Source of the DNA: Betaproteobacteria bacterium
GTDB taxonomy: Bacteria > Pseudomonadota > Gammaproteobacteria > Burkholderiales > Burkholderiaceae_D
DNA: 64,000 bases
Assembly (NCBI GenBank): GCA_025356395.1
Contig: JANXTA010000062.1
Location: forward strand, 1-64,000
Reading direction: 5' to 3'
Every line of letters begins with the position of its first letter. The stretch's first letter is position 1. Shown piece by piece: positions 1-64,000 of the stretch. The notes under the pieces were generated by a model, which saw only the letters and a program-made list of their open reading frames with translations, was not told where the DNA came from and searched no databases. The position numbers and the translations under genes were made by a program.

Positions 1-1
1 C

Positions 2-1618
2 GCGATCGCGTCCGGGGCACGACCCGAGCAGGGCCTCTACACCGCGATCATCGGCGGCGGCCTCGTCTCGGTGTTCGGCGGCAGTCGGCTGCAGGTCGCC
101 GGACCGACCGGCGCCTTCATCGCGATCCTCGCGGGCATCACCGCGAAGTACGGCATCGACGGCCTGCAGGTCGCCACGCTGATGGCCGGTGCGATGCTGC
201 TGTTGATGGGCCTCTGCAAGATGGGCGGCGTCATCAAGTTCATCCCGGCGCCGGTGATCGTCGGCTTCACCACGGGTATCGCCATCATCATCTTCGTCGG
301 GCAGTGGAAGGACTTCCTCGGGTTGCCGAAAGTCGATGGCGACCAATTCCACGAGAAGCTGTTTAGCCTGCTGAGGCTGATGCCGCAGACCCACCTGCCG
401 ACGCTCGGCCTGTCGCTGCTGGCGCTCGCGATCGTGCTGGTCGTCCCGAAAATCAGGGCACTGTCCCGCGTGCCCGGCCCGCTCGTCGCGATGGTCGTCG
501 TCACCCTCCTGCAAGCCGCGTTGCAGTGGCCGGGGGTCGCCACCATCGGCAGCGCGTTCGGCGGCATTCCTCAAGGCTTGCCCACCTTCCACTGGCCCGA
601 TCTCCGTGTTTCGCAGGTGATCCAGCTGATCGGTCCGGCGTTCACGATCGCCATGCTCGGCGCCATCGAGTCGCTGCTGTCGGCCGTGGTGGCCGACGGC
701 ATGGCCGGAACGCGGCACGACTCGAACCAGGAACTGGTGGGCCAGGGCCTCGCCAACATCGTGTCCCCGCTGTTCGGCGGCTTCGCGGCGACCGGTGCGC
801 TGGCGCGGACCGCGACCAACATCCGCAACGGCGCGACGGGTCCGTTGGCCGGCATCACGCACTCGGTCGTGTTGATCGCGGTGCTGCTGATCCTCGCCCC
901 GCTGGCGTCGGCGATCCCGCTCGCCGCGCTCGCCGCGATCCTCTTCGTCGTCGCGTGGAACATGAGCGAGTTGCCGCACTTCGCGCAGATCCTGCGACGG
1001 GCGCCGACGGCCGACCGCATCATTCTCGTCATCACCTTCCTGCTGACCGTGTTCGCGGACCTGGTCGTCGCGGTGAACGTCGGCGTGATCCTCGCGATCC
1101 TCCACTTCCTCAGCCGCATGGCCGACGTGGTAGCGACGCAGCCGATCGATGCCGACGTCCTGCAGGGCGAACTCGACCGGCAGGGCATGAGCGCCTTGCC
1201 CGACGGCGTGTCGGTCTACGAGATCGACGGGCCGCTGTTCTTCGGCGCGGTCGATCACATCGAACGCGCGCTGCTCACGACGCAGGTGGGCGCGAAGGTC
1301 CTGATCGTCAGGCTGGGCCGCGTGCCGTTCGCCGACATCACCGGACTGCAGGCGCTGGAGCACGTCATCGTCAAGCTGCAGCAACGCGGGTTGCGGGTGA
1401 TGCTCTGCGACGCCAAGCCGCGCGTGATCACGAAGCTGAAGAACAGCGGCGTGCTGCAGGTCCTTGGCGACGGCAACTACGCGCCGACCCTGTACGACCT
1501 GCTCGCGCAACTCGCGCCGACCGAGAACGCCGAACTGGATCCGGCCGGTCACGGCCTGACGGAAGTAGCCAACCGCTTCATCCGCACCAGTGACCGTTTC
1601 CTACGGACCGAGATCTGA
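2..1618 (+). CDS. SulP-family anion permease with C-terminal STAS domain, 5' end outside window
   Basis: Inner-membrane secondary transporter of the SulP/SLC26 family. Usual substrates are sulfate, bicarbonate or dicarboxylates; the anion cannot be told here. The frame is open from base 2, so the start lies upstream of the window. The first visible residues (ARPEQGLYTAIIGGGL) fall in the conserved early membrane segment of the family. Roughly nine further hydrophobic segments follow, then a STAS domain over about the last 130 residues, with DITGLQALE at the position of the regulatory D-x-S-G loop. The TGA stop is 16 bases from the stop of the convergent outer-membrane channel gene. No damage is visible in the part present. 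Confidence 0.9.
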   Translation, partial: AIASGARPEQGLYTAIIGGGLVSVFGGSRLQVAGPTGAFIAILAGITAKYGIDGLQVATLMAGAMLLLMGLCKMGGVIKFIPAPVIVGFTTGIAIIIFVGQWKDFLGLPKVDGDQFHEKLFSLLRLMPQTHLPTLGLSLLALAIVLVVPKIRALSRVPGPLVAMVVVTLLQAALQWPGVATIGSAFGGIPQGLPTFHWPDLRVSQVIQLIGPAFTIAMLGAIESLLSAVVADGMAGTRHDSNQELVGQGLANIVSPLFGGFAATGALARTATNIRNGATGPLAGITHSVVLIAVLLILAPLASAIPLAALAAILFVVAWNMSELPHFAQILRRAPTADRIILVITFLLTVFADLVVAVNVGVILAILHFLSRMADVVATQPIDADVLQGELDRQGMSALPDGVSVYEIDGPLFFGAVDHIERALLTTQVGAKVLIVRLGRVPFADITGLQALEHVIVKLQQRGLRVMLCDAKPRVITKLKNSGVLQVLGDGNYAPTLYDLLAQLAPTENAELDPAGHGLTEVANRFIRTSDRFLRTEI

Positions 1619-1634
1619 CGCGGCGCTCTTTCGA

Positions 1635-3128
1635 TCACTGCGGCGTCCCCCAGCCGCCGCCCAACGACCGGATCAGCGCCACGGTCGTCGTCGCGCGACT
1701 GCCGCGCAACTGAACCGCCTGGCGCTGCACCGACAACAGCTCGCGCTGCGCATCGATGGACTCGAGATACCCGGTCTGTCCCGCGCGATAACGCTTCTCG
1801 GCGAGGTCCGCGGCCCGGCGCGCCGAGGCTACGGCCTCGTCGGTCGCGAGCGCTTGACCACCGAGCGTGCGCAGGCCGACCAGGTTGTCCTCGACCTCGG
1901 CGAAGGCCACCAGCACCTTCTGTCGGTAGACCCCCACCGACTCCTCGAGTCCCGCTTCCGCGCGCCGGATGTTGGCCTTGTTGCGACCACCGTCGACGAT
2001 CGGCAACGACATCACCGCACCGATCAGCCACATCGTGCTGTTGAGCTTGAAGAGGTCCGACAACTGATACGACTCGGCCCCGCCCTGCCCGGTCAGCGAC
2101 AGCGCCGGAAAGATCGCCGACTTCGCGACACCGATGCGCGCGTTGGCCGCGAACATCTGTTGCTGGGCTGCGGCGATGTCCGGACGACGTTCGAGCAGCG
2201 ACGAGGGAAGACCCGCCGGCACGATCGGCACGTTCGACCCGTCCATCAGCGGATTGACGCCGAAGTCGAAGCCGGCCGGTGCGCGACCGAGCAGCACCGC
2301 AAGCGCGTGCTCGGCCACGGCGCGTTGCCGCTCGATGCCGATCGCGTCAGACTGCGCGGTGGCGCGTTCCGTGCGCGCCCGCGACAGGTCGATCTCACTG
2401 ATGTCGCCGGCGTTGAAGCGACTCTCGGCGAGCTTGACGTTGTCTTCGCGCAGCCGCACGGTCTCCTTCAGCAACGCAAATTCGGCGTCGGACTCGCGCA
2501 CGCGGTAGTAGGTCTGCGCGACGTCGGCCTGTAACGCGAGCAGCACCGAGCGATAGGTCGCCTCGGTGGCGTTCGCATCGGCCTTCGTCGCGTTGACGTT
2601 GTTGGCGACGCGACCGAACAGGTCGACCTCGTAGCTCGCGCTCAGGCCTGCCTGGAAGAAGTTGCTGGTCGGCACCTTCGCGCCTTGCGGGACGCCGAAC
2701 GTCGCATCCGAGCTGCGACCCCGCAAGGCCTGTGCACCCGCGTTGATCTGCGGATAGCGGTCGGCTTCGGCGACGCCGAGCAGCGCACGCGCCTGCCTGA
2801 CGCGTGCCGCAGCGGCCTGCAGGTCGCCGTTCGCCGCGACCGCCTCGGCTTCGAGCGCATCGAGCGCCGGGTCACCGAACGCGGTCCACCAGGCGCCGCG
2901 CGGCAAGGCTTCGGACGGCTGCGCGAGCTTCCAGCGACCCTGTGTCAACGCGTCGAGATCAGGCGTCGAGACGGCGATCGACGCCACGCCGCGGCTTTCC
3001 TTGAAGGTTGTCGGGCTGGCTACTTCGGGCTGATGGAAGTCGGGTGCGGCGCACCCTGCGACGATCACCAGTGCCATCAAGGTCGCCGACAGACGGACCT
3101 TGCCATTCAGATGCGAGAACGTATTCAT
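1635..3128 (-). CDS. RND efflux outer-membrane channel lipoprotein (NodT/OprM/OpcM type)
   Basis: Trimeric TolC-like exit duct of a tripartite drug efflux pump, 497 residues, a usual length. The N-terminus is a lipoprotein signal with lipobox IVAGC (Cys26 after cleavage), followed by two OEP repeat halves rich in alanine and leucine heptads (for example ALLGVAEADRYPQI, ERRPDIAAAEQQ-like ERRPDIAAAQQQ). The ATG at 3128 overlaps the stop of the upstream pump gene as TGATG, so translation is coupled; a TTG one codon earlier is a less likely start. It is the last gene of the leftward operon lipase-like/adaptor/pump/channel, an order seen in the Burkholderia ceo operon, where the channel is OpcM. 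Confidence 0.93.
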   Translation of the reverse strand: MNTFSHLNGKVRLSATLMALVIVAGCAAPDFHQPEVASPTTFKESRGVASIAVSTPDLDALTQGRWKLAQPSEALPRGAWWTAFGDPALDALEAEAVAANGDLQAAAARVRQARALLGVAEADRYPQINAGAQALRGRSSDATFGVPQGAKVPTSNFFQAGLSASYEVDLFGRVANNVNATKADANATEATYRSVLLALQADVAQTYYRVRESDAEFALLKETVRLREDNVKLAESRFNAGDISEIDLSRARTERATAQSDAIGIERQRAVAEHALAVLLGRAPAGFDFGVNPLMDGSNVPIVPAGLPSSLLERRPDIAAAQQQMFAANARIGVAKSAIFPALSLTGQGGAESYQLSDLFKLNSTMWLIGAVMSLPIVDGGRNKANIRRAEAGLEESVGVYRQKVLVAFAEVEDNLVGLRTLGGQALATDEAVASARRAADLAEKRYRAGQTGYLESIDAQRELLSVQRQAVQLRGSRATTTVALIRSLGGGWGTPQ

Positions 3129-6100
3129 CAATGCGCTCCTTCGATGCCGATAGCCGCATGCGCCTTCGTCAGCTTGCCGCCGAAGCGCTGCGCGAGCTTG
3201 CGCAACAGCACGTAGAAAACCGGGGTGAGGATCAGGCCGAAGAAGGTCACGCCGAGCATGCCGGCGAACACCGCCACACCCATCGCATGACGCATCTCGG
3301 AACCCGCGCCCGACGAGAAGACCAGCGGCAGCACGCCCATGATGAAAGCGAACGACGTCATCAGGATCGGGCGCAGCCGCAGGCGGCAGGCTTCGAGCGC
3401 GGCCTCGACCACCGAGCGTCCCGCATGCTCGAGGTCACGCGCGAACTCGACGATCAGGATCGCGTTCTTCGACGCCAGCCCGACCAGCACGAACAGCGCG
3501 ATCTGCGTGAAGATGTTGTTGTCGCCGCCGGTCAGCTTGACGCCGAGCAGCGCGCACAGGATCGACATCGGCACGATCAGGATCACGGCCAGCGGCAGCG
3601 TCCAGCTCTCGTACTGCGCGGCCAGCACCAGGAACACCAGCAGCACGCAGATCGGGAACACGATCAGCATCGTGTTGCCGGCGATGATGTCCTGGAAGGT
3701 CAGGTCGGTCCACTCGTAGCTCACGCCTTTCGGCAGGGTCTCGTCGAGCACCTTCCCCATCGCGACCTGCGCCTGTCCACTCGACACGCCAGCGGCTGCG
3801 CCGCCGTTGATGTCGGCCGCGGTGTACGCGTTGTAGCGCTGCACCTTGTCCGGACCATAGGTGTCCTTAAGTCACATCAGGCTCGACAGCTGGACCATCT
3901 CGCCCTTGCCGTTCTTGACCTTCATCTGGCCAAGGTCCTGCGCATGCGAACGGAACTGCTCGTCCTCCTGCACGATGACCTGGTAGGTCCGGCCGAACTT
4001 GTTGAAGTCGTTGACGTACAGCGACCCGAGGTTGATTTGCATCGTGCTGAAGATGTCGCCGAGCGGCACGCCGAGCTGCTTGGCCTTCGTGCGATCGACG
4101 TCTGCGAAGAGCTGCGGCACGTTGACCTGGAAGCTCGAAAACACACCCGCGAGTTCGGGCGTCTGCGCGGCCTTGGCCTGCACGGCACCGATCGCCTTGT
4201 AGAGCTCGTCGTAGCCGACGTTGCCGCGGTCCTCGACATAGAGCTTGAAGCCACCGATGGTGCCGAGCCCATTCACCGGCGGCGGCGGGAAGACCATGAT
4301 GATCGCGTCGCTGATGGACGCCAGCTGCTGGTTGATCTTCTGCGCGATCGCGGGCCCGGACAAGGCCTTGCCCCTGCGCTGATCGAAGTCCTTCAGTGTG
4401 AAGAACACGATGCCGGCGTTGGGCGCGTTGACGAAGCCGTTGATCGACAGGCCCGGAAACGCGACCGACGACTCGACGCCTTCGGTCTTGAGGCCGATGT
4501 CGCTCATGCGACGGATCACGTCCTCGGTGCGGTCGAGCGATGCGGCGTCGGGCAATTGCGCGAAGCCGACCAGGTATTGCTTGTCCTGACCGGGGACGAA
4601 GCCCGCGGGCACCGACCGGAACACAAAGAAGGCGACGACGATCAGGATCGCGTAGACCACCATCGTGGCCGACTTGCGCTTGAGCACACCGTTGACGGTG
4701 CCTTCGTACCGGTGCGCGCCGCGAATGAAGACCGTATTGAAGCGCCGGAAGAACCCGCCCAGCACCTTGTCCATGCCGCGTGCGAGCCAGTCCTTCGGCG
4801 CGTCGTGCGGCTTGAGCAGCGTGGCCGCGAGGGCCGGCGACAGCGTCAGCGAGTTGATCGCCGAGATTACCGTCGAGATCGCGATGGTCAGCGCGAACTG
4901 GCGATAGAACTCGCCGGTCAGGCCGGACACGAACGCGATCGGCACGAACACCGCACACAGCACCAGCGCGATCGCGATGATCGGACCGCTCACTTCCTTC
5001 ATCGCCTGGATCGTCGCGTCGTGTGGCGACAGGCCCATGGCGATGTTGCGTTCGACGTTCTCGACCACGACGATCGAGTCGTCCACCACGATCCCGATCG
5101 CGAGCACCAACCCGAACAGCGACAGCGTGTTGATCGAGAAGCCGAAGCCGAGCATCACCGCGAACGTGCCGATGATCGACACCGGCACCGCGAGCAGCGG
5201 GATGATCGACGCGCGCCAGGTCTGCAGGAACACGATCACCACCAGCACCACCAGCGCGACCGCTTCGAGCAGCGTCTCGACGACCGCTTGGATCGACGAG
5301 CGCACGAACTGCGTCGGGTCGTAGACGATGCTGTAGTCGACGCCCTTCGGGAAATCTTTCTTCAGCTCTTCCATCGTCTTGCGGACGTTGTCGGAGATCT
5401 GCAGCGCGTTCGCGCCGGGCGCCTCGAAGATCGGGATCGCCACCGCCGGCTTGTTGTTGAGCAGCGAGCGCAACGCGTATTCGGACGCGCCCATCTCGAT
5501 GCGCGCGACGTCCTTCAGGCGCGTCACGGCACCATCCTCACCACCGGCCTTGACGATGATGTCGCCGAACTGTTCCTCGCTCGACAGGCGACCGAGCGCG
5601 TTGACCGAGAGCTGGAACTGCGCGTCCTTGGTCGGCGAGCCGCCGACCACGCCGGCGGCGACCTGCACGTTCTGCTCGCGGATCGCCGCGACGACTTCGG
5701 GTGCGGTGATGCCGCGCGCGGCGAGCTTCTGCGGATCGATCCACACCCGCATCGCGTAGTCACCGGAACCGAAGAGTTAGACCTGCCCGATGCCGGGCAG
5801 GCGCGCGAGGCGGTCCTTGACGTTGAGCACCGCGTAGTTGCGCAGGTAGATCTCGTCGTAGCTCTCGTCCGGAGACTTGAGGTGGACGACCATCGTCAGG
5901 TTGGGCGAGCTCTTGATCGTCGTGACACCGATCGTCCGCACTTCCTCCGGCAAGCGCGGCAGCGCGCGCTGCACGCGGTTCTGCACCTGCGTCTCGGCCT
6001 GCTCGACGTCGGTGCCGATCTTGAACGTGACGGTCAGAGTGAGCACGCCGTCGGCGGTGGCCTGCGAGGACATGTAGAGCATGTTCTCGACGCCGTTGAT

Positions 6101-6310
6101 CTGCTCCTCGAGCGGCGTCGCGACGGTCTCGGCGATCACGGTCGGATTGGCGCCCGGATATTGCGCGTGCACGACGATCGACGGCGGCACGACGTCCGGG
6201 TACTCGGACACCGGCAGCCGGAACATCGCCAGCAGTCCGCCGACGAAGATGATGATCGACATGACGGCCGCGAAGATCGGTCGGTCGATGAAGAATCTCG
6301 AGATGTTCAT
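3128..6310 (-). pseudogene. RND efflux pump (CeoB/MexF-like), interrupted by two in-frame stops
   Basis: Inner-membrane proton/drug antiporter of the HAE1 (AcrB) family; its full reading of 1060 codons has a normal length. ATG at 6310 follows AGGGG. The N-terminus (NISRFFIDRPIFAAVMS), the VVDDSIVVVENVERN segment of TM4 with its paired aspartates and the GLASKNAILIVEFA segment of TM10 are all present. Two stops break one continuous frame. TAA at 5777-5779 sits in IGQV-stop-LFGSGDYAM, where the family has Gln. TGA at 3872-3874 sits in SSLM-stop-LKDTYGPD. CAA-to-TAA and CGA-to-TGA single changes would explain both. There is no frameshift. Unless the stops are sequencing errors or are read through, the pump is not made, although the adaptor and channel genes are intact. 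Confidence 0.88.
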
Positions 6311-6438
6311 GGGAACCCCTTGTGGTTTTTTTCCGGCTGCCGAGCCCGGCGAAAGGCAAAGCGATCGCCTGCCGCCAGGCAATCTGGCAGTTCCGGTGGC
6401 GGGCCGCGCGAGGCGGCGCGTTCAGTGGTGTCGTGCGT

Positions 6439-7695
6439 TCAGCGTGCGGGCGCTGCGTCTTTCCTGCCGGCGCCCGACGCGCCGTCGCCTTGTGCGCTCT
6501 TCGCCGGATCGTCGCTGGTCGCGCCGCGTGCGACGGTCGCTTCCATCTTCACGACCTGCGGTGCGATCGGCGTACCGGGTCGCACGCGCTGCAGGCCGTT
6601 GACGATGATCTGATCGCCAGGCTTGAGGCCGCTGCGAACGACACGAAGGCCTTCGATCACCGGACCGAGCTTCACGGCGCGGTATTCGGCCTTGAAGCTC
6701 TTGCCGTCCTCGCCGACCGGGGTCGACACGAAGACGAACTTGCGGTCCTGGTCGGTGCCGATCGCGCGGTCCGCGACGAGCACGACCTTCGACGACTGGT
6801 CGCCACCGCCGATCAACACGCGGGCGAAGCGTCCCGCCGCCATCAGACCGTCCTTGTTGTCGAGCAGAGCACGCATGCCCACGCTGCCAGTACCGGCATC
6901 GACTCGGTTGTCGATGAACTCGAGCTTGCCGACGTGCGGGAAGCCGTCCTCGCCAACCAGGCCGACGTTGACCGTCGTGTTGAGCGCGCGGACCGGGCCG
7001 CCGAGGCGGGCGAATGTCTGCTCGTCGCCGTCGAAGCTCGCGTAGATCGGATCGGACGACACGACCGAGGTCAGCACGACCGACGGATCGACCAGGTTGC
7101 CGACCGTGACCTCAGCCTTCGACACGCGGCCAGCGATCGGCGCGCGGACCTGCGTGAACTCAAGGTTGAGCTGCGCGAGGTCGGCCGTGGCGCGGGCCGC
7201 GCGCGCGTCGGCGTCGAGCTGCTTGGTGTCGGCGAGGCGCTCGTCGTAGTCGCGTTGCGCGATGGCGTTGTCGGCCAGCAGGCGCTTCGAGCGTTCGAGC
7301 TGCGTCTTCGCGAGTTCGATCTTGGCGACCGCGCTCACCGCAGCGGCTTCGGCGCGTGCGGCCTCGGCGCGATACGGACGCGGATCGATCACCACCAGCA
7401 CGTCACCCTTCCTGACGACGGCGCCGGGCGTGAAGCGCACGGCATCGATGGTCCCCGAGACGCGCGGACGGATGTCGGCGTGATCGACGGCTTCGATGCG
7501 ACCCGAGAACTCCTGGGTCTCGACGACGTCGCGCTCGATCGCCGCGGCCACGCTGACCGGAGGCGCCGAGGGCGGCGCGGTCTGCGCCACGGTGTCGGTG
7601 CAGGCGGAAAAGACGAAGGGCATGGTGGCGGCGAACGCCAGCAGCGCGAGGCTCGCGTGGCGACGATGGCGGCTGGAGGAGGAGAGGGTCGTCAT
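6439..7695 (-). CDS. RND efflux periplasmic adaptor (membrane fusion protein, CeoA/MexE type)
   Basis: Periplasmic adaptor linking the pump to the outer-membrane channel, 418 residues. ATG at 7695 follows AGGGAA. An N-terminal signal ends in VFSAC (Cys32), suggesting lipid anchoring. Then come the barrel-sandwich/lipoyl halves (PRVSGTIDAVRFTPGAVVRKG and VRAPIAGRVSKAEVTVGN), separated by an alpha-helical hairpin (about residues 115-180), and a beta-barrel with VNVGLVGEDGFPHVGKLEF. The C-terminus is Lys/Ala rich. It lies 65 bases downstream of the lipase-like gene and 128 bases upstream of the pump gene in the same direction. No defect is seen. Confidence 0.92.
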   Translation of the reverse strand: MTTLSSSSRHRRHASLALLAFAATMPFVFSACTDTVAQTAPPSAPPVSVAAAIERDVVETQEFSGRIEAVDHADIRPRVSGTIDAVRFTPGAVVRKGDVLVVIDPRPYRAEAARAEAAAVSAVAKIELAKTQLERSKRLLADNAIAQRDYDERLADTKQLDADARAARATADLAQLNLEFTQVRAPIAGRVSKAEVTVGNLVDPSVVLTSVVSSDPIYASFDGDEQTFARLGGPVRALNTTVNVGLVGEDGFPHVGKLEFIDNRVDAGTGSVGMRALLDNKDGLMAAGRFARVLIGGGDQSSKVVLVADRAIGTDQDRKFVFVSTPVGEDGKSFKAEYRAVKLGPVIEGLRVVRSGLKPGDQIIVNGLQRVRPGTPIAPQVVKMEATVARGATSDDPAKSAQGDGASGAGRKDAAPAR

Positions 7696-7760
7696 GATGG
7701 TTTCCCTGTTGGAGGAGAGGCGGTGCGTCTTGGAATGGGCGACTTCGAGCGAGTCGCCTT

Positions 7761-8627
7761 TCATGAAACGGAAGCGATGAACGAAGCCATCGCGGCGAAG
7801 GAGGTGTCGTCGGACGAGGCGCGACATCGCGCGTTGGCGTCGACCAGGGAACAGGCTTCGGTCGGCACCGCCATCACGAAGGTCTGTACCGAGACACCGG
7901 CGGCGAGCAGCTTGGCGACGTAGGCATCGGCCTCGTCGCGCAGCGGATCGCCGGCGATCGACACCATCAGCGTCGGCGGCAGACCCTTGAGGCGCGTTGA
8001 CGCGAGCGGGCAGGCATAGGGATGGAAGCGGTCCGACGGGCGCGGCAGGTATTCGCGATAGCCCTCGGCGCACACCGAAGCGATCTGCGCGTCGACGTCC
8101 TTGGCGGCCGCGGAGCGCATCGAGCAACTGGTCAGGCCCGGGTCGAGCATCGGCGAGATCAGCAGCTGCCCGGCGAGCGGCGGGCCGCCGCGATCGCGAG
8201 CCATCAGCGCGGCTACGGCCGCGAGATTGCCGCCGGCCTCGACGCCGCCGACGACGAGACGTTTGCCAGTCCATTGATAGCGGCGCGGATGTGCGGCGCA
8301 GTCGGCGATCGCGGCATACGCGTCCTCGGCGGCCGCCGGGAACGGCTGGTCGGGCGCCTGGGTGTACGTCGGCGCCAGCAGTGCCGCGTCGATGCGAGAC
8401 GCGAGGTCGCGCATGCAGCCATCGCTTTCCTCCAGGCTGCCCGACGTGAAACCGCCCGCGTGGAAGAACACGACCAGCGTGTCCGCGAGGCCCGTGCTGC
8501 GCGCCTTCGCGCGATACAGGCGAGCATCCAGCGGACCCGACGGCCCCTCGATCGACAGCACCCGCACGTCGACGGGGATGTCGATTTCGGTGCAACTCAT
8601 CCGATCCGGAGCCGTCTTCATGGTCAT
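7761..8627 (-). CDS. LlpE-like alpha/beta-hydrolase pseudoenzyme of the efflux operon
   Basis: Protein of the hormone-sensitive-lipase fold (288 residues) lying between the small exported protein and the efflux adaptor, the place occupied by llpE in the Burkholderia cenocepacia ceo operon (established knowledge). The oxyanion motif (FFHAGGF, residues 54-60) and the DPLRDEADAY acidic region (Asp227) are kept. The nucleophile elbow, normally GDSAGGN, reads GVEAGGN, with Glu130 in place of Ser. The usual terminal HGF is replaced by PTEACS (about 255-260), so no catalytic His is visible. It is therefore probably inactive as an esterase, with a binding or regulatory role at most (inference). ATG at 8627 overlaps the upstream stop as ATGA, indicating translational coupling; a second ATG at 8621 is possible. 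Confidence 0.8.
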   Translation of the reverse strand: MTMKTAPDRMSCTEIDIPVDVRVLSIEGPSGPLDARLYRAKARSTGLADTLVVFFHAGGFTSGSLEESDGCMRDLASRIDAALLAPTYTQAPDQPFPAAAEDAYAAIADCAAHPRRYQWTGKRLVVGGVEAGGNLAAVAALMARDRGGPPLAGQLLISPMLDPGLTSCSMRSAAAKDVDAQIASVCAEGYREYLPRPSDRFHPYACPLASTRLKGLPPTLMVSIAGDPLRDEADAYVAKLLAAGVSVQTFVMAVPTEACSLVDANARCRASSDDTSFAAMASFIASVS

Positions 8628-8902
8628 GCCTTGACCAACGATGCAGCAGGCACGGTCGAGGCGCCGACCGAGACGTCGTTGGCCGCCGCGGCATGCGGTT
8701 CGGCCACGGCGACCTGCGGGCTGCAGGTCAGCGGCTTGCCGCCGACCGTGGCCAGGGCTTCGAAGCCCTGGCATTCGGCCGCCATGATGCGGGCGGCCGG
8801 GACGTGCAGGTCGGCGGAGATCGACTGGCCGAGCGCGATGGCGCCCAGGCCGATCGCGATCAGGAGGGCGATGGTGTTGCGGAGTTTGATGGGGGAGCTC
8901 AT
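8624..8902 (-). CDS. Small exported or membrane-anchored protein, first gene of the efflux operon
   Basis: A 92-residue protein I do not recognise. The N-terminus is a short basic stretch and one hydrophobic segment (NTIALLIAIGLGAIALG), which could be a signal peptide or an anchor. The rest is Ala/Val rich with two cysteines (ECQGFEA and LTCSPQV) that could form a disulfide in the periplasm. ATG at 8902 was chosen; a GTG two codons upstream (8908) is the alternative. Its TGA overlaps the start of the lipase-like gene (ATGA), which supports a real, co-translated gene. As promoter-proximal gene of the operon it would be made whenever the pump is induced. Confidence 0.68.
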   Translation of the reverse strand: MSSPIKLRNTIALLIAIGLGAIALGQSISADLHVPAARIMAAECQGFEALATVGGKPLTCSPQVAVAEPHAAAANDVSVGASTVPAASLVKA

Positions 8903-8983
8903 GTTCACGATTCTTGTTGCGCTGCACGAATTGCACTATATTCATGAGCTATTGCGCTTTAAATCCCCTCGAAACGAAATGAC

Positions 8984-9001
8984 TGTTCAGGAATCTGAAC
9001 A
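8984..9001 (+). promoter_or_regulatory. Perfect 7-4-7 palindrome, likely LysR operator overlapping the regulator's ribosome-binding site
   Basis: TGTTCAG-GAAT-CTGAACA is a perfect inverted repeat ending one base before the LysR ATG at 9002. It contains a T-N11-A core (T8986 to A8998), as LysR-type operators do, and the AGGAA that must serve as ribosome-binding site lies inside it. It sits in the 99-base divergent gap between the regulator and the efflux operon. A protein bound here, or a hairpin in the mRNA, would block synthesis of the regulator itself. Confidence 0.6.
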
Positions 9002-9958
9002 ATGAACAAGTTGCAAGCGATGGAAGTGTTCGTTCGGGTGGTCGACACGGGCGGGTTTACCCGGGCGTCGGAGAGCCTGGGCATGCCCAAGGCCACCGTC
9101 ACGACGTCGATTCGCGACCTCGAAACGCTGCTGAAGGTCAGGTTGCTCAATCGCACGACGCGGAAAGTCGCGGTCACCACCGACGGCGCCGCCTACTACG
9201 AACGCTGCGTGGCGATCCTCGATCAGGTGCGCGATGCCGAGGAGTCGCTGTCCACCGACCACGCGTCGGTCAGCGGGCGCCTGCGGGTTGACGTCGCGAC
9301 CCTGTTCGCGCGGGTCAAACTGATCCCCGTGATGCACGAATTCCAGGCGCGCTTCCCGGCGATCCGCCTCGAACTCGGCTGCAGCGACCGGCCGGTGAAC
9401 CTGGTGGAACAGGGGGTCGACTGCGCGCTGCGCGGTGGACCGATCGTCGACCAGAACCTGATCGCGCGACGCGTCGGCACGATGCACTTCATCAACTGCG
9501 CGACGCCCGGCTACTTCGCGAAACACGGCCGACCGGTGCATCCGCGCGACCTGGCCGATCACGTGTGCCTCAACTACTTCTCGACGACGACCGGTCGCAC
9601 CTTCGAATGGGACTTCGAGAAGGACGGCGAGCAGTTCAAGCTGGCGCTGGAAGGGCCGTTGTCGCTCAACGATTCGAGCGTGTACTACGACGCCTGCCTC
9701 GCCGGTCTCGGCATCGCGCAGCTCACCACCAGCACCGTCCGCAAGCACATCGAGAGCGGCGAACTCGAGATCGCGCTCGGCAACTGGCTGCCCGAGCCGA
9801 TGCCGATCCACATCGTCTATCCACTCAACCGCAACCTCTCGAACAAGGTCCGGGTCTTCGTCGAATGGCTCGCCGAGTTGTTCGAGAGCGACGAACAACT
9901 CGCGCTCCACTCGGCGCTGCCGGCTGCGGGTGTATCCGTGCAGCCAGTACCCGCCTGA
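9002..9958 (+). CDS. LysR-type regulator, probable regulator of the divergent efflux operon (CeoR-like position)
   Basis: DNA-binding activator/repressor of 318 residues. The N-terminal winged helix-turn-helix (FVRVVDTGGFTRASESLGMP, about residues 10-29, and RLLNRTTRKV) is followed by a periplasmic-binding-fold effector domain of the class with VDCALRGGPI and NLSNKVRVFVEW motifs. It is transcribed away from the efflux operon, the classic arrangement for a LysR regulator controlling its neighbour; ceoR holds this place in the ceo operon. AGGAA eight bases before ATG is the ribosome-binding site. The gene is intact. The effector is unknown; salicylate-like phenolics induce the ceo pump, but that need not hold here. 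Confidence 0.88.
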   Translation: MNKLQAMEVFVRVVDTGGFTRASESLGMPKATVTTSIRDLETLLKVRLLNRTTRKVAVTTDGAAYYERCVAILDQVRDAEESLSTDHASVSGRLRVDVATLFARVKLIPVMHEFQARFPAIRLELGCSDRPVNLVEQGVDCALRGGPIVDQNLIARRVGTMHFINCATPGYFAKHGRPVHPRDLADHVCLNYFSTTTGRTFEWDFEKDGEQFKLALEGPLSLNDSSVYYDACLAGLGIAQLTTSTVRKHIESGELEIALGNWLPEPMPIHIVYPLNRNLSNKVRVFVEWLAELFESDEQLALHSALPAAGVSVQPVPA

Positions 9959-10071
9959 AAGTCGACATCGCCGGAACTGCACGAGAAAAACCCCGAGCCT
10001 CAGCGTTTGGCCGTCGCCTCCGATCGTCGAACATCGGGATCTTGATGCGCTCCCGTCCCAGCCGCACGCCC

Positions 10072-10248
10072 ATGTCGCACACCACCGAAATCGAGACTGT
10101 CCCCTCCGCCCGCCACGTCAATATCGACAACCGTGAACAGCTCGCAGCCCGCTGCGAGGAGCACGCGATCCCCGAAGACAGACTGCGGGCCGTCATCGAC
10201 ACCTTCCGTCCGCTGACGGACTCGCTCGAGGTCTTCCTGACGCGTTAG
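10072..10248 (+). CDS. Small DUF3606-like protein
   Basis: A 58-residue protein whose core (VNIDNREQLAARCEEH...IPEDRLRAVI) resembles the DUF3606 family of small soluble bacterial proteins: an N-terminal I-x-[LI/D] strand, then a charged helix and an L-R-x-A-V helix. Function unknown. The ATG at 10072 gives the family-length protein; an in-frame ATG at 10045 would add nine basic residues. No strong Shine-Dalgarno sequence is seen. It stands alone between the LysR gene and the amidohydrolase gene. Confidence 0.6.
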   Translation: MSHTTEIETVPSARHVNIDNREQLAARCEEHAIPEDRLRAVIDTFRPLTDSLEVFLTR

Positions 10249-10314
10249 CAGCGCGTCGCGCGGTAACCACCCGCCTCCTCCACTGAAGGGCGGCGCCGAG
10301 CAGCCGTACCCCGT

Positions 10315-11589
10315 ATGCGCCTCGTCTCGCCGCTAGTCGTTCGTTCCGTCATCTTCTGCACGACGGTGCTGTCCGCCGTGCCTGCCCTGGCCGACACCGG
10401 CGACCGCATGATCGACGTGGTGTCCGGACGCACGGTCGAGCGGCCGCAACTGACGATCACCGACGGCCGCATCGTCGCCGTCGGCACGCAGGGCGATGCC
10501 GTCCTCGCGAATGCGCGACGCGTCGACCTGCCCGGCGTGACGCTGCTGCCCGGCCTGATCGACATGCACGTGCACCTGACCAGCGACCCGCGCTACAGCG
10601 GCTATCGCCGGCTCGACTACACCGACGACTTCTGGACCGTGGTCGGCGTCGCCAACGCGAAGAAGACGCTGGAGGCCGGCTTCACGACGGTCCGCAACGT
10701 CGGTGCGCGCAACTACAACGACGTCGCGATCAAGCAGGGCATCGAGGCGGGCCAGATTCCCGGTCCGCGCATCGTTCCGGCGACCTACGCGATCGGCGCC
10801 ACCGGCGGGCACTGCGACGCGACCGAATTCCCGCCATCGATCAGCGTGCCGACTCCGGCCGTGGCCGACGGTCCGGAGGCGATCCGCGCCGTGGTGCGCA
10901 AGCTGCGCAAGTACGGCGCCGAGGTGATCAAGTTCTGGGCGACCGGTGGCGTGCTGTCGAAGACCGACACCGTCGGCGGCCAGCAATACGATCTCGCCAA
11001 GATGAAAGCGCTGGTCGACGAGGTCCACATGCTCGGGCTGAAGGTGGCCGTGCACGCGCACGGCACTTCGGGCATCAAGGACGCGATCCGCGCAGGTGCG
11101 GACACGATCGAGCACGCCAGCCTCGCCGACGACGAGGCGTTCAAGCTCGGGAAGGCGCACGGCACCTGGTTCTCGATGGACATCTACAACGACGACTACA
11201 TCCTCGCGGAAGGCGAGAAGAACGGCGTCTTCAGGGAGTTGCTCGACAAGGAACGCGTGATCGGCCTGAAGCAGTGCCAGACCTTCCAGGCGGCCGTCAA
11301 GGCGGGCGTCCACATGATCTTCGGGACCGACGGCGGCGTGTATCCGAACGGCGACAACGCGAAGCAGTTCGCGACGATGGTGACCTGGGGCATGACGCCA
11401 CTGCAGGCGATCCAGGCCGCGACCGTCAATGCCGCGGACGCGCTCGGCCGGTCGGGCGACGTCGGCGCGATCGCGGTCGGCTGCTACGGCGACCTGGTGG
11501 GCGTCGTCGGCAATCCGCTGGCCGACGTGCGCCTGCTGGAAGCCCCGGCCTTCGTGATGAAGGGCGGCGACGTCGTCAGGACGCACTGA
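10315..11589 (+). CDS. Secreted amidohydrolase (Xaa-Pro dipeptidase/prolidase-like, imidazolonepropionase-related)
   Basis: Metal-dependent hydrolase of the amidohydrolase superfamily, 424 residues, exported (signal peptide ending near ALA-DTG, about residue 27). Visible metal and catalytic residues are His85 and His87 in DMHVH, Lys206 in EVIKFWATGG (candidate carboxylated bridging lysine), His247/249 in VHAHG, His267 in EHAS and Asp339 in FGTDGG. Related periplasmic enzymes cleave dipeptides with C-terminal proline or carboxypeptidase substrates (family knowledge); the substrate is not evident here. A perfect hairpin lies just after the stop. The gene is complete and seems to be a single-gene unit. 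Confidence 0.87.
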   Translation: MRLVSPLVVRSVIFCTTVLSAVPALADTGDRMIDVVSGRTVERPQLTITDGRIVAVGTQGDAVLANARRVDLPGVTLLPGLIDMHVHLTSDPRYSGYRRLDYTDDFWTVVGVANAKKTLEAGFTTVRNVGARNYNDVAIKQGIEAGQIPGPRIVPATYAIGATGGHCDATEFPPSISVPTPAVADGPEAIRAVVRKLRKYGAEVIKFWATGGVLSKTDTVGGQQYDLAKMKALVDEVHMLGLKVAVHAHGTSGIKDAIRAGADTIEHASLADDEAFKLGKAHGTWFSMDIYNDDYILAEGEKNGVFRELLDKERVIGLKQCQTFQAAVKAGVHMIFGTDGGVYPNGDNAKQFATMVTWGMTPLQAIQAATVNAADALGRSGDVGAIAVGCYGDLVGVVGNPLADVRLLEAPAFVMKGGDVVRTH

Positions 11590-11599
11590 AAGGCTCGAC

Positions 11600-11620
11600 C
11601 GCGGCACGAGCAGTGCCGCG
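11600..11620 (+). terminator. Hairpin after the amidohydrolase gene
   Basis: CGCGGCAC-GAGCA-GTGCCGCG forms a perfect 8-bp stem 11 bases after the stop codon. No T run follows, so it may only slow transcription or protect the 3' end. The stretch from here to the next start (11732) holds two T runs but no recognised gene. Confidence 0.45.
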
Positions 11621-11731
11621 AAATACGCCGTCGCCGAAGCGGCGAATCAGCAGATCGTCCCATTCAGTTTTTTCCACGCTGCCGATCCGCAAGTGCCCGT
11701 TTTTTTGCCAGGATTTCAGCAGGAAGGCTTC

Positions 11732-14006
11732 GTGATCCAGCGGCAGGCCCCATCTCGAGGCAGTCGTGCGGAAAGCCTGGAAGCCCGCATCGCCGCGTTG
11801 TTCGTCATGCTCCTGCTCGGGATGCAGCTGGACGCGATCGTCATCACCCACGTCGCGGGGATCAAGAACACGCGGGAACGTCTCAACGACAAGCTGCTGC
11901 CGGATCAGCGGGTCCGTACGCGACTGCTCGAACTCGATCGCGAACGCCTCACGCAGTCGGCCCATGTGCTCGCCGACAGCCCCACCTTCATGGAAGCCGT
12001 CGTCACCCGCGATCGCGAAACTGCTGACCCGCGAAGACACGCTGGCCAGCTCGCAACTCGCGCTGCTGGTCGGCACGGACCGACGGGTCGAGGCCGATGT
12101 CCTGCCTGGATCGCTGGCGGGAACGCCGTTCCCGCTGCCGGGCCTGATCGAGGCGACCGAGAAGCAGGGTGAAGCGAGTGCCATCGTGCCGCTGCTCGGC
12201 GGCCTGTACCAGGTGCTCGTGGTCCCGGTCGAGCATCCCTCGCGCCTCGCCTGGATCGTGCTCGGCTTCTCGATCGACGATGAGGATACCCGCCTCCTCC
12301 ACGAACTGGCCGGACTCGATGTGTCCTGTCTCACCCGCAGCAAGGACGCGGACTGGGAGGTGGTGACTTCGACGCTGTCGAACGATCTGTCATCGGCATT
12401 GGTCGCGCGCTTCGACGCGAAGCCGATGGAGCGCTCCCCCGAGCCGACCACCTGGATGACGGCGGACGACGAATACCTGACGATGGTGCTGCTACTCGAA
12501 AGTTACGGCGGGCAACAGACGGTCACGGTGATCCAGCGTTCGCTGCACGCCTACATGCAGCCGTTCCGGATCCTGGAACGCGAACTCCTCGAATTCGCCG
12601 GACTGTCGATGCTGGTGGCGATCCTGTGCTGCATCTTTGTCGCACGGGGCATCGTCCGGCCGGTGAAGACCCTCCCCACCTTCGCGCGGCGCATCGCCGG
12701 CGGCGAATACGGCGAGCGACTGCAGATCGAAGGCCGTGACGAGATGCGCGACGGCATCACCGAACGCGAGAAGAAGATCCTCGACCTGGCCTATCGCGAC
12801 GGCCTCACGGGCCTCTCGACCCGGACGCTGCTCGGTCATCCCGGCGGCGACGCGCTACTGATCGAATTCGCGTCGCACCTCAAGGAAGTCTTCAAGCGCG
12901 GCTCCGACACCATCGCGCGGATGGGCGGTGACGAATTCACCGTGGTGATGCCGACCGAGGGCCAGGACGACGCCCTGATGCTCGTCCTGGCCCTGCTGAC
13001 GAATCTCGAAGAACCCTTCATGTACGACGGCCATCTCGTCGACATCCGCGCGAGCATCGGCACCGCGGCCTACCCGGACCACGGCGACGCCCTCGAAACG
13101 GTCTCGCGCAACGCCGAGTCGGCGATGCACGTCGCCAAGCGCGACAAGACCGGCTACTCGATCTACGACCCGCAATGCGAGCGCGTGTCGGTGGAGCGCC
13201 TGTCACTGATGAGCGAACTGCGGCATGCCGTCGAGCATGACGAATTCGTGCTGTTCTTCCAGCCGAAGCGCGAGATCCGCGACAGCTCGGCCCTGTCGGT
13301 CGAGGCCCTGATCCGCTGATAGCACCCGGTTTGGGGCCTGGTCCGACCGGACGGGTTCATCCCGTTCGCCGAACAGACCGGCATGATCTCGATCATCACG
13401 GAGTGGGTGATCAAGGCCGCGCTCGCACAGTGCCGCGAGTGGCGCATCGACGGCATCGAGGCCAGCGTCGCGATCAACATCTCGACCCGCGACCTGATCG
13501 CGCCCAGCTTCCCCACGATGGTGGCCAACCTGCTCGAGAAGTATTCGTGCCCCACGCGCAACCTGACGCTCGAGATCACCGAGACCGCCATCCTCGGCGA
13601 CCCCGACCTGGCGCTGAAGAACATGGAGCGCCTGCACGCCCCGGGCTGCCGGCTGTCGATCGACGACTTCGGCACCGGCTATTCGTCGCTGGCCTACCTG
13701 AAGCGCCTGCCGGTCCACGAACTGAAGATCGACAAGTCGTTCGTGATGAACATGACGACCGACTCGAGCGATGCGGTGATCGTCCGCTCGACCATCGACC
13801 TCGGCCACAACATGGGCCTCAAGGTGGTCGCCGAGGGCGTCGAGACCCTCGACGCCCTGCATCAGCTGCGCGACATGGGCTGCGACGTGGCCCAGGGCTA
13901 CCTGATCAGCTGGCCGCTCAATGCCGTCGCCCTCGGTCGCTGGGCCGGCGGCGAGCGGCTCTCGCTCGTGAAGCCGAGCCTGGTCCAGGAAATTTCGGCG
14001 GCCTGA
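11732..14006 (+). pseudogene. Cache-HAMP-GGDEF-EAL cyclic-di-GMP enzyme, frameshifted, internally deleted and with two stops
   Basis: Membrane-bound cyclic-di-GMP synthase/phosphodiesterase in outline: GTG start at 11732 after AGGAAGG, TM1 (IAALFVMLLLGMQLDAIVI), periplasmic sensor region, TM2 (FAGLSMLVAILCCIFVA), HAMP, GGDEF (RMGGDEF) and EAL domain (VEALIR ... LEITETAI ... SIDDFGTGYSSLAYL). Damage: a frameshift near 12005-12020; about 10 residues missing from HAMP near 12745 (RDEM joined to RDGI); about 35 residues missing near 12835, where TRTLL runs straight into GHPGGDALL, losing the segment that carries the first metal-binding Asp and the INDTLG helix; and two adjacent stops TGA-TAG at 13317-13322, where the family has Trp-Gln before HPVWGLV. 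The EAL part (13323-14006) continues in the same frame. Confidence 0.85.
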
Positions 14007-14018
14007 ACGCGAGGCGGA

Positions 14019-14438
14019 TCACAACCGCTTGATGTTCATCTCCGCGAACCAGTAGTCGTCGTCCCAGGTCGGACCACCGTCCTCCGCGTTGTAGTTGATC
14101 GTCAGCTCGGTGCCGCGGACCACCGCGTCGACCGTGAAGAAGCGCATCTCAAGGTGGGGCCGATCGGCTTCGTAGCGCAGGTTCGCCGGGTTGGCGTGGT
14201 TGTAGAAGCTGCCGAAGCCCATCGCGTGGGCGTGGAAAGGCGTCGGCTCGTCGTCCTCGGACCAGTTGAACACGCAGTGCTGCAACTCGCGACTGAGCTT
14301 GTCGAACGACATGCGATAGGGCAGCACCGTGCACGTCTCCACCAGTTCGCCGGCGGCGAAGTCGCGTCCGGCATAGACGCCCTTGCCACGGGGCGTGCCG
14401 GTTTCGGCGACGTACAGGGAGGGCGATTCGGAAATCAT
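14019..14438 (-). CDS. Small SET-domain protein, candidate protein-lysine methyltransferase
   Basis: A 139-residue protein consisting of little more than a SET domain, the fold of protein-lysine methyltransferases. Visible elements are the N-terminal GKGVYAGRDFAAGELVE strand pair, the GFGSFYNHANPAN motif (equivalent of the NHxC/NHS SAM-binding motif) and RGTELTINYN (equivalent of the G-E-E-L-x-x-x-Y motif with the catalytic Tyr). The post-SET cysteines of eukaryotic enzymes are absent. It is cytoplasmic, with no signal peptide, and convergent with the GGDEF-EAL gene. The substrate is unknown; bacterial SET proteins are few and mostly uncharacterised. Confidence 0.8.
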   Translation of the reverse strand: MISESPSLYVAETGTPRGKGVYAGRDFAAGELVETCTVLPYRMSFDKLSRELQHCVFNWSEDDEPTPFHAHAMGFGSFYNHANPANLRYEADRPHLEMRFFTVDAVVRGTELTINYNAEDGGPTWDDDYWFAEMNIKRL

Positions 14439-14518
14439 GGCGTCGATCGGGATTCGAGGGTGTGGGATGCTCGCGGCTGCGCACGCCGCGCGACATTTTC
14501 CCCCGAACCCGAGTCCGC

Positions 14519-15937
14519 ATGCGCATCGCTCCCGTCGTCACGATCGTCCTGGCTTCCCTGCTCGTCTTGCCCGTTGGCGGGGTGCTTGCCGCGGAAGTCG
14601 ATCCGACCACGCTGGCGCGCATCCGCGACGCTGCGATGGGCAGCGACTGGGCCTACCAGGAACTCGCCGACCTCGCCGATACCGTCGGCCCGCGGCTGAC
14701 CGGGTCGCGCGGCGCCGAAGCGGCGGTGACGCAGGTCGCCACGGCCCTCGCCAGCGTCGGATTCCAGGTCCGCCTGCAGCCGGTGACGGTCGCGCACTGG
14801 GTGCGCGGCGAGGAACGCGCCGAGCTCGTCGGCTATGCCGGCCGTCCCGAGGGCATCACGCAGAAGGTCGTGCTGACGGCGCTCGGCGGATCGTCGGCCA
14901 CGGCCGCGGAAGGACTCAGCGCTCCGGTCCTCGTGGTGCACAGCTTCGCCGAGATCGAGGCGCGCGCCGCCGAGGTCAGGGGTCGCATCGTGCTGCTCAG
15001 CGTGCCCTTCGACCAGGAGCTCGCCGACAACGGCTATGCCGGCGACGCCTACAGCCAGGGCGGCGAACCGCGCTTCCGCGGACCGGCCGTGCTGGCACGA
15101 CTCGGCGCCGCCGCCGCCCTGGTGCGTTCGGTCGGCGGCGTCCGCTATCGCCTCGTGCATGCCGGCGCGACGACGTGGCCGAAGGACAGTCCACTGATCC
15201 CCGCCGCCGCGGTCACGGTCGAGGACGCGCTGCTGATCGAGCGCCTCGCTGCACGCGGGCCGGTCACGATGAAGCTGGTGTTGACCCCGCAGACGCTGCC
15301 GGATGTGCAGAGCCACAACGTCATCGCCGACCTGCCGGGACGCGAGCATCCTGAAGAGGTCGTGCTGGTCTCGGGCCATCTCGACAGTTGGGACCTGGGG
15401 ACCGGCGCGATGGACGACGGCATGGGGCTGACCGCGTCGCTGGGCGCCGTCGCGCTGCTCAAGCGGATGGGCATCGTGCCCCGCCGCAGCATCCGCGTCG
15501 TCGCGTGGATGAACGAGGAAGACGGAGGGCGCGGCAGCAAGGCGTACTTCGCGTCGGTCAAGGATGCGATCGCGAAGCAGGTGGCGGCGATCGAGAGCGA
15601 CTTCGGCCTCGGCCGGCCGCTCGGCATCCGCGCACCGGTGGACGCGACCAACGGCGAGGCGCTCGCGCCGGTACTCGAGGCGTTGCGACCGATCGGGGCC
15701 GGCGTGCTCGACCGGCGTGAAGGACATGCAGGCTCCGACATCGCGCCGCTGCAGGACGCGGGTGTGCCGGGCTTCGCACCGCTGGTCGACGGCCGTCACT
15801 ACTTCGACCTGCATCACACGCCGGCCGACACGTTCGACAAGGTCGACCCGGACGCGATGCGACGCCAGGTCGCGGTGCTGGCCGTGCTCGCCTACTTCCT
15901 CGCGGAGCGCGAAGAGCCCATCCGCATGGGGCGGTAG
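14519..15937 (+). CDS. Secreted M28-family zinc aminopeptidase/carboxypeptidase with PA insert
   Basis: Exported peptidase of 472 residues. Signal peptide ends around GVLA-AEVD (about residue 24). A PA-like insert (about 110-240) interrupts the catalytic domain. Di-zinc site: His287 and Asp289 in SGHLDSWDLG, Asp299/300 in GAMDDG, Glu333/334 in NEEDGG, Asp361 in ESDFG and His432/433 in LHHTPADT. This resembles the plasma glutamate carboxypeptidase-like branch of M28. The ATG at 14519 starts the signal peptide directly; an upstream in-frame start at 14462 would add a non-signal extension. It diverges from the SET-domain gene. Confidence 0.88.
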   Translation: MRIAPVVTIVLASLLVLPVGGVLAAEVDPTTLARIRDAAMGSDWAYQELADLADTVGPRLTGSRGAEAAVTQVATALASVGFQVRLQPVTVAHWVRGEERAELVGYAGRPEGITQKVVLTALGGSSATAAEGLSAPVLVVHSFAEIEARAAEVRGRIVLLSVPFDQELADNGYAGDAYSQGGEPRFRGPAVLARLGAAAALVRSVGGVRYRLVHAGATTWPKDSPLIPAAAVTVEDALLIERLAARGPVTMKLVLTPQTLPDVQSHNVIADLPGREHPEEVVLVSGHLDSWDLGTGAMDDGMGLTASLGAVALLKRMGIVPRRSIRVVAWMNEEDGGRGSKAYFASVKDAIAKQVAAIESDFGLGRPLGIRAPVDATNGEALAPVLEALRPIGAGVLDRREGHAGSDIAPLQDAGVPGFAPLVDGRHYFDLHHTPADTFDKVDPDAMRRQVAVLAVLAYFLAEREEPIRMGR

Positions 15938-16036
15938 CTAAGACGCCGGTCGGCGCGCAGAATCTCTCCCCTGTCGCAGCCGCAAGCGACTCGAAGGCCG
16001 AAGAGCCTCGACCGTCACCACCCGGAGACCACTCGC

Positions 16037-17167
16037 ATGAAGCACTCGTTTCGCACGTGGGCCGTCGCGTCCCTGCCTCTCGCACTGATCCTTTTCATCG
16101 GCGGTTGCGCGTCGGCACCCGACGGGGGCGGCACAGCCGTTCCGAAGTACCGGGTCGACGGCACGTGGCCGAAGGCACTGCCGAACAACTGGATCCTCGG
16201 CCAGGTGAGCGGCATCGCCACCGATGCCGACGATCACGTGTGGATGCTGCAGCGTCCGGGCAGCCTCACCGATGACGAGCGCGGTGCGACGCTCGTGCCT
16301 GCGCAGTCGAAGTGCTGCGCACCGGCCCCGCCGGTCCTGGAATTCGACGCGAATGGCAACCTGTTGCGGTCGTGGGGCGGCCCCGGTGCCGGCTACGACT
16401 GGCCGCAGAACGAGCACGGCATCCACGTCGATGCGCAGGGCTTCGTATGGATCACCGGCAACGGCGAGAAGGACGGACAGGTCCTCAAGTTCACGCGCGA
16501 CGGGCGCTTCGTCCTGCAGATCGGCAAGGTCGGCCCGCAGACCGGCAACGCCGACACCACGCGTCTCGGACAGGCCGCGGGCGTCGAGGTCGACGGGCCG
16601 GCCAACGAGGTCTACGTCGCCGACGGCTACTACAACAAGCGGGTCATCGTGTTCGACGCGACCACCGGCGGCTTCAAGCGGACCTGGGGTGCGTACGGCA
16701 AGCCGCCCAGCGATCTCGACAAGCCCAACCTGCGACGGACCGCGCCGCCGACCGAGGCACAGCTCACGCAGTTCGGCAACCCGGTGCATTGCGTCCGCAT
16801 CGCGCGCGACGGGTTGGTCTACGTCTGCGACCGGCTGAACAACCGCATCCAGGTGTTCCACAAGGATGGCCGCTTCGTGAAGGAGATCACGATCGAGCCG
16901 CTGACGTCGGGCAACGGCTCGGTGTGGGACCTCGTGCTGTCGCGTGATCCGCAGCAGCGCTGGCTGTTGCTCGCGGACGGTCGCAACAACCAGGTGCTGA
17001 CGCTGTCGCGCCAGACCGGCGAAGTGCTGAGCACGCTCGGACGCCCGGGGCGCTACGCCGGCGAATTCCACTGGATCCACGACCTGGCGATCGATTCGGG
17101 CGGCAACCTCTATTTCGGCGAGGTCGACACCGGCAAGCGCGCGCAGAAGTTCGTGCCCTTGCCCTGA
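16037..17167 (+). CDS. NHL-repeat beta-propeller lipoprotein
   Basis: 376 residues with a lipoprotein signal (ILFIGGC, Cys24) and a chain of NHL-like blades: GIATDADDHVWMLQR, GIHVDAQGFVWITGN, GVEVDGPANEVYVADGYYNKRVIVF, CVRIARDGLVYVCDRLNNRIQVF and DLAIDSGGNLYFGE, consistent with a six-bladed propeller like peptidyl-alpha-hydroxyglycine alpha-amidating lyase. It is probably anchored to a membrane facing the periplasm. Enzymatic activity is not shown by the sequence; a binding role is equally likely. Complete gene, same direction as the peptidase but with a separate 99-base gap. Confidence 0.82.
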   Translation: MKHSFRTWAVASLPLALILFIGGCASAPDGGGTAVPKYRVDGTWPKALPNNWILGQVSGIATDADDHVWMLQRPGSLTDDERGATLVPAQSKCCAPAPPVLEFDANGNLLRSWGGPGAGYDWPQNEHGIHVDAQGFVWITGNGEKDGQVLKFTRDGRFVLQIGKVGPQTGNADTTRLGQAAGVEVDGPANEVYVADGYYNKRVIVFDATTGGFKRTWGAYGKPPSDLDKPNLRRTAPPTEAQLTQFGNPVHCVRIARDGLVYVCDRLNNRIQVFHKDGRFVKEITIEPLTSGNGSVWDLVLSRDPQQRWLLLADGRNNQVLTLSRQTGEVLSTLGRPGRYAGEFHWIHDLAIDSGGNLYFGEVDTGKRAQKFVPLP

Positions 17168-17316
17168 CCCCTTCAGTTCGAAAGTTCATGGCCGAAAAGG
17201 CGGAAGCCCGTCCTTCAGTCAGCTGACGCGTCGCCGACCCCGGAAGAACGCCCGCCATGTCGCCCTCCGAACCGCCGTTCCACGAAGGCCCGAATCGCGA
17301 CTGACCATTCGCGTGG

Positions 17317-18673
17317 ATGGGCATGGAGCAGGTCCCTCGCGAACAGCGCGCCGTCGCGTTGCCGGCGAGCAACGAGTCACAGCGCCTGCAGGCGCTGACG
17401 AAGATCCAGATCCTCGACAGCCTGTCCGAGCAGGCCTACGACGACCTTGTGACGCTGGCGTCGCAGATCTGCGGCACGCCGATCGCGTTGATCTCGATGG
17501 TCGATCGGGACCGTCAATGGTTCAAGGCGAAGGTGGGCCTGCAGACCTCCGAGACGCATCGCGACCTGTCGTTCTGCGCGCACGCGATCCTCGCGCCCGA
17601 CGACGTGTTCTCGATCCACGATACGCAACGTGACGCGCGCTTCGTCGACAGCCCCCTGGTCACCAGGCGGGGCCAATGTCCGCTTCTACGCGGGCGTTTC
17701 GATCGTCACCGACGGTGGCGAAGCGCTGGGCACGGTCTGCGTCATCGATACCAGACCGCGGACGCTCGACGACGCGCAGAAGCGTTGCCTGCAGATCCTC
17801 GCCCGTCAGGCGGCCGGCTTGCTCAAGACGCGCCAGGCGGCCGCGGAAGCCACGCGCCAGGTGCGGCGCCAGGAGATCCTGACCGACGAGGCCCGCCTCA
17901 AGCACGAGCGCGGGACCGAACTGCTCGACCTCGTGCTGCAGGGCGGCGACCTGGGGATGTGGGACCTGCACGTGACGAGCGGTCAGTGGACCATCAACAA
18001 GCAGCAGCGCGAGATGCTCGACATCCCGCAGGCCGAGGCGACCGCGGAGCGCGTCAACTGGCGCGACCTGATCTATCCCGACGACGGGCCCGGGGTGGAC
18101 GCCGCGCTGAAGAAACACCTCGCGAGCGGCTCGTCGCACTACGAATGCACGCTGCGCATGCGCCACCGCGCCGGGCACTGGGTCTGGCTGCTGTGCCGCG
18201 CCGTGGTCGTCCACAAGACCGCGGCCGGTCAGCCGATCCGCATCGTCGGCACGCACCAGGACATCGGCGCGCAGCGGGAGACGCAGCGCCTGCTCGACGC
18301 GCTCGCCCGCACGGACGCCTTCACCGGCCTCGCCAACCGCCAGCACTTCGTGGAACACGTGACCGACGTCATGGCGCGGGCACGCCATTGCGTGCGCGAG
18401 GTCGACATCGTCGCGCGCTATGCCGGCGACGAATTCGTCATCGTGCTGGAAGGCCTGGCGGGCGAAGGGCAGGCCCTCAAGGGCGCCGAGATCCAGACCG
18501 GCATGCAGTTGCCGTTCGTCGTGGAGGACGCCGATCTCACGGCGTCGGCCAGCATCGGCATCACGCACTTCGCAGGGCTTGCCGGCTCGGTCGAAAAGGT
18601 ACTCGCGCGGGCCGAAGCGGCGCTGCAGAAAGCCAAGGTCTCGGGCCGCGGCCAGGTCTGCACGGCCGCACGC
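17317..18673 (+). pseudogene. GAF-PAS-GGDEF diguanylate cyclase, frameshifted and internally deleted
   Basis: Cytoplasmic sensor cyclase in outline: GAF domain (ESQRLQALTKIQILDS ... ALISMVDRDRQWFKAKVGL ... FYAGVSIVT), PAS_3 domain (LDLVLQGGDLGMWDLHV ... GHWVWLLCRAVVV) and a GGDEF domain with RYAGDEF. A frameshift at about 17662-17672 separates SPLVT from GGANVRFYAG. At about 18381-18395 ARARHC joins CVREVDI, so about 43 residues, including the metal-binding D-x-D and N-D-x-x-GH segment, are missing. No stop follows the end of the domain: the frame runs on through the antisense of the cupin gene. The 3' limit given is simply the cupin stop. ATG at 17317 or 17323. Confidence 0.8.
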
Positions 18674-19177
18674 TCAGGGTTCGCCGTCCCAGTAGTCGAC
18701 GTTTCCGGCCGCGCGCTGCAGGCCTTCGAACGCGGTGCCGTCCGGCGCCTTCGCGCTGGCCATGTACTTGCCCGAGTCCGGGTACTCGCACACTTCGGGC
18801 GTCTCGCGCGTGCTGATCGACAGGTACTTCAGCGGCGCGTCGGACGTGTTGATGAGTTGATGGGGATACTCGGGCCCCGGCGGGATGAAGATCACGTCGC
18901 CCGCGCGCAGCGGCAGCATCTCGTCGGCCACGCGCAACGTGCCGCTGCCCTCGAGCACGACGAACATCTCTTCCTGCGCGTAGTGGAAGTGATAGGGACA
19001 CGAGCGCTGCCCCGGCGGCACGTTATCGATCGAGGCGCCGAGCTTGCCGGCCACCGTTCCGACACCCAGCCGCGCGCAGAGCGTGTCGTAGAGCGGAGGC
19101 CGGATTTGGTGCTCGAGTTCGACGTCGTTGTAGTTGCGGATCAGGCGTTCGGCGAGTTGCTGCGATCGAGTCGACAT
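18674..19177 (-). CDS. Cupin-domain protein
   Basis: 167-residue single-cupin protein. The metal-binding motif 1 is present as PYHFHYAQEEMFVVLEG (His, His, Glu) and motif 2 as GPEYPHQLINTS (His). Such small cupins are isomerases, dioxygenases or sugar-binding regulators, and this sequence does not discriminate. ATG at 19177 gives the usual domain start; an ATG at 19261 would add 28 residues overlapping the promoter of the divergent aspartase gene. It is transcribed towards the damaged GGDEF gene. Confidence 0.82.
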   Translation of the reverse strand: MSTRSQQLAERLIRNYNDVELEHQIRPPLYDTLCARLGVGTVAGKLGASIDNVPPGQRSCPYHFHYAQEEMFVVLEGSGTLRVADEMLPLRAGDVIFIPPGPEYPHQLINTSDAPLKYLSISTRETPEVCEYPDSGKYMASAKAPDGTAFEGLQRAAGNVDYWDGEP

Positions 19178-19289
19178 GAAGGGCCCCGAGGCGATGGATG
19201 GATCGTGACCCGACTTTCGCACATCGTCGCGCGTGCATTTATCGGTGAAAATGAACGACACCGCTCACCCTTCGACAGAAAGCCGCGCC

Positions 19290-20433
<1,144 letters not shown>

Positions 20434-20503
20434 CCGCGTCTTGCGGGACCCGGCGTTCTGGTTCATACAGGCGGTCCACGCCATCGACCGAAGGGATCGC
20501 CCG

Positions 20504-20773
20504 ATGAAGACGAACTGGACCACGCGCGTCGCGTCGATCACCATCGCCACGCTGTCGTACCCGCTGCCCGCACTGGCGCAGACGCCCGATGCGAAAGCGG
20601 GCTCGGTGATCGTCGAGACGCAGAAGCCGAAGGCCAAGGCCGCGCCCCGTGCAACGGGCGGCGTCAATCCGTCGATCATCATCGTCGGCGACCGCAGCAA
20701 GCATGTCGCGACGCCGACGAAGAAGGCAGCCACCGACACGACCGCACCCGTCAAGGCCGCAACGCCGCCCTGA
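20504..20773 (+). CDS. Small exported Lys/Ala-rich protein
   Basis: 89 residues. A clean signal peptide ends ALA-QTPD (cleavage after about residue 25). The mature part is basic and low in complexity (ETQKPKAKAAPRATGG, TPTKKAATDTTAPVK), with one hydrophobic strand NPSIIIVGD. It shares the A-Q-T-P-D junction and a Lys/Ala/Pro-rich tail with the protein at 22314-22559. No family recognised. It lies 70 bases downstream of the broken aspartase gene. Confidence 0.6.
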   Translation: MKTNWTTRVASITIATLSYPLPALAQTPDAKAGSVIVETQKPKAKAAPRATGGVNPSIIIVGDRSKHVATPTKKAATDTTAPVKAATPP

Positions 20774-20905
20774 GGCTTTCTGAAAGACGATCTTGCGGCG
20801 CCGGCTCAGATGTCACGGAACGGCGCACCGCCATCTTTCCCGGGGTGCGCGAGTCGAACAATGCGCGCTTGCGCTCTTGCCGGTCGCCCGCAGGCAGGAA
20901 ACCTC

Positions 20906-21604
20906 ATGAACAAGCCCCGTCCATTCCTGATAGCCATCGGCCTCGCAACCGCATGCAGTGCGGCGTTCGGCACCGAATACGGCACCGTGATTTCGTCCAC
21001 GCTGGTGGCCCGACCGGTCATGGTGCCCCGCCAGCAGTGCGCCGATCAGCAGGGCTACGTCCAGGCTCCGCCAAGCGGCGGCGGCGCGATCGTCGGCGCG
21101 GTGATCGGCGGACTGACCGGTCACGCGCTCGGCGCCGGCGCAGGTCGAGCGCTCGCGACCGGGGTCGGTGCCCTCACGGGAGCGGCGGTGGGCAACTCGG
21201 TCGAGGCGGCCAGCGCCCCGGTGCAAGCGGTGACCACGACCAATTGCGTCTACACGCGCGCGGTCGAGAATCGCGTCATCGGCTACGACGTCGTCTACAC
21301 GTTCAACGGGCGGCAGCGCACCGCGCGACTGGCCCGCGATCCGGGCAGCCAGATCGCGCTCGCGGTCAGCCCCGTGGCCAAGACCCCGCCGGACGCCGGT
21401 CCGGTCGACGCCCTGCCGGTCGGTCAGGTCGCCTATCCCGCACCCTATCCCGCCTACCCGGCGTATCCGGCCCCCGTGTACGACCCCTATCCCTATGGCC
21501 CGTACGGACCCTACGGTTACAGCTACGGACACGTCGGCCTGCCGCTCTACATCGGCGGCCGTTTCGGCTGGGGTTGGGGTGGTGGACACGGTCGCCATCG
21601 CTGA
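20906..21604 (+). CDS. Glycine-zipper (2TM Rick_17kDa-like) surface protein
   Basis: 232 residues, exported (signal ending near AFG-TEYG), with CAGGAA seven bases before the ATG at 20906. A glycine-zipper segment (GGGAIVGAVIGGLTGHALG ... GVGALTGAAVGNS, about residues 55-95) resembles outer-membrane 17-kDa/SlyB proteins. A conserved domain with NCVYTRAVENRVIGYDVVY follows, then a Pro/Tyr-rich tail (YPAPYPAYPAYPAP, then YGPYGPYGYSYG) and a Gly/Trp/His end. Probably an envelope protein. Complete. Confidence 0.78.
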   Translation: MNKPRPFLIAIGLATACSAAFGTEYGTVISSTLVARPVMVPRQQCADQQGYVQAPPSGGGAIVGAVIGGLTGHALGAGAGRALATGVGALTGAAVGNSVEAASAPVQAVTTTNCVYTRAVENRVIGYDVVYTFNGRQRTARLARDPGSQIALAVSPVAKTPPDAGPVDALPVGQVAYPAPYPAYPAYPAPVYDPYPYGPYGPYGYSYGHVGLPLYIGGRFGWGWGGGHGRHR

Positions 21605-21613
21605 GAGGACCAG

Positions 21614-22141
21614 TCAGTCCGGCACGACCCGCACCACGTCACCGACGCGCAAGGTGCCGCCACGGACGATCCGGGCGGTCACGCCGCCGTGCCCACGCAG
21701 CGCGTTGTAGCCGCCTGGCCCGAGCGCCGCATCGGCTTCCATCTTCGAGCAGGGAGCGCAGTCTCCGGTGACGACCAGGATCACCTCGTTCCCGACCAGG
21801 ACGCGCAGCGCCTGGTCGGCGAACGGCGAGCGGGCGGCCAGCAGGTTGAAGCCGGAGACCACGAGGTTGCGCCGCAGGATCTTCGCGTCCAGCGAAGGCC
21901 GGGCGGTCCAGCGCGCGATCAACGGCAGATGCTCTGCCTGGATCAGGGTGACTTGCCGTTTGCTCGGCACCGACGAGCTGCTCGGGCGATCGGCGCTTCG
22001 ATCGCCGGCGAGGCCCCGACCTTCGAAGGCGTCGACCGCGTCGACGGGGATGGCTTCGACGCCGCGTTGCGGGCGTAGGTAGATGGCCTTGAGCAGGCCG
22101 CTGTGGACGAATTGACGGGTCAGATTGCGCAGGTCGAGCAT
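21614..22141 (-). CDS. MOSC-domain protein
   Basis: 175-residue stand-alone MOSC domain, a sulfur-carrier fold related to the C-terminus of molybdenum cofactor sulfurase and to YiiM. The conserved Cys is visible in TGDCAPCSKME, with GRGLAGDRSADR and GGVTARIVRGG as other family motifs. Start ATG 22141; an upstream GTG/ATG alternative at 22177 would add twelve residues. It may handle sulfur or N-hydroxylated compounds; the partner is unknown. Its stop is nine bases from the stop of the convergent glycine-zipper gene. Confidence 0.85.
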   Translation of the reverse strand: MLDLRNLTRQFVHSGLLKAIYLRPQRGVEAIPVDAVDAFEGRGLAGDRSADRPSSSSVPSKRQVTLIQAEHLPLIARWTARPSLDAKILRRNLVVSGFNLLAARSPFADQALRVLVGNEVILVVTGDCAPCSKMEADAALGPGGYNALRGHGGVTARIVRGGTLRVGDVVRVVPD

Positions 22142-22313
22142 GATGGTGGGGGTTGGCGATTCGCAAAAAGCACACACTCGCTTCCGTCAGACCCCGTGCG
22201 ACGGTAAGCTCAAGGGGCATTTTCAGAATAACTGTGATGGGTCGTGAACCAAGCAAGTCCCTTTCCCGCCTTAACAGCCCAAGAACCACTGATTTTACAA
22301 AGAGGAGTTGACC

Positions 22314-22559
22314 ATGAAGAGAACCATCGCAATCGCCCTGCTGTCGCTGTCGTCCATGACTGCATTCGCCCAGACCCCGGACGTCCCGCCATCGCAGCCA
22401 GCTGCAGGCAGCCCGGGCAAGTTCACGAAGCCGGCCATGAAGGCACCGGCCGCGACGACGACCGATGCAGTGGCGCCCGCCAAAATGACCAAGGCGGAGC
22501 GTTCGGCCGCACGCAAGGCGAAGCGCGCAGCGAAGGTCGGCGACAAGCCGATCAACTGA
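22314..22559 (+). CDS. Small exported basic protein
   Basis: 81 residues with a signal peptide ending AFA-QTPD, then a Pro/Ala-rich stretch and a strongly basic end (KAERSAARKAKRAAKVGDK). AGAGGAG six bases before the ATG at 22314 is a strong ribosome-binding site, and a good intrinsic terminator follows at 22653, so this looks like a single-gene transcription unit. No family recognised; it is similar in build to the protein at 20504-20773. Confidence 0.7.
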   Translation: MKRTIAIALLSLSSMTAFAQTPDVPPSQPAAGSPGKFTKPAMKAPAATTTDAVAPAKMTKAERSAARKAKRAAKVGDKPIN

Positions 22560-22652
22560 TCGCCAGTGCCGCGGCTCACGCGGTCTGGAATGTCGACGCC
22601 GCGGAGCGTGTGAGCTTTCCCGGGTGATCGACAGGTTTGGCTGTGCCAAACG

Positions 22653-22683
22653 AAAGGGGCCGTCATCGACGGCCCCTTTTTTT
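22653..22683 (+). terminator. Intrinsic terminator
   Basis: GGGGCCGTC-ATC-GACGGCCCC (9-bp stem, extended by AAA/TTT) followed by seven T residues, 94 bases after the small exported protein. It is oriented for the plus strand and separates that gene from fur. Confidence 0.9.
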
Positions 22684-22712
22684 ATGGGGTGGCAAGCGGC
22701 AAACCGATCTGC

Positions 22713-22725
22713 ATGGATATTCCAT
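22713..22725 (+). promoter_or_regulatory. Candidate Fur-family operator upstream of the fur-like gene
   Basis: ATGGA-TAT-TCCAT, an A+T-rich inverted repeat in G+C-rich surroundings, centred about 55 bases before the fur-like ATG. Fur/PerR/FurA regulators next to katG commonly repress their own promoter; this is the best candidate site, but it matches no consensus exactly. Confidence 0.4.
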
Positions 22726-22774
22726 ACGAGTTCCGATTGTTGATACGGTCCAGAATCTTCCTCTAGGATGCGCC

Positions 22775-23290
22775 ATGGACAACGACATCAGGCAGCAGTT
22801 GCAGCGGCACGGCTTGCAGGTGACTGCGCAGCGCATGGCGACGATGCGGGCCGTGGCGGCCCGGCCGCATGCCACGGCCGACGAGCTGACCAGCGACGTT
22901 CGCGCCGCGATCGGCACGGTTTCCCGTCAGGCCGTCTACGACGCATTGGCGATCCTGGTCCAGAACAAGCTGGTGCGCCGCATCCAGACGCCCGGATCGG
23001 CCGGGCGCTACGAAGATCGGGTAGGCGACAACCATCATCATCTGATCTGCCGCCACTGCGGCGCGACCTCCGACATCGACTGCGCAGTCGGTGCGACCCC
23101 GTGCCTCACGGCCAAGGAAGCGCACGGCTTCGAGATCGACGAAGCCGAAGTGATCTACTGGGGGCGCTGCCCGGCCTGTCGCGAAGCTGCTGCGGTCTCT
23201 GAAAAGGTGGACACTCGGACCGCGCCGACGGCCAAGCTCGCGACAGCCGCACGACCCCGTCGCTTCGCCCGCGACGACCACCGGACTTGA
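22775..23290 (+). CDS. Fur-family metalloregulator (FurA/PerR-like position next to katG)
   Basis: 171-residue Fur-family repressor. Winged-helix region [15 protein letters not shown] ... [20 protein letters not shown]; metal site [13 protein letters not shown] (regulatory His cluster plus CxxC) and a second CPAC near residue 138. The C-terminal Ala/Arg-rich tail beyond the second cysteine pair is longer than usual. AGGA lies eight bases before ATG. It lies upstream of katG in the same direction, like furA-katG in other bacteria, where peroxide relieves repression of catalase. Confidence 0.88.
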
Positions 23291-23442
23291 TCAAGAATTC
23301 GCGCGGTCTTTCCGGCTGCGCGAAGCCAGGGACGAACGACTCACCCAGACGACCCTCGACCAGTACATGGCGATCCCGGGGAGGATCTTCACCGCTCCAG
23401 TCATCACTACCGACTCACTGAAAGGCAAAAAAAAGAAAGGTA

Positions 23443-25650
<2,208 letters not shown>

Positions 25651-25659
25651 TGAGCCCTT

Positions 25660-25695
25660 GACGGAACGTGAGCCGCGATCGGCTCACGTTCCGTC
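25660..25695. terminator. Long perfect hairpin between convergent katG and WYL regulator genes
   Basis: A 16-bp perfect stem (left arm 25660-25675, right arm 25680-25695) with loop CGAT, starting ten bases after the katG stop and ending two bases before the WYL stop. There is no T run on either side. It probably serves both convergent transcripts. Confidence 0.7.
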
Positions 25696-25696
25696 G

Positions 25697-26638
25697 CTAA
25701 CTGCGTTGCCCTCTTCCGGTCGACCCACTCACTGCCCGCGGATCCCGATAGCCCGGCGCCAGGACGGCATTGCTCGCGCCGTACAGCGCGAGCGCGTCCC
25801 TGAGCCAGAGCGCGTATTCCGGCCCTTCGAGGCTGTGGTCCGGCGAGCAGTCGACGTTCCATCGACGCAACATGTAGCCGACGTTCGCCGCGCGCACGCG
25901 CACCTTCAATACGCCGTCCGGCATGTCGTAGTCCATGCGCACGATCTTCGTGTCCGCATAGCCGGGATGCGGCACCAGCTCCAGCTCGATGATGCGGTTC
26001 CATTGCACGTCGTGGTCGGCCGACTCCTCGGTCGCGATCGGGCTGTCCTCGATCACTACGGCATCGCTCATGCGGGTGAAAACGAAGTCGCGAAACTCGC
26101 GCGACTTCCGGTCGTAGGCGCGCACGTGCCAGCGGATGCCCGTGTCGATCAGCGCGATCGGCACGATCTCGCGCTGGCTGGCGCCGCTCGACGTCGAGTG
26201 ATAACGCAGGTTCACCGCCCGGCCCCGATGGATCGCCCGCGTGACGGGCGCGAGGATCGCCATGGCCGGAACGTTCAGCGACAACGGGAACTCGCAGCGC
26301 ACCAGCGAGCCGCTCACCGTGCCGAACCCTTCGCCGAAACCCTGCGAAAGCGCGGTCAGGACCCGCTCGGGCGCGTGGTCGAAGACCGGGTGGAAGACGT
26401 CGCTCGGCCGGTAAATCTTGTCCGACGGATCGAGCACCAGGTTGCGCGGAGCGATCTCGCGATACATCGCGATGTCGCGCGTCGCGCCCGCCGGCCCCGT
26501 CCCGAACTTGTCGGACACGTCGAGCCGTCGTAGCTCCCCGAGGAAGTAGAGCCGGAAGTCGATGTGCGACAGCCGCTCAGCCTGCGTGCGGGTCAAACCG
26601 GCGAGGAGTTCGGTGCGATGCCTGGACTGGGTACTCAT
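25697..26638 (-). CDS. WYL-domain transcription factor of the CapW/BrxR type
   Basis: 313-residue regulator: N-terminal winged helix (ERLSHIDFRLYFLGELRRLDV and TRDIAMYREIAPRNL), a central WYL domain (AVNLRYHSTSSGASQREIVPIAL ... WHVRAYDRKSREFRDF) and a C-terminal WCX-like domain. This order and the RLYFLGEL...RDxAxYREL signature match the CapW/BrxR family, homodimeric repressors usually found beside CBASS or BREX defence operons (family knowledge). No defence genes are visible here. ATG at 26638 chosen over 26671. It diverges from a small membrane protein, with strong inverted repeats in the gap. Confidence 0.82.
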   Translation of the reverse strand: MSTQSRHRTELLAGLTRTQAERLSHIDFRLYFLGELRRLDVSDKFGTGPAGATRDIAMYREIAPRNLVLDPSDKIYRPSDVFHPVFDHAPERVLTALSQGFGEGFGTVSGSLVRCEFPLSLNVPAMAILAPVTRAIHRGRAVNLRYHSTSSGASQREIVPIALIDTGIRWHVRAYDRKSREFRDFVFTRMSDAVVIEDSPIATEESADHDVQWNRIIELELVPHPGYADTKIVRMDYDMPDGVLKVRVRAANVGYMLRRWNVDCSPDHSLEGPEYALWLRDALALYGASNAVLAPGYRDPRAVSGSTGRGQRS

Positions 26639-26683
26639 CACGCCATGATACCGACTCGGGCACCACATCATCTTCGGAAAGGC

Positions 26684-26716
26684 TTGTGCTGATCATTTTG
26701 ATGATCTAAGATCATC
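26684..26716 (+). promoter_or_regulatory. Promoter with overlapping operator repeats
   Basis: TTGTGC (26684-26689) and TAAGAT (26707-26712) are 17 bases apart, a plausible sigma-70 promoter towards the small membrane protein. Over the spacer and -10 element lie GATCAT (26691), ATGATC (26701) and a perfect 7-3-7 repeat GATGATC-TAA-GATCATC (26700-26716). A bound repressor, most simply the divergent WYL regulator, would cover the -10 region. Confidence 0.62.
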
Positions 26717-26743
26717 GGAATCAAACCATCCGCGGAGCCGAAG

Positions 26744-27046
26744 ATGTCCGATCTGATCCTGATGTTCCTGCTTTCCCAGCCCCACCGCGTCACCCTGATC
26801 GGCCGCGTGCTGTATCGCTTCGCCGCCTTCCAGGTGGTGGCCGGCGTCGTCGCGCAGATCCTCACGTCGTCGCTGCGCCAGATGCAGCCGCGTCACACAG
26901 CGCGCTGGCTGAGCGACGTGTTCCCCGGGCTGCCGACCTGGTGGATCCCGGAGACGGTGCTCGGGATGATCGGCGTGACGTCGGTCGCGGCGCTCGGTCT
27001 GGCCATCGCCTATGGCGGGCGGCAGTCGGAACGCCAGTGGATCTAG
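26744..27046 (+). CDS. Small two-helix membrane protein, target candidate of the WYL regulator
   Basis: 100 residues, no family recognised. Two hydrophobic helices are likely (about residues 24-42, RFAAFQVVAGVVAQIL, and 68-90, VLGMIGVTSVAALGLAIAYG), separated by a loop with a W/P-rich stretch (LPTWWIPE). GGAG ten bases before ATG at 26744. Its end overlaps the stop of the convergent LysR gene by four bases. Divergence from the WYL gene and the operator between them suggest control by that regulator (inference). Confidence 0.62.
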   Translation: MSDLILMFLLSQPHRVTLIGRVLYRFAAFQVVAGVVAQILTSSLRQMQPRHTARWLSDVFPGLPTWWIPETVLGMIGVTSVAALGLAIAYGGRQSERQWI

Positions 27047-27927
27047 CTCTTGGCGGCCTCGCTGCGCAACCAATGCGTGAACTTCTCCACCCGGTCCCAC
27101 TGCGCGTGGGCCCGCGGATAGACCAAGTGGTGCGCGGTGACCGTCATCCCCTTGCGGTCCTCGAAGACCGGCACCAAATCGCCGCGCCTGAGCGCCGTGC
27201 CAGCCGTGCGGTCGCTGTCCAGCGCAATACCCAGTCCCTGCGTCGCGGCGTCGAGAACCATCGACGTCCGGTCGAACGCGAGGCCGTAGCTCGCCGGGCT
27301 CACGGGAACACCGTGCGCCGCGAACCAGTGCGGCCACTGGACGACGGTCAGTTCCGACAGGATGAGGTCCTGCTCGACCAGGTCGCCGGGCGTGCGGATG
27401 TTCAAGCTCGCCTTCAGCTGCGGGCTGATCAACGGCAGGATCTCCTCGGAGAACAGCGTCTCGATGTGCAGGTCTCGCCCCCGGACCACGCCGTAGCGGA
27501 TGTCGAGGTCGATCTCCCCGCGCGAGAAGTCGGTGTCGCCGTAGGTCGCCGAGAGCTGCACGCGCAGTTCGGGATGCTGGGCGCGAAAGGCCGTTAGTCG
27601 CGGCATCAGCCACAGGCTCGCGAAGGTCGGCACCGAATGGATCCGCAGCACCTCGGTCACTTCATCCGACCTCACGTTCTGCGCAGCGGATGCGATCAGG
27701 GTCAGGGCTCCGGTCACGTCGCGCCGGAAGCGCTCGCCCAGGATCGTCAGCGTGAGGCCGCGTGAAGACCGGTTGAACAGCTGTCGACCGACGAACGCCT
27801 CGAGGTTAGCGATCTGGTGGCTGACCGCCGACACGGTGAGGTTGAGTTCCTCGGCCGCCTTGCTGATGCTGCCGAGACGCACCACGGCGTCGAAGGCGAG
27901 CAGTCCCTTGAACGGCGGAAAGCGCAT
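27043..27927 (-). CDS. LysR-type regulator (GcvA-like) of the catabolic cluster
   Basis: 294 residues: helix-turn-helix FDAVVRLGSISKAAEELNLTVSAVSHQI, then NRSSRGLTLTILGERF and an effector domain of the GcvA/TrpI class (SVPTFASLWLMPRL, LDIRYG, VLDAATQGLGIAL). ATG at 27927 gives the family N-terminus (MRFPPFKGLLAF); a TTG at 27957 is less likely. It diverges from the split transketolase genes and is their likely regulator. The effector is probably a substrate or intermediate of that pathway (inference). Confidence 0.87.
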   Translation of the reverse strand: MRFPPFKGLLAFDAVVRLGSISKAAEELNLTVSAVSHQIANLEAFVGRQLFNRSSRGLTLTILGERFRRDVTGALTLIASAAQNVRSDEVTEVLRIHSVPTFASLWLMPRLTAFRAQHPELRVQLSATYGDTDFSRGEIDLDIRYGVVRGRDLHIETLFSEEILPLISPQLKASLNIRTPGDLVEQDLILSELTVVQWPHWFAAHGVPVSPASYGLAFDRTSMVLDAATQGLGIALDSDRTAGTALRRGDLVPVFEDRKGMTVTAHHLVYPRAHAQWDRVEKFTHWLRSEAAKS

Positions 27928-27952
27928 GGGGAAGATCCGGATGAGCGGATTT

Positions 27953-27968
27953 TTCAATCCACCTTGAA
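27953..27968 (+). promoter_or_regulatory. Candidate LysR operator in the divergent gap
   Basis: TTCAA-TCCACC-TTGAA inverted repeat, 25 bases upstream of the LysR ATG and 101 bases upstream of the transketolase ATG. The spacing is one base longer than the canonical T-N11-A, so this is a weak prediction based mainly on location. Confidence 0.4.
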
Positions 27969-28068
27969 TTTTTCGGGCTTGTGGCGAAGCGCGCGGATGG
28001 GAAGAATGCCCGACCCCGCATCGAGGCCTCGCGCCTTCGCGGCAACGCTCGTTCGTCGAAGGTGCGCC

Positions 28069-28944
28069 ATGAAATCAGATCACGCGGTGCTCGTCACGCA
28101 GTCTTCGCCCCTGTCGGCATTGCAGGCGACAGCCTACCGGATCAGGCGTTTCGCGCTACGCATGGGCGAGGTCCAGGGGCAGGGCTACATTGGCCAGGCG
28201 CTGGGCTGGGCCGACGTGCTTGCAGTGGCCTACGGCCACGCGCTGAACTTCCGCGCCGACGACCCGCACTGGGACGGCCGTGACCGCTTCCTGCTGTCGC
28301 ACGGGCACTACGCGATCGCGTTGTATGCCGCGCTGATCGAGGCCGGCATCGTCGCCGAGACCGACCTCGAGACCTACGGCAGCGATGACAGCCGACTGCC
28401 GATGTCGGGCATGGCGATGTACACGCCGGGCATGGAGATCTCGGGCGGCTCGCTCGGCCAGGGCCTGTCGATCGCGGTCGGCATGGCGCTGGCCTTGCGA
28501 CACAAGAGGAACGCAGCGTTCGTCTACAACTCGATGTCCGATGGCGAACTCGACGAAGGCGCGACCTGGGAAGCCGCGATGGCCGCTGCACACCACGGCC
28601 TGTCGAACCTGATCTGCCTCGTCGACCTCAACCAGCAGCAGGCCGATGGCACGCCGTCCACGGTGATGAATTTCGAACCGCTAGTCGACAAATGGACCGC
28701 GTTCGGCTGGCACGTCCAGCGCATCGACGGCAACGACCTGCCCGCGGTGCTGATGGCCTTCGACACGGCGCGTGCGTGGAGCGGGCCGCAGCCGCGCGTG
28801 ATCCTCTGCGACACGCTGATGGGCAAGGGCGTGCCTTTCCTCGAGGCGCGCGAGAAGAACCATTTCATCCGCGTCGATCCGCCCGAGTGGCAGGCGGCGC
28901 TCGCGATCCTCGATGGCCAGCAACCCGAAGGAGCAAACGCATGA
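28069..28944 (+). CDS. Transketolase-like enzyme, N-terminal (thiamine diphosphate-binding) subunit
   Basis: 291 residues equal to the N-terminal third of transketolase: HGHYAIALYAALIEAG, SGGSLGQGLSIAVGMALA, and the ThDP/Mg motif SDGELDEGATWEAAMAAAHHGLSNL (GDGxxxEG...N). Split transketolases of this kind act on unusual ketose phosphates (for example in apulose catabolism) or other two-carbon ketol transfers (family knowledge); the substrate here is not known. The stop overlaps the start of the C-terminal subunit gene as ATGA, so both are made together. Confidence 0.9.
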   Translation: MKSDHAVLVTQSSPLSALQATAYRIRRFALRMGEVQGQGYIGQALGWADVLAVAYGHALNFRADDPHWDGRDRFLLSHGHYAIALYAALIEAGIVAETDLETYGSDDSRLPMSGMAMYTPGMEISGGSLGQGLSIAVGMALALRHKRNAAFVYNSMSDGELDEGATWEAAMAAAHHGLSNLICLVDLNQQQADGTPSTVMNFEPLVDKWTAFGWHVQRIDGNDLPAVLMAFDTARAWSGPQPRVILCDTLMGKGVPFLEAREKNHFIRVDPPEWQAALAILDGQQPEGANA

Positions 28945-29945
28945 GCGCCGTCGTCGCAGGCAAGCCGCGCCTCACCACGTCCGCGATGATCGCGTCCATC
29001 GCGGGCGAGGGGCAGCGCGTGAAGGCCGCGCCGTTCGGCAAGGCGCTCGTCGAGCTGGCCGCCAGCCGACCGGATGTCGTCGGCATGACCGCCGACCTCG
29101 CCAAGTACACCGACCTGCATCTCTTCGCGCAAGCCTACCCAGACCGCTTTTTCCAGATGGGCATGGCCGAGCAGCTATTGATGGCATCGGCCGGCGGCAT
29201 GGCCAAGGAAGGGCTCGTGCCTTTCGCGACCACCTACGCGGTCTTTGCCACGCGCCGAGCCTACGACTTCATCCATCAGGTGATCGCCGAGGAGCATCTC
29301 AACGTCAAGATCTGCTGCGCGTTGCCGGGCCTGACGACAGGCTACGGCCCGAGTCACCAGGCGACGGAAGACCTCGCGATGATGCGGTGCATCCCCGGCC
29401 TGACGATCGTGGACCCGTGCGATGCGCTCGACATCGAGCAGGCGGTGCCGCAGATCGCGGCGCACCCGGGGCCGGTCTACATGCGTCTTTTGCGCGGCAA
29501 CGTGCCACTGGTGCTCGACGAGTACGACTATCGCTTCGAGCTCGGGAAGGCCGCGCTCCTGCGCGACGGCCGCGACGTGCTGATTGTCTCGACCGGACTG
29601 ATGACGATGCGCGCGCTGGAGGCTGCAGCGCAACTGCAGGCCGACAGCGTCGACGCGGCCGTGCTGCACGTGCCGACCATCAAGCCGCTCGATGAAGCGA
29701 CCCTGCTCGAACAGGCGCAGCGCAGCGGTCGACTGGTCGTGGTGGCGGAAAACCATTCGGTGATCGGCGGCCTCGGTGAGGCGATCGCGGGCCTGTTGAT
29801 GCGTTCGGGCGTCGCGCCGCGCTTCCGTCACATCGGCCTGCCCGACGCATTCCTCGACGCCGGTGCGTTGCCCACGCTGCACGACCGCTACGGCATCTCG
29901 ACCACGGCAGTCACCGCGTCCATCAAGGGATGGTTGTCGTCATGA
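28941..29945 (+). CDS. Transketolase-like enzyme, C-terminal (pyrimidine-binding) subunit
   Basis: 334 residues: PYR domain (GMTADLAKYTDL, RFFQMGMAEQLLMASAGGMA with the catalytic Glu of ThDP activation, FATTYAVFATRRAYDFI) and the C-terminal transketolase domain (LIVSTGLMTMRALEAA, VVVAENHSVIGGLGEAI). Partner of the preceding gene by ATGA overlap; its own stop again overlaps the next ATG by ATGA, forming a tightly coupled three-gene set. Confidence 0.9.
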   Translation: MSAVVAGKPRLTTSAMIASIAGEGQRVKAAPFGKALVELAASRPDVVGMTADLAKYTDLHLFAQAYPDRFFQMGMAEQLLMASAGGMAKEGLVPFATTYAVFATRRAYDFIHQVIAEEHLNVKICCALPGLTTGYGPSHQATEDLAMMRCIPGLTIVDPCDALDIEQAVPQIAAHPGPVYMRLLRGNVPLVLDEYDYRFELGKAALLRDGRDVLIVSTGLMTMRALEAAAQLQADSVDAAVLHVPTIKPLDEATLLEQAQRSGRLVVVAENHSVIGGLGEAIAGLLMRSGVAPRFRHIGLPDAFLDAGALPTLHDRYGISTTAVTASIKGWLSS

Positions 29946-30832
29946 GCTCGCGCACCAAGGTCGGGCTGATCGGGCTCGGTGCGATGGGTCGGGGCGCCGC
30001 GAGCAACCTGCTGGCCAAGGGCTACGACGTGGTTGGCTGCGACGTCAGCGAGGCCGCGCTCGAGTGGCTGCGAACACAGGGCGGTACCACCGTCGCGTCA
30101 CCGGCCGAACTGGCGCTACAGGTCCGCATCGTCGTCTGCTTCGTCGTCAACGCACAGCAGACCGAAGCGGTGCTGTTCGGCGACGAGGGCATGGTCGGCC
30201 ATCTGCCGCCCGGCACCGTGTTCATCGCCTGCAGCACGATGGACCCGAGCTACGTGCGCGGCCTCGCTGCACGCCTCATCCAACATTCGATCGCGCTGGT
30301 CGACGCCCCCGTGACCGGTGGCGCGGTCGGTGCGGTCGCGGGAACGCTGACGATCATGGGGTCAGGAACGCAGGAAGCCTTCGACGAAGCACGTCCCGTG
30401 CTCGCGACCTTCGGCGCACGCGTCCATCACCTGGGCCAGGCCGGAGCCGGTGCGCAGATGAAGGTCCTCAACCAGCTGCTCTGCGGCGTCCACCTCGCGG
30501 CCGCCGGCGAGGCACTGGCACTGGCTCGTCGCCAGGGCCTGCCGCTGGACCTGACGCTGGAGATCCTGTCGAGCGGAGCGGCCGGCTCATGGATGCTCGC
30601 CGACCGCGGCCCGCGCATGATCGCGTGCGATTTCGACCACATCACGTCGGCGGTCGACATCTTCGTCAAGGACCTGTCGCTGGTCCTCGACGCGACGCGC
30701 GAGGCGCGCTTCCCGGCCGCCCTCGCGCACGCCGCCTACCTGGCCTTCATCGAGACCTCGGCACGCGGACTCGGCGCACTCGACGACTCGGCCATCACCA
30801 CGCACTACGAACGGTCGGGCGACCGCGATTGA
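29942..30832 (+). CDS. Beta-hydroxyacid dehydrogenase (LtnD/3-hydroxyisobutyrate dehydrogenase family)
   Basis: 296-residue NAD(P)-dependent dehydrogenase: Rossmann motif GLIGLGAMGRG, substrate-binding DAPVTGGAVGA and catalytic Lys in GAGAQMKVLNQLL. The family oxidises 3-hydroxyacids such as L-threonate, tartronate or 3-hydroxyisobutyrate. Coupled to the transketolase subunits by ATGA overlap, which suggests it oxidises a hydroxyacid in the same pathway. Confidence 0.88.
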   Translation: MSSRTKVGLIGLGAMGRGAASNLLAKGYDVVGCDVSEAALEWLRTQGGTTVASPAELALQVRIVVCFVVNAQQTEAVLFGDEGMVGHLPPGTVFIACSTMDPSYVRGLAARLIQHSIALVDAPVTGGAVGAVAGTLTIMGSGTQEAFDEARPVLATFGARVHHLGQAGAGAQMKVLNQLLCGVHLAAAGEALALARRQGLPLDLTLEILSSGAAGSWMLADRGPRMIACDFDHITSAVDIFVKDLSLVLDATREARFPAALAHAAYLAFIETSARGLGALDDSAITTHYERSGDRD

Positions 30833-30940
30833 AAAAGACCTGTGGCCCGAGGACCCGCCATCGGTTCATATCGTGCTTCCCTTTCTTCACGACGAGGTAG
30901 ATTGGCGGTCCGGGCGAACGGAGCCTGCCGCAAAATCCAA

Positions 30941-30976
30941 GGCCACGAACAAACAGGAAGAACAAACAGGCCACGA
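30941..30976 (+). promoter_or_regulatory. Nested direct repeats upstream of the thiolase gene
   Basis: GAACAAACAGG occurs twice (30947-30957 and 30960-30970), and the pair is bracketed by GGCCACGA at both ends (30941-30948 and 30969-30976). It lies 71-106 bases before the thiolase ATG in the only long gap of the cluster (30833-31046), which holds no gene. It could be an activator site; the IclR-type regulator at the end of the cluster is one candidate. Confidence 0.42.
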
Positions 30977-31046
30977 CGGTTCACATGCCGAACCCGGAGT
31001 CGCCGTTCGCGAGACACCGCTGCACCCCGACCCTCAAGGACCAGCC

Positions 31047-32213
31047 ATGCAGACTCCCCACATCATCGGATGGGGCCACACCCCCTTCGGCAAGCTCGAC
31101 GCCATCGATCTCGAACAACTGTTTCGCGACTGCACCTTCCCGGCCCTGGCACTAGCTGGCCTCGAGCCGCAGGACCTCGACGGCGTGTTCATCGGCACCT
31201 TCAACGGTGGCTTCGTGCCGCAGGACTTCGGCGGTGCCATCGCCGGCGTGGCCATTCCCGAGCTGCGCTTCACGCCGTCGGTGCGCATGGAGAACGCATG
31301 CGCGACGGGATCGGCCGCGATCTGGGCCGCACTCGACGCGCTCGAGAGCGGTCGCATGAAGCGCGTGCTGGTGGTCGGCTACGAGAAGATGAACACGTTG
31401 CCGAGCCAGCAGATCGGCGAAGTCCTGCTGAAGTGTTCGTACGTCAAGGAAGAAGGCGACACGCCGGGCGGCTTCGCGGGCGTCTTCGGCAAGATCGCGT
31501 CGGGTTACTTCGAACGCTTCGGCGACCAGTCCGATGCGCTCGCGTCGATCTCCGCGAAGAACCATCGCAACGGCGTCAACAACCCGTACGCGCACATGAA
31601 GCGCGACCTCGGCTTCGACTTCTGTCGCACGCCGTCGGACAAGAACCCGTTCGTCGCCGGTCCGCTCAAGCGCTCCGACTGCTCGCTGGTCAGCGACGGC
31701 GCTGCGGCGCTGGTGCTGTCGACCGAGCCGTCATCCAGTGCCCAGGTGCCAGCGATCCGCTGGCGCTCGCGCACGCAGGTCAACGACTTCCTGCCGCTGT
31801 CGCGCCGCGATCCCACGCGCTTCGAGGGTGCGACGCGCGCGTGGGCCAAGGGTCTCGACACCTCGCAATCATCGCTGGGCGATCTTCAATTCGTCGAGAC
31901 CCACGATTGCTTCACGATCGCCGAACTGCTCGAGTACGAGGCCATGGGCCTCGCGCCGCACGGCCAGGGCGCGCGCGTGATACTCGACGGCGTCAGTACG
32001 ATGGCAGGTTCGTTACCGATCAATCCGTCGGGCGGCCTCAAGTCTCGCGGCCATCCGATCGGCGCGACCGGCGTCTCGCAGCACGTGATGGCGGCGATGC
32101 AGTTGTCCGGTACGGCAGGCAACATGCAGGTGGCCAACGCACGACGCGGTGCCGTCTTCAACATGGGCGGTGCAGCCGTCGCGAACTATCTGAGCATCCT
32201 CGAGGCGGCCTGA
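31047..32213 (+). CDS. Thiolase-family acyl-CoA acyltransferase
   Basis: 388-residue thiolase of the acetyl-CoA acetyltransferase/SCP2-like branch. Nucleophile Cys85 in MENACATGSA; His in ETHDCFTIAE; terminal motif SGGLKSRGHPIGATGVSQ with the second catalytic His; C-terminal GAVFNMGG loop. It would cleave a 3-ketoacyl-CoA formed by the downstream ligase and SDR (inference). Five bases separate it from the ligase gene. Complete. Confidence 0.88.
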   Translation: MQTPHIIGWGHTPFGKLDAIDLEQLFRDCTFPALALAGLEPQDLDGVFIGTFNGGFVPQDFGGAIAGVAIPELRFTPSVRMENACATGSAAIWAALDALESGRMKRVLVVGYEKMNTLPSQQIGEVLLKCSYVKEEGDTPGGFAGVFGKIASGYFERFGDQSDALASISAKNHRNGVNNPYAHMKRDLGFDFCRTPSDKNPFVAGPLKRSDCSLVSDGAAALVLSTEPSSSAQVPAIRWRSRTQVNDFLPLSRRDPTRFEGATRAWAKGLDTSQSSLGDLQFVETHDCFTIAELLEYEAMGLAPHGQGARVILDGVSTMAGSLPINPSGGLKSRGHPIGATGVSQHVMAAMQLSGTAGNMQVANARRGAVFNMGGAAVANYLSILEAA

Positions 32214-32218
32214 CCCGC

Positions 32219-33808
32219 ATGAACGACGCGCAAGTCATGAACCTTGGCCAGCTGCTGACGCAGACGGCCCGGCTCTTCCCCGAACTGCCCGGCGTGATCC
32301 AGGGCGACCGGCAATGGACGTGGCGCGAGATCGATGCGCGGGTCGACGCGATGGTCGTGGCGCTGCATGGGCTGGGCGTGCGCTCGGGCGACAAGATCCT
32401 CGTCCAGTCGCGCAACAACCTGCAGCTCTTCGAGAGCTGCTGGGTCGCGTTCCGCCTCGGCTGCGTATGGGTGCCGACCAACTTCCGGCTGACCCCGCCC
32501 GAGGTCGCGTATCTCGGCGCATCGAGCCATGCCGGCGTGATGATCTACGAGTCGGTCTTCGTCGATCACGTCGACGCCGTGAAGGCGGCGTCCGACACGC
32601 TCGAGCTGGTCATCGCGATCGGTGCGGCGCGGCCGGGCGAGCACGACTACGAAGCATTGATCGAGCAGCACGAGGGACATTCGATCGAGGCCGCGACAGT
32701 CGGCTACGAAGACCCGCTGTGGTTCTTCTACACGTCGGGCACCACCGGCAAGCCGAAGGCCGGTGTGCTCACGCACGGCCAAATGGCCTTCGTCGTCACC
32801 AATCACCTGGCCGACCTGATTCCCGCGACGACCGAGCTCGATCGCTCGATCGCGGTCGCACCGCTGTCGCATGGCGCGGGCATCCACGCGCTGCTGAACG
32901 TCGCACGCGGCGCCGCGACCGTGCTGCTGCCGAGCGAGCGACTGGACCCCGCCGCATTTTGGCAACTGGTCGAGCAGCACCGCGTCAGCAATCTCTTCAC
33001 GGTCCCGACGATCGTCAAGATCCTGGTCGAGGACCTGTCGGTCGACCGCTTCGATCATTCGTCGCTGCGCTACGTGATCTACGCGGGCGCGCCGATGTAT
33101 CGCGCCGACCAGAAGCTCGCGCTGCAGAAGCTCGGCAAGGTGCTGGTGCAGTACTTCGGGCTCGGCGAGGTGACCGGCAACATCACCGTGCTGCCGCCGG
33201 CCATGCACTCGGCCGACGACGACGATCCGGAGGCGAACGTCGGCTCGTGCGGTCGCCCGCGTCTCGGGATGGAGATCGCGATCCTCGACGCGCAGTTGCA
33301 GCGCGTCGCGATCGGTGAGGTCGGCGAGATCTGCTGTCGCGGACCCGCGGTCTTCGCGGGCTACTACGACAACCCGGATGCCACGGCCAAGGCGCTCAAG
33401 GGCGGCTGGTTCCACACCGGCGACCTCGGCCGCCTCGACGCGCGCGGGCTGCTCTACATCACCGGCCGCGAGTCCGACATGTACATCTCGGGCGGCTCGA
33501 ACGTGTATCCGCGCGAGGTCGAGGAAGTCCTGCTCACGCACCCGGCCATCGCCGAAGTGGCGGTCTTGGGCGTACCCGATGCGAAGTGGGGCGAGATCGG
33601 CATCGCGGTGATCGTCTGCCGCGCGGGCGCGGCCGGCCTCGACGAAGCCGACGTGCTCGCGCATCTCGAAGGGCGCTGCGCGAAGTACCGCTGGCCGCGC
33701 CAGGTGTTCTTCTGGGACGCGCTGCCCAAGTCCGGCTACGGAAAGATCACGAAGAACGAAGTGCGACGACTGCTCGCCGAACGCGGAGAGCTCTCGGCGA
33801 TGTCTTGA
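32219..33808 (+). CDS. AMP-forming acyl-CoA ligase
   Basis: 529-residue ANL-superfamily ligase that activates a carboxylic acid with ATP and CoA. Motifs: YTSGTTGKPKAGVLTHG (A3), YFGLGEVTG (A5), GWFHTGDLGRLD (A7), YISGGSNVYPREVEEVL (A8) and SGYGKITKNEVRR with the catalytic Lys (A10). The substrate cannot be read from the sequence; context suggests it prepares the acid cleaved by the thiolase. Tightly spaced after thiolase. Confidence 0.9.
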   Translation: MNDAQVMNLGQLLTQTARLFPELPGVIQGDRQWTWREIDARVDAMVVALHGLGVRSGDKILVQSRNNLQLFESCWVAFRLGCVWVPTNFRLTPPEVAYLGASSHAGVMIYESVFVDHVDAVKAASDTLELVIAIGAARPGEHDYEALIEQHEGHSIEAATVGYEDPLWFFYTSGTTGKPKAGVLTHGQMAFVVTNHLADLIPATTELDRSIAVAPLSHGAGIHALLNVARGAATVLLPSERLDPAAFWQLVEQHRVSNLFTVPTIVKILVEDLSVDRFDHSSLRYVIYAGAPMYRADQKLALQKLGKVLVQYFGLGEVTGNITVLPPAMHSADDDDPEANVGSCGRPRLGMEIAILDAQLQRVAIGEVGEICCRGPAVFAGYYDNPDATAKALKGGWFHTGDLGRLDARGLLYITGRESDMYISGGSNVYPREVEEVLLTHPAIAEVAVLGVPDAKWGEIGIAVIVCRAGAAGLDEADVLAHLEGRCAKYRWPRQVFFWDALPKSGYGKITKNEVRRLLAERGELSAMS

Positions 33809-33854
33809 GCTTTTTTCAACGAGCGGTACCCGACGAAGATCACCAGGAGACCAT

Positions 33855-34652
33855 GTGACGGATCGGATGAAAGACAAGGTAGTTCTCGTGGTCGGTGCCG
33901 GTGCGTCCGGACCCGGCTGGGGGAACGGCAAGGCAGCGGCGGTGCTGTACGCACGCGAAGGCGCCAAGGTGTTCGCGGTGGACTTCCGGATAGAGGCCGC
34001 CGACGAGACCACGGCGCTGATCCGCAGTGAAGGCGGCGACGCGGCATCGTTCCGGGCCAACGTCACGAGCAGCGACGAACTGAAGGCCATGGCAGCGGCC
34101 TGCGTCGAACGCTACGGCCGCATCGACGTACTGCACAACAACGTGGGCATCGTCGAGGTGGGCGGCCCGGTCGAGACGTCCGAAGAGAGCTGGGACCGTG
34201 TCATCGCGGTCAACCAGACCAGCATCTTCCTGAGCTGCAAGCACGTGCTGCCGTACATGATCGAGAGGCAGTCGGGATCGATCGTCAACATCGGCTCCAT
34301 CGCGAGCATCCGATGGATCGGCTTCCCGTATCTGGCCTACAGCGCCGCGAAGGCCGCGATCCTCGCGATGACCAACAACATCGCTCTCCAGTACGCGGCT
34401 CAGGGCATCCGCGCCAACGCCATCCTGCCCGGCCTGATGAACACACCGTTGATCCGCGAGCCGCTCAGGAAGACCTACGGGGGCGACATCGATTCGATGA
34501 TCGCGCAACGTGACCAGTCGACGCCGACGGGCAAGATGGGCGACGCCTGGGACACGGCCTATGCTGCCCTCTTCCTCGCCTCGGACGAGGCGCGCTACGT
34601 GACCGGGACGCATCTCGTCGTCGATGGAGGCATCACCCAGCGCGCCGCCTGA
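33855..34652 (+). CDS. Short-chain dehydrogenase/reductase
   Basis: 265-residue classical SDR: GAGASGPGWGNG nucleotide-binding loop (a slightly long variant of TGxxxGxG), NNVG, catalytic Ser148 and Tyr162-x-x-x-Lys166 (YSAAK), and the PGLMNTPL segment. It probably oxidises the 3-hydroxy group before thiolysis (inference). GTG at 33855 is favoured by AGGAGA four bases upstream; an ATG four codons further on (33867) is the alternative. Confidence 0.88.
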   Translation: MTDRMKDKVVLVVGAGASGPGWGNGKAAAVLYAREGAKVFAVDFRIEAADETTALIRSEGGDAASFRANVTSSDELKAMAAACVERYGRIDVLHNNVGIVEVGGPVETSEESWDRVIAVNQTSIFLSCKHVLPYMIERQSGSIVNIGSIASIRWIGFPYLAYSAAKAAILAMTNNIALQYAAQGIRANAILPGLMNTPLIREPLRKTYGGDIDSMIAQRDQSTPTGKMGDAWDTAYAALFLASDEARYVTGTHLVVDGGITQRAA

Positions 34653-34695
34653 CGCCAGCATTTTTCGCAAGCCCATAACAAGACCGGAGACCATC

Positions 34696-35706
34696 ATGCA
34701 GAACGCACGACGCAGCATCCTCAAAGCCACCGCCACGTTCGGCCTCGTCGGCCTCGCGAGCAAAAGCGGCCACGCGCAGAGCGGCACGTTCAACTACAAG
34801 GTCTCGACCAACGTCCAGACCACGCATCCGATCTACATCCGGCTGGTCGAGGCGACCGACAAGATCAAGGCCGAATCGGACGGCAAGGTCATCATCCGCG
34901 TCTTCCCGAACGGCCAGCTCGGATCGGACACCGACATCCTGAGCCAGGTGCGTTCCGGCGGCGTCGAGCTGGTGCTGTCGCCCGGCGTGGTTCTCGCCAA
35001 CCTCGTGCCGATGGCGTCGCTCAACAGCGTCGGCTTCGCGTTCCCCGACTATCCCGCGGTGTGGAAGGCGATGGACGGCAACATGGGCAAGTTCATGCGC
35101 AATGCGATCGCGCAGGCCAACCTGACCGTGTTCGACAAGATCTGGGACAACGGCTTCCGGCAGATCACGGCGAACAAGCCGATCGCCGTCCCGGCCGACC
35201 TCGTCGACCTCAAGATCCGGGTCCCGGTCAGTCCGCTGCTCATCTCGTTGTTCAGGACGCTGAAGGCCTCGCCGACGCCGATCAACTTCAACGAGCTGTA
35301 CAGCGCGCTGCAGACGAAGGTGGTCGACGCGCAGGAGAATCCGCTGCCGATTATCACCAGCGCCAAGGTCTACGAAGTGCAGAAGTACTGCTCGATGACG
35401 AGCCACGTCTGGGACGGCTACTGGGTGCTTGCGAACAAGCGCGCCTTCGAGGCCTTGCCGGCGACGCTGAAGGACATCGTGACGAAGAACTTCGACGCGT
35501 CGGCCGTGAGCCAGCGCGCCGACAGCGAACGCCTCGCGGTCTCGCTGCAACAGGACCTGACAGCCAAGGGACTGACGTTCGTCAAGCCGGCGATGGAGCC
35601 GTTCCGCGCCGCGCTGCAGGAAGGCAAGTTCTATTCGGAATGGAAGACCAAGTTCGGCGACGAGGCCTGGGCGCAGCTCGAAGGCGCGGTCGGCAAGCTC
35701 GCCTGA
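34696..35706 (+). CDS. TRAP transporter solute-binding protein (DctP family)
   Basis: 336 residues with a Tat-like N-terminus (ARRSILKATATFGLVGLAS ... GHA-QSG). DctP fold signatures are TTHPIYIRLVEATDKIKAESDGKVIIRVFPNGQLGSDTDILSQV in short pieces, DLKIRVP with the carboxylate-binding Arg, and NELYSALQTKVVDAQENP. It brings an organic acid to a DctQM permease, but no permease genes are near. It defines an acidic substrate as likely entry to the pathway (inference). Confidence 0.9.
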   Translation: MQNARRSILKATATFGLVGLASKSGHAQSGTFNYKVSTNVQTTHPIYIRLVEATDKIKAESDGKVIIRVFPNGQLGSDTDILSQVRSGGVELVLSPGVVLANLVPMASLNSVGFAFPDYPAVWKAMDGNMGKFMRNAIAQANLTVFDKIWDNGFRQITANKPIAVPADLVDLKIRVPVSPLLISLFRTLKASPTPINFNELYSALQTKVVDAQENPLPIITSAKVYEVQKYCSMTSHVWDGYWVLANKRAFEALPATLKDIVTKNFDASAVSQRADSERLAVSLQQDLTAKGLTFVKPAMEPFRAALQEGKFYSEWKTKFGDEAWAQLEGAVGKLA

Positions 35707-35733
35707 GCGTCGAAGAATCGTGAAGGAGATCCT

Positions 35734-36531
35734 GTGAAACTCGATCCAACACAACTCGCCCAGTTCGACGAGCTCGGCTACGTGTTCCTCCCCAACTGCT
35801 TTTCGGCCGCCGAGATCGATGCGATGCGCAACGCATCGCGCGAGATTTTCGAGCAGACGCGGCCCGAGATCTGGCGCGAGCGCGACGGCACGCCGCGCAC
35901 CGCGTTCGCGTGTCATCTGTACCACGAGGCTTGCAACCTCATGGCGACCGATGTGCGTCTGGTCGAACCCGTCGAGCAGCTCTTCGACGAGCCCTGCTAC
36001 CTGCATCAGTTCAAGATCAACGCGAAGGCTGCTTTCACGGGAGAGGTGTGGCAATCGCACCAGGACTTCCCGACCTGGCACAAGGACGACGGCATGCCTG
36101 AGGCGCGCGCGATGAACATCGCCGTCTTCCTCGACGACGTGTTGCCCGTCAACGGGCCGCTGATGTTCATCCCGCGCAGCCACAAGTCCGGTGCGCTGGA
36201 GGCCTCGCACGACACGCAGACCACGTCCTATCCGCTGTGGACGCTCGACCAGAAGACCGTCAGCGAGCTGGTCGCGAAGAACGGCATCGTGGCTCCGACC
36301 GGCGAGGCCGGCGGCATGCTGATGTTCCATGCCAACCTGGTCCACGGATCGTCGGGAAACATCACGCCCTATCCGCGTCGCATCGTGTACCTGACGCTCT
36401 CGGCGCTGAGCAACGCGATCGTCAGGCCGACGCGGCCGGAGTTCATCGCGCATCGCGACTTCACGCCTGTGCAGGCCACGCGCACGAATCGACTCGCGGC
36501 GTACGCGGAGGGGCGGTTGATGGCGGCGTGA
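35734..36531 (+). CDS. Phytanoyl-CoA dioxygenase family (PhyH) Fe(II)/2-oxoglutarate oxygenase
   Basis: 265 residues, GTG start after GAAGGAG. Double-stranded beta-helix with iron ligands His109 and Asp111 (SHQDFPTWH) and His204 (LVHGSSGN); Arg215/216 (YPRRIVYL) would bind 2-oxoglutarate. Such enzymes hydroxylate compatible solutes, acyl-CoAs or small natural products. As last intact gene of the cluster it may perform the first oxidation of the imported compound (inference). Confidence 0.87.
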   Translation: MKLDPTQLAQFDELGYVFLPNCFSAAEIDAMRNASREIFEQTRPEIWRERDGTPRTAFACHLYHEACNLMATDVRLVEPVEQLFDEPCYLHQFKINAKAAFTGEVWQSHQDFPTWHKDDGMPEARAMNIAVFLDDVLPVNGPLMFIPRSHKSGALEASHDTQTTSYPLWTLDQKTVSELVAKNGIVAPTGEAGGMLMFHANLVHGSSGNITPYPRRIVYLTLSALSNAIVRPTRPEFIAHRDFTPVQATRTNRLAAYAEGRLMAA

Positions 36532-36548
36532 GTTCGTCATCGGGCGTC

Positions 36549-36576
36549 GAAGTTGAAGTTGAAGTTGAAGTTGAAG
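36549..36576 (+). repeat. Hexanucleotide tandem repeat (GAAGTT)
   Basis: Four full copies of GAAGTT plus GAAG, perfect, 18 bases after the PhyH stop and 41 bases before the IclR start. It is a slippage-prone tract in the short gap between the two genes. Confidence 0.9.
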
Positions 36577-36580
36577 CATC

Positions 36581-36605
36581 ATCCGGTCCCCCGACGGGAC
36601 CGGAT
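36581..36605 (+). terminator. Perfect 10-bp hairpin after the catabolic cluster
   Basis: ATCCGGTCCC-CCGAC-GGGACCGGAT: perfect stem, 5-base loop, no T run. It lies directly after the hexanucleotide tract and 12 bases before the IclR ATG, so it may end the cluster transcript or attenuate entry into the regulator gene. Confidence 0.55.
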
Positions 36606-36616
36606 GAACGAAGCGG

Positions 36617-37372
36617 ATGAAGACCCCCGAACGATCGCCAGTGCCGGTCGCCGGCGCGTAGACGCTTGGTCGCGGCCTGCCGATCGTGCGTCTGCTTACA
36701 CAGGTCGGGCCCGGTGGTCTGCGCATGGGCGAGATCGGCCGCAGGCTCGAACTCAACAAGGCGACTGCGATCCGTCTGACGCTCACGCTTGTTGAGGAAG
36801 GCTTTGTCGTGCGGGACTGGGCCACCGGCCGCTATCGACTTGGTCCCGAGGCCTTCGCCGCGGGGCTCGCGGCCGAACCCAACTACGAACTGCAGCGCGC
36901 CTTCGCGCCGATGTTGCGAGCGCTGGCCGCCGAAACCGGCGACACCGTCTTCTTCACCGTCCTGAGTCAGCTGATCAAGCCTGGCGATCGATGGCCGCTG
37001 GGGATCGGTGCGGGCAGTTGCGCAATGCTCGCCGCGCTGTCGGATGTCGAGATCAACAATGTGCTGCGGTTGAACGCGAAGCTGCGCGCGGAGCGCTTCC
37101 CGCGTCGCACGGATGAAGCGATCCATCGGCTGATCGGCGAGACCCGCGACGTGAACTAATGCCTGCAGCCGGGGCTGGTGCTCGAGGACAGCTGGGCGGT
37201 GGGGGTGGTGGTGCGCGATCGGCATGAGCAGCCGGTGGCCTCGATCAGCATGGCTGCGATCAAGTCACGGCTGGGAACCGCGCGTGGCGCGATCCTGGGG
37301 AATCGATTGATGCAGGCCAGTTCGGGGATTGGGGGAACGGTCGAGACGAATAGTCGAGCCGACCCTGACTGA
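36617..37372 (+). pseudogene. IclR-family regulator with two in-frame stops and an internal deletion
   Basis: Full reading of 251 codons in one frame. The winged helix is clear (GRGLPIVRLLTQVGPGGLRMGEIGRRLELNKATAIRL in parts), followed by the effector domain (DRWPLGIGAGSCAMLAAL, SWAVGVVVRD). TAG at 36659-36661 interrupts the N-terminal linker (VAGA-stop-TLGRGL), and TAA at 37157-37159 interrupts RDVN-stop-CLQPGL; CAG-to-TAG and CAA-to-TAA would explain both. Near 36966-36976, FFTVLSQ joins LIKPGDRWPLG, about 20 residues short of the family. A GTG at 36686 could start a shortened product. Confidence 0.8.
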
Positions 37373-37531
37373 TGTCGCTGGTCATGCTCAGCCTCGACGA
37401 CAACGTCTCGGTTTGCGGCGTCGTCCGTCTGGCATCGAACGGTTTTTTTTCCAATTCACGAGCGTCCCGCACAGTCCTGGCAACTCGAATTCACTGACCG
37501 ACACTGGCGGGTCGAAAGCACGGGAAGCTCG

Positions 37532-37777
37532 ATGCGCACGTACTCCATCGTTGTCTCTTGGTCGATTGCCGCCTTCTTGACCGCTTGCGCCATGCCGCAG
37601 ATGACGTCGGTAGCCGAGGAAACGAATACCACTTGCGGCCGGCCGACCGCAGATCGACGACGAATGGCTCGCGCCGTCCACCGCGATCTTTTTAGCCGCA
37701 TCCGATCCGGCTCATTGCCAGCCCGGGGCGTTGGCGTTGACGGTGTGGTCGCGAGGAGCCTGCTGTTCTTAAAATAA
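37532..37777 (+). CDS. Possible small lipoprotein, perhaps frameshifted
   Basis: The first 40 residues look like a lipoprotein (SWSIAAFLTACAMPQM, lipobox LTAC). After about residue 36 the composition turns Arg rich, whereas the next frame reads more naturally (IDDEWLAPSTAIFLAASDPA) to a TAA at 37770-37772, which suggests a one-base error near 37645. No family recognised. The rest of the stretch 37373-37961 holds repeats and tRNA-like fragments but no other gene. Confidence 0.35.
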   Translation: MRTYSIVVSWSIAAFLTACAMPQMTSVAEETNTTCGRPTADRRRMARAVHRDLFSRIRSGSLPARGVGVDGVVARSLLFLK

Positions 37778-37788
37778 CGGGGAACAGC

Positions 37789-37802
37789 GGATCGAACTCC
37801 CG
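37789..37802 (-). repeat. Copy of the tRNA-Ala T-arm sequence
   Basis: GGATCGAACTCCCG, identical over 14 bases to the T-arm of the tRNA-Ala gene (37977-37990) and in the same orientation, 188 bases apart. It may be a remnant of a tRNA duplicate or of an integration site; no integrase is present. Confidence 0.5.
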
Positions 37803-37829
37803 GTGGGGTCGCTTGCAAGCGACCCCACC
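37802..37829. repeat. 28-bp perfect palindrome
   Basis: Perfect palindrome centred on TTGCAA (left arm GGTGGGGTCGCTTG), directly abutting the T-arm copy. It could form a cruciform or be a protein-binding site; no gene follows closely on the plus strand. Confidence 0.75.
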
Positions 37830-37920
37830 CGTCCGTGAGGCACTCGGCAGCGCGCAGGCGCGGCCTCCTGTCCACACGGACCCTAACGGTCGGGAGTCCG
37901 AACCTCCTCGACGACTGCGG

Positions 37921-37952
37921 AAAATAAAAAAGGGACCGTCAGCGACGGTCCC
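37921..37952 (-). terminator. Terminator of the tRNA-Ala gene
   Basis: On the minus strand GGGACCGTC-GCT-GACGGTCCC is followed by TTTTTTATTTT, nine bases after the CCA end of the tRNA. On the plus strand the T run is shorter. Its stem core CCGTC/GACGG matches that of the terminator at 22653. Confidence 0.88.
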
Positions 37953-37961
37953 GTTTTTATT

Positions 37962-38037
<76 letters not shown>

Positions 38038-38152
38038 AAGCGCCGGATTGTAGCCTTGCCGGACAGCCGTTTCAACCAAACCCCTTCACGCCTCAGACTT
38101 GCACGTCGCGACCATTGACGGTTACCTTCGGCCACCGCCCAGGAACGTGCCC

Positions 38153-39022
38153 ATGCTGCTGCCTGCTCCCCCGCCCTATCCCCCCGCCTTCGGCAACGAC
38201 CAGTACAACAACGGCCTGCGCGTTCCCCGCGCCAAGGACATCCTCGCGCGCTGGAAAGCACGCGCCGAAGAAGTGCGAACCACGGTGCGGATGCGGCTTG
38301 GCCTGTCCTACGGGACCGACCCGATCGCGTCCTTCGACCTGTTCGAGCCCGTGCGCTCGACCGGACCGTTGCCGGTGCTCGTGTTCATCCACGGCGGCTA
38401 CTGGCGCTCGCTGTCGAAGGCGGAGTTCTCGTGGATCGCGCCGGCGTTCGTCGCGCGCGATATCAAGGTCGCCGTCGTCGACTACGGCCTGGCGCCGACC
38501 TATCCGATGGAGTCCATCGTCAGCCAGAACCTCGCCGCCATCGCGCACGTCTGGCTGAACGCGAAGAGCCTCGGCATCTCGCGCGATGCCATCGTCGTAT
38601 CGGGTCACTCGGCCGGCGGCCATCTCACCGCGATGATGCTGGCCGCGCGCTGGAAGACCTTCGATGCGCGACTGCCGATCGACCTGCTGAAAGGTGGGGT
38701 TGCGATCAGTGGGCTCTACGACATGGAACCGCTCCGCCACACGCCCTATCTCAACGCCGACCTGCAGCTCACGCTCGACCGCGTCGCGCCGCTGTCACCG
38801 CTCTACATGACCCCAGGGAGCGACGCGCCGCTGATCACGGCGGTGGGCGGCGACGAGTCCGACGAGTTCAAGCGGCACAACCGCGAGATCGGCATCGCGT
38901 GGGCCAGCGTCCTGCGCGAGGACGTGCCGCTACCGGGCGCCAATCACTTCACGGCCTGCGAGCACTTCGCGGAGCCCGGCCATCGCCTGTTCGAGGCGAC
39001 GGCCGAACTCTGTCTCGGATAA
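38153..39022 (+). CDS. Alpha/beta-hydrolase, kynurenine formamidase (BNA7/KynB)-like
   Basis: 289-residue serine hydrolase: oxyanion motif FIHGGYWRSLSK, nucleophile GHSAGGH, and a terminal GANHFTACEHF with the catalytic His. HGGYW and the spacing fit the arylformamidase-like esterase group, but a general esterase is possible. ATG at 38153 chosen; an upstream GTG at 38099 would add 18 residues. Its stop is three bases from that of the convergent binding-protein gene. Confidence 0.83.
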   Translation: MLLPAPPPYPPAFGNDQYNNGLRVPRAKDILARWKARAEEVRTTVRMRLGLSYGTDPIASFDLFEPVRSTGPLPVLVFIHGGYWRSLSKAEFSWIAPAFVARDIKVAVVDYGLAPTYPMESIVSQNLAAIAHVWLNAKSLGISRDAIVVSGHSAGGHLTAMMLAARWKTFDARLPIDLLKGGVAISGLYDMEPLRHTPYLNADLQLTLDRVAPLSPLYMTPGSDAPLITAVGGDESDEFKRHNREIGIAWASVLREDVPLPGANHFTACEHFAEPGHRLFEATAELCLG

Positions 39023-39025
39023 CAC

Positions 39026-40183
39026 CTACTCCGAGAGGAACGTGAACTTGTTGTTCACGACCTTGGCCATCACGCGGGCACGCTGATCGAAGCCCTGGTG
39101 GTCGGTGGCGCTCATGTTCATCACGCCCTGCGGTACCGTCAGGTTCTTCGTGCTTTCGATCGCATCGCGCAAGGCCCTGCGGAACTCGACCGTGCCCGGC
39201 TGCGCAACCTTCAGCGCCTTCGGCAACGCATCGGCCAGCACCAGCCACGCACCCCACGCGTCGCACGCGAACTGCGTCGCCGAATCGAGACCGTGGACGG
39301 CCTCGTAACGCTTCACGAATTCGATCGCGACCTTCTTCGACGCGACCTCGTTCGGCAACTGCATCGCGACCACGCCGGGGCCGGTCGGGAAGATCGTGCC
39401 TTCGACGTCCTTGCCGCCGACCTTCAGGAACTCGGGCGTCGCGATGCCGTGGGTCTGGTAGATCCTGCCCTTGTAGTTGCGCTGCACGAGTGCGAGCTGC
39501 GGCGTGACCGACGGCGTCCCGGCACCCGCGATCAGGATCGCATCGGGGTTTGCCGAGATCAGCTTCAGCACCTGCCCGGTCACCGATGTATCTGCACGGT
39601 TATAGCGCTCCACATCGACCAGCTTGATGCCGCGGATGTCCAGAAGCCGGTTGATCTCGGTCAGCCAACTCTCGCCGTACGCATCGCTGAAGCCGATGAA
39701 ACCCAGCGTCTTCACGCCGTTGTCGGCCATGTGCCTGGTGACCGCGGTCGCCATCAGCGAATCGTTCTGCGGCATCTTGAAGGCCCACGATCGCTTGGCA
39801 TCCATCGGCAGCACGATCGACGCGGACGCGGCGAGCGCGACCATCGGCGTCTGCGACTCGGCCAGCACGTCCAGCACGGCGATCGCGGCCGGCGTCGTGT
39901 TCGGTCCGACCAGCACGTCGACCTTGTCCTCGGAGGTGAGCTTGCGGGCGTTGAGCACCGCGCCGGTGGGCGTCGAGCCGTCGTCGAGGATGACGTACTC
40001 GATCTTCTGGCCGGCGATCTCCCTCGGCCACATCTGCACAGCGTTCTTCGACGGGATGCCGATCGAGGCCGCGGGGCCTGTCGTGGCGATGTCGACACCG
40101 ATGCGGATCTGTGCGTGAGAAGGACTGGTGGCTGCCGCGACGAACAGCGCGACGAAAGCCGAGATGGCGAAGCGGACCGACAT
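39026..40183 (-). CDS. Branched-chain-amino-acid-type ABC substrate-binding protein (LivK family)
   Basis: 385 residues, exported (signal ending SHA-QIRIG). Type I periplasmic-binding fold: GVDIATTGPAASIGIPSKNA, VDVLVGPNTTPAAIAVLD, GFIGFSDAYGESW and QFACDAWGAWLVL. In betaproteobacteria these bind aromatic or small organic acids as often as amino acids (family knowledge). No livHMGF permease genes are near. ATG at 40183 chosen. Confidence 0.88.
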   Translation of the reverse strand: MSVRFAISAFVALFVAAATSPSHAQIRIGVDIATTGPAASIGIPSKNAVQMWPREIAGQKIEYVILDDGSTPTGAVLNARKLTSEDKVDVLVGPNTTPAAIAVLDVLAESQTPMVALAASASIVLPMDAKRSWAFKMPQNDSLMATAVTRHMADNGVKTLGFIGFSDAYGESWLTEINRLLDIRGIKLVDVERYNRADTSVTGQVLKLISANPDAILIAGAGTPSVTPQLALVQRNYKGRIYQTHGIATPEFLKVGGKDVEGTIFPTGPGVVAMQLPNEVASKKVAIEFVKRYEAVHGLDSATQFACDAWGAWLVLADALPKALKVAQPGTVEFRRALRDAIESTKNLTVPQGVMNMSATDHQGFDQRARVMAKVVNNKFTFLSE

Positions 40184-40295
40184 GTGCACTCCCGTCAAAA
40201 AGCTTTAGACCTCAACTAAGTTGAAGAATACGCGATTTGGTGCGGCACATACCCTGCAAGGACGACAGCTGCTGGTGGCGCACAACGCGCACAGC

Positions 40296-40341
40296 GCGCA
40301 TCGACGGGCCGGGCCGATGTTGGCCGGACCCGTCGATGCGC
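40296..40341 (-). terminator. Large hairpin after the DUF4331 gene
   Basis: 13-bp perfect stem GCGCATCGACGGG/CCCGTCGATGCGC, with a partly paired inner part (CCGGGCC...GGCCGGA), starting seven bases after the DUF4331 stop. No T run. It separates the DUF4331 gene from the LivK-like gene transcribed in the same direction. Confidence 0.6.
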
Positions 40342-40347
40342 ACACGG

Positions 40348-41928
40348 TCAGTTTCCGGCGCAGGCGCTACCGCCACCCATCGTGCAGCCCGGCTCGTTCG
40401 GATCGATGTGACGACGGTCGCGACCGCTCGGCGAATTGGCGAGGTACGGAAACGTGGTCCTCAACGGCACGTCGTTCACGTTGACGCCGTCGCCGAGTCG
40501 GTTGTTGGGTGCCACGTTGAAGCCCGGTGTGAGGACGCCACCCGCGACGATGCGCAGCGCGATGTCGACGACGTCGTCCATCAAGCGACGACCGTTCGGG
40601 AAACCTGCGTTGTCGCCGGCCAGCACACCGAGGCGGCGGATCGAACCGATCGGCGTCGGCGGCACGCCAGTGTTGAGTCGCAGCAGGTCCGCGATCGGGC
40701 CTGCGGTCGTACCGGGAGCTGCGATCGGTGGCGCATAGGTGACCAGGGGCAGCAGATCGACACGCGGCGCTGGCGGGATATTGATGCCGTAGATCGCGTT
40801 GACGACGCGTGCGAGCAGCGGATCGAGGAAGAACGATGCGAACTGGCTATCGTTCTTCGGCACATCCATGCTGAAGCGATCCTTGGATCCGGTACCGATG
40901 ATCAACTCGTTGATGAGCGGATTGGCGAGGCGCTGGATCTGGCTGTAGGCGCCGCTGCTGACCGCGGGCAGAGGCGCACGGCGCACGGTCGTCCGCGGAC
41001 GCGACGTGGTCGCCCACACGCCGATGGTCGCGGCCGTCGACGTCGCGGGCTCGACGTTGCCGGTGCTGGTGAGCATGGCGACCGGCATCTCGATGGCAAT
41101 CGAATTGACGGCGTAGCCGGATACAGTGTCACTCGAGAGGTTCGTGCCGTCGGCAGCGTCCTGCGCGGGTGACAGTACGCCACCCCCCGCGCCGATGCGG
41201 ATGTTGAACGAATCGAACGCCGCGCCGAGATCGATGAAGAACGGATCGTCGGCCGTGCCGGCCCACACCTTCACTCCCGCGACATTCGTGTTGTAGATGC
41301 CTTGCGCAAACAGCGCTGAATAATTGGGCATCGTCCGGGGACCGGCATTCACCGGCACCGCGAAGAAGGCACCGCCGCTCGCGTTGAGGATCGGTGTCGA
41401 GACGCCGTTCCTGACGAGCGTCACGGTATAGCTCTGACGCGTCCCGAGTCCCTGACTGCCCGGTCCGTCCAGCGCCGTGATGGCCGGCGGCACGATCGGC
41501 GTTCCGGGGGCGACCGGCGCCGGCGAATTGGCGGGCGCGTTGATTCCCGCACCCGCGCCGACATAAGCCTGGAACACACCCGGCAGACGCTGCTCGGTCG
41601 TGAAGCGGACCTGCAGCACTACGTCCTCGACCGCATCCTGATTGTTGTCGATCTTGATCTCGTACAGGATGTCCGGATCGAACGGGAACCAGTTCGGGCC
41701 ATTGCCCGGCTCCAGGAACGGATCGACATTCATGATGAACGTGACGCGCGGCGTGGCGCTCGCGTTGTCGTAACTGCGAAAGGCATAGACATCCGTGATG
41801 TCGGCCTTCTGGTCCAGCGCGACGATCGGCGCTTCGCGGTGACTGGAGGCCGCGGCGGGCAGCGACGCGACAGCGACGGGCAGGGCGAGGGCGAACGGCA
41901 ACAGCAGCTTGCGCAGCAGATGCGGCAT
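40348..41928 (-). CDS. DUF4331 exported protein
   Basis: 526 residues with a signal peptide (ALPVAVASLPAAA-SSHREAP). The mature N-terminus SSHREAPIVALDQKADITDVYAF, in short parts, is the DUF4331 hallmark, followed by VTFIMNVDPFLEPGNGPNW and a C-terminal HIDPNEPGC region. Function is unknown; members are secreted or periplasmic and often sit near exosortase or metal-handling genes. It is followed downstream by a hairpin. Intact. Confidence 0.88.
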   Translation of the reverse strand: MPHLLRKLLLPFALALPVAVASLPAAASSHREAPIVALDQKADITDVYAFRSYDNASATPRVTFIMNVDPFLEPGNGPNWFPFDPDILYEIKIDNNQDAVEDVVLQVRFTTEQRLPGVFQAYVGAGAGINAPANSPAPVAPGTPIVPPAITALDGPGSQGLGTRQSYTVTLVRNGVSTPILNASGGAFFAVPVNAGPRTMPNYSALFAQGIYNTNVAGVKVWAGTADDPFFIDLGAAFDSFNIRIGAGGGVLSPAQDAADGTNLSSDTVSGYAVNSIAIEMPVAMLTSTGNVEPATSTAATIGVWATTSRPRTTVRRAPLPAVSSGAYSQIQRLANPLINELIIGTGSKDRFSMDVPKNDSQFASFFLDPLLARVVNAIYGINIPPAPRVDLLPLVTYAPPIAAPGTTAGPIADLLRLNTGVPPTPIGSIRRLGVLAGDNAGFPNGRRLMDDVVDIALRIVAGGVLTPGFNVAPNNRLGDGVNVNDVPLRTTFPYLANSPSGRDRRHIDPNEPGCTMGGGSACAGN

Positions 41929-42048
41929 GGCAGACCTCTTCGAAGGGACGCGTGGTGGCAGAGCGCGCTCCAGCCGACGCGGGGAAGCGGGAAGCCGATC
42001 GGACGATCGGGGCCTAGGGCTTACGGCGAGTCGGAACGACTGCTCGCT

Positions 42049-42765
42049 TCAGGAAAGGCGAATGCTTGGAGTACGGCGGCGCCGGGCGGCGATCCACGCG
42101 ATCAGGCCGCCTGCGAGCAGCAATACCGGCGCTGGTTCGGGTACGACGCTGGGCGCCGCCGCCAGCGTGAAGCGATTGCTCGCGGTTCTCAGGGAACTGC
42201 TGTCGGTTCCCTCGGGACCGCTGTCGAAGCCGATGTCGGTCGCGACGCCGACGGTCGCGTTGGCCAGGAAGGTCAGCGCATCGCTGGGAAAGGCGTCGGT
42301 GACCACGAGCGATGGCTGCCCGTTGCAACCGCCGATCACGGCCGCCCCACCGAGGCACAGGTCGGTGATGCCCGTCACGGACGCGCTGCCGCTGACGTCG
42401 AAGCCGGTCAGCGCAAGTCCGACACCGCTGAGGGCGAAGACCGGCGAGCTGACCTGGTACTGGATCACGTTGTCGTAGAAATGGCCGTTGCTGGTCGACG
42501 GATCGAAGCCGAAGTCGATGCCGACGACGGTGGCCGACACGTTCATTGGCGTCACGGTGACCGTGCTGAAGGGCAGCGACCCCGTCGGGCCATTGAGCAT
42601 CGCGAAATGCGAGAAGACCGCGCCACCGATGCTGCAGCCCGCAGGATCGAGCGCCACGTAGGTCACGAGGTCGGAAGCACTGCACGGCACCACGCTGGCC
42701 GAGGACGTTCCCGGGAAGCAGAGACCGCTCAGAAGGACGATCAGCGACGCGAATATCTTGTTCAC
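42049..42765 (-). CDS. PEP-CTERM protein (exosortase substrate)
   Basis: 238 residues: signal peptide (IFASLIVLLSGLCFPGTSSA-S), a mature domain with four cysteines and many Ser/Gly/Thr residues (GFDVSGSASVTGITDLCLGG), and a C-terminal sorting signal VPEPAPVLLLAGGLIAWIAARRRR: PEP motif, hydrophobic helix, Arg cluster. Established knowledge: such proteins are processed by exosortase and tied to exopolysaccharide-producing biofilms. GTG start at 42765. Confidence 0.88.
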   Translation of the reverse strand: MNKIFASLIVLLSGLCFPGTSSASVVPCSASDLVTYVALDPAGCSIGGAVFSHFAMLNGPTGSLPFSTVTVTPMNVSATVVGIDFGFDPSTSNGHFYDNVIQYQVSSPVFALSGVGLALTGFDVSGSASVTGITDLCLGGAAVIGGCNGQPSLVVTDAFPSDALTFLANATVGVATDIGFDSGPEGTDSSSLRTASNRFTLAAAPSVVPEPAPVLLLAGGLIAWIAARRRRTPSIRLS

Positions 42766-42789
42766 GAAGGGGCTCTCTTCAGGTGCGGA

Positions 42790-42809
42790 TTGTGGAGAGC
42801 ACTCCACAA
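42790..42809. promoter_or_regulatory. 8-4-8 inverted repeat upstream of the PEP-CTERM gene
   Basis: TTGTGGAG-AGCA-CTCCACAA, 25 bases upstream of the GTG start. Possible operator or 5' leader hairpin. The rest of the gap to 43001 shows no gene. Confidence 0.45.
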
Positions 42810-43001
42810 GCAGATTGCGTACCAGAATCGTGAGCGCCTGTTTTTTCGAGATAACTTTCGGATCGGCAAGGGACAGCGGCCACGGACTGTAAAGCGCATC
42901 GACGGTCGAAGCGCTCCAACGTCGCCTCGATGGGTCTTCGCCTCCCCGGACGAAACGGGCGTGGACGGAAGCGCAGTCGGCTCTACCGTGAGAGCCGCGT
43001 T

Positions 43002-44117
43002 TCAGCGTTGACCGAAAGCCGCGTGCACGAACAGGTCCTTGAACTCGCGCGGCTGCGACCGCCAGTACTGCTTCGGTGCCGGCACCTGGCCACCCAGCTT
43101 GGCCGCGGCATGCCACGGCCAGCGCGGGTCGTACAGCATCGCCCGGGCCAGCGCGACGGCGTCGGCTTCGCCCGCCGCGATGATCGCCTCGGCCTGCTCC
43201 GCCTCGGTGATCAGCCCGACCGCGATCGTCGGCAGGCCCACGTCCGCCTTGATGCGCCGGGCGAACGGTACCTGGTAGCCGGGACTCAACGGGATCTTCT
43301 GCAACGGCGAGACGCCGCCGCTGGATACGTCGATGGCCGCGCAGCCGCGTGCCTTGAGCGCCTGCGCCAGCGCGACCGTGGCGTCGAGATCCCAGCCGCC
43401 TTCGACCCAGTCGCTGGCCGACACGCGGACCCACACCGGCTTGTCGGCCGGGAACGCGGCGCGGACGATGTCGAACAGCTCGAGGACGAAGCGCATGCGG
43501 TTCTCGAGGCTGCCGCCGTATTCGTCGGTGCGCTGGTTGGCGAGTGGCGACAGGAACTCGTGCAGCAGATAGCCGTGCGCCGCATACAGCTCGATGCCGT
43601 CGAAGCCGAGCCGGGCTGCGCGCTTCGCGGTGGCCGCGAACTGGTCGCGGATGCGCTGCAGGCCTTCGGCGTCGATCGCCAACGGCGCGTCCTCGGACGA
43701 CGAATGGGGCAGCGCCGACGGCGCGAGCGCCTGCCATGAACCGGCTTCGTCCAGCGGGATCTGCAGCCCGCCGTCCCACGGCGCACGGCTCGACGCCTTG
43801 CGACCGGCATGGGCGAGCTGGATCGCGACCTTGATCGGCGAGTTGGCGCGGATCGCCTTCAGCACATGCGCGATGCCCGCCTCGTTCTCGTCCGAGTAGA
43901 GGCCGAGGTCGCCCGGCGTGATGCGCGCTTCCGGCGAGACCGCCGTCGCCTCGACGATCATCAGGCCGGCGCCCGACAGCGCCAGGTGGCCGAGATGGAT
44001 CATGTGCCAGTCGCCCGGCGTGCCCTCGGTGGCGGAGTACTGGCACATGGGCGCGACGACGATGCGGTTGTCGAGCTGGAGCGTGCCGATGTGGAAGGGT
44101 TCGAAGAGTCGACTCAT
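43002..44117 (-). CDS. Old-yellow-enzyme-family NADPH:flavin oxidoreductase (YqjM/XenA-like)
   Basis: 371-residue FMN-dependent ene-reductase: APMCQYSATEG with the YqjM-type Cys, QLAHAGRKAS with the substrate-binding His, GFDGIELYAAHGYLLHEFLSPLANQRTDEYGGSLENR and GLITEAEQAEAIIAAGEADAVALARAML, each in part. Reduces activated C=C bonds of enones, nitroesters or similar xenobiotics. ATG at 44117 chosen. Intact. Confidence 0.92.
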   Translation of the reverse strand: MSRLFEPFHIGTLQLDNRIVVAPMCQYSATEGTPGDWHMIHLGHLALSGAGLMIVEATAVSPEARITPGDLGLYSDENEAGIAHVLKAIRANSPIKVAIQLAHAGRKASSRAPWDGGLQIPLDEAGSWQALAPSALPHSSSEDAPLAIDAEGLQRIRDQFAATAKRAARLGFDGIELYAAHGYLLHEFLSPLANQRTDEYGGSLENRMRFVLELFDIVRAAFPADKPVWVRVSASDWVEGGWDLDATVALAQALKARGCAAIDVSSGGVSPLQKIPLSPGYQVPFARRIKADVGLPTIAVGLITEAEQAEAIIAAGEADAVALARAMLYDPRWPWHAAAKLGGQVPAPKQYWRSQPREFKDLFVHAAFGQR

Positions 44118-44149
44118 GGCGGGATGGAAACGTGGCGAAGCGCCCGATT

Positions 44150-44644
44150 CTATGCGTCCGCGCGATCGATTCGGCACGCGAAGCAGCCGCGCCTGGCGTA
44201 GTGCACATGCAGGTACGTGACCTCGGGATTCGACAGGAAGCGCTCGATCAGGCCTTCGAGTTCGCGTCCGTCGATCAGGTCGGCATCGATCATCAGGCCG
44301 TCGTCGGCGAAGGCGCGCACCGACAACATCCGTGGCCGCAGCACTTCGGGGACGACACCGACCGCGTCGAAGGTCTGGCTCGCGCCCTCGATGACGAAGA
44401 TCGCATGGCTCGATCGATAAGGTCCCGCTTCGGGCAGGCGGGCGTAGTTGACCAGCAGCACCGACTCGCCGACTTCGGCGTCGCGCAGTTCGACGCGATC
44501 CGGGTAGCCGGGCTTGGCATCGACGGTATACCGCACGGCGTGATGGGCCGCCAGGTCCGCATCGGACAGGCGGAAAAGATGGTGGAACGAAGCGGCGGGC
44601 AGGCCGGCTATGCGGAACGCGGTCGTGGCGGCAGTGGATGGCAT
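44150..44644 (-). CDS. DUF1203 protein
   Basis: 164-residue DUF1203 family member: FRIAGLPAASFHHLF, ARRGCFACRIDRA at the C-terminus (family motif with Cys pair CFAC), and PYRSSHAIFVIEGA. Cytoplasmic, function unknown. Start ATG 44644 preceded by AAGGAGAC. It is upstream of and in the same direction as the OYE gene with a 32-base gap, so probably co-transcribed. Confidence 0.85.
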   Translation of the reverse strand: MPSTAATTAFRIAGLPAASFHHLFRLSDADLAAHHAVRYTVDAKPGYPDRVELRDAEVGESVLLVNYARLPEAGPYRSSHAIFVIEGASQTFDAVGVVPEVLRPRMLSVRAFADDGLMIDADLIDGRELEGLIERFLSNPEVTYLHVHYARRGCFACRIDRADA

Positions 44645-44882
44645 CGAAGTCTCCTTGATCGAGTCCGCAAGACTACGGATCGTCAGCCACGACGCTGGCT
44701 GTTTCCGGACATGGAAGCGGGGCGTCCTGCGATCATGAGTGAGCGCTACCGCACGCAGGACTACAGCGGCACGAGCCCCGATGCCGTATAAGTCCTGAGC
44801 ACCCGAAGCCGCCCGGGCTTCCCCCCGCAGTTCGCTGTCCGATCGTGCGATCCCCGTGCGGTCGATGGCCCACCGGCCAACG

Positions 44883-47800
44883 ATGAATCCAATCCGCCGC
44901 ACTGCAAGACGTCTCCATGCTCGCGGCACGCCCTGGGCCGATGGCACGCCCGTGCGGGAGGAGTTGTTCGGCATCGAGCGGCTCGAGCAGCACGCCCGCA
45001 GTCTCGCCGAGGCGCAGACGGTCACCGATCGACCGCCTCGGGTTCCTTCGCTGCACGCGCGGCTCGACGACAACGCCGCGGTGCTGCTCGCGGCCTATCG
45101 GGCCAGCGCCTTCGAACTCGAGAGCGGCCGCAGCGCGGTGCCAGCGGCCGAATGGCTGCTCGACAACTACCACCTCGTCGAGGAGCAGGTGCGCGAGGCG
45201 CGTCACGCCCTGCCGGTCGGCTTCTATCACCAGTTGCCCAAGCTCGCGAACGGCCCGTTCGCCGGGTACCCGCGCGTCTTCGGCATCGCCTGGGCTTTCG
45301 TCGCGCACACGGACAGCCACTTCGATCCCGAGGTGCTGCGTCGCTTCATCGACGCCTACCAGGTCGTGCAGCCGCTCACCATCGGCGAACTGTGGGCGGT
45401 CGCGATCACGCTGCGGATCGTCCTGATCGAGAACCTGCGGCGCCTCGGCGACCAGATCACCGTCGCGCGCGGCGAGCGCCACGACGCGCAGGATCTCGCC
45501 GATCGGCTGCTCGTGTCGGGCGACGCCAGCAGCGCGCTCGAGGACGACATCGCCGCGCGCTCATCGGGACATCTGTCGCAGATCTTCGCGGCGCAACTCG
45601 CGAAGCGTTTGCGCAACGAGGATCCCGTCACGACACCGGCGCTGGGCTGGCTGGCCGAGCGCCTCGCCGCGCAGGGCACGTCGATCGACGAGGTGGTGCA
45701 GCACGCCCACCTGCGCCAGGTGGTCTCGAACGTCACCGTCCGCAACATCATCACCAGCATGCGGCTGATGTCCGACATCTCGTGGTCGGAACTGTTCGAG
45801 CGCGTCAGCCTGGTCGACGCCTGCCTGCGCGACGGCAGCCACTTCGCCGCGATGGACTTCCCGACGCGCAACGCCTATCGCAGCGCGATCGAGGAGCTCG
45901 CGCGCGGCTCCGCCCATACCGAGATCGAGATCGCGTCACGGGCGTTGGCGGCCGCCGCGGCGGCCGGGGCGCACGAGACCGCGTGGATGGAGCAGCAGCG
46001 GGTCGCCGATCCCGGCTATCACCTGATCGGTCGCGGACGACTCGCCCTCGAACGGACGCTGGGCTTCAAGGCGCCGCCGCGCCTGCGCCTCAAGCGCTTC
46101 ACGATGGACCGCGGCATGGGCGGCTACGTCGCATCCGTGCTCGCCCTCACCGTGGTGCTGCTCGCCATCGCGGGTCACCTGATCGTCGGGCCCGGCGTGG
46201 GTGGCCTTGCGCTCGCGGCCCTCGCGCTGCTGGCGTTCTTCCCGGTCTCCGACGCCGCGACCGCGCTGGTCAACCGCATCGTCGCAATGCATGTGGAGGC
46301 CGTGCCGCTGCCAGCGCTCGACCTGCTCGATGGCGTGCCCGCCCGCCTGCGCACGCTGGTCGTGATCCCAACGCTGCTCGCGAGCCATGCCGACACCTGC
46401 GAACAGATCGAACGACTCGAGGTGCACTTCCTGTCCGGCGCGGAAGGCGACATCTACTTCGCGCTGCTGACCGACTGGGTCGATGCCGAGGCCGAGCGGG
46501 TCGAAGGTGACGAGCACGTGCTCGCGCTCGCCACCGCCGAGATGGCCAGGCTCAACCGACGTCACGCGGCGGGCGCGGCCGGCCCCCGCTTCATGCTGCT
46601 CCATCGCCGTCGCGTGTTCAGCGAGACCGAGCGGCACTGGATGGGCTGGGAGCGCAAGCGCGGCAAGCTGCAGGAGCTCAATCGCCTCCTGCGCGGCGCG
46701 GCCGACACGACCTTCTTGGCCCTCGAAGGACAGGCGCTCGTCGTGCCCGCCGAAGTGCGCTACGTGATCACCCTCGACGGCGACACGCGCCTGCCGCGCG
46801 ACGCGGCCCTGCGACTGATCGGGAAGATGGCGCATCCGCTCAACGCGCCGCGCTTCGACGTCGCGCGTCAACGCGTCGTCGACGGCTACGCGATCCTCCA
46901 GCCGCGCGTGACGCCGTCGCTGCCGATAGGCCGCGAAGGGTCGTGGTACCAGCAGGTCTTCGCGGGACCGTCGGGCATCGATCCCTACGCCTCGGCCGCG
47001 TCGAACGTGTATCAGGACCTGCTCGGCGAAGGCTCGTTCACCGGCAAGGGCATCTATGACGTCGACGCCTTCGAAGCGGCCCTGGCCGGCCGCGTGCCCG
47101 ACAACACGATGCTCAGCCACGACCTCTTCGAAGGCATCTTCGCGCGCGCCGGGCTCGCATCCGACGTCGAGGTAATCGACGAATTCCCGGCGCGCTACGA
47201 CGTGGACGCGAAGCGCCAGCATCGCTGGACCCGCGGCGACTGGCAGTTGCTGCCCTGGATCGCCGGGCACTGGAAGGCCCCGTTCGCCGCGTCCGGCACC
47301 GGTCGCTGGAAGATGCTCGACAACCTGCGGCGATCTTTGATCGCGCCGGCCACGCTGATCGCATTCGGCCTCTGTGCCTTCCTGCCGATGCAGGCGGCGC
47401 TGGTCGGCATCTGGCTGCTGCTCGGCGCGATGGCGATCCCGATCTTCCTGTCGCCGGTGTCCACGCTGCTGAGCCGCCCGTCGCGCGTCTCCTTGCGCAA
47501 CCACGTGGCGACGTCGCTGGCGGACGCACGTCTCGCCGTCGCCCAGCTCGCGCTGTCGCTGGCCTTCCTGGCCGACCGGGCCTGGAGGGCGTCGGACGCG
47601 ATCGTGCGCACGCTGGTCCGCATGAGCGTGACGCGCCATCACCTGCTCGAGTGGACCACCGCCGCGCAGTCGGCGCAGGCCCCGCTGCTCGACGCGCCCG
47701 GCTTCTACCGCGTCATGACGGGCGGCACCGCGTTCGTCGCGGCCGCAACGATCCTGGAACTGGCGACCGTACCGGCTTCCTGGCAGGCCCTGCTTCCGTT

Positions 47801-50800
47801 CGTGCTGCTGTGGCTGGCCGCGCCGCTGCTCGCCACGCGCGCCAGTCGTCCCCTCGTCGTCGTGCGCGATCGCGTGCTGTCGATCGACGAGCAGCGCGAG
47901 TTGCGCGCCATCGCGCGCAGGACCTGGCGCTACTTCGAGACCTTCGTGACGCCGGCCCATCACATGCTCCCGCCCGACAACTTCCAGGAGGACCCCAAGC
48001 CGGTCGTCGCGGGTCGCACGTCCCCGACCAACCTCGGGCTCTACCTGTTGTCGGCCGTCGCCGCGCGCGACTTCGGCTGGGCCGGCACCATCGCCACCGT
48101 CGAGCGCATCGAAGCCACGCTCGCCTCGATGCGCCAGCTGCCGAAGTTCAACGGACACTTCTACAACTGGTACGCCACCGACGACCTGCGCGCGCTCGAT
48201 CCGCCCTACGTCTCGTCGGTCGACAGCGGCAACCTCGCCGGCCACCTGATCGTGCTCGCGAACGCGTGCGAGTCGTGGCGCGACCACGTCGTCGCACCAC
48301 GGGCCCGCAGCGGCCTGATGGACGCGCTGGCGCTCGTAGACGAGGCCCGTCGCGCGCTCGGACCCGGCGTCGGCACGCGCGTGCCGAACGCGCTCGAGGA
48401 TTTGCGCCGTGTGCTCGAAGGCGCGCAAGCCTTCGAGACCGTCGTGATGGCGGTCGACCGGCTGGTCTCGCTCGTGGACCGGGAAGACGACAATGCCGAG
48501 GCGCCCGAGCTGGCGCACTGGGCGCTCGCGATCCGTCGTGCCGCGATCGAGCACGCCCACGATCGCGACCTGGTCGGCGACGCGCTGATCGGCATCGACG
48601 ACCGACTCGCGAACGTGGCCCGTGAAGCGCGCGAGGTCGCGCTCGCGATGGACTTCGCGTTCCTGCTCGATCCCGAACGCAAGCTGTTGTCGATCGGCTA
48701 CTCGCTCGCGGACAACCGGCTCGACCCGAGCTGCTACGACCTGCTCGCTTCCGAAGCACGGCTCGCCAGCCTGTTCGCGATCGCGAAGGGCGACGTCTCG
48801 ACCAAGCACTGGTTCCATCTCGGCCGCGTAGCGACGCCGGTGGGTCAGGGCTCGGCGCTGATCTCGTGGTCGGGTTCGATGTTCGAGTACCTGATGCCGT
48901 CGCTGGTGATGCGCGCGCCTTACGGCAGCCTGCTCGAGCAGACCAACCGACTCGTCGTCGATCGCCAGCGCAGTTATGGCGCGTCGATGAACATCCCGTG
49001 GGGCGTCTCCGAGTCGGCCTACAACGCGCGCGACATCGACTTCACGTACCAGTACTCGAACTTCGGCGTACCCGGCCTCGGCCTCAAGCGCGGCCTGTCG
49101 GAGAACATCGTGATCGCGCCGTACGCGACCGGACTCGCCACGATGGTCGATGCGCGCGCGGCGCTCGAGAACTACCGCCGCATCACGCAGATCGGTGGTC
49201 GCGGCGCCTACGGCTACTACGACGCGCTCGACTTCACCCGATCGCGCGTACCCGAGGGCGAGGCCGTCGCGGTGGTGCGCAACTACATGGCGCATCACCA
49301 GGGCATGACCATCATGGCCATCGCGAACACGCTGCACGACGGCGCGATGCGGACACGCTTCCATTCCGAGCCGATGATCGTCGCCAGCGAACTGCTGCTG
49401 CAGGAGCGCATGCCGCGCGCCGTCGCCAAACTCGACCCCCGCGTCGAGGAGATCAAGCAGTCGGGCAAGGCGATCGCGTCCGAAGTGTCGAGTGCGCGAC
49501 GGGTGCGCTTCTCGACGGACGAAGCCATCGTCACGCACCTGCTCTCGAACGGGCGCTACGCCGTGATGCTGACCGCGTCGGGTTCGGGCTACAGCCGCTG
49601 GGGCGAGATCGCCGTGACGCGCTGGCGCGAGGACGCGACGCGCGATGCGGAAGGCTCCTTCGTGTACCTGCGAGACATCCAGAGCACCGAGGTCTGGTCG
49701 CCCGCGACCCAGCCTCTCGCGACGCCGATCGACGACGCCGACGTGGTGTTCGGCGAGGACCACGCGACCTACACGCGCCGCGACGGACGCCTGCGCACGA
49801 CGATGGAGATCGTCGTGTCCGGCGAGGACGACGCGGAAGTGCGGCGCATCTCGCTGACCAACAGCGGCCGGCGCGCGCGCACCATCGAACTGACCTCGTA
49901 CGCCGAGCTCGTGCTGACGACGCCGGCCACCGACAACGCGCATCCGGCCTTCGCGAAGATGTTCGTGCAGACCCACCACCTGCAGGCGTTCAACGCGCTG
50001 ATCGCGACGCGCCGACCGCGCACGCCATCGGAGCCCGGCGTGTGGGCAGCGCACTTCGCGGTGATCGAGGGCAAACGCGTGGCGCCGGTGCAATACGAGA
50101 CCGATCGCATGCGCTTCCTCGGACGCAGCCACCATCCCGGCACGGCGCTCGCGATGAGCGATGGCCGGAGCCTGTCGAACACGGTGGGCACGGTGCTCGA
50201 CCCGATCTTCGCGTTGCGCTGTCGCGTCGAGGTGCCGCCCGGCAAGGTCGTGCGCGTCGCGTACTGGACCGTCGTCGCATCGACCGAGGAAGAGTTGATG
50301 GTGCTGATCGATCGGCACCACGATCGCAACGCCTTCGATCGGGCCAAGACCTTCGCGTGGACGCAGGGCCAGGTCGAGCTGCGCCACCTCGGCATCAAGG
50401 CCGACGAGTCCGCCGACTTCCAGCGACTGGCCGCGCCGATGCTGTACGCGAACGCGCGCTTCCGCATGCCGTCCGAGGCGATCCGTCACGGCATGGGCGC
50501 GCAGTCGGGGCTGTGGGCCCATTCGATCTCGGGCGACCTGCCCATCGTCGTGCTGCGGATCGAGGACGTTGACGACATCGCGCCGGTCCATCAGCTGCTG
50601 CGGGCGCACGAGTACTGGCGCGCGAAGCGGCTCGCGGTCGACCTCGTGATCATCAACGAGCGGGCGTCATCCTACGTGCAGGACCTGCAGATCGCGATCG
50701 AGACCGCACGCCGCAGCAGCCGGTCCAGTCCCGGGCAGGAGAAGCTGACGACGGAGACGGCGCGTGGTTCGGTCTACACGCTGCGCGCCGACCTGATGTC

Positions 50801-53390
50801 GGCCGAGTCGCGCGAGTTGCTGCTCGCCGTCGCGCGCGTGGTGCTGGTGGCGCGTCGCGGGCCGTTGTCGCAACAGCTGCCGGCGCTGCTCACCGATCCG
50901 TCGTGGTCGGTTTATCCACCGGCGATCACCCGTCTCGCGAAGGACGCCGTCGCGTCGTCGCGCAGGCCGCCGAAGGCGGTCAGTGCCGAGCTCGAGTTCT
51001 TCAACGGCATCGGCGGGTTCGGCAGCGGCGGCCGCGAATACGTGGTCGTACTGGACCACGTGCGGACGACCCCGGCGCCGTGGATCAACGTCATCGCCAA
51101 CCCCGCCTTCGGCTTCCAGACCTCGGCCGAGGGCAGCGGCTACACGTGGGCCGAGAACAGTCGTGACAACCAGCTCACGCCGTGGTCGAACGACGCCGTG
51201 ACCGACCCGATCGGCGAAGCCATCTACGTGCGCGACGAGGCGACCGGCGAGGTCTGGAGCCCGACGGCGCAGCCGATCCGCGACGGCGGCGTCTACGTCG
51301 CGCGTCACGGCCGCGGCTACAGCCGCTTCGAGCACGACGCGCACGACATCGCACTCGAGCTGCTGCAGTTCGTGCCGCTCGACGACCCGATCAAGGTGTC
51401 GCGGCTGACGATCCGCAACGATTCGTCGCGGACCCGGCGCCTGACCGTCACGGCCTACAGCGAGTGGGTGCTGGGCACGTCGCGCAACGCCTCACCGACG
51501 TCGATCACGACGGAGCGCGATCCGATCCGCGGTGCGCTGCTGGTGCGCAATCCGTGGGGCGTCGCGTTCGCCAAGCGCGTCGCGTTCGCCGACCTGCGCG
51601 GACGCCAGTCGGCATGGACCTGCGACCGCACCGAGTTCCTTGGGCGCAGCGGCCATGCCTCCGCCCCTGCGGCGCTGACCGGGAGCCAGCCCCTGTCCGG
51701 CGCGACCGGTGCGGGCTTCGATCCCTGCACGGCACTGCAGACCGTGATCGAGTTGCGTCCGCACGAAAGCACCGAGGTCGTGTCCTTCATCGGCCAGTGC
51801 GCCTCGGACGCCGAGGTCCGCGCGCTGGTCGAGCGCTATCGCACCGTGGACCTCGACGCGAAGCTGCAGGCGGTCACCGACCACTGGGATCGCCTGCTCG
51901 GCCTGGTCCAGGTCAAGACGCCGGATCGCGCGATGGACCTGATGCTGAACGGCTGGCTGCTGTACCAGACGTTAGCCTGCCGCATCTGGGCGCGCTCGGC
52001 GTTCTATCAGGCCAGCGGTGCCTACGGCTTCCGCGACCAGCTGCAGGACGGCATGGCGCTGACCTTCGCGATGCCCGACCAGACCCGCGCCCACGTGCTG
52101 CGCGCGGCGGGACGGCAGTTCGCGGAGGGCGACGTGCAGCACTGGTGGTTGCCGCATTCCGGACAGGGGGTCCGCACCCAGATCTCCGACGATCGCGTGT
52201 GGCTCGCGTACGCGACGGCGACCTACGTCGCCAGCACCGGTGACACCGGCATCCTCGACGAGCCGGTTGCGTGGCTCGAAGGACAGGCGTTGCAGAAAGG
52301 CCAGCACGACGCGTTCTTCCAGCCGACGCAGACCGCGTCGACCAGTTCGTTGTTCGAGCATTGCGCCCGCGGCCTCGACCAGTGCATCGCATTGACGGGT
52401 CAGCACGGCTTGCCGCTGATGGGCACAGGCGACTGGAACGACGGCATGAATCGGGTCGGTCAGGAAGGCCGCGGCGAAAGCGTCTGGCTGGGCTGGCTGC
52501 TGATCCGCACCATCGACTTGATCGGCGCGCATGCGGCCGGCCGCGATCCCGGAAGACTCGAGCGATGGCGTGCCCATGCGACCGCGACGCGCGAAGCCAT
52601 CGACCGCGAAGCGTGGGACGGCGAGTGGTATCGCCGCGCCACATTCGACGACGGCACGTGGCTGGGCTCGAAGGACAGCGAAGAGTGCCGCATCGACTCG
52701 ATCGCGCAGTCCTGGGCCGTGCTGTCGGGCGCTGCCGACCCGTCACGCGCCGCGACCGCGATGATGTCCGTCGATCGACATCTGATCCGTCGCGACGATG
52801 CCCTCGCCCTGCTGTTCACGCCGCCCTTCGACCGGACGCATCACGACCCCGGCTATATCAAGGGCTATCCCCCGGGACTGCGCGAGAACGGCGGCCAGTA
52901 CAGCCACGCCGCGATGTGGGCGGTGCTGGCCTTTGCGGAGCAGGGATCGACCGACAAGGCGGCGGAGCTGTTCGGGTTGCTGAACCCGATCAACCACGCG
53001 CTAACGCGCGGCGCGGCCGATCGCTACAAGGTCGAGCCCTACGTCGTCGCGGCCGACGTGTACTCCGTGGACCCGCACGCGGGACGCGGCGGCTGGACCT
53101 GGTACACCGGCTCTGCCGCATGGATGTATCGCGCGGGGATCGAAGGGATCCTCGGCATTCGCCGCGAAGGCAACGCGCTGATCCTCCGGCCGCGCGTCCC
53201 GACGAGCTGGCCGGGTTTCGAGGCCACGATCCGCCAGGGCGGCTCGACCTGGGAGATCACGGTCCGGCGAGAGTCAACGACGCGGACCGCGATGCAGGCT
53301 ACGATGGACGGCATCGCACTCGCCGCCAGCGGTGACCACTACCGCCTGCCGCTCGATGGACTGCGCCATGCAGTCCTCGTGCGGCTGTGA
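44883..53390 (+). CDS. ndvB: Cyclic beta-1,2-glucan synthase (NdvB/ChvB type)
   Basis: 2835-residue multidomain inner-membrane enzyme that initiates, elongates and cyclises beta-1,2-glucan from UDP-glucose. Order: N-terminal GT84 region with REELFGIERLEQHARSLA; TM helices about 415-470; glycosyltransferase core with LDGDTRLPRDAA, GKGIYDVDAF and QHRWTRGDWQLLPW; TM helices near 820-870 and 945-985; a glycoamylase-like domain (SPTNLGLYLLSAVAARDFGW, TPVGQGSALISWSGSMFEY); two carbohydrate-binding repeats; and a GH94 phosphorylase-like C-terminus (FRDQLQDGMAL, GTGDWNDGMN, IDSIAQSWAVLSG) that controls ring size. ATG at 44883 chosen; a GTG lies 27 bases upstream. The frame is open throughout, in contrast to several neighbours. 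It stands alone, without a ChvA exporter. Confidence 0.95.
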   Translation: MNPIRRTARRLHARGTPWADGTPVREELFGIERLEQHARSLAEAQTVTDRPPRVPSLHARLDDNAAVLLAAYRASAFELESGRSAVPAAEWLLDNYHLVEEQVREARHALPVGFYHQLPKLANGPFAGYPRVFGIAWAFVAHTDSHFDPEVLRRFIDAYQVVQPLTIGELWAVAITLRIVLIENLRRLGDQITVARGERHDAQDLADRLLVSGDASSALEDDIAARSSGHLSQIFAAQLAKRLRNEDPVTTPALGWLAERLAAQGTSIDEVVQHAHLRQVVSNVTVRNIITSMRLMSDISWSELFERVSLVDACLRDGSHFAAMDFPTRNAYRSAIEELARGSAHTEIEIASRALAAAAAAGAHETAWMEQQRVADPGYHLIGRGRLALERTLGFKAPPRLRLKRFTMDRGMGGYVASVLALTVVLLAIAGHLIVGPGVGGLALAALALLAFFPVSDAATALVNRIVAMHVEAVPLPALDLLDGVPARLRTLVVIPTLLASHADTCEQIERLEVHFLSGAEGDIYFALLTDWVDAEAERVEGDEHVLALATAEMARLNRRHAAGAAGPRFMLLHRRRVFSETERHWMGWERKRGKLQELNRLLRGAADTTFLALEGQALVVPAEVRYVITLDGDTRLPRDAALRLIGKMAHPLNAPRFDVARQRVVDGYAILQPRVTPSLPIGREGSWYQQVFAGPSGIDPYASAASNVYQDLLGEGSFTGKGIYDVDAFEAALAGRVPDNTMLSHDLFEGIFARAGLASDVEVIDEFPARYDVDAKRQHRWTRGDWQLLPWIAGHWKAPFAASGTGRWKMLDNLRRSLIAPATLIAFGLCAFLPMQAALVGIWLLLGAMAIPIFLSPVSTLLSRPSRVSLRNHVATSLADARLAVAQLALSLAFLADRAWRASDAIVRTLVRMSVTRHHLLEWTTAAQSAQAPLLDAPGFYRVMTGGTAFVAAATILELATVPASWQALLPFVLLWLAAPLLATRASRPLVVVRDRVLSIDEQRELRAIARRTWRYFETFVTPAHHMLPPDNFQEDPKPVVAGRTSPTNLGLYLLSAVAARDFGWAGTIATVERIEATLASMRQLPKFNGHFYNWYATDDLRALDPPYVSSVDSGNLAGHLIVLANACESWRDHVVAPRARSGLMDALALVDEARRALGPGVGTRVPNALEDLRRVLEGAQAFETVVMAVDRLVSLVDREDDNAEAPELAHWALAIRRAAIEHAHDRDLVGDALIGIDDRLANVAREAREVALAMDFAFLLDPERKLLSIGYSLADNRLDPSCYDLLASEARLASLFAIAKGDVSTKHWFHLGRVATPVGQGSALISWSGSMFEYLMPSLVMRAPYGSLLEQTNRLVVDRQRSYGASMNIPWGVSESAYNARDIDFTYQYSNFGVPGLGLKRGLSENIVIAPYATGLATMVDARAALENYRRITQIGGRGAYGYYDALDFTRSRVPEGEAVAVVRNYMAHHQGMTIMAIANTLHDGAMRTRFHSEPMIVASELLLQERMPRAVAKLDPRVEEIKQSGKAIASEVSSARRVRFSTDEAIVTHLLSNGRYAVMLTASGSGYSRWGEIAVTRWREDATRDAEGSFVYLRDIQSTEVWSPATQPLATPIDDADVVFGEDHATYTRRDGRLRTTMEIVVSGEDDAEVRRISLTNSGRRARTIELTSYAELVLTTPATDNAHPAFAKMFVQTHHLQAFNALIATRRPRTPSEPGVWAAHFAVIEGKRVAPVQYETDRMRFLGRSHHPGTALAMSDGRSLSNTVGTVLDPIFALRCRVEVPPGKVVRVAYWTVVASTEEELMVLIDRHHDRNAFDRAKTFAWTQGQVELRHLGIKADESADFQRLAAPMLYANARFRMPSEAIRHGMGAQSGLWAHSISGDLPIVVLRIEDVDDIAPVHQLLRAHEYWRAKRLAVDLVIINERASSYVQDLQIAIETARRSSRSSPGQEKLTTETARGSVYTLRADLMSAESRELLLAVARVVLVARRGPLSQQLPALLTDPSWSVYPPAITRLAKDAVASSRRPPKAVSAELEFFNGIGGFGSGGREYVVVLDHVRTTPAPWINVIANPAFGFQTSAEGSGYTWAENSRDNQLTPWSNDAVTDPIGEAIYVRDEATGEVWSPTAQPIRDGGVYVARHGRGYSRFEHDAHDIALELLQFVPLDDPIKVSRLTIRNDSSRTRRLTVTAYSEWVLGTSRNASPTSITTERDPIRGALLVRNPWGVAFAKRVAFADLRGRQSAWTCDRTEFLGRSGHASAPAALTGSQPLSGATGAGFDPCTALQTVIELRPHESTEVVSFIGQCASDAEVRALVERYRTVDLDAKLQAVTDHWDRLLGLVQVKTPDRAMDLMLNGWLLYQTLACRIWARSAFYQASGAYGFRDQLQDGMALTFAMPDQTRAHVLRAAGRQFAEGDVQHWWLPHSGQGVRTQISDDRVWLAYATATYVASTGDTGILDEPVAWLEGQALQKGQHDAFFQPTQTASTSSLFEHCARGLDQCIALTGQHGLPLMGTGDWNDGMNRVGQEGRGESVWLGWLLIRTIDLIGAHAAGRDPGRLERWRAHATATREAIDREAWDGEWYRRATFDDGTWLGSKDSEECRIDSIAQSWAVLSGAADPSRAATAMMSVDRHLIRRDDALALLFTPPFDRTHHDPGYIKGYPPGLRENGGQYSHAAMWAVLAFAEQGSTDKAAELFGLLNPINHALTRGAADRYKVEPYVVAADVYSVDPHAGRGGWTWYTGSAAWMYRAGIEGILGIRREGNALILRPRVPTSWPGFEATIRQGGSTWEITVRRESTTRTAMQATMDGIALAASGDHYRLPLDGLRHAVLVRL

Positions 53391-53403
53391 CGGATCGACC
53401 GAA

Positions 53404-54030
53404 CTACGGTGCCGTGCTCCTGAAGCTGTCCATCGCCTGGATCGTGCCCCACCACGCGGCGAAGCCGGGCACATCGAACAGCGCGCCGGCGTCGGGCGTC
53501 ATCGAGACGTAGGCCACGATCGGCGCCAGGTAGAGGTCAGCGAGACTGAGGTCGCCCGCGATGAATGGCGACGCGCCCTTGGTCTTCATCGCGAACTCGA
53601 GCACCTTGCGACCGGTCTCGAGGCCCGCCTGGCGTGCCGTCTCGCTCTTTCCGCCGACAAAGTCGGGGAACAGGTGGAAGGCCGCCACGCCGCCGAGCAG
53701 GGACCCGTACCCGTACGAATCGAGGATGCCGATCGTCATGTCCATGCGGGCCCGGTCCTCGGGGGTCGACGGGATCAGCGAACGACCCAGCAGGGTGTCG
53801 TTGAGGAAGCGCGCGATCGCCGCGGTCTCGATCAGGCGCAAGCCGTCGTAGTCCAGCACCGGCACCTTGCCGAAAGGATGACGCTCGAGGTGCTCGGCCC
53901 GCTTAGGGTCGCCGGCCAGCACGTTGAGAGGCACCTGCTTGTAGTCGGTGACCGCCTTCTCGGCGAGCAGCATCCTGACGGTGCGGACATAGGTGGAGCC
54001 GTCGAAGCCCCAGAGAACGATTTCAGCCAT
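53404..54030 (-). CDS. Glutathione S-transferase
   Basis: 208 residues: thioredoxin-like N-terminal domain (VLWGFDGSTYVRTVRMLLAE, HPFGKVPVLDYDGLRLIETAAIARFL with the cis-Pro and the glutamyl-binding ES/ET pair) and an all-helical C-terminal domain (FIAGDLSLADLYLAPIV, the N-capping box). Soluble detoxifying enzyme; substrate unknown. Convergent with the glucan synthase gene (13 bases between stops). The 270-base gap to 54300 is a divergent promoter region without a gene. Confidence 0.9.
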   Translation of the reverse strand: MAEIVLWGFDGSTYVRTVRMLLAEKAVTDYKQVPLNVLAGDPKRAEHLERHPFGKVPVLDYDGLRLIETAAIARFLNDTLLGRSLIPSTPEDRARMDMTIGILDSYGYGSLLGGVAAFHLFPDFVGGKSETARQAGLETGRKVLEFAMKTKGASPFIAGDLSLADLYLAPIVAYVSMTPDAGALFDVPGFAAWWGTIQAMDSFRSTAP

Positions 54031-54300
54031 GTTGGGATCCTTGATGGGTTGCGAGAAGCAGCGCGATGCGGAAATTTACACGCCCATCGCGGCGAGGCAA
54101 CTTCACGCAACTTCGTCGAAACAATTGCGCACAAAACCGGCAGTTTTGGTCGATTCGATCGATGCAGGTTACCGGCCGTGTCCGTACATTCGCACGTTGT
54201 GATCGGTTGACCACAATGCACGACGCGGACGTTGACGGCTCTCCGTGGCGCCTTGATATTCGGGCTCGGTTTTGAAGTGCAGATGGTCAGGGAGTTCTCC

Positions 54301-55977
54301 ATGTCAGGTTTCAGCATCCGTCGCGTCGTATCGCACGCGACCGTTTCTCTCCATCCCAAACGCGTCTTCGCGGCTTCGCTGGCGGCCTTGCTCGTGACGA
54401 GCGGCGCGCTGGCCGGTACCAAGGCGCCGCACACCACCCGAGACGCGGTCCGCCTGCTCGACCAGGCGGCTTTCGGCCCGACGCCCGCGTCCATCGCCAA
54501 TGTCCAGTCGATGGGCATGCCCGCCTGGGTCGATGCCCAGCTCGCGACGGCGAGCACCGGCTACCCGGCGATCGCCTTCATCGATCCGAACAGTGCGGTC
54601 GGTTGTCCGACCGGTGCAGCGGCGACCTGCTTTCGCGACAACTACACGCCGTTCCCGCTGCAGATCGCGTTCTTCCGCAATGCGCTCAGCGGTGCCGATC
54701 AACTGCGCCAGCGCGTGGCCTTCGCGTACTCGCAGATCTTCGTCATCTCGGGCATCGACATCAAGGAAACCTACGGGATGCGCGAGTACCAGCAGATGCT
54801 GCTGGACAACGCGTTCGTCAACTACCGCACGCTGCTCGAACGCGTGACGCTGAGCCCGGCCATGGGCGACTACCTCGACATGGTCAACAACGACAAGCCG
54901 TCGGCCACCGTGCAAGCCAACGAGAACTACGCGCGAGAAGTGCTGCAGCTCTTCTCGATCGGCTTGTCGAAGCTCAATCCCGACGGCTCGCACGTGGTGG
55001 ATGCGAGTGGCGTCGCCGTGCCGAGCTACGACCAGGCAGTGGTGCAGGGCTTCGCGCGCGCATTCACCGGCTGGACCTATGCCGCGCGTCCGGGCGTGAC
55101 CTCGAGGTGGACCAACACGGTCAACTACCTCGGCGACATGGTCCCCTTCGCCGCGCATCACGACGTGACCGCCAAGACGCTGCTGAACGGCAGGGTCCTG
55201 CCGACCGGACAGACCCCGCAGAAGGACCTGGGTGACGCGCTCGACATCATCGCCAACCACCCGAACGTCGGCACCTTCATCGGCCGCCAGCTGATCCAGG
55301 CACTGGTGACCAGCAATCCGACGCCCGCGTACGTGATGCGCGTCACCGCGGTCTTCAACGACAACGGCAGCGGCGTGCACGGCGACATGAAGGCCGTGAT
55401 CCGCGCCATCCTGCTCGATCCGGAAGCCCGCGGCGAAATCAAGATCGATCCGGTCTACGGCAAGCTGCGCGACCCGGCGGTGTATGCGGCGAGCGTGGCG
55501 CGTGCGTTCGGCGGCACGTCGGACGGCGTCTACCTGAGCGCCCAGTCGGCGGCGATGGGACAGTCGGTCTATACGCCGCCATCGGTGTTCAGCTTTTATC
55601 CGCCCGACTACACGTTGCCCGACTCGGCCACGCTGCTGGCACCGCAGTTCGGCGTGCAGAACACGACCACCTCGGTCGCGCGTCTCAACTTCGTCTACGC
55701 GCTGCTGTATTCCACGAACGGCATCGCGGCGGACGCCAGCGTGCCCGGCTCCACCGGGACCCGGATCGTCCTCACCGGCTACCAGAGTCTCGCCGCCACG
55801 CCTGCGGCGCTGGTCGATGCGCTCGACGTGCAGATGACCCACGCCAGCCTGACCGCGACCGAGAAGTCGGCGATCGTGACCGCCGTCAGCGCGATCGCGG
55901 CCACCGACCCACTCGGACGCGTGCGCATGGCCACCTATCTCGTCGCGGCCTCGCCGCGCTATCAGATCAACCGCTGA
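54301..55977 (+). CDS. DUF1800 exported protein
   Basis: 558 residues, AGGGAG seven bases before ATG. Signal peptide ([18 protein letters not shown]). DUF1800 hallmarks: [11 protein letters not shown] near the N-terminus, [44 protein letters not shown] and [15 protein letters not shown]. Function unknown. It is paired with the DUF1501 gene 31 bases downstream, a partnership conserved across many bacteria. Confidence 0.92.
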
Positions 55978-56008
55978 ACGATTGTTGAATACCCGTCAGG
56001 TGACCGCC

Positions 56009-57397
56009 ATGAACAACGACCACATCCCGCAACACCCAGGCCGTCGCAAGGCCCTGGGCGCCCTATCGGCCCTCGGCTTCTCGTCGCTGGTGCCACGACT
56101 GTCGATAAGCAGCGCCGCGGCGGCGAACGTCACCGGCGACTACCGTGCGCTGGTTTGCGTGTTCCTGTTCGGCGGCAACGACTCGAACAACATGATCGTG
56201 CCGTTCACCACCGCGGGGTACAACACGTACGCCATGGCGCGCGGCCCGCAGAGCGCCGGCGGCCTCGCGTTGCCGCAGGGCAGCCTGCTGCCGATCGCCG
56301 ATCGCTTGGGCGCCGCCAATTTCGCGCTACATCCGCAGATGGCTGGCCTCCAAGGTCTGTGGTCGGCCGGCAAGATGGCCACGCTGTTCAACGTCGGCAC
56401 GATCCTGAAGCCGGGCGCGACGCGGAACAACTACGTCACCTCGGGCGCCGCGCCACCCAACCTGTTTTCGCACGAGGACCAGCAGCGCCAGTTCCAGGGC
56501 ATGCGCCTGAACAGCCTGACGGCTCCCTCGGGCTGGGGCGGCCGCATGGCCGACCTGATGGGAACCGCCGGCGGTTCCACGCCCGTGGGCCTCTCGATCG
56601 CCGGCAACACGCTGTTCCTGACCGGCGCCACCACCAGTTCGGTCGCGTTGCCGCAGACCGGCACGCTGGCGATCAGCGGCACGTCCACGTCGGCCGCCGA
56701 CCAGGCGCGCCTGGCCGCCTTGCGCACGCTGATGAGCGGCGGTAGCGACTCGGTCATGGTTTCGACCCTCGGCGGCCTGCAGACCAGGACCATCGCGCTC
56801 ACGCAGACGCTCAGTCCGATCCTGTCGGGCGCCTCGTCGGCTGCCGCGGCCTTCGGCATGCAGAACAACAGCCTGGTCAACCAGCTCAAGCAGGTCGTCA
56901 AGCTGATCGAGCATCGCGCCGACCTGGGCAACCCGACGCGGCAGATCTTCTTCGTCTCGCAAGGCGGCTACGACACGCACAGCAATCAGATCGCGACGCA
57001 GGACAGTCTCTTCGCGCAGCTCTCGCCGGCCCTGACCTCGTTCTACAACGCCACTGGTGCTTTGGGCGTGCAGAACAACGTGACCACTTTCACGCTGTCG
57101 GACTTCACCCGCACGCTCAAGCCGGCCAATGCCGGCTCGGACCATGCCTACGGCGGTCATCACCTGGTCATCGGCGGCGCGGTCAACGGGCAGGCCAGCT
57201 ACGGGACCTTCCCGACGCTCGCGCTCGGCGGTCCCGACGACGTGGGCACCTCGGGTCGCTGGCTGCCGACGACGTCGGTCGATCAGTATGGCGCCACGCT
57301 CGCCAAGTGGATGGGCGTGCAGCCTTCCGAACTGGCCGGCGTGTTCCCCAACCTCGCCAACTTCGCGACGAAGGACCTGGGCTTCCTCGGGGTCTGA
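56009..57397 (+). CDS. DUF1501 exported protein (Tat substrate)
   Basis: 462 residues. Twin-arginine-like signal ([21 protein letters not shown]), then the alkaline-phosphatase-like DUF1501 fold: [45 protein letters not shown] and [15 protein letters not shown], with Asp/His residues typical of a metal site (family knowledge; activity unproven). AGGTGA before ATG 56009 supports this start. It forms an operon with the DUF1800 gene. Confidence 0.92.
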
Positions 57398-57422
57398 GTG
57401 TCGTCCGCGGGGCCCGGACGCT

Positions 57423-60400
57423 TCAGTCCGGCCCGCCGCGGTTCCAGATCGCCGACCACAGGCGGTGGACTCCGTCCACGCGATTGCAGATCCACGTGGC
57501 GGGACCGTCGAGCGCGACCTCGCCCGGATGCGTCCAGCACAGCTGCTGCTGAGCGCCCTGGTGCACGACGACCAGCGCGCCGACACACGCGAGCGCGACC
57601 ACGACCGCCAGCACGACCATCATCGAGGCATGCAGCACGCGGTTCTTGCCACGCGTCAGGTCGCCCGCGATCAGCGTCAACAGATGCACGCCGAAGGTCG
57701 ATGCGAGCGCGGTGATCGCGAGCGTCCGCATGTCGGGACTGCCGAGCAGCAATGCGAACGCAACGAAGACGACCTCGAACGCGTAGAGCACCTTCATGCC
57801 GTGCGTCCACCAACGCTGATTGAGCGTGCCGGGCAGCGACACGGCCACGGTCCCCTGCAGCACGAGGCCGAGGCGCGCGAGCCAGCGTGACGGCATCTCG
57901 CCGGCGCCGTGCTTCTTGCTGATGACCTGCAGTACACGGCCGGTGATGGTCACCGCGCGGGCGGCACTGCGCATCGTCAGCTCCGGGTCGGGCTTCGGAT
58001 CGGTCCTGCGCGTGGTGCGCACGAACTCCATCAGCTTCGGCTCGCTGAGCAGCGACGCGAGTACGGTTCCCATGCTCGCCTGCGCATCGGCGTTGCCGGT
58101 CCAGAGCTCCGCGAACAGGCGCCTGAGCTGCTCGTCGGTCGTGCCGCTGCCGGGCGCCGCGTCCATCGCATTGACGACCAGGGCCGTGAGGTTTGCCTCG
58201 CCCTCGGGCACCAGCGCCTCGCGCAGGATGCGCCGCTGCGCGCGCTCCATCAGCTCCTTGCGGACCACGCGCGAGTCGTCGTCGGTCATCGGCAGCAGCG
58301 CCTCGATCAGGCGCTCGGCGCCGTCGAGCTGGCCCCACATGATGTCGTTGAGCCGCCAGCGACGATCGAGGAACGCCCCGAAGTTCGCCATCGCGGTGCC
58401 CGCCAGCTTCTTCCGCGTCCCGGTCGACTCGTCGATCAGGTTGGTCGCGTCGACCGGGCTGATACGCACGACCTCCACCGTCGACGGCTCGCCGGTCCCG
58501 GTGTCGTAGTAGAGCGGGAAGCTCATCTGATCGTAGGTGTCGAAGCGCAGGTAGTAGAGGCTCAGGTACTGCCGAATCAACAGGCCGTCGCGGCCGTTGA
58601 CCAGCGCGAGGTCGTCCGCGCACACCGACGCGATGCCGTCGACCAGCGCGTCGCCGACGTTGACCACGACCTTGTGCGTTTCTTCCTGAACGGCACGGAC
58701 CACGCCTTCCACGGCAGTTGGCGGCTCGACCGTCTCGATCACGAGGGTCGGTGTCCCGAGCAATTGCCACGCGCAGTTCGAGGCTGCATCCAGGCCCGAG
58801 CGAACGGGCAGCACGGACTGCGCGGCACCCTTCACCCGCAGCGACGCGATGGCGCCGAGCATCCAGGCCTGGATCGGCGTCACCGCGACTTGGTGGTCCG
58901 CCGCGGCGAAGACAGCCTTGGCGCGAAACAGGACGCTCTCCTGCAGCGTCCGCGACGCGGAAGCCATGCGGGCCGCCTGCGGGTCGAGCACGATCGGCGT
59001 CGTCCCCGACGCGGCACGGATCTCGGATACCTTGCCGGCAGCGGCCCGACCGAGGATCTCCAGCAGCACCGTGTCGAGCTCCTTGCGAATCGCATCACCC
59101 TCGGCGCCCGCAGGCGGCGCCACGTCGATCTCCCGACTGGCCTGCAGCATCCGGTCACGCGCTTCGAGCAGGCCCTTCTTGAGGACGCGCAGGGCCTGCT
59201 CGCCGCTGCGCGCGCGCTCGACGGTGAGCGTCTCGCCCGGCGCCGTGTACCACTCGGGCAGGCTGTCGAGCAGCTGCCGTTCCTCTTCCGAGAATTCGGA
59301 CTGCGCATCCGGATCGTTCGCCGTCACCGTCGCTGCAGCCGCCTTCTTGTGGAACAGCCGCGTGAGCTTGTCGATCTTCCGCAGCGTGAAGCCGAGCCGC
59401 CGCAGCCGGTACTCGAGATCGAACTCGTCGAGGAAGGCGTTGATGGTCGGCTTGTCGTCGCGACCTTCGTCGTGGAAATTGCGCTCCCGCCACACGCGCA
59501 CCAGGGCGCGCAGCGCGTACTGCTTGTCGGAGTCGCCGCCGATCTGCAGCCCGTTGCCGAGGCGATCGGCGAGCGCGTCGGTCAGCGCATACACGCGCAG
59601 GCGCTGGTACGGCAGGTAAGCGGTGCCGTAGTAGCGGACCATGTCGCTGAGCTTCAGCGTCGACCAGTCGGGCACCGTCTTCTGGTCCTTGACCTCGATC
59701 ATGAACGGATCGAACAGCTTGACGCTCAGCTCGCCGAGCCGGACCACGCGCTCGATGCGCTCGATGCGACGATTGCGCGTGAGCACCGCCTGCAGGTCCT
59801 CGCGGATCGTCTCGTACTGCGGGATGCTGGTCAGCGCGGCGAGCGAGTTCTGCAGCGGATCGGGCTTCTTCGACGGATCGGGCTGCTGCGCCGGATCGTC
59901 GGGGTCGATGTGCTCGGGCGAGGGCTCGACATAGATCAGCTTGCGTTCGATCGGCACGCTCGCGAAGCGCTTCGACAGCGTGTCGCAGACATACGAGAAC
60001 GGCTTGTTGTCGAGATAGCCGCCGTCGCCGAACGCGCGGCTGACGTGCTTGCCCGCGGCGACCTCCGCACGCGGCAGGTTGGGGAAGAAGGTGTTCCAGC
60101 GCAGCACGCCGGGATCGGCGCCGTCGACCTTGAGGCGCGTCAGCGTGTCGAGCGTCATCGGCTCGAAGGCGAACGGGAACGACGACGTGCAGCGCGCGGC
60201 GAACGCGAGGAAGGCGCGGTTCTCGACGCCGAAGTCGTTGCGTGTGCGGGGCGTGATGCCGTTCGGATAGTTGAAGTGATAGTTCTGCTTGAAGCGACGC
60301 TCGTAGACGATCTTGTCGAACAGTCGCAGCGGCACCGCCGAACCCTTGATGTCAGTCGTCGTGATGAAGAGGTCGATCTCGTCGACCAGCGGCGAGGTCC

Positions 60401-61076
60401 CGGTCGTGCCGGGCATGAAGCGCACGTTCTCCATCGGCGTCATCTTGCCCAGCGCGTAGTGCAACTTGGCGTACATGCGGTCGCTGTTGAGCAGCGAGGC
60501 CGGCTGCGCTTGCGCGGTGATCCGCGGCTCGGTGTCGCGGTAGGACTGATCGTCGTTGAGCAGCAGCGCGATGTCGCCCTCGTTGATCCACAGGTCCTTC
60601 AGCGGACTGAACTGCTCGCCGTTGGCCAGCGCCGTCGCGAGAAAGAGGCCGTTGATGCCGCCGGCCGACGTGCCTGCGACGACGTCGACCGCGAAGCGGG
60701 TCTGCGTGTAGCCGGCGGTATCCACCAGCGGCCACGCGTCGGCCGGGTCGCCGTCGCCCGCGAGCGTCTTCGCGTCCGCGATCCGCTGCGCGTAGCGCCG
60801 TCGCAGGTCCGCATTGCCGGCCAGCCACGACAGCCGGCGATAGATGCCGCGCGTGAACGGCTCGTCCTTCTGGTCGATGAAGACGCCGTCGCGCGGCGTC
60901 GAGCAGGCCATCTCGAAGATCTCGTTCGTCACGCCGTTGATGTAGATGGCGAGCGAGACACCGCCGTACATCACGACGCCGAAACGAACCTCCGCCGTGT
61001 ATTCGCGCGGGTCCGGCGGAGCTTGCTCGGCGGGGGCCACGGCGTTCGTGACGGGTGCACTCGCATCGCTGGTCAT
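57423..61076 (-). CDS. Giant patatin-like phospholipase with C-terminal membrane helices
   Basis: 1217 residues; GGGAGG seven bases before ATG 61076. N-terminal patatin domain: oxyanion loop VMYGGVSLAIYINGV, nucleophile VAGTSAGGINGLFLA (G-x-S-x-G) and FGDGGYLDNKPF with the catalytic Asp (D-G-G), so the Ser-Asp dyad is intact. A long central region follows (about residues 450-1050, DUF3376-type arrangement suspected) and then three hydrophobic helices near the C-terminus (FEVVFVAFALLLG, ITALASTFGVHLLTLIAG, MVVLAVVVALACVGALVVV). Probably a membrane-tethered lipid acyl hydrolase. It diverges from the lipoprotein gene across a 270-base gap that holds a GGGGTAACCCC palindrome and no gene. Confidence 0.88.
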   Translation of the reverse strand: MTSDASAPVTNAVAPAEQAPPDPREYTAEVRFGVVMYGGVSLAIYINGVTNEIFEMACSTPRDGVFIDQKDEPFTRGIYRRLSWLAGNADLRRRYAQRIADAKTLAGDGDPADAWPLVDTAGYTQTRFAVDVVAGTSAGGINGLFLATALANGEQFSPLKDLWINEGDIALLLNDDQSYRDTEPRITAQAQPASLLNSDRMYAKLHYALGKMTPMENVRFMPGTTGTSPLVDEIDLFITTTDIKGSAVPLRLFDKIVYERRFKQNYHFNYPNGITPRTRNDFGVENRAFLAFAARCTSSFPFAFEPMTLDTLTRLKVDGADPGVLRWNTFFPNLPRAEVAAGKHVSRAFGDGGYLDNKPFSYVCDTLSKRFASVPIERKLIYVEPSPEHIDPDDPAQQPDPSKKPDPLQNSLAALTSIPQYETIREDLQAVLTRNRRIERIERVVRLGELSVKLFDPFMIEVKDQKTVPDWSTLKLSDMVRYYGTAYLPYQRLRVYALTDALADRLGNGLQIGGDSDKQYALRALVRVWRERNFHDEGRDDKPTINAFLDEFDLEYRLRRLGFTLRKIDKLTRLFHKKAAAATVTANDPDAQSEFSEEERQLLDSLPEWYTAPGETLTVERARSGEQALRVLKKGLLEARDRMLQASREIDVAPPAGAEGDAIRKELDTVLLEILGRAAAGKVSEIRAASGTTPIVLDPQAARMASASRTLQESVLFRAKAVFAAADHQVAVTPIQAWMLGAIASLRVKGAAQSVLPVRSGLDAASNCAWQLLGTPTLVIETVEPPTAVEGVVRAVQEETHKVVVNVGDALVDGIASVCADDLALVNGRDGLLIRQYLSLYYLRFDTYDQMSFPLYYDTGTGEPSTVEVVRISPVDATNLIDESTGTRKKLAGTAMANFGAFLDRRWRLNDIMWGQLDGAERLIEALLPMTDDDSRVVRKELMERAQRRILREALVPEGEANLTALVVNAMDAAPGSGTTDEQLRRLFAELWTGNADAQASMGTVLASLLSEPKLMEFVRTTRRTDPKPDPELTMRSAARAVTITGRVLQVISKKHGAGEMPSRWLARLGLVLQGTVAVSLPGTLNQRWWTHGMKVLYAFEVVFVAFALLLGSPDMRTLAITALASTFGVHLLTLIAGDLTRGKNRVLHASMMVVLAVVVALACVGALVVVHQGAQQQLCWTHPGEVALDGPATWICNRVDGVHRLWSAIWNRGGPD

Positions 61077-61346
61077 GTCGCCTCCCAAGGTCGGTGTGGG
61101 CCGAGTTCTTCGACCGGACTCTTCTTCTCGAAACGCCTGCGGACATCGACGACTTCGACGGGCGCCAGCGATTGTGAAGGGGTAACCCCGCCACGCCAAG
61201 GGTTGCCGTCGACCCGGTTGACGACGCGCGGCGCCCACCACACACTGCATCGCACTCCGGGCTGGGGACTTGCGTTCGTCGCCCCCAGGAAAAGTCGTCG
61301 TACGGTTTCGTTCAGGCGGCTGCCACGGACACCAGGGAGAAATCGC

Positions 61347-62249
61347 ATGTGGCTTCGCGTCATGGTGCCGTTGGTCGCGGTCCTCGTTTCGGGCTGCGCC
61401 AACTACAGGGCCGTCTCCGCATTCGGCGGCGACACGACGTCGATGACGACCGTCGTCAAGAGCGAATTCGACCAGATCGAGACGCTCTGCGTCAGGCAGG
61501 CCGAGCTCGCGATCGTCGTCAGCAACATCGGCAACGACGGCCCCATCGATCAATGCGCGCGCAACCGGCGGGCGCAGGGTCTGTTCGCGGCGGTGACGGT
61601 CGAGGTTCTCGATGGCTACGCGCAGGGCCTCAGCGCCCTCGCCGACGACCAGCCCTTCGATCTGTCGCCCGACGTGAAATCCGTCGGCGGCAAGGTCAGG
61701 GCGCTGAAGGACAACGCGGGCAACGCGCTGGTCTCGACGCGTGAGGCCGACGCCCTGTCGAGCGTCGCGACGATCCTCGTCGACGTGCTGGCCTCGGCCA
61801 AGCGCGATGAAGCGGTCAGGCAGATGGTCGCTGCGACGCCCGACCTGACGATCGTGGGCCAGTCGCTGCGGGCCTTCTTCGTGCAGGCACCCGGTGCGCC
61901 GGCCAACGCGCCGAAGGCGCCCTACAGCAATCTCGTCGCCGTGATTTCGAGCTCGGCGAGTTCGACGCAGCCGATCCTGGAAAGCACACCGATGCGCAAG
62001 GCCGAGCCGATCCGCACGGCCGAGCTGTTGCGCGAACTGCGCACGCGCCAGAAGCTGCTGGCCAGGCGCGCACCCGACGCGCCCAACTCGGTCCCGGCCT
62101 CGGTCGTGGCCGCGATCGATGCATGGCTGGTGGCGCTGCAGAAGTTTTCCACCGATGCGCTGAAGCCCGATTCGCGGGAACTGATCGACCGCTTGAAGAC
62201 GCTGCGGACCGAGATCCAGAAGGCGCGAGATGCCGTCGCGGACAAGTAG
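61347..62249 (+). CDS. Lipoprotein beside the patatin gene, unknown function
   Basis: 300 residues, AGGGAG before ATG. Lipobox VLVSGC (Cys17). The mature part is mostly alpha-helical, with two cysteines (ETLCVRQAE and DQCARNRR) and a C-terminal coiled-coil-like helix (LIDRLKTLRTEIQKARDAV). No family recognised with certainty. It is followed 22 bases later by the small helical protein, likely in one operon, and divergent from the patatin gene. Confidence 0.75.
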   Translation: MWLRVMVPLVAVLVSGCANYRAVSAFGGDTTSMTTVVKSEFDQIETLCVRQAELAIVVSNIGNDGPIDQCARNRRAQGLFAAVTVEVLDGYAQGLSALADDQPFDLSPDVKSVGGKVRALKDNAGNALVSTREADALSSVATILVDVLASAKRDEAVRQMVAATPDLTIVGQSLRAFFVQAPGAPANAPKAPYSNLVAVISSSASSTQPILESTPMRKAEPIRTAELLRELRTRQKLLARRAPDAPNSVPASVVAAIDAWLVALQKFSTDALKPDSRELIDRLKTLRTEIQKARDAVADK

Positions 62250-62271
62250 TCAGTCATTCAGGAGAGACGGC

Positions 62272-62685
62272 ATGAGTACGACCGACATACTCGACATCGC
62301 GACCGGCAACGAGACCATCGCCGGCGCGAACCTGCAGGCCTCGATCGACACGTTGCTGGCGATGGCCAAGAGCCTGGGCAACGAGATCGCCAACGCACCC
62401 GACGTGGAGGCGGTGCAGGCGATCGGTCGCGCGCAGGCCGGCCTCACCGGCGCGGCGATGGAGCTGGTTACCGCGCAGATCAAGCTGATGGCCGGCGAAG
62501 CCAGGGTCACCGCGGACCACGTCAACGCGGCCGCGAAGGCGGCTCAGGACGCGGTGGCGACAATGACCGACTGGAAGAAGAAGGTCGCCGTGGCCGGCAA
62601 GCTGGCGGACTTCTTCGGCGCCGTGCTGACCGGCAACGGCGCGAAGATCGTCGAGACCGCGTTCAAGCTGAAGGACGCGCTCTAA
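62272..62685 (+). CDS. Small helical protein, unknown function
   Basis: 137 residues, GGAGAG seven bases before ATG. Nearly all amphipathic helix, Ala rich (VQAIGRAQAGLTGAAMELVTA, HVNAAAKAAQDAVATMTDW), without signal peptide or cysteines; the end (LADFFGAVLTGNGAKIVETAF) is more hydrophobic. It resembles helical bundle or phasin-like proteins in composition only. Its stop overlaps the stop of the convergent MmgE/PrpD gene. Confidence 0.7.
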   Translation: MSTTDILDIATGNETIAGANLQASIDTLLAMAKSLGNEIANAPDVEAVQAIGRAQAGLTGAAMELVTAQIKLMAGEARVTADHVNAAAKAAQDAVATMTDWKKKVAVAGKLADFFGAVLTGNGAKIVETAFKLKDAL

Positions 62686-64000
62686 CGCCGCAGCAGGTTG
62701 GTCATGCGGCCGAGTTGCGCGAGCTTCCAGCCCTGCTGTACGACCGCCTTCATCTCGCTCTCGGTGGCCCCCGATCGATAGGCCGCGAGGCGGATCGCCT
62801 TGGCTTCGATCTCGTCGCGACTCAACGTGTTGTCCGGGTCACCCTTCGGTGTGTCGACGCGTCCTTCGAGACGTCGACCGTCGTGGGTCGTGACGACCAC
62901 CTTGCCGATCCAGCGCTGCGGGTAGGCCGCGTCGACTTCGGCATCGAGGACCATGCGGACCTTGTCGCGGAAGGCGACGACGGCGGGGGCGACGTAGCTG
63001 CTGTCGAACGTGGCGAGCGCCGCGTCGTCGTGTTCGGCGATCAGGCCGAGCACGGTCCCCATCGAAAATTTGGACTGGTGGACCGACTGCGGATCGACGA
63101 CCGGACCGAGCACGTCGATCGCGCCCTGATGCACGAGCGCCGTCACGCTTTCGACATCCGCGGGCCTGACGCCGTCGCGCCGCATCAGCAGTTGCAGCGC
63201 GTCGGCGGCCGGATGCGTATGGCGACACGATGCGTGGAACTTGAACGAGGTCTCGGCCAGCGTCCAGCGCGTGCCGAGGCGATCGTCGATGCGCGAAGGG
63301 TCCGCGTCCTGCGACATGCCGGCGGCGAGGCCCTGCTTGCCTTCGAGGATCTCGCGGGCGCCGGTGAAGCCGTCCTTCGCGAGATAGGCCGCAGTCAGGC
63401 CGGCGGCTGCGGCGTGCGCGGTGTGCAGTTGCTTCGAGTCCGCTGCATCACGCAGGAACTCCCACAGGCCCGCCGACTGCGTGCCGGCGGAGCCGAAGGC
63501 ATGCAGCATCTGTTCGGGCGTCAGCTTCAACAGCGACCCCACGGCTGCTGCCGCCGCCAGCGTGCCCGCGGTCCCGGTGGTGTGGAAGACCCGGTAGTGC
63601 GAGCGACCGAGGAATTCGCCCACGCGAATGCCGACCTCGTAGCCCGCGACCACCGCGGCCAGGTACGCGCGGCCGCTGCTGCCGAGCGCCTGCGCCACGG
63701 CGAGCGCGGGCGGGAACACGACGGCCGCAGGGTGGAACACCGAGCCGTTGTGCACGTCGTCCTGCTCGGCCACGTGCGAAGCGGCGGCGTTGATCATCGC
63801 GGCGATCAGCGGACTGGTGGACCGACGATCGATGAGGATCTCGGAGGGACCATCGGCCGGGCCCATAGATTCGGCGAAACGCGCCAGGGCCTCGACCGCG
63901 CGGGCGCCCTTGCCGGCGAGCGCGGAGCCGATCCAGTCGACGTGCAGGTCCTCGGCGCGGCGGATCACCGTGTCGGGAATGTCGTCGAACGCGAGCGTCG
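62682..64000 (-). CDS. MmgE/PrpD-family protein, 5' end outside window
   Basis: 2-methylcitrate dehydratase/iminodisuccinate epimerase-like fold. The frame is open to the window edge (FDDIPDTVIRRAEDLHVDWIGSALAG is readable in parts), so the start is missing. Family motifs: ASHVAEQDDVHNGSVFHPAAVVFPPALA, FGSAGTQSAGLWEFL, KFHASCRHTHPAADAL and VHQSKFSMGTVLGL, each partly quoted. Catabolic members act on branched tricarboxylates, but many have unknown substrates. Intact as far as visible. Confidence 0.88.
   Translation of the reverse strand, partial: TLAFDDIPDTVIRRAEDLHVDWIGSALAGKGARAVEALARFAESMGPADGPSEILIDRRSTSPLIAAMINAAASHVAEQDDVHNGSVFHPAAVVFPPALAVAQALGSSGRAYLAAVVAGYEVGIRVGEFLGRSHYRVFHTTGTAGTLAAAAAVGSLLKLTPEQMLHAFGSAGTQSAGLWEFLRDAADSKQLHTAHAAAAGLTAAYLAKDGFTGAREILEGKQGLAAGMSQDADPSRIDDRLGTRWTLAETSFKFHASCRHTHPAADALQLLMRRDGVRPADVESVTALVHQGAIDVLGPVVDPQSVHQSKFSMGTVLGLIAEHDDAALATFDSSYVAPAVVAFRDKVRMVLDAEVDAAYPQRWIGKVVVTTHDGRRLEGRVDTPKGDPDNTLSRDEIEAKAIRLAAYRSGATESEMKAVVQQGWKLAQLGRMTNLLRR

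What the first reader, a model, noticed from the sequence alone, without database searches (positions are those of the whole stretch)
7761..8627. Efflux-operon lipase-like protein has lost its catalytic Ser and His
The nucleophile elbow reads GVEAGG (Glu130) and the usual terminal His motif is PTEACS, while the oxyanion loop and acidic residue remain. The gene is intact and translation-coupled, so it seems to be kept as a non-enzymatic protein, perhaps binding the pump's inducer or substrate.
Basis: partly seen in the sequence, partly recalled or inferred. Interest (0 to 1): 0.6.

Follow-up and report, generated by a model that had tools for sequence, protein, structure and literature searches.

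The report
Efflux-operon lipase relatives without serine
A lipase-like protein encoded beside a drug-efflux pump has lost the serine that makes lipases work, and so have all the relatives of its kind that were examined, although they stay conserved; they probably sense, bind or transform a chemical by another route and are not lipases.

Summary
The gene (window 8627-7761, minus strand) encodes a 288-aa hormone-sensitive-lipase (HSL) fold protein with Glu130 at the nucleophile elbow and no His in the C-terminal catalytic loop. It is an LlpE, the protein of the Burkholderia ceo/bpeEF operons. Of 252 distinct homologue cores, 155 form the LlpE group: 129 Glu, 24 Asp, 2 Gln, no Ser; the other 97 HSLs are 96 Ser and 1 Gly. 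LlpE lies on one side of a single tree branch, also with the elbow residue masked (support 95 and 94). Starting from the pump gene, no Ser-type hydrolase turned up upstream of 50 pump loci. Asp-type LlpE, including B. cenocepacia and B. multivorans (GHDAGG), keeps His and Asp in 24 of 24, an apparent Asp-His-Asp triad; the Glu-type keeps no conserved His. LlpE goes with a divergent LysR gene in 147 of 153 cores; six Glu-type copies precede flavoenzymes, not a pump. Many Glu-type llpE genes have a small membrane-helix protein just upstream. Best reading: the Glu-type is a conserved non-serine-hydrolase, probably a ligand-binding part of a LysR-controlled xenobiotic response; the Asp-type may be a carboxylate-nucleophile enzyme. 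Function is inferred, not shown.

The parts
7761..8627 (-). llpE, Glu-type LlpE, HSL-fold protein of 288 aa
   Evidence: (PF07859, 3.5e-51)
8238..8240 (-). codon of Glu130, at the nucleophile elbow in place of Ser
   Evidence: Glu in 129, Asp in 24, Gln in 2, Ser in 0 of 155 LlpE cores
7947..7949 (-). codon of Asp227, the retained catalytic-acid position
   Evidence: Asp in 129 of 130 Glu-type, 24 of 24 Asp-type, 1 of 2 Gln-type and 94 of 94 Ser-type rows counted
8624..8902 (-). unlabelled small protein of 92 aa with one likely membrane helix (hydropathy only); its stop overlaps the llpE start (ATGA)
9002..9958 (+). divergent LysR-type regulator gene
   Evidence: PF00126, PF03466; a divergent LysR match within 1.5 kb at 147 of 153 LlpE cores with enough upstream sequence
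6439..7695 (-). membrane-fusion protein gene of an RND pump
   Evidence: 42-81% identical to the membrane-fusion proteins found after 142 other llpE cores
3128..6310 (-). RND transporter gene, interrupted in this assembly by two in-frame stop codons (5779-5777 and 3874-3872)
   Evidence: the relative G008 has no stop at the first place
1635..3131 (-). outer-membrane channel gene of the pump
   Evidence: 43-63% identical to outer-membrane factors found after 90 other llpE cores

Best explanation
LlpE is an offshoot of the HSL esterases that gave up the serine nucleophile, most simply once near its origin, and no examined member has it back. Shown: the elbow residue is Glu, Asp or Gln in every LlpE examined, never Ser; the fold and (with two exceptions) the acid position are kept; the Glu-type also lacks a conserved catalytic His and, from the modelled secondary structure of the window protein, the N-terminal cap helices; the gene is under purifying selection; it travels with a divergent LysR gene, usually in front of a MexEF/CeoAB-type pump and sometimes in front of a flavoenzyme; many Glu-type copies have a small membrane protein just upstream. 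Inferred: the Glu-type in this window does not hydrolyse esters; it binds a small electrophilic or aromatic ligand in the old active site, much as the HSL-derived receptor GID1 binds its hormone, and passes that on within a LysR-controlled xenobiotic response, perhaps at the membrane through the small protein. The Asp-type of Burkholderia and others, which keeps His and Asp, may still be an enzyme, with Asp as the nucleophile.
For: Elbow residue by group. No Ser-type hydrolase upstream of 50 pump loci; the 16 upstream hydrolases there are 7 Glu, 8 Asp, 1 Gln. Tree: E/D/Q rows on one side of one branch, S/G on the other, support 95, and 94 with the elbow residue masked; 4 label changes, the minimum. 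His column: 24 of 24 Asp-type, 94 of 94 Ser-type, 7 of 130 Glu-type, 0 of 2 Gln-type. LlpE-specific invariants: His202 and Arg212 in 71 of 71 representatives against 9% and 4% of 78 Ser-HSL representatives. dN/dS 0.35. Confident HSL fold with no helix before residue 19; Foldseek and VIA-align rank HSL esterases first. Divergent LysR at 147 of 153 LlpE cores and at 0 of 97 others. Six Glu-type copies before luciferase-like or Old Yellow Enzyme flavoproteins, five of them with GTP cyclohydrolase II next. GID1 precedent: HSL-derived, catalytic His lost, non-catalytic receptor (PMC3531792, passages). In P. aeruginosa MexT controls both MexEF-OprN and the operon of the xenobiotic reductase XenB (PMC7950407, passages); that XenB belongs to the Old Yellow Enzyme family is recalled.
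Against: No binding, activity or expression data exist here. LlpE deletion is reported to leave BpeEF-OprC function and specificity for known antibiotics unchanged (PMC4396416, PMC5587915, passages, the latter citing unpublished data); the B. pseudomallei protein was not examined here. The Asp-type keeps the full acid-His-Asp set, which speaks against a family-wide non-enzymatic role. In 23 of 130 Glu-type rows some His occurs in the stretch after the last strand; one, L203, has it near the right place. Pocket shape could not be computed: coordinates of the model were not available. The pump gene in this very window carries two in-frame stops, so here the pump may not work.
Confidence: 0.5

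Rival explanations
1. LlpE is a carboxylate-nucleophile enzyme: the Asp-type works like epoxide hydrolases and haloacetate dehalogenases (Asp attacks an electrophilic carbon, His-Asp then frees the product) and protects against the same electrophiles that the pump exports; the Glu-type is a slowed or single-turnover derivative.
For: Asp-type has Asp, His and Asp in 24 of 24, in Burkholderia as GHDAGG. In another alpha/beta hydrolase an S101D change raised dehalogenase and cut esterase activity, and in the esterase-dehalogenase REBr a Glu elsewhere in the active site is reported as the dehalogenation nucleophile (PMC13230308, passages). Neighbouring flavoenzymes and MexT-type biology fit electrophile stress.
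Against: The Glu-type of this window has no His in that loop to release a covalent intermediate. The best structural matches are Ser esterases of the HSL group. No Asp-nucleophile enzyme of the HSL group is known to me (recalled; one search returned no paper for the term set used).
Confidence: 0.2
2. The Glu is a general base in a non-hydrolytic reaction (elimination, isomerisation, decarboxylation), so LlpE is an enzyme of another class.
For: Glu is the elbow residue of 129 cores, with a retained oxyanion glycine (Gly58, 130 of 130) and acid (129 of 130).
Against: Position 130 also tolerates Asp and Gln within the family; no substrate or pathway gene points to such a reaction.
Confidence: 0.12
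3. LlpE is a structural partner: it docks on the small membrane protein or on the pump and does not use the old active site.
For: The small protein was found in 40 of 141 family genomes, and all 40 matches lie just upstream of an LlpE match.
Against: The small protein was not detected at Asp-type (0 of 23) or Gln-type (0 of 2) loci; residues at the old active site stay conserved.
Confidence: 0.12
4. LlpE is a decaying relic carried along in the operon.
For: Loss of Ser, His and cap; reported deletion without effect on the pump.
Against: dN/dS 0.35, many invariant residues, no return to Ser and a persistent acidic or amide residue at the elbow.
Confidence: 0.04

Closest known systems
LlpE of the ceo and bpeEF-oprC operons (Burkholderia)
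   Same: same operon place (divergent LysR, llpE, membrane-fusion, RND and outer-membrane genes), same HSL group, no Ser at the elbow
   Different: B. cenocepacia and B. multivorans LlpE read GHDAGG and keep the catalytic His; the window protein has Glu and no His, 41.5% and 43.5% identity over the matched part. The passages read call LlpE a putative lipase/carboxyl esterase
GID1, the gibberellin receptor derived from HSLs
   Same: HSL fold turned non-catalytic with loss of the catalytic His (PMC3531792, passages)
   Different: GID1 keeps the Ser; it is a plant protein; ligand binding of LlpE is untested
EstDL136, chloramphenicol hydrolase (6AAE, 6IEY)
   Same: top VIA-align match (Z 35.7, rmsd 4.0, 274 aligned), about one Z unit above the next HSL; MexEF-OprN exports chloramphenicol (PMC7950407, passages)
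   Different: EstDL136 has a Ser156-His282-Asp252 triad and a 40-residue cap (PMC6333409, passages); the NCBIfam chloramphenicol hydrolase cut-off is not met (131 of 500 bits); Foldseek ranks EST2 first
Asp-nucleophile alpha/beta hydrolases (epoxide hydrolases, fluoroacetate dehalogenase)
   Same: Asp-type LlpE shows Asp-His-Asp at the equivalent places
   Different: different subfamily; the window protein has Glu and lacks the His

Membership tests
catalytic HSL serine hydrolases (Abhydrolase_3) | alpha/beta-hydrolase fold of the HSL type | tested here: met
   PF07859 at 3.5e-51; Foldseek E about 1e-22 and VIA Z about 34-36 to HSL esterases
catalytic HSL serine hydrolases (Abhydrolase_3) | Ser nucleophile in GDSAGG/GxSxG | tested here: not met
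   Glu130; Ser in 0 of 155 LlpE cores against 96 of 97 other HSL cores
catalytic HSL serine hydrolases (Abhydrolase_3) | catalytic His after the last strand | tested here: not met
   no His in the window loop; His column 94 of 94 in Ser-type, 7 of 130 in Glu-type
catalytic HSL serine hydrolases (Abhydrolase_3) | catalytic Asp and oxyanion-hole glycines | tested here: met
   Asp227 and Gly58-Gly59 kept; the preceding Gly is Ala57 here and varies in Glu-type (Gly in 76 of 130)
LlpE family | HSL homologue between a divergent LysR gene and a CeoAB/MexEF-type pump | tested here: met
   window gene order; in a B. cenocepacia record the match lies directly before ceoA and ceoB
LlpE family | groups with Burkholderia LlpE apart from other HSLs | tested here: met
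   separating branch SH-aLRT 95, and 94 with the elbow residue masked; short searches, many inner forks weak
NCBIfam LipP1 and chloramphenicol hydrolase | curated score cut-off | tested here: not met
   196.9 of 350 and 131.4 of 500 bits
Asp-nucleophile alpha/beta hydrolases | Asp nucleophile with His and acid | tested here: not met
   Glu and no His in the window protein; the feature is present in Asp-type LlpE (24 of 24)
GID1-like receptors | binds a small ligand without turnover | not testable with these tools
   no ligand or coordinate data

The most novel reading that the evidence does not exclude
Glu-type LlpE is a natural single-use electrophile trap or sensor: a carboxylate nucleophile in an alpha/beta-hydrolase elbow, without the His that would free the product, forms a stable covalent ester with an electrophile, as the engineered HaloTag does, and the loaded protein signals within the LysR-controlled pump or flavoenzyme response; the Asp-type with His is the turning-over version.
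Probability: 0.08. Interest if true: 0.9.

Novelty: new variant of a known kind. Interest (0 to 1): 0.62.

Why it matters
A 2015 review says that LlpE's association with this pump is unique, that it is probably an enzyme and that it deserves study (PMC4396416, passages). The present result says that no LlpE examined here carries the nucleophile of a serine lipase or esterase, and it splits the family into an Asp-His-Asp form and a Glu form without a conserved His, each with a direct test. It also shows that llpE goes with the LysR gene and, in Oxalobacteraceae above all, with a small membrane protein, so the unit to study is larger than the pump. I found no statement of the missing serine in the passages read or in the listings; the library lacks most subscription papers, and I did not see the original LlpE reports.

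Tried and rejected
Decaying pseudogene: thought unlikely on dN/dS and conservation. Sequencing oddity: rejected because 128 other distinct cores have Glu. Ser-type HSLs beside the same pump: looked for and not found; the two Ser rows with an RND match nearby (L266, L273) match at 24-26% identity about 3.4 kb away behind an outer-membrane gene, a different operon.

Circularity: the profile A1 held only E/D/Q rows, so I also started from the pump's membrane-fusion protein. Of 54 matches in 250 genomes, 50 loci were examined and 16 had an HSL gene upstream: 7 Glu, 8 Asp, 1 Gln, 0 Ser. One is the window itself, and by their places (compared by eye) all 16 were already in the first set, so this adds no new LlpE, only that no Ser-type was met at a pump. 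Thirty of the 50 loci hold only about 1.4-1.65 kb upstream, and at least one llpE lying further off (L172, whose genome has a membrane-fusion match about 1.4 kb downstream) was missed that way.

The sample is not random: 80 loci are the best 80 kept by one capped scan, 8 of 49 plasmid records were opened, and not every match was fetched; Oxalobacteraceae are over-represented. Rows dropped before counts: L004 and L005 (weak paralogues of the own genome) and L012 (fragment, merged with its full copy L075) were left out. One search counts 130 Glu rows where one search counts 129 cores, because rows were made distinct on different stretches.

One search's value for the small ORF was computed in a wrong frame and is discarded; one search replaces it (170 close pairs, median dN/dS 0.29). 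Of 93 small ORFs found in 129 Glu loci, two (L020, L165) were dropped as spurious. Five Glu cores without a pump found (L019, L029, L030, L171, L172) are held with at most about 1.5 kb downstream; L172 has the match just named, while for L171's genome the only membrane-fusion match listed lies elsewhere and no LysR was found. The first tree kept the elbow column in; one search repeats it with that residue masked. Literature searches returned nothing. GID1 does not appear in the shown rows; this shows nothing either way. The review cited for HaloTag words the residue change the other way round (PMC9119580, passage); that the original His is replaced is recalled.

Full report
What is there. The gene runs from 8627 to 7761 on the minus strand and encodes 288 aa. 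Pfam gives Abhydrolase_3 at 3.5e-51. The elbow reads GVEAGG with Glu130, the oxyanion loop HAGG, the acid motif GDPLRDE, and the loop after the last strand holds no His. AlphaFold2 with 46 sequences gave pLDDT 88.5 and pTM 0.89; Glu130 lies at the turn between strand 119-129 and helix 131-145, residues 1-18 show no helix, and the best matches are HSL esterases. The HSL EstDL136 has a 40-residue cap there (PMC6333409, passages), so the N-terminal cap seems reduced; this is inferred from the secondary structure only.

Surroundings. Upstream and divergent is a LysR gene (9002-9958, plus strand); downstream are genes for a membrane-fusion protein, an RND transporter and an outer-membrane channel, placed by similarity to those after other llpE genes, the order of ceo/bpeEF. 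A 92-aa ORF (8902-8624) overlaps the llpE start by ATGA. The RND gene holds two in-frame stops; the relative G008 has none at the first place. They may be real or assembly errors. The genome is an unnamed assembly of 4.47 Mb in 175 contigs; its nearest llpE, 70-73% identical, is from a MAG called uncultured Burkholderiales bacterium, and the named relatives listed are mostly Oxalobacteraceae genera.

Is the loss of Ser general? I collected homologues from genomes of the host's family, order, class and phylum (regions), from 8 plasmid records and from GTDB genomes (capped at 80), and aligned 277 rows with 252 distinct cores. The LlpE group has 155 cores: Glu 129, Asp 24, Gln 2, Ser 0. The remaining 97 HSLs are Ser 96 and Gly 1. 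A membrane-fusion or RND match was found just downstream of 144 of 155 LlpE cores, and near 2 of 97 others (weak matches, a different operon). On a tree of 112 representatives the E, D and Q rows lie on one side of a branch with SH-aLRT 95; with the elbow residue masked the branch remains, at 94. In both trees the labels need 4 changes, the minimum. These are short searches with 42 and 39 of 109 inner branches weakly supported, so the order in which Glu, Asp and Gln arose is open.

Because the profile contained only Ser-less rows, I also started from the window's membrane-fusion protein: of 54 matches in 250 genomes of the order, 50 loci were examined; 16 had an HSL gene upstream, 7 Glu, 8 Asp, 1 Gln and no Ser. 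By their places these 16 were already in the first set, so the gain is that no pump locus showed a Ser-type hydrolase. In most pump loci (34 of 50) no HSL was found within the sequence held.

Two kinds of LlpE. Asp-type: Burkholderia cenocepacia and B. multivorans, Mycetohabitans rhizoxinica and a Caballeronia read GHDAGG, Azospirillum ramasamyi GYDAGG, others GDDAGG; His and Asp are kept in 24 of 24. Glu-type: Oxalobacteraceae, Aquabacterium, two Cupriavidus, Comamonas endophytica and others. Its His column holds H in 7 of 130, in PLHES, PLHET or ELHDN contexts that I judge not homologous; 23 of 130 have some His in the whole stretch after the last strand, and one distant row, L203, reads SHWPEA near the right place. 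In the Glu-type the Gly before the two oxyanion glycines is kept in 76 of 130 rows, against 94 of 94 Ser-type. LlpE representatives share His202 and Arg212 (71 of 71; 9% and 4% of 78 Ser-type representatives). Arg267 is common in the Glu-type (116 of 130), on a helix after the old His loop; whether it meets Glu130 is unknown.

Selection. Against the nearest relative dN/dS is 0.35 for llpE, 0.33 for the membrane-fusion gene and 0.16 for lysR.

What it travels with. With at least 1.4 kb upstream held, a divergent match to the window's LysR was found at 147 of 153 LlpE cores and at none of 97 other HSLs. Eleven Glu-type cores had no pump found; six of them (L007, L020, L035, L036, L052, L054) are followed instead by a luciferase-like monooxygenase or an Old Yellow Enzyme flavoprotein, five of these with GTP cyclohydrolase II next; the flanks of the other five are too short to tell, and one of those, L172, has a membrane-fusion match about 1.4 kb off. 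In P. aeruginosa the LysR regulator MexT, described as redox-responsive to electrophilic and nitrosative stress, controls both MexEF-OprN and the operon of the xenobiotic reductase XenB (PMC7950407, passages), a suggestive parallel (that XenB is of the Old Yellow Enzyme family is recalled).

The small protein. An ORF of 55-114 aa (median 74; starts uncertain) with a hydrophobic helix lies just upstream of llpE at 93 of 129 Glu-type loci scanned (two judged spurious), 0 of 23 Asp-type, 0 of 2 Gln-type and 3 of 96 Ser-type (unrelated). Its core is a helix followed by roughly TDxYSxAAxAExxGxxAL; 170 close pairs have a median dN/dS of 0.29, 99% below 1. A genome-wide profile search found it in 40 of 141 family genomes, once each, and all 40 matches lie between 21 nt of overlap and 126 nt upstream of an LlpE match. 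No Pfam match was found for the window copy and no NCBIfam match for 11 members.

Reading. Serine hydrolysis by LlpE at the usual place is excluded by the residue itself. For the Glu-type I think a ligand-binding role most likely (0.5): the fold and acid are kept, Ser, His and cap are lost, conservation is strong, and HSLs have become receptors before (GID1, PMC3531792, passages). The module context suggests electrophilic or aromatic xenobiotics; this is inference. For the Asp-type, catalysis with an Asp nucleophile is a serious possibility: a Ser-to-Asp change in another alpha/beta hydrolase shifted it from esterase towards dehalogenase (PMC13230308, passages). Joining the two gives the boldest reading, a covalent trap in the Glu-type, like HaloTag (PMC9119580, passage). 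Against a pump role stands the report that LlpE deletion does not change BpeEF-OprC function for known antibiotics (PMC4396416, PMC5587915, passages). An older paper calls LlpE periplasmic (PMC1557404, passages); I see no signal-like stretch at the start of the window protein, by eye only.

Known or new. LlpE is known and named. The family-wide loss of Ser, the Asp/Glu split and the small upstream protein were not mentioned in the passages I read nor in the listings; I did not see the original LlpE papers, so prior mention cannot be excluded.

Noticed in passing
window 8902-8624, minus strand: Small unlabelled protein with one likely membrane helix, coupled to llpE by ATGA overlap; all 40 matches in 141 family genomes lie just upstream of an LlpE match.
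   Followed up: partly
window 5779-5777 and 3874-3872, minus strand: Two in-frame stop codons in the RND transporter gene of this assembly; a relative lacks the first.
   Followed up: partly
L035, L036, L007 (same locus as L074), L020, L052, L054: LysR and Glu-type llpE followed by a luciferase-like or Old Yellow Enzyme flavoprotein, in five of the six with GTP cyclohydrolase II next, and no pump found.
   Followed up: partly
L065, L070, L067, L068: LlpE of B. cenocepacia, B. multivorans, Mycetohabitans and Caballeronia reads GHDAGG with His and Asp kept, like an Asp-nucleophile triad.
   Followed up: partly
L072 (Azospirillum ramasamyi plasmid): An alphaproteobacterial Asp-type llpE before a pump, with no LysR found upstream but type I secretion genes.
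   Followed up: no
L263: A non-LlpE HSL with Gly at the elbow (GDGAGG), the only other Ser-less core in the set.
   Followed up: no
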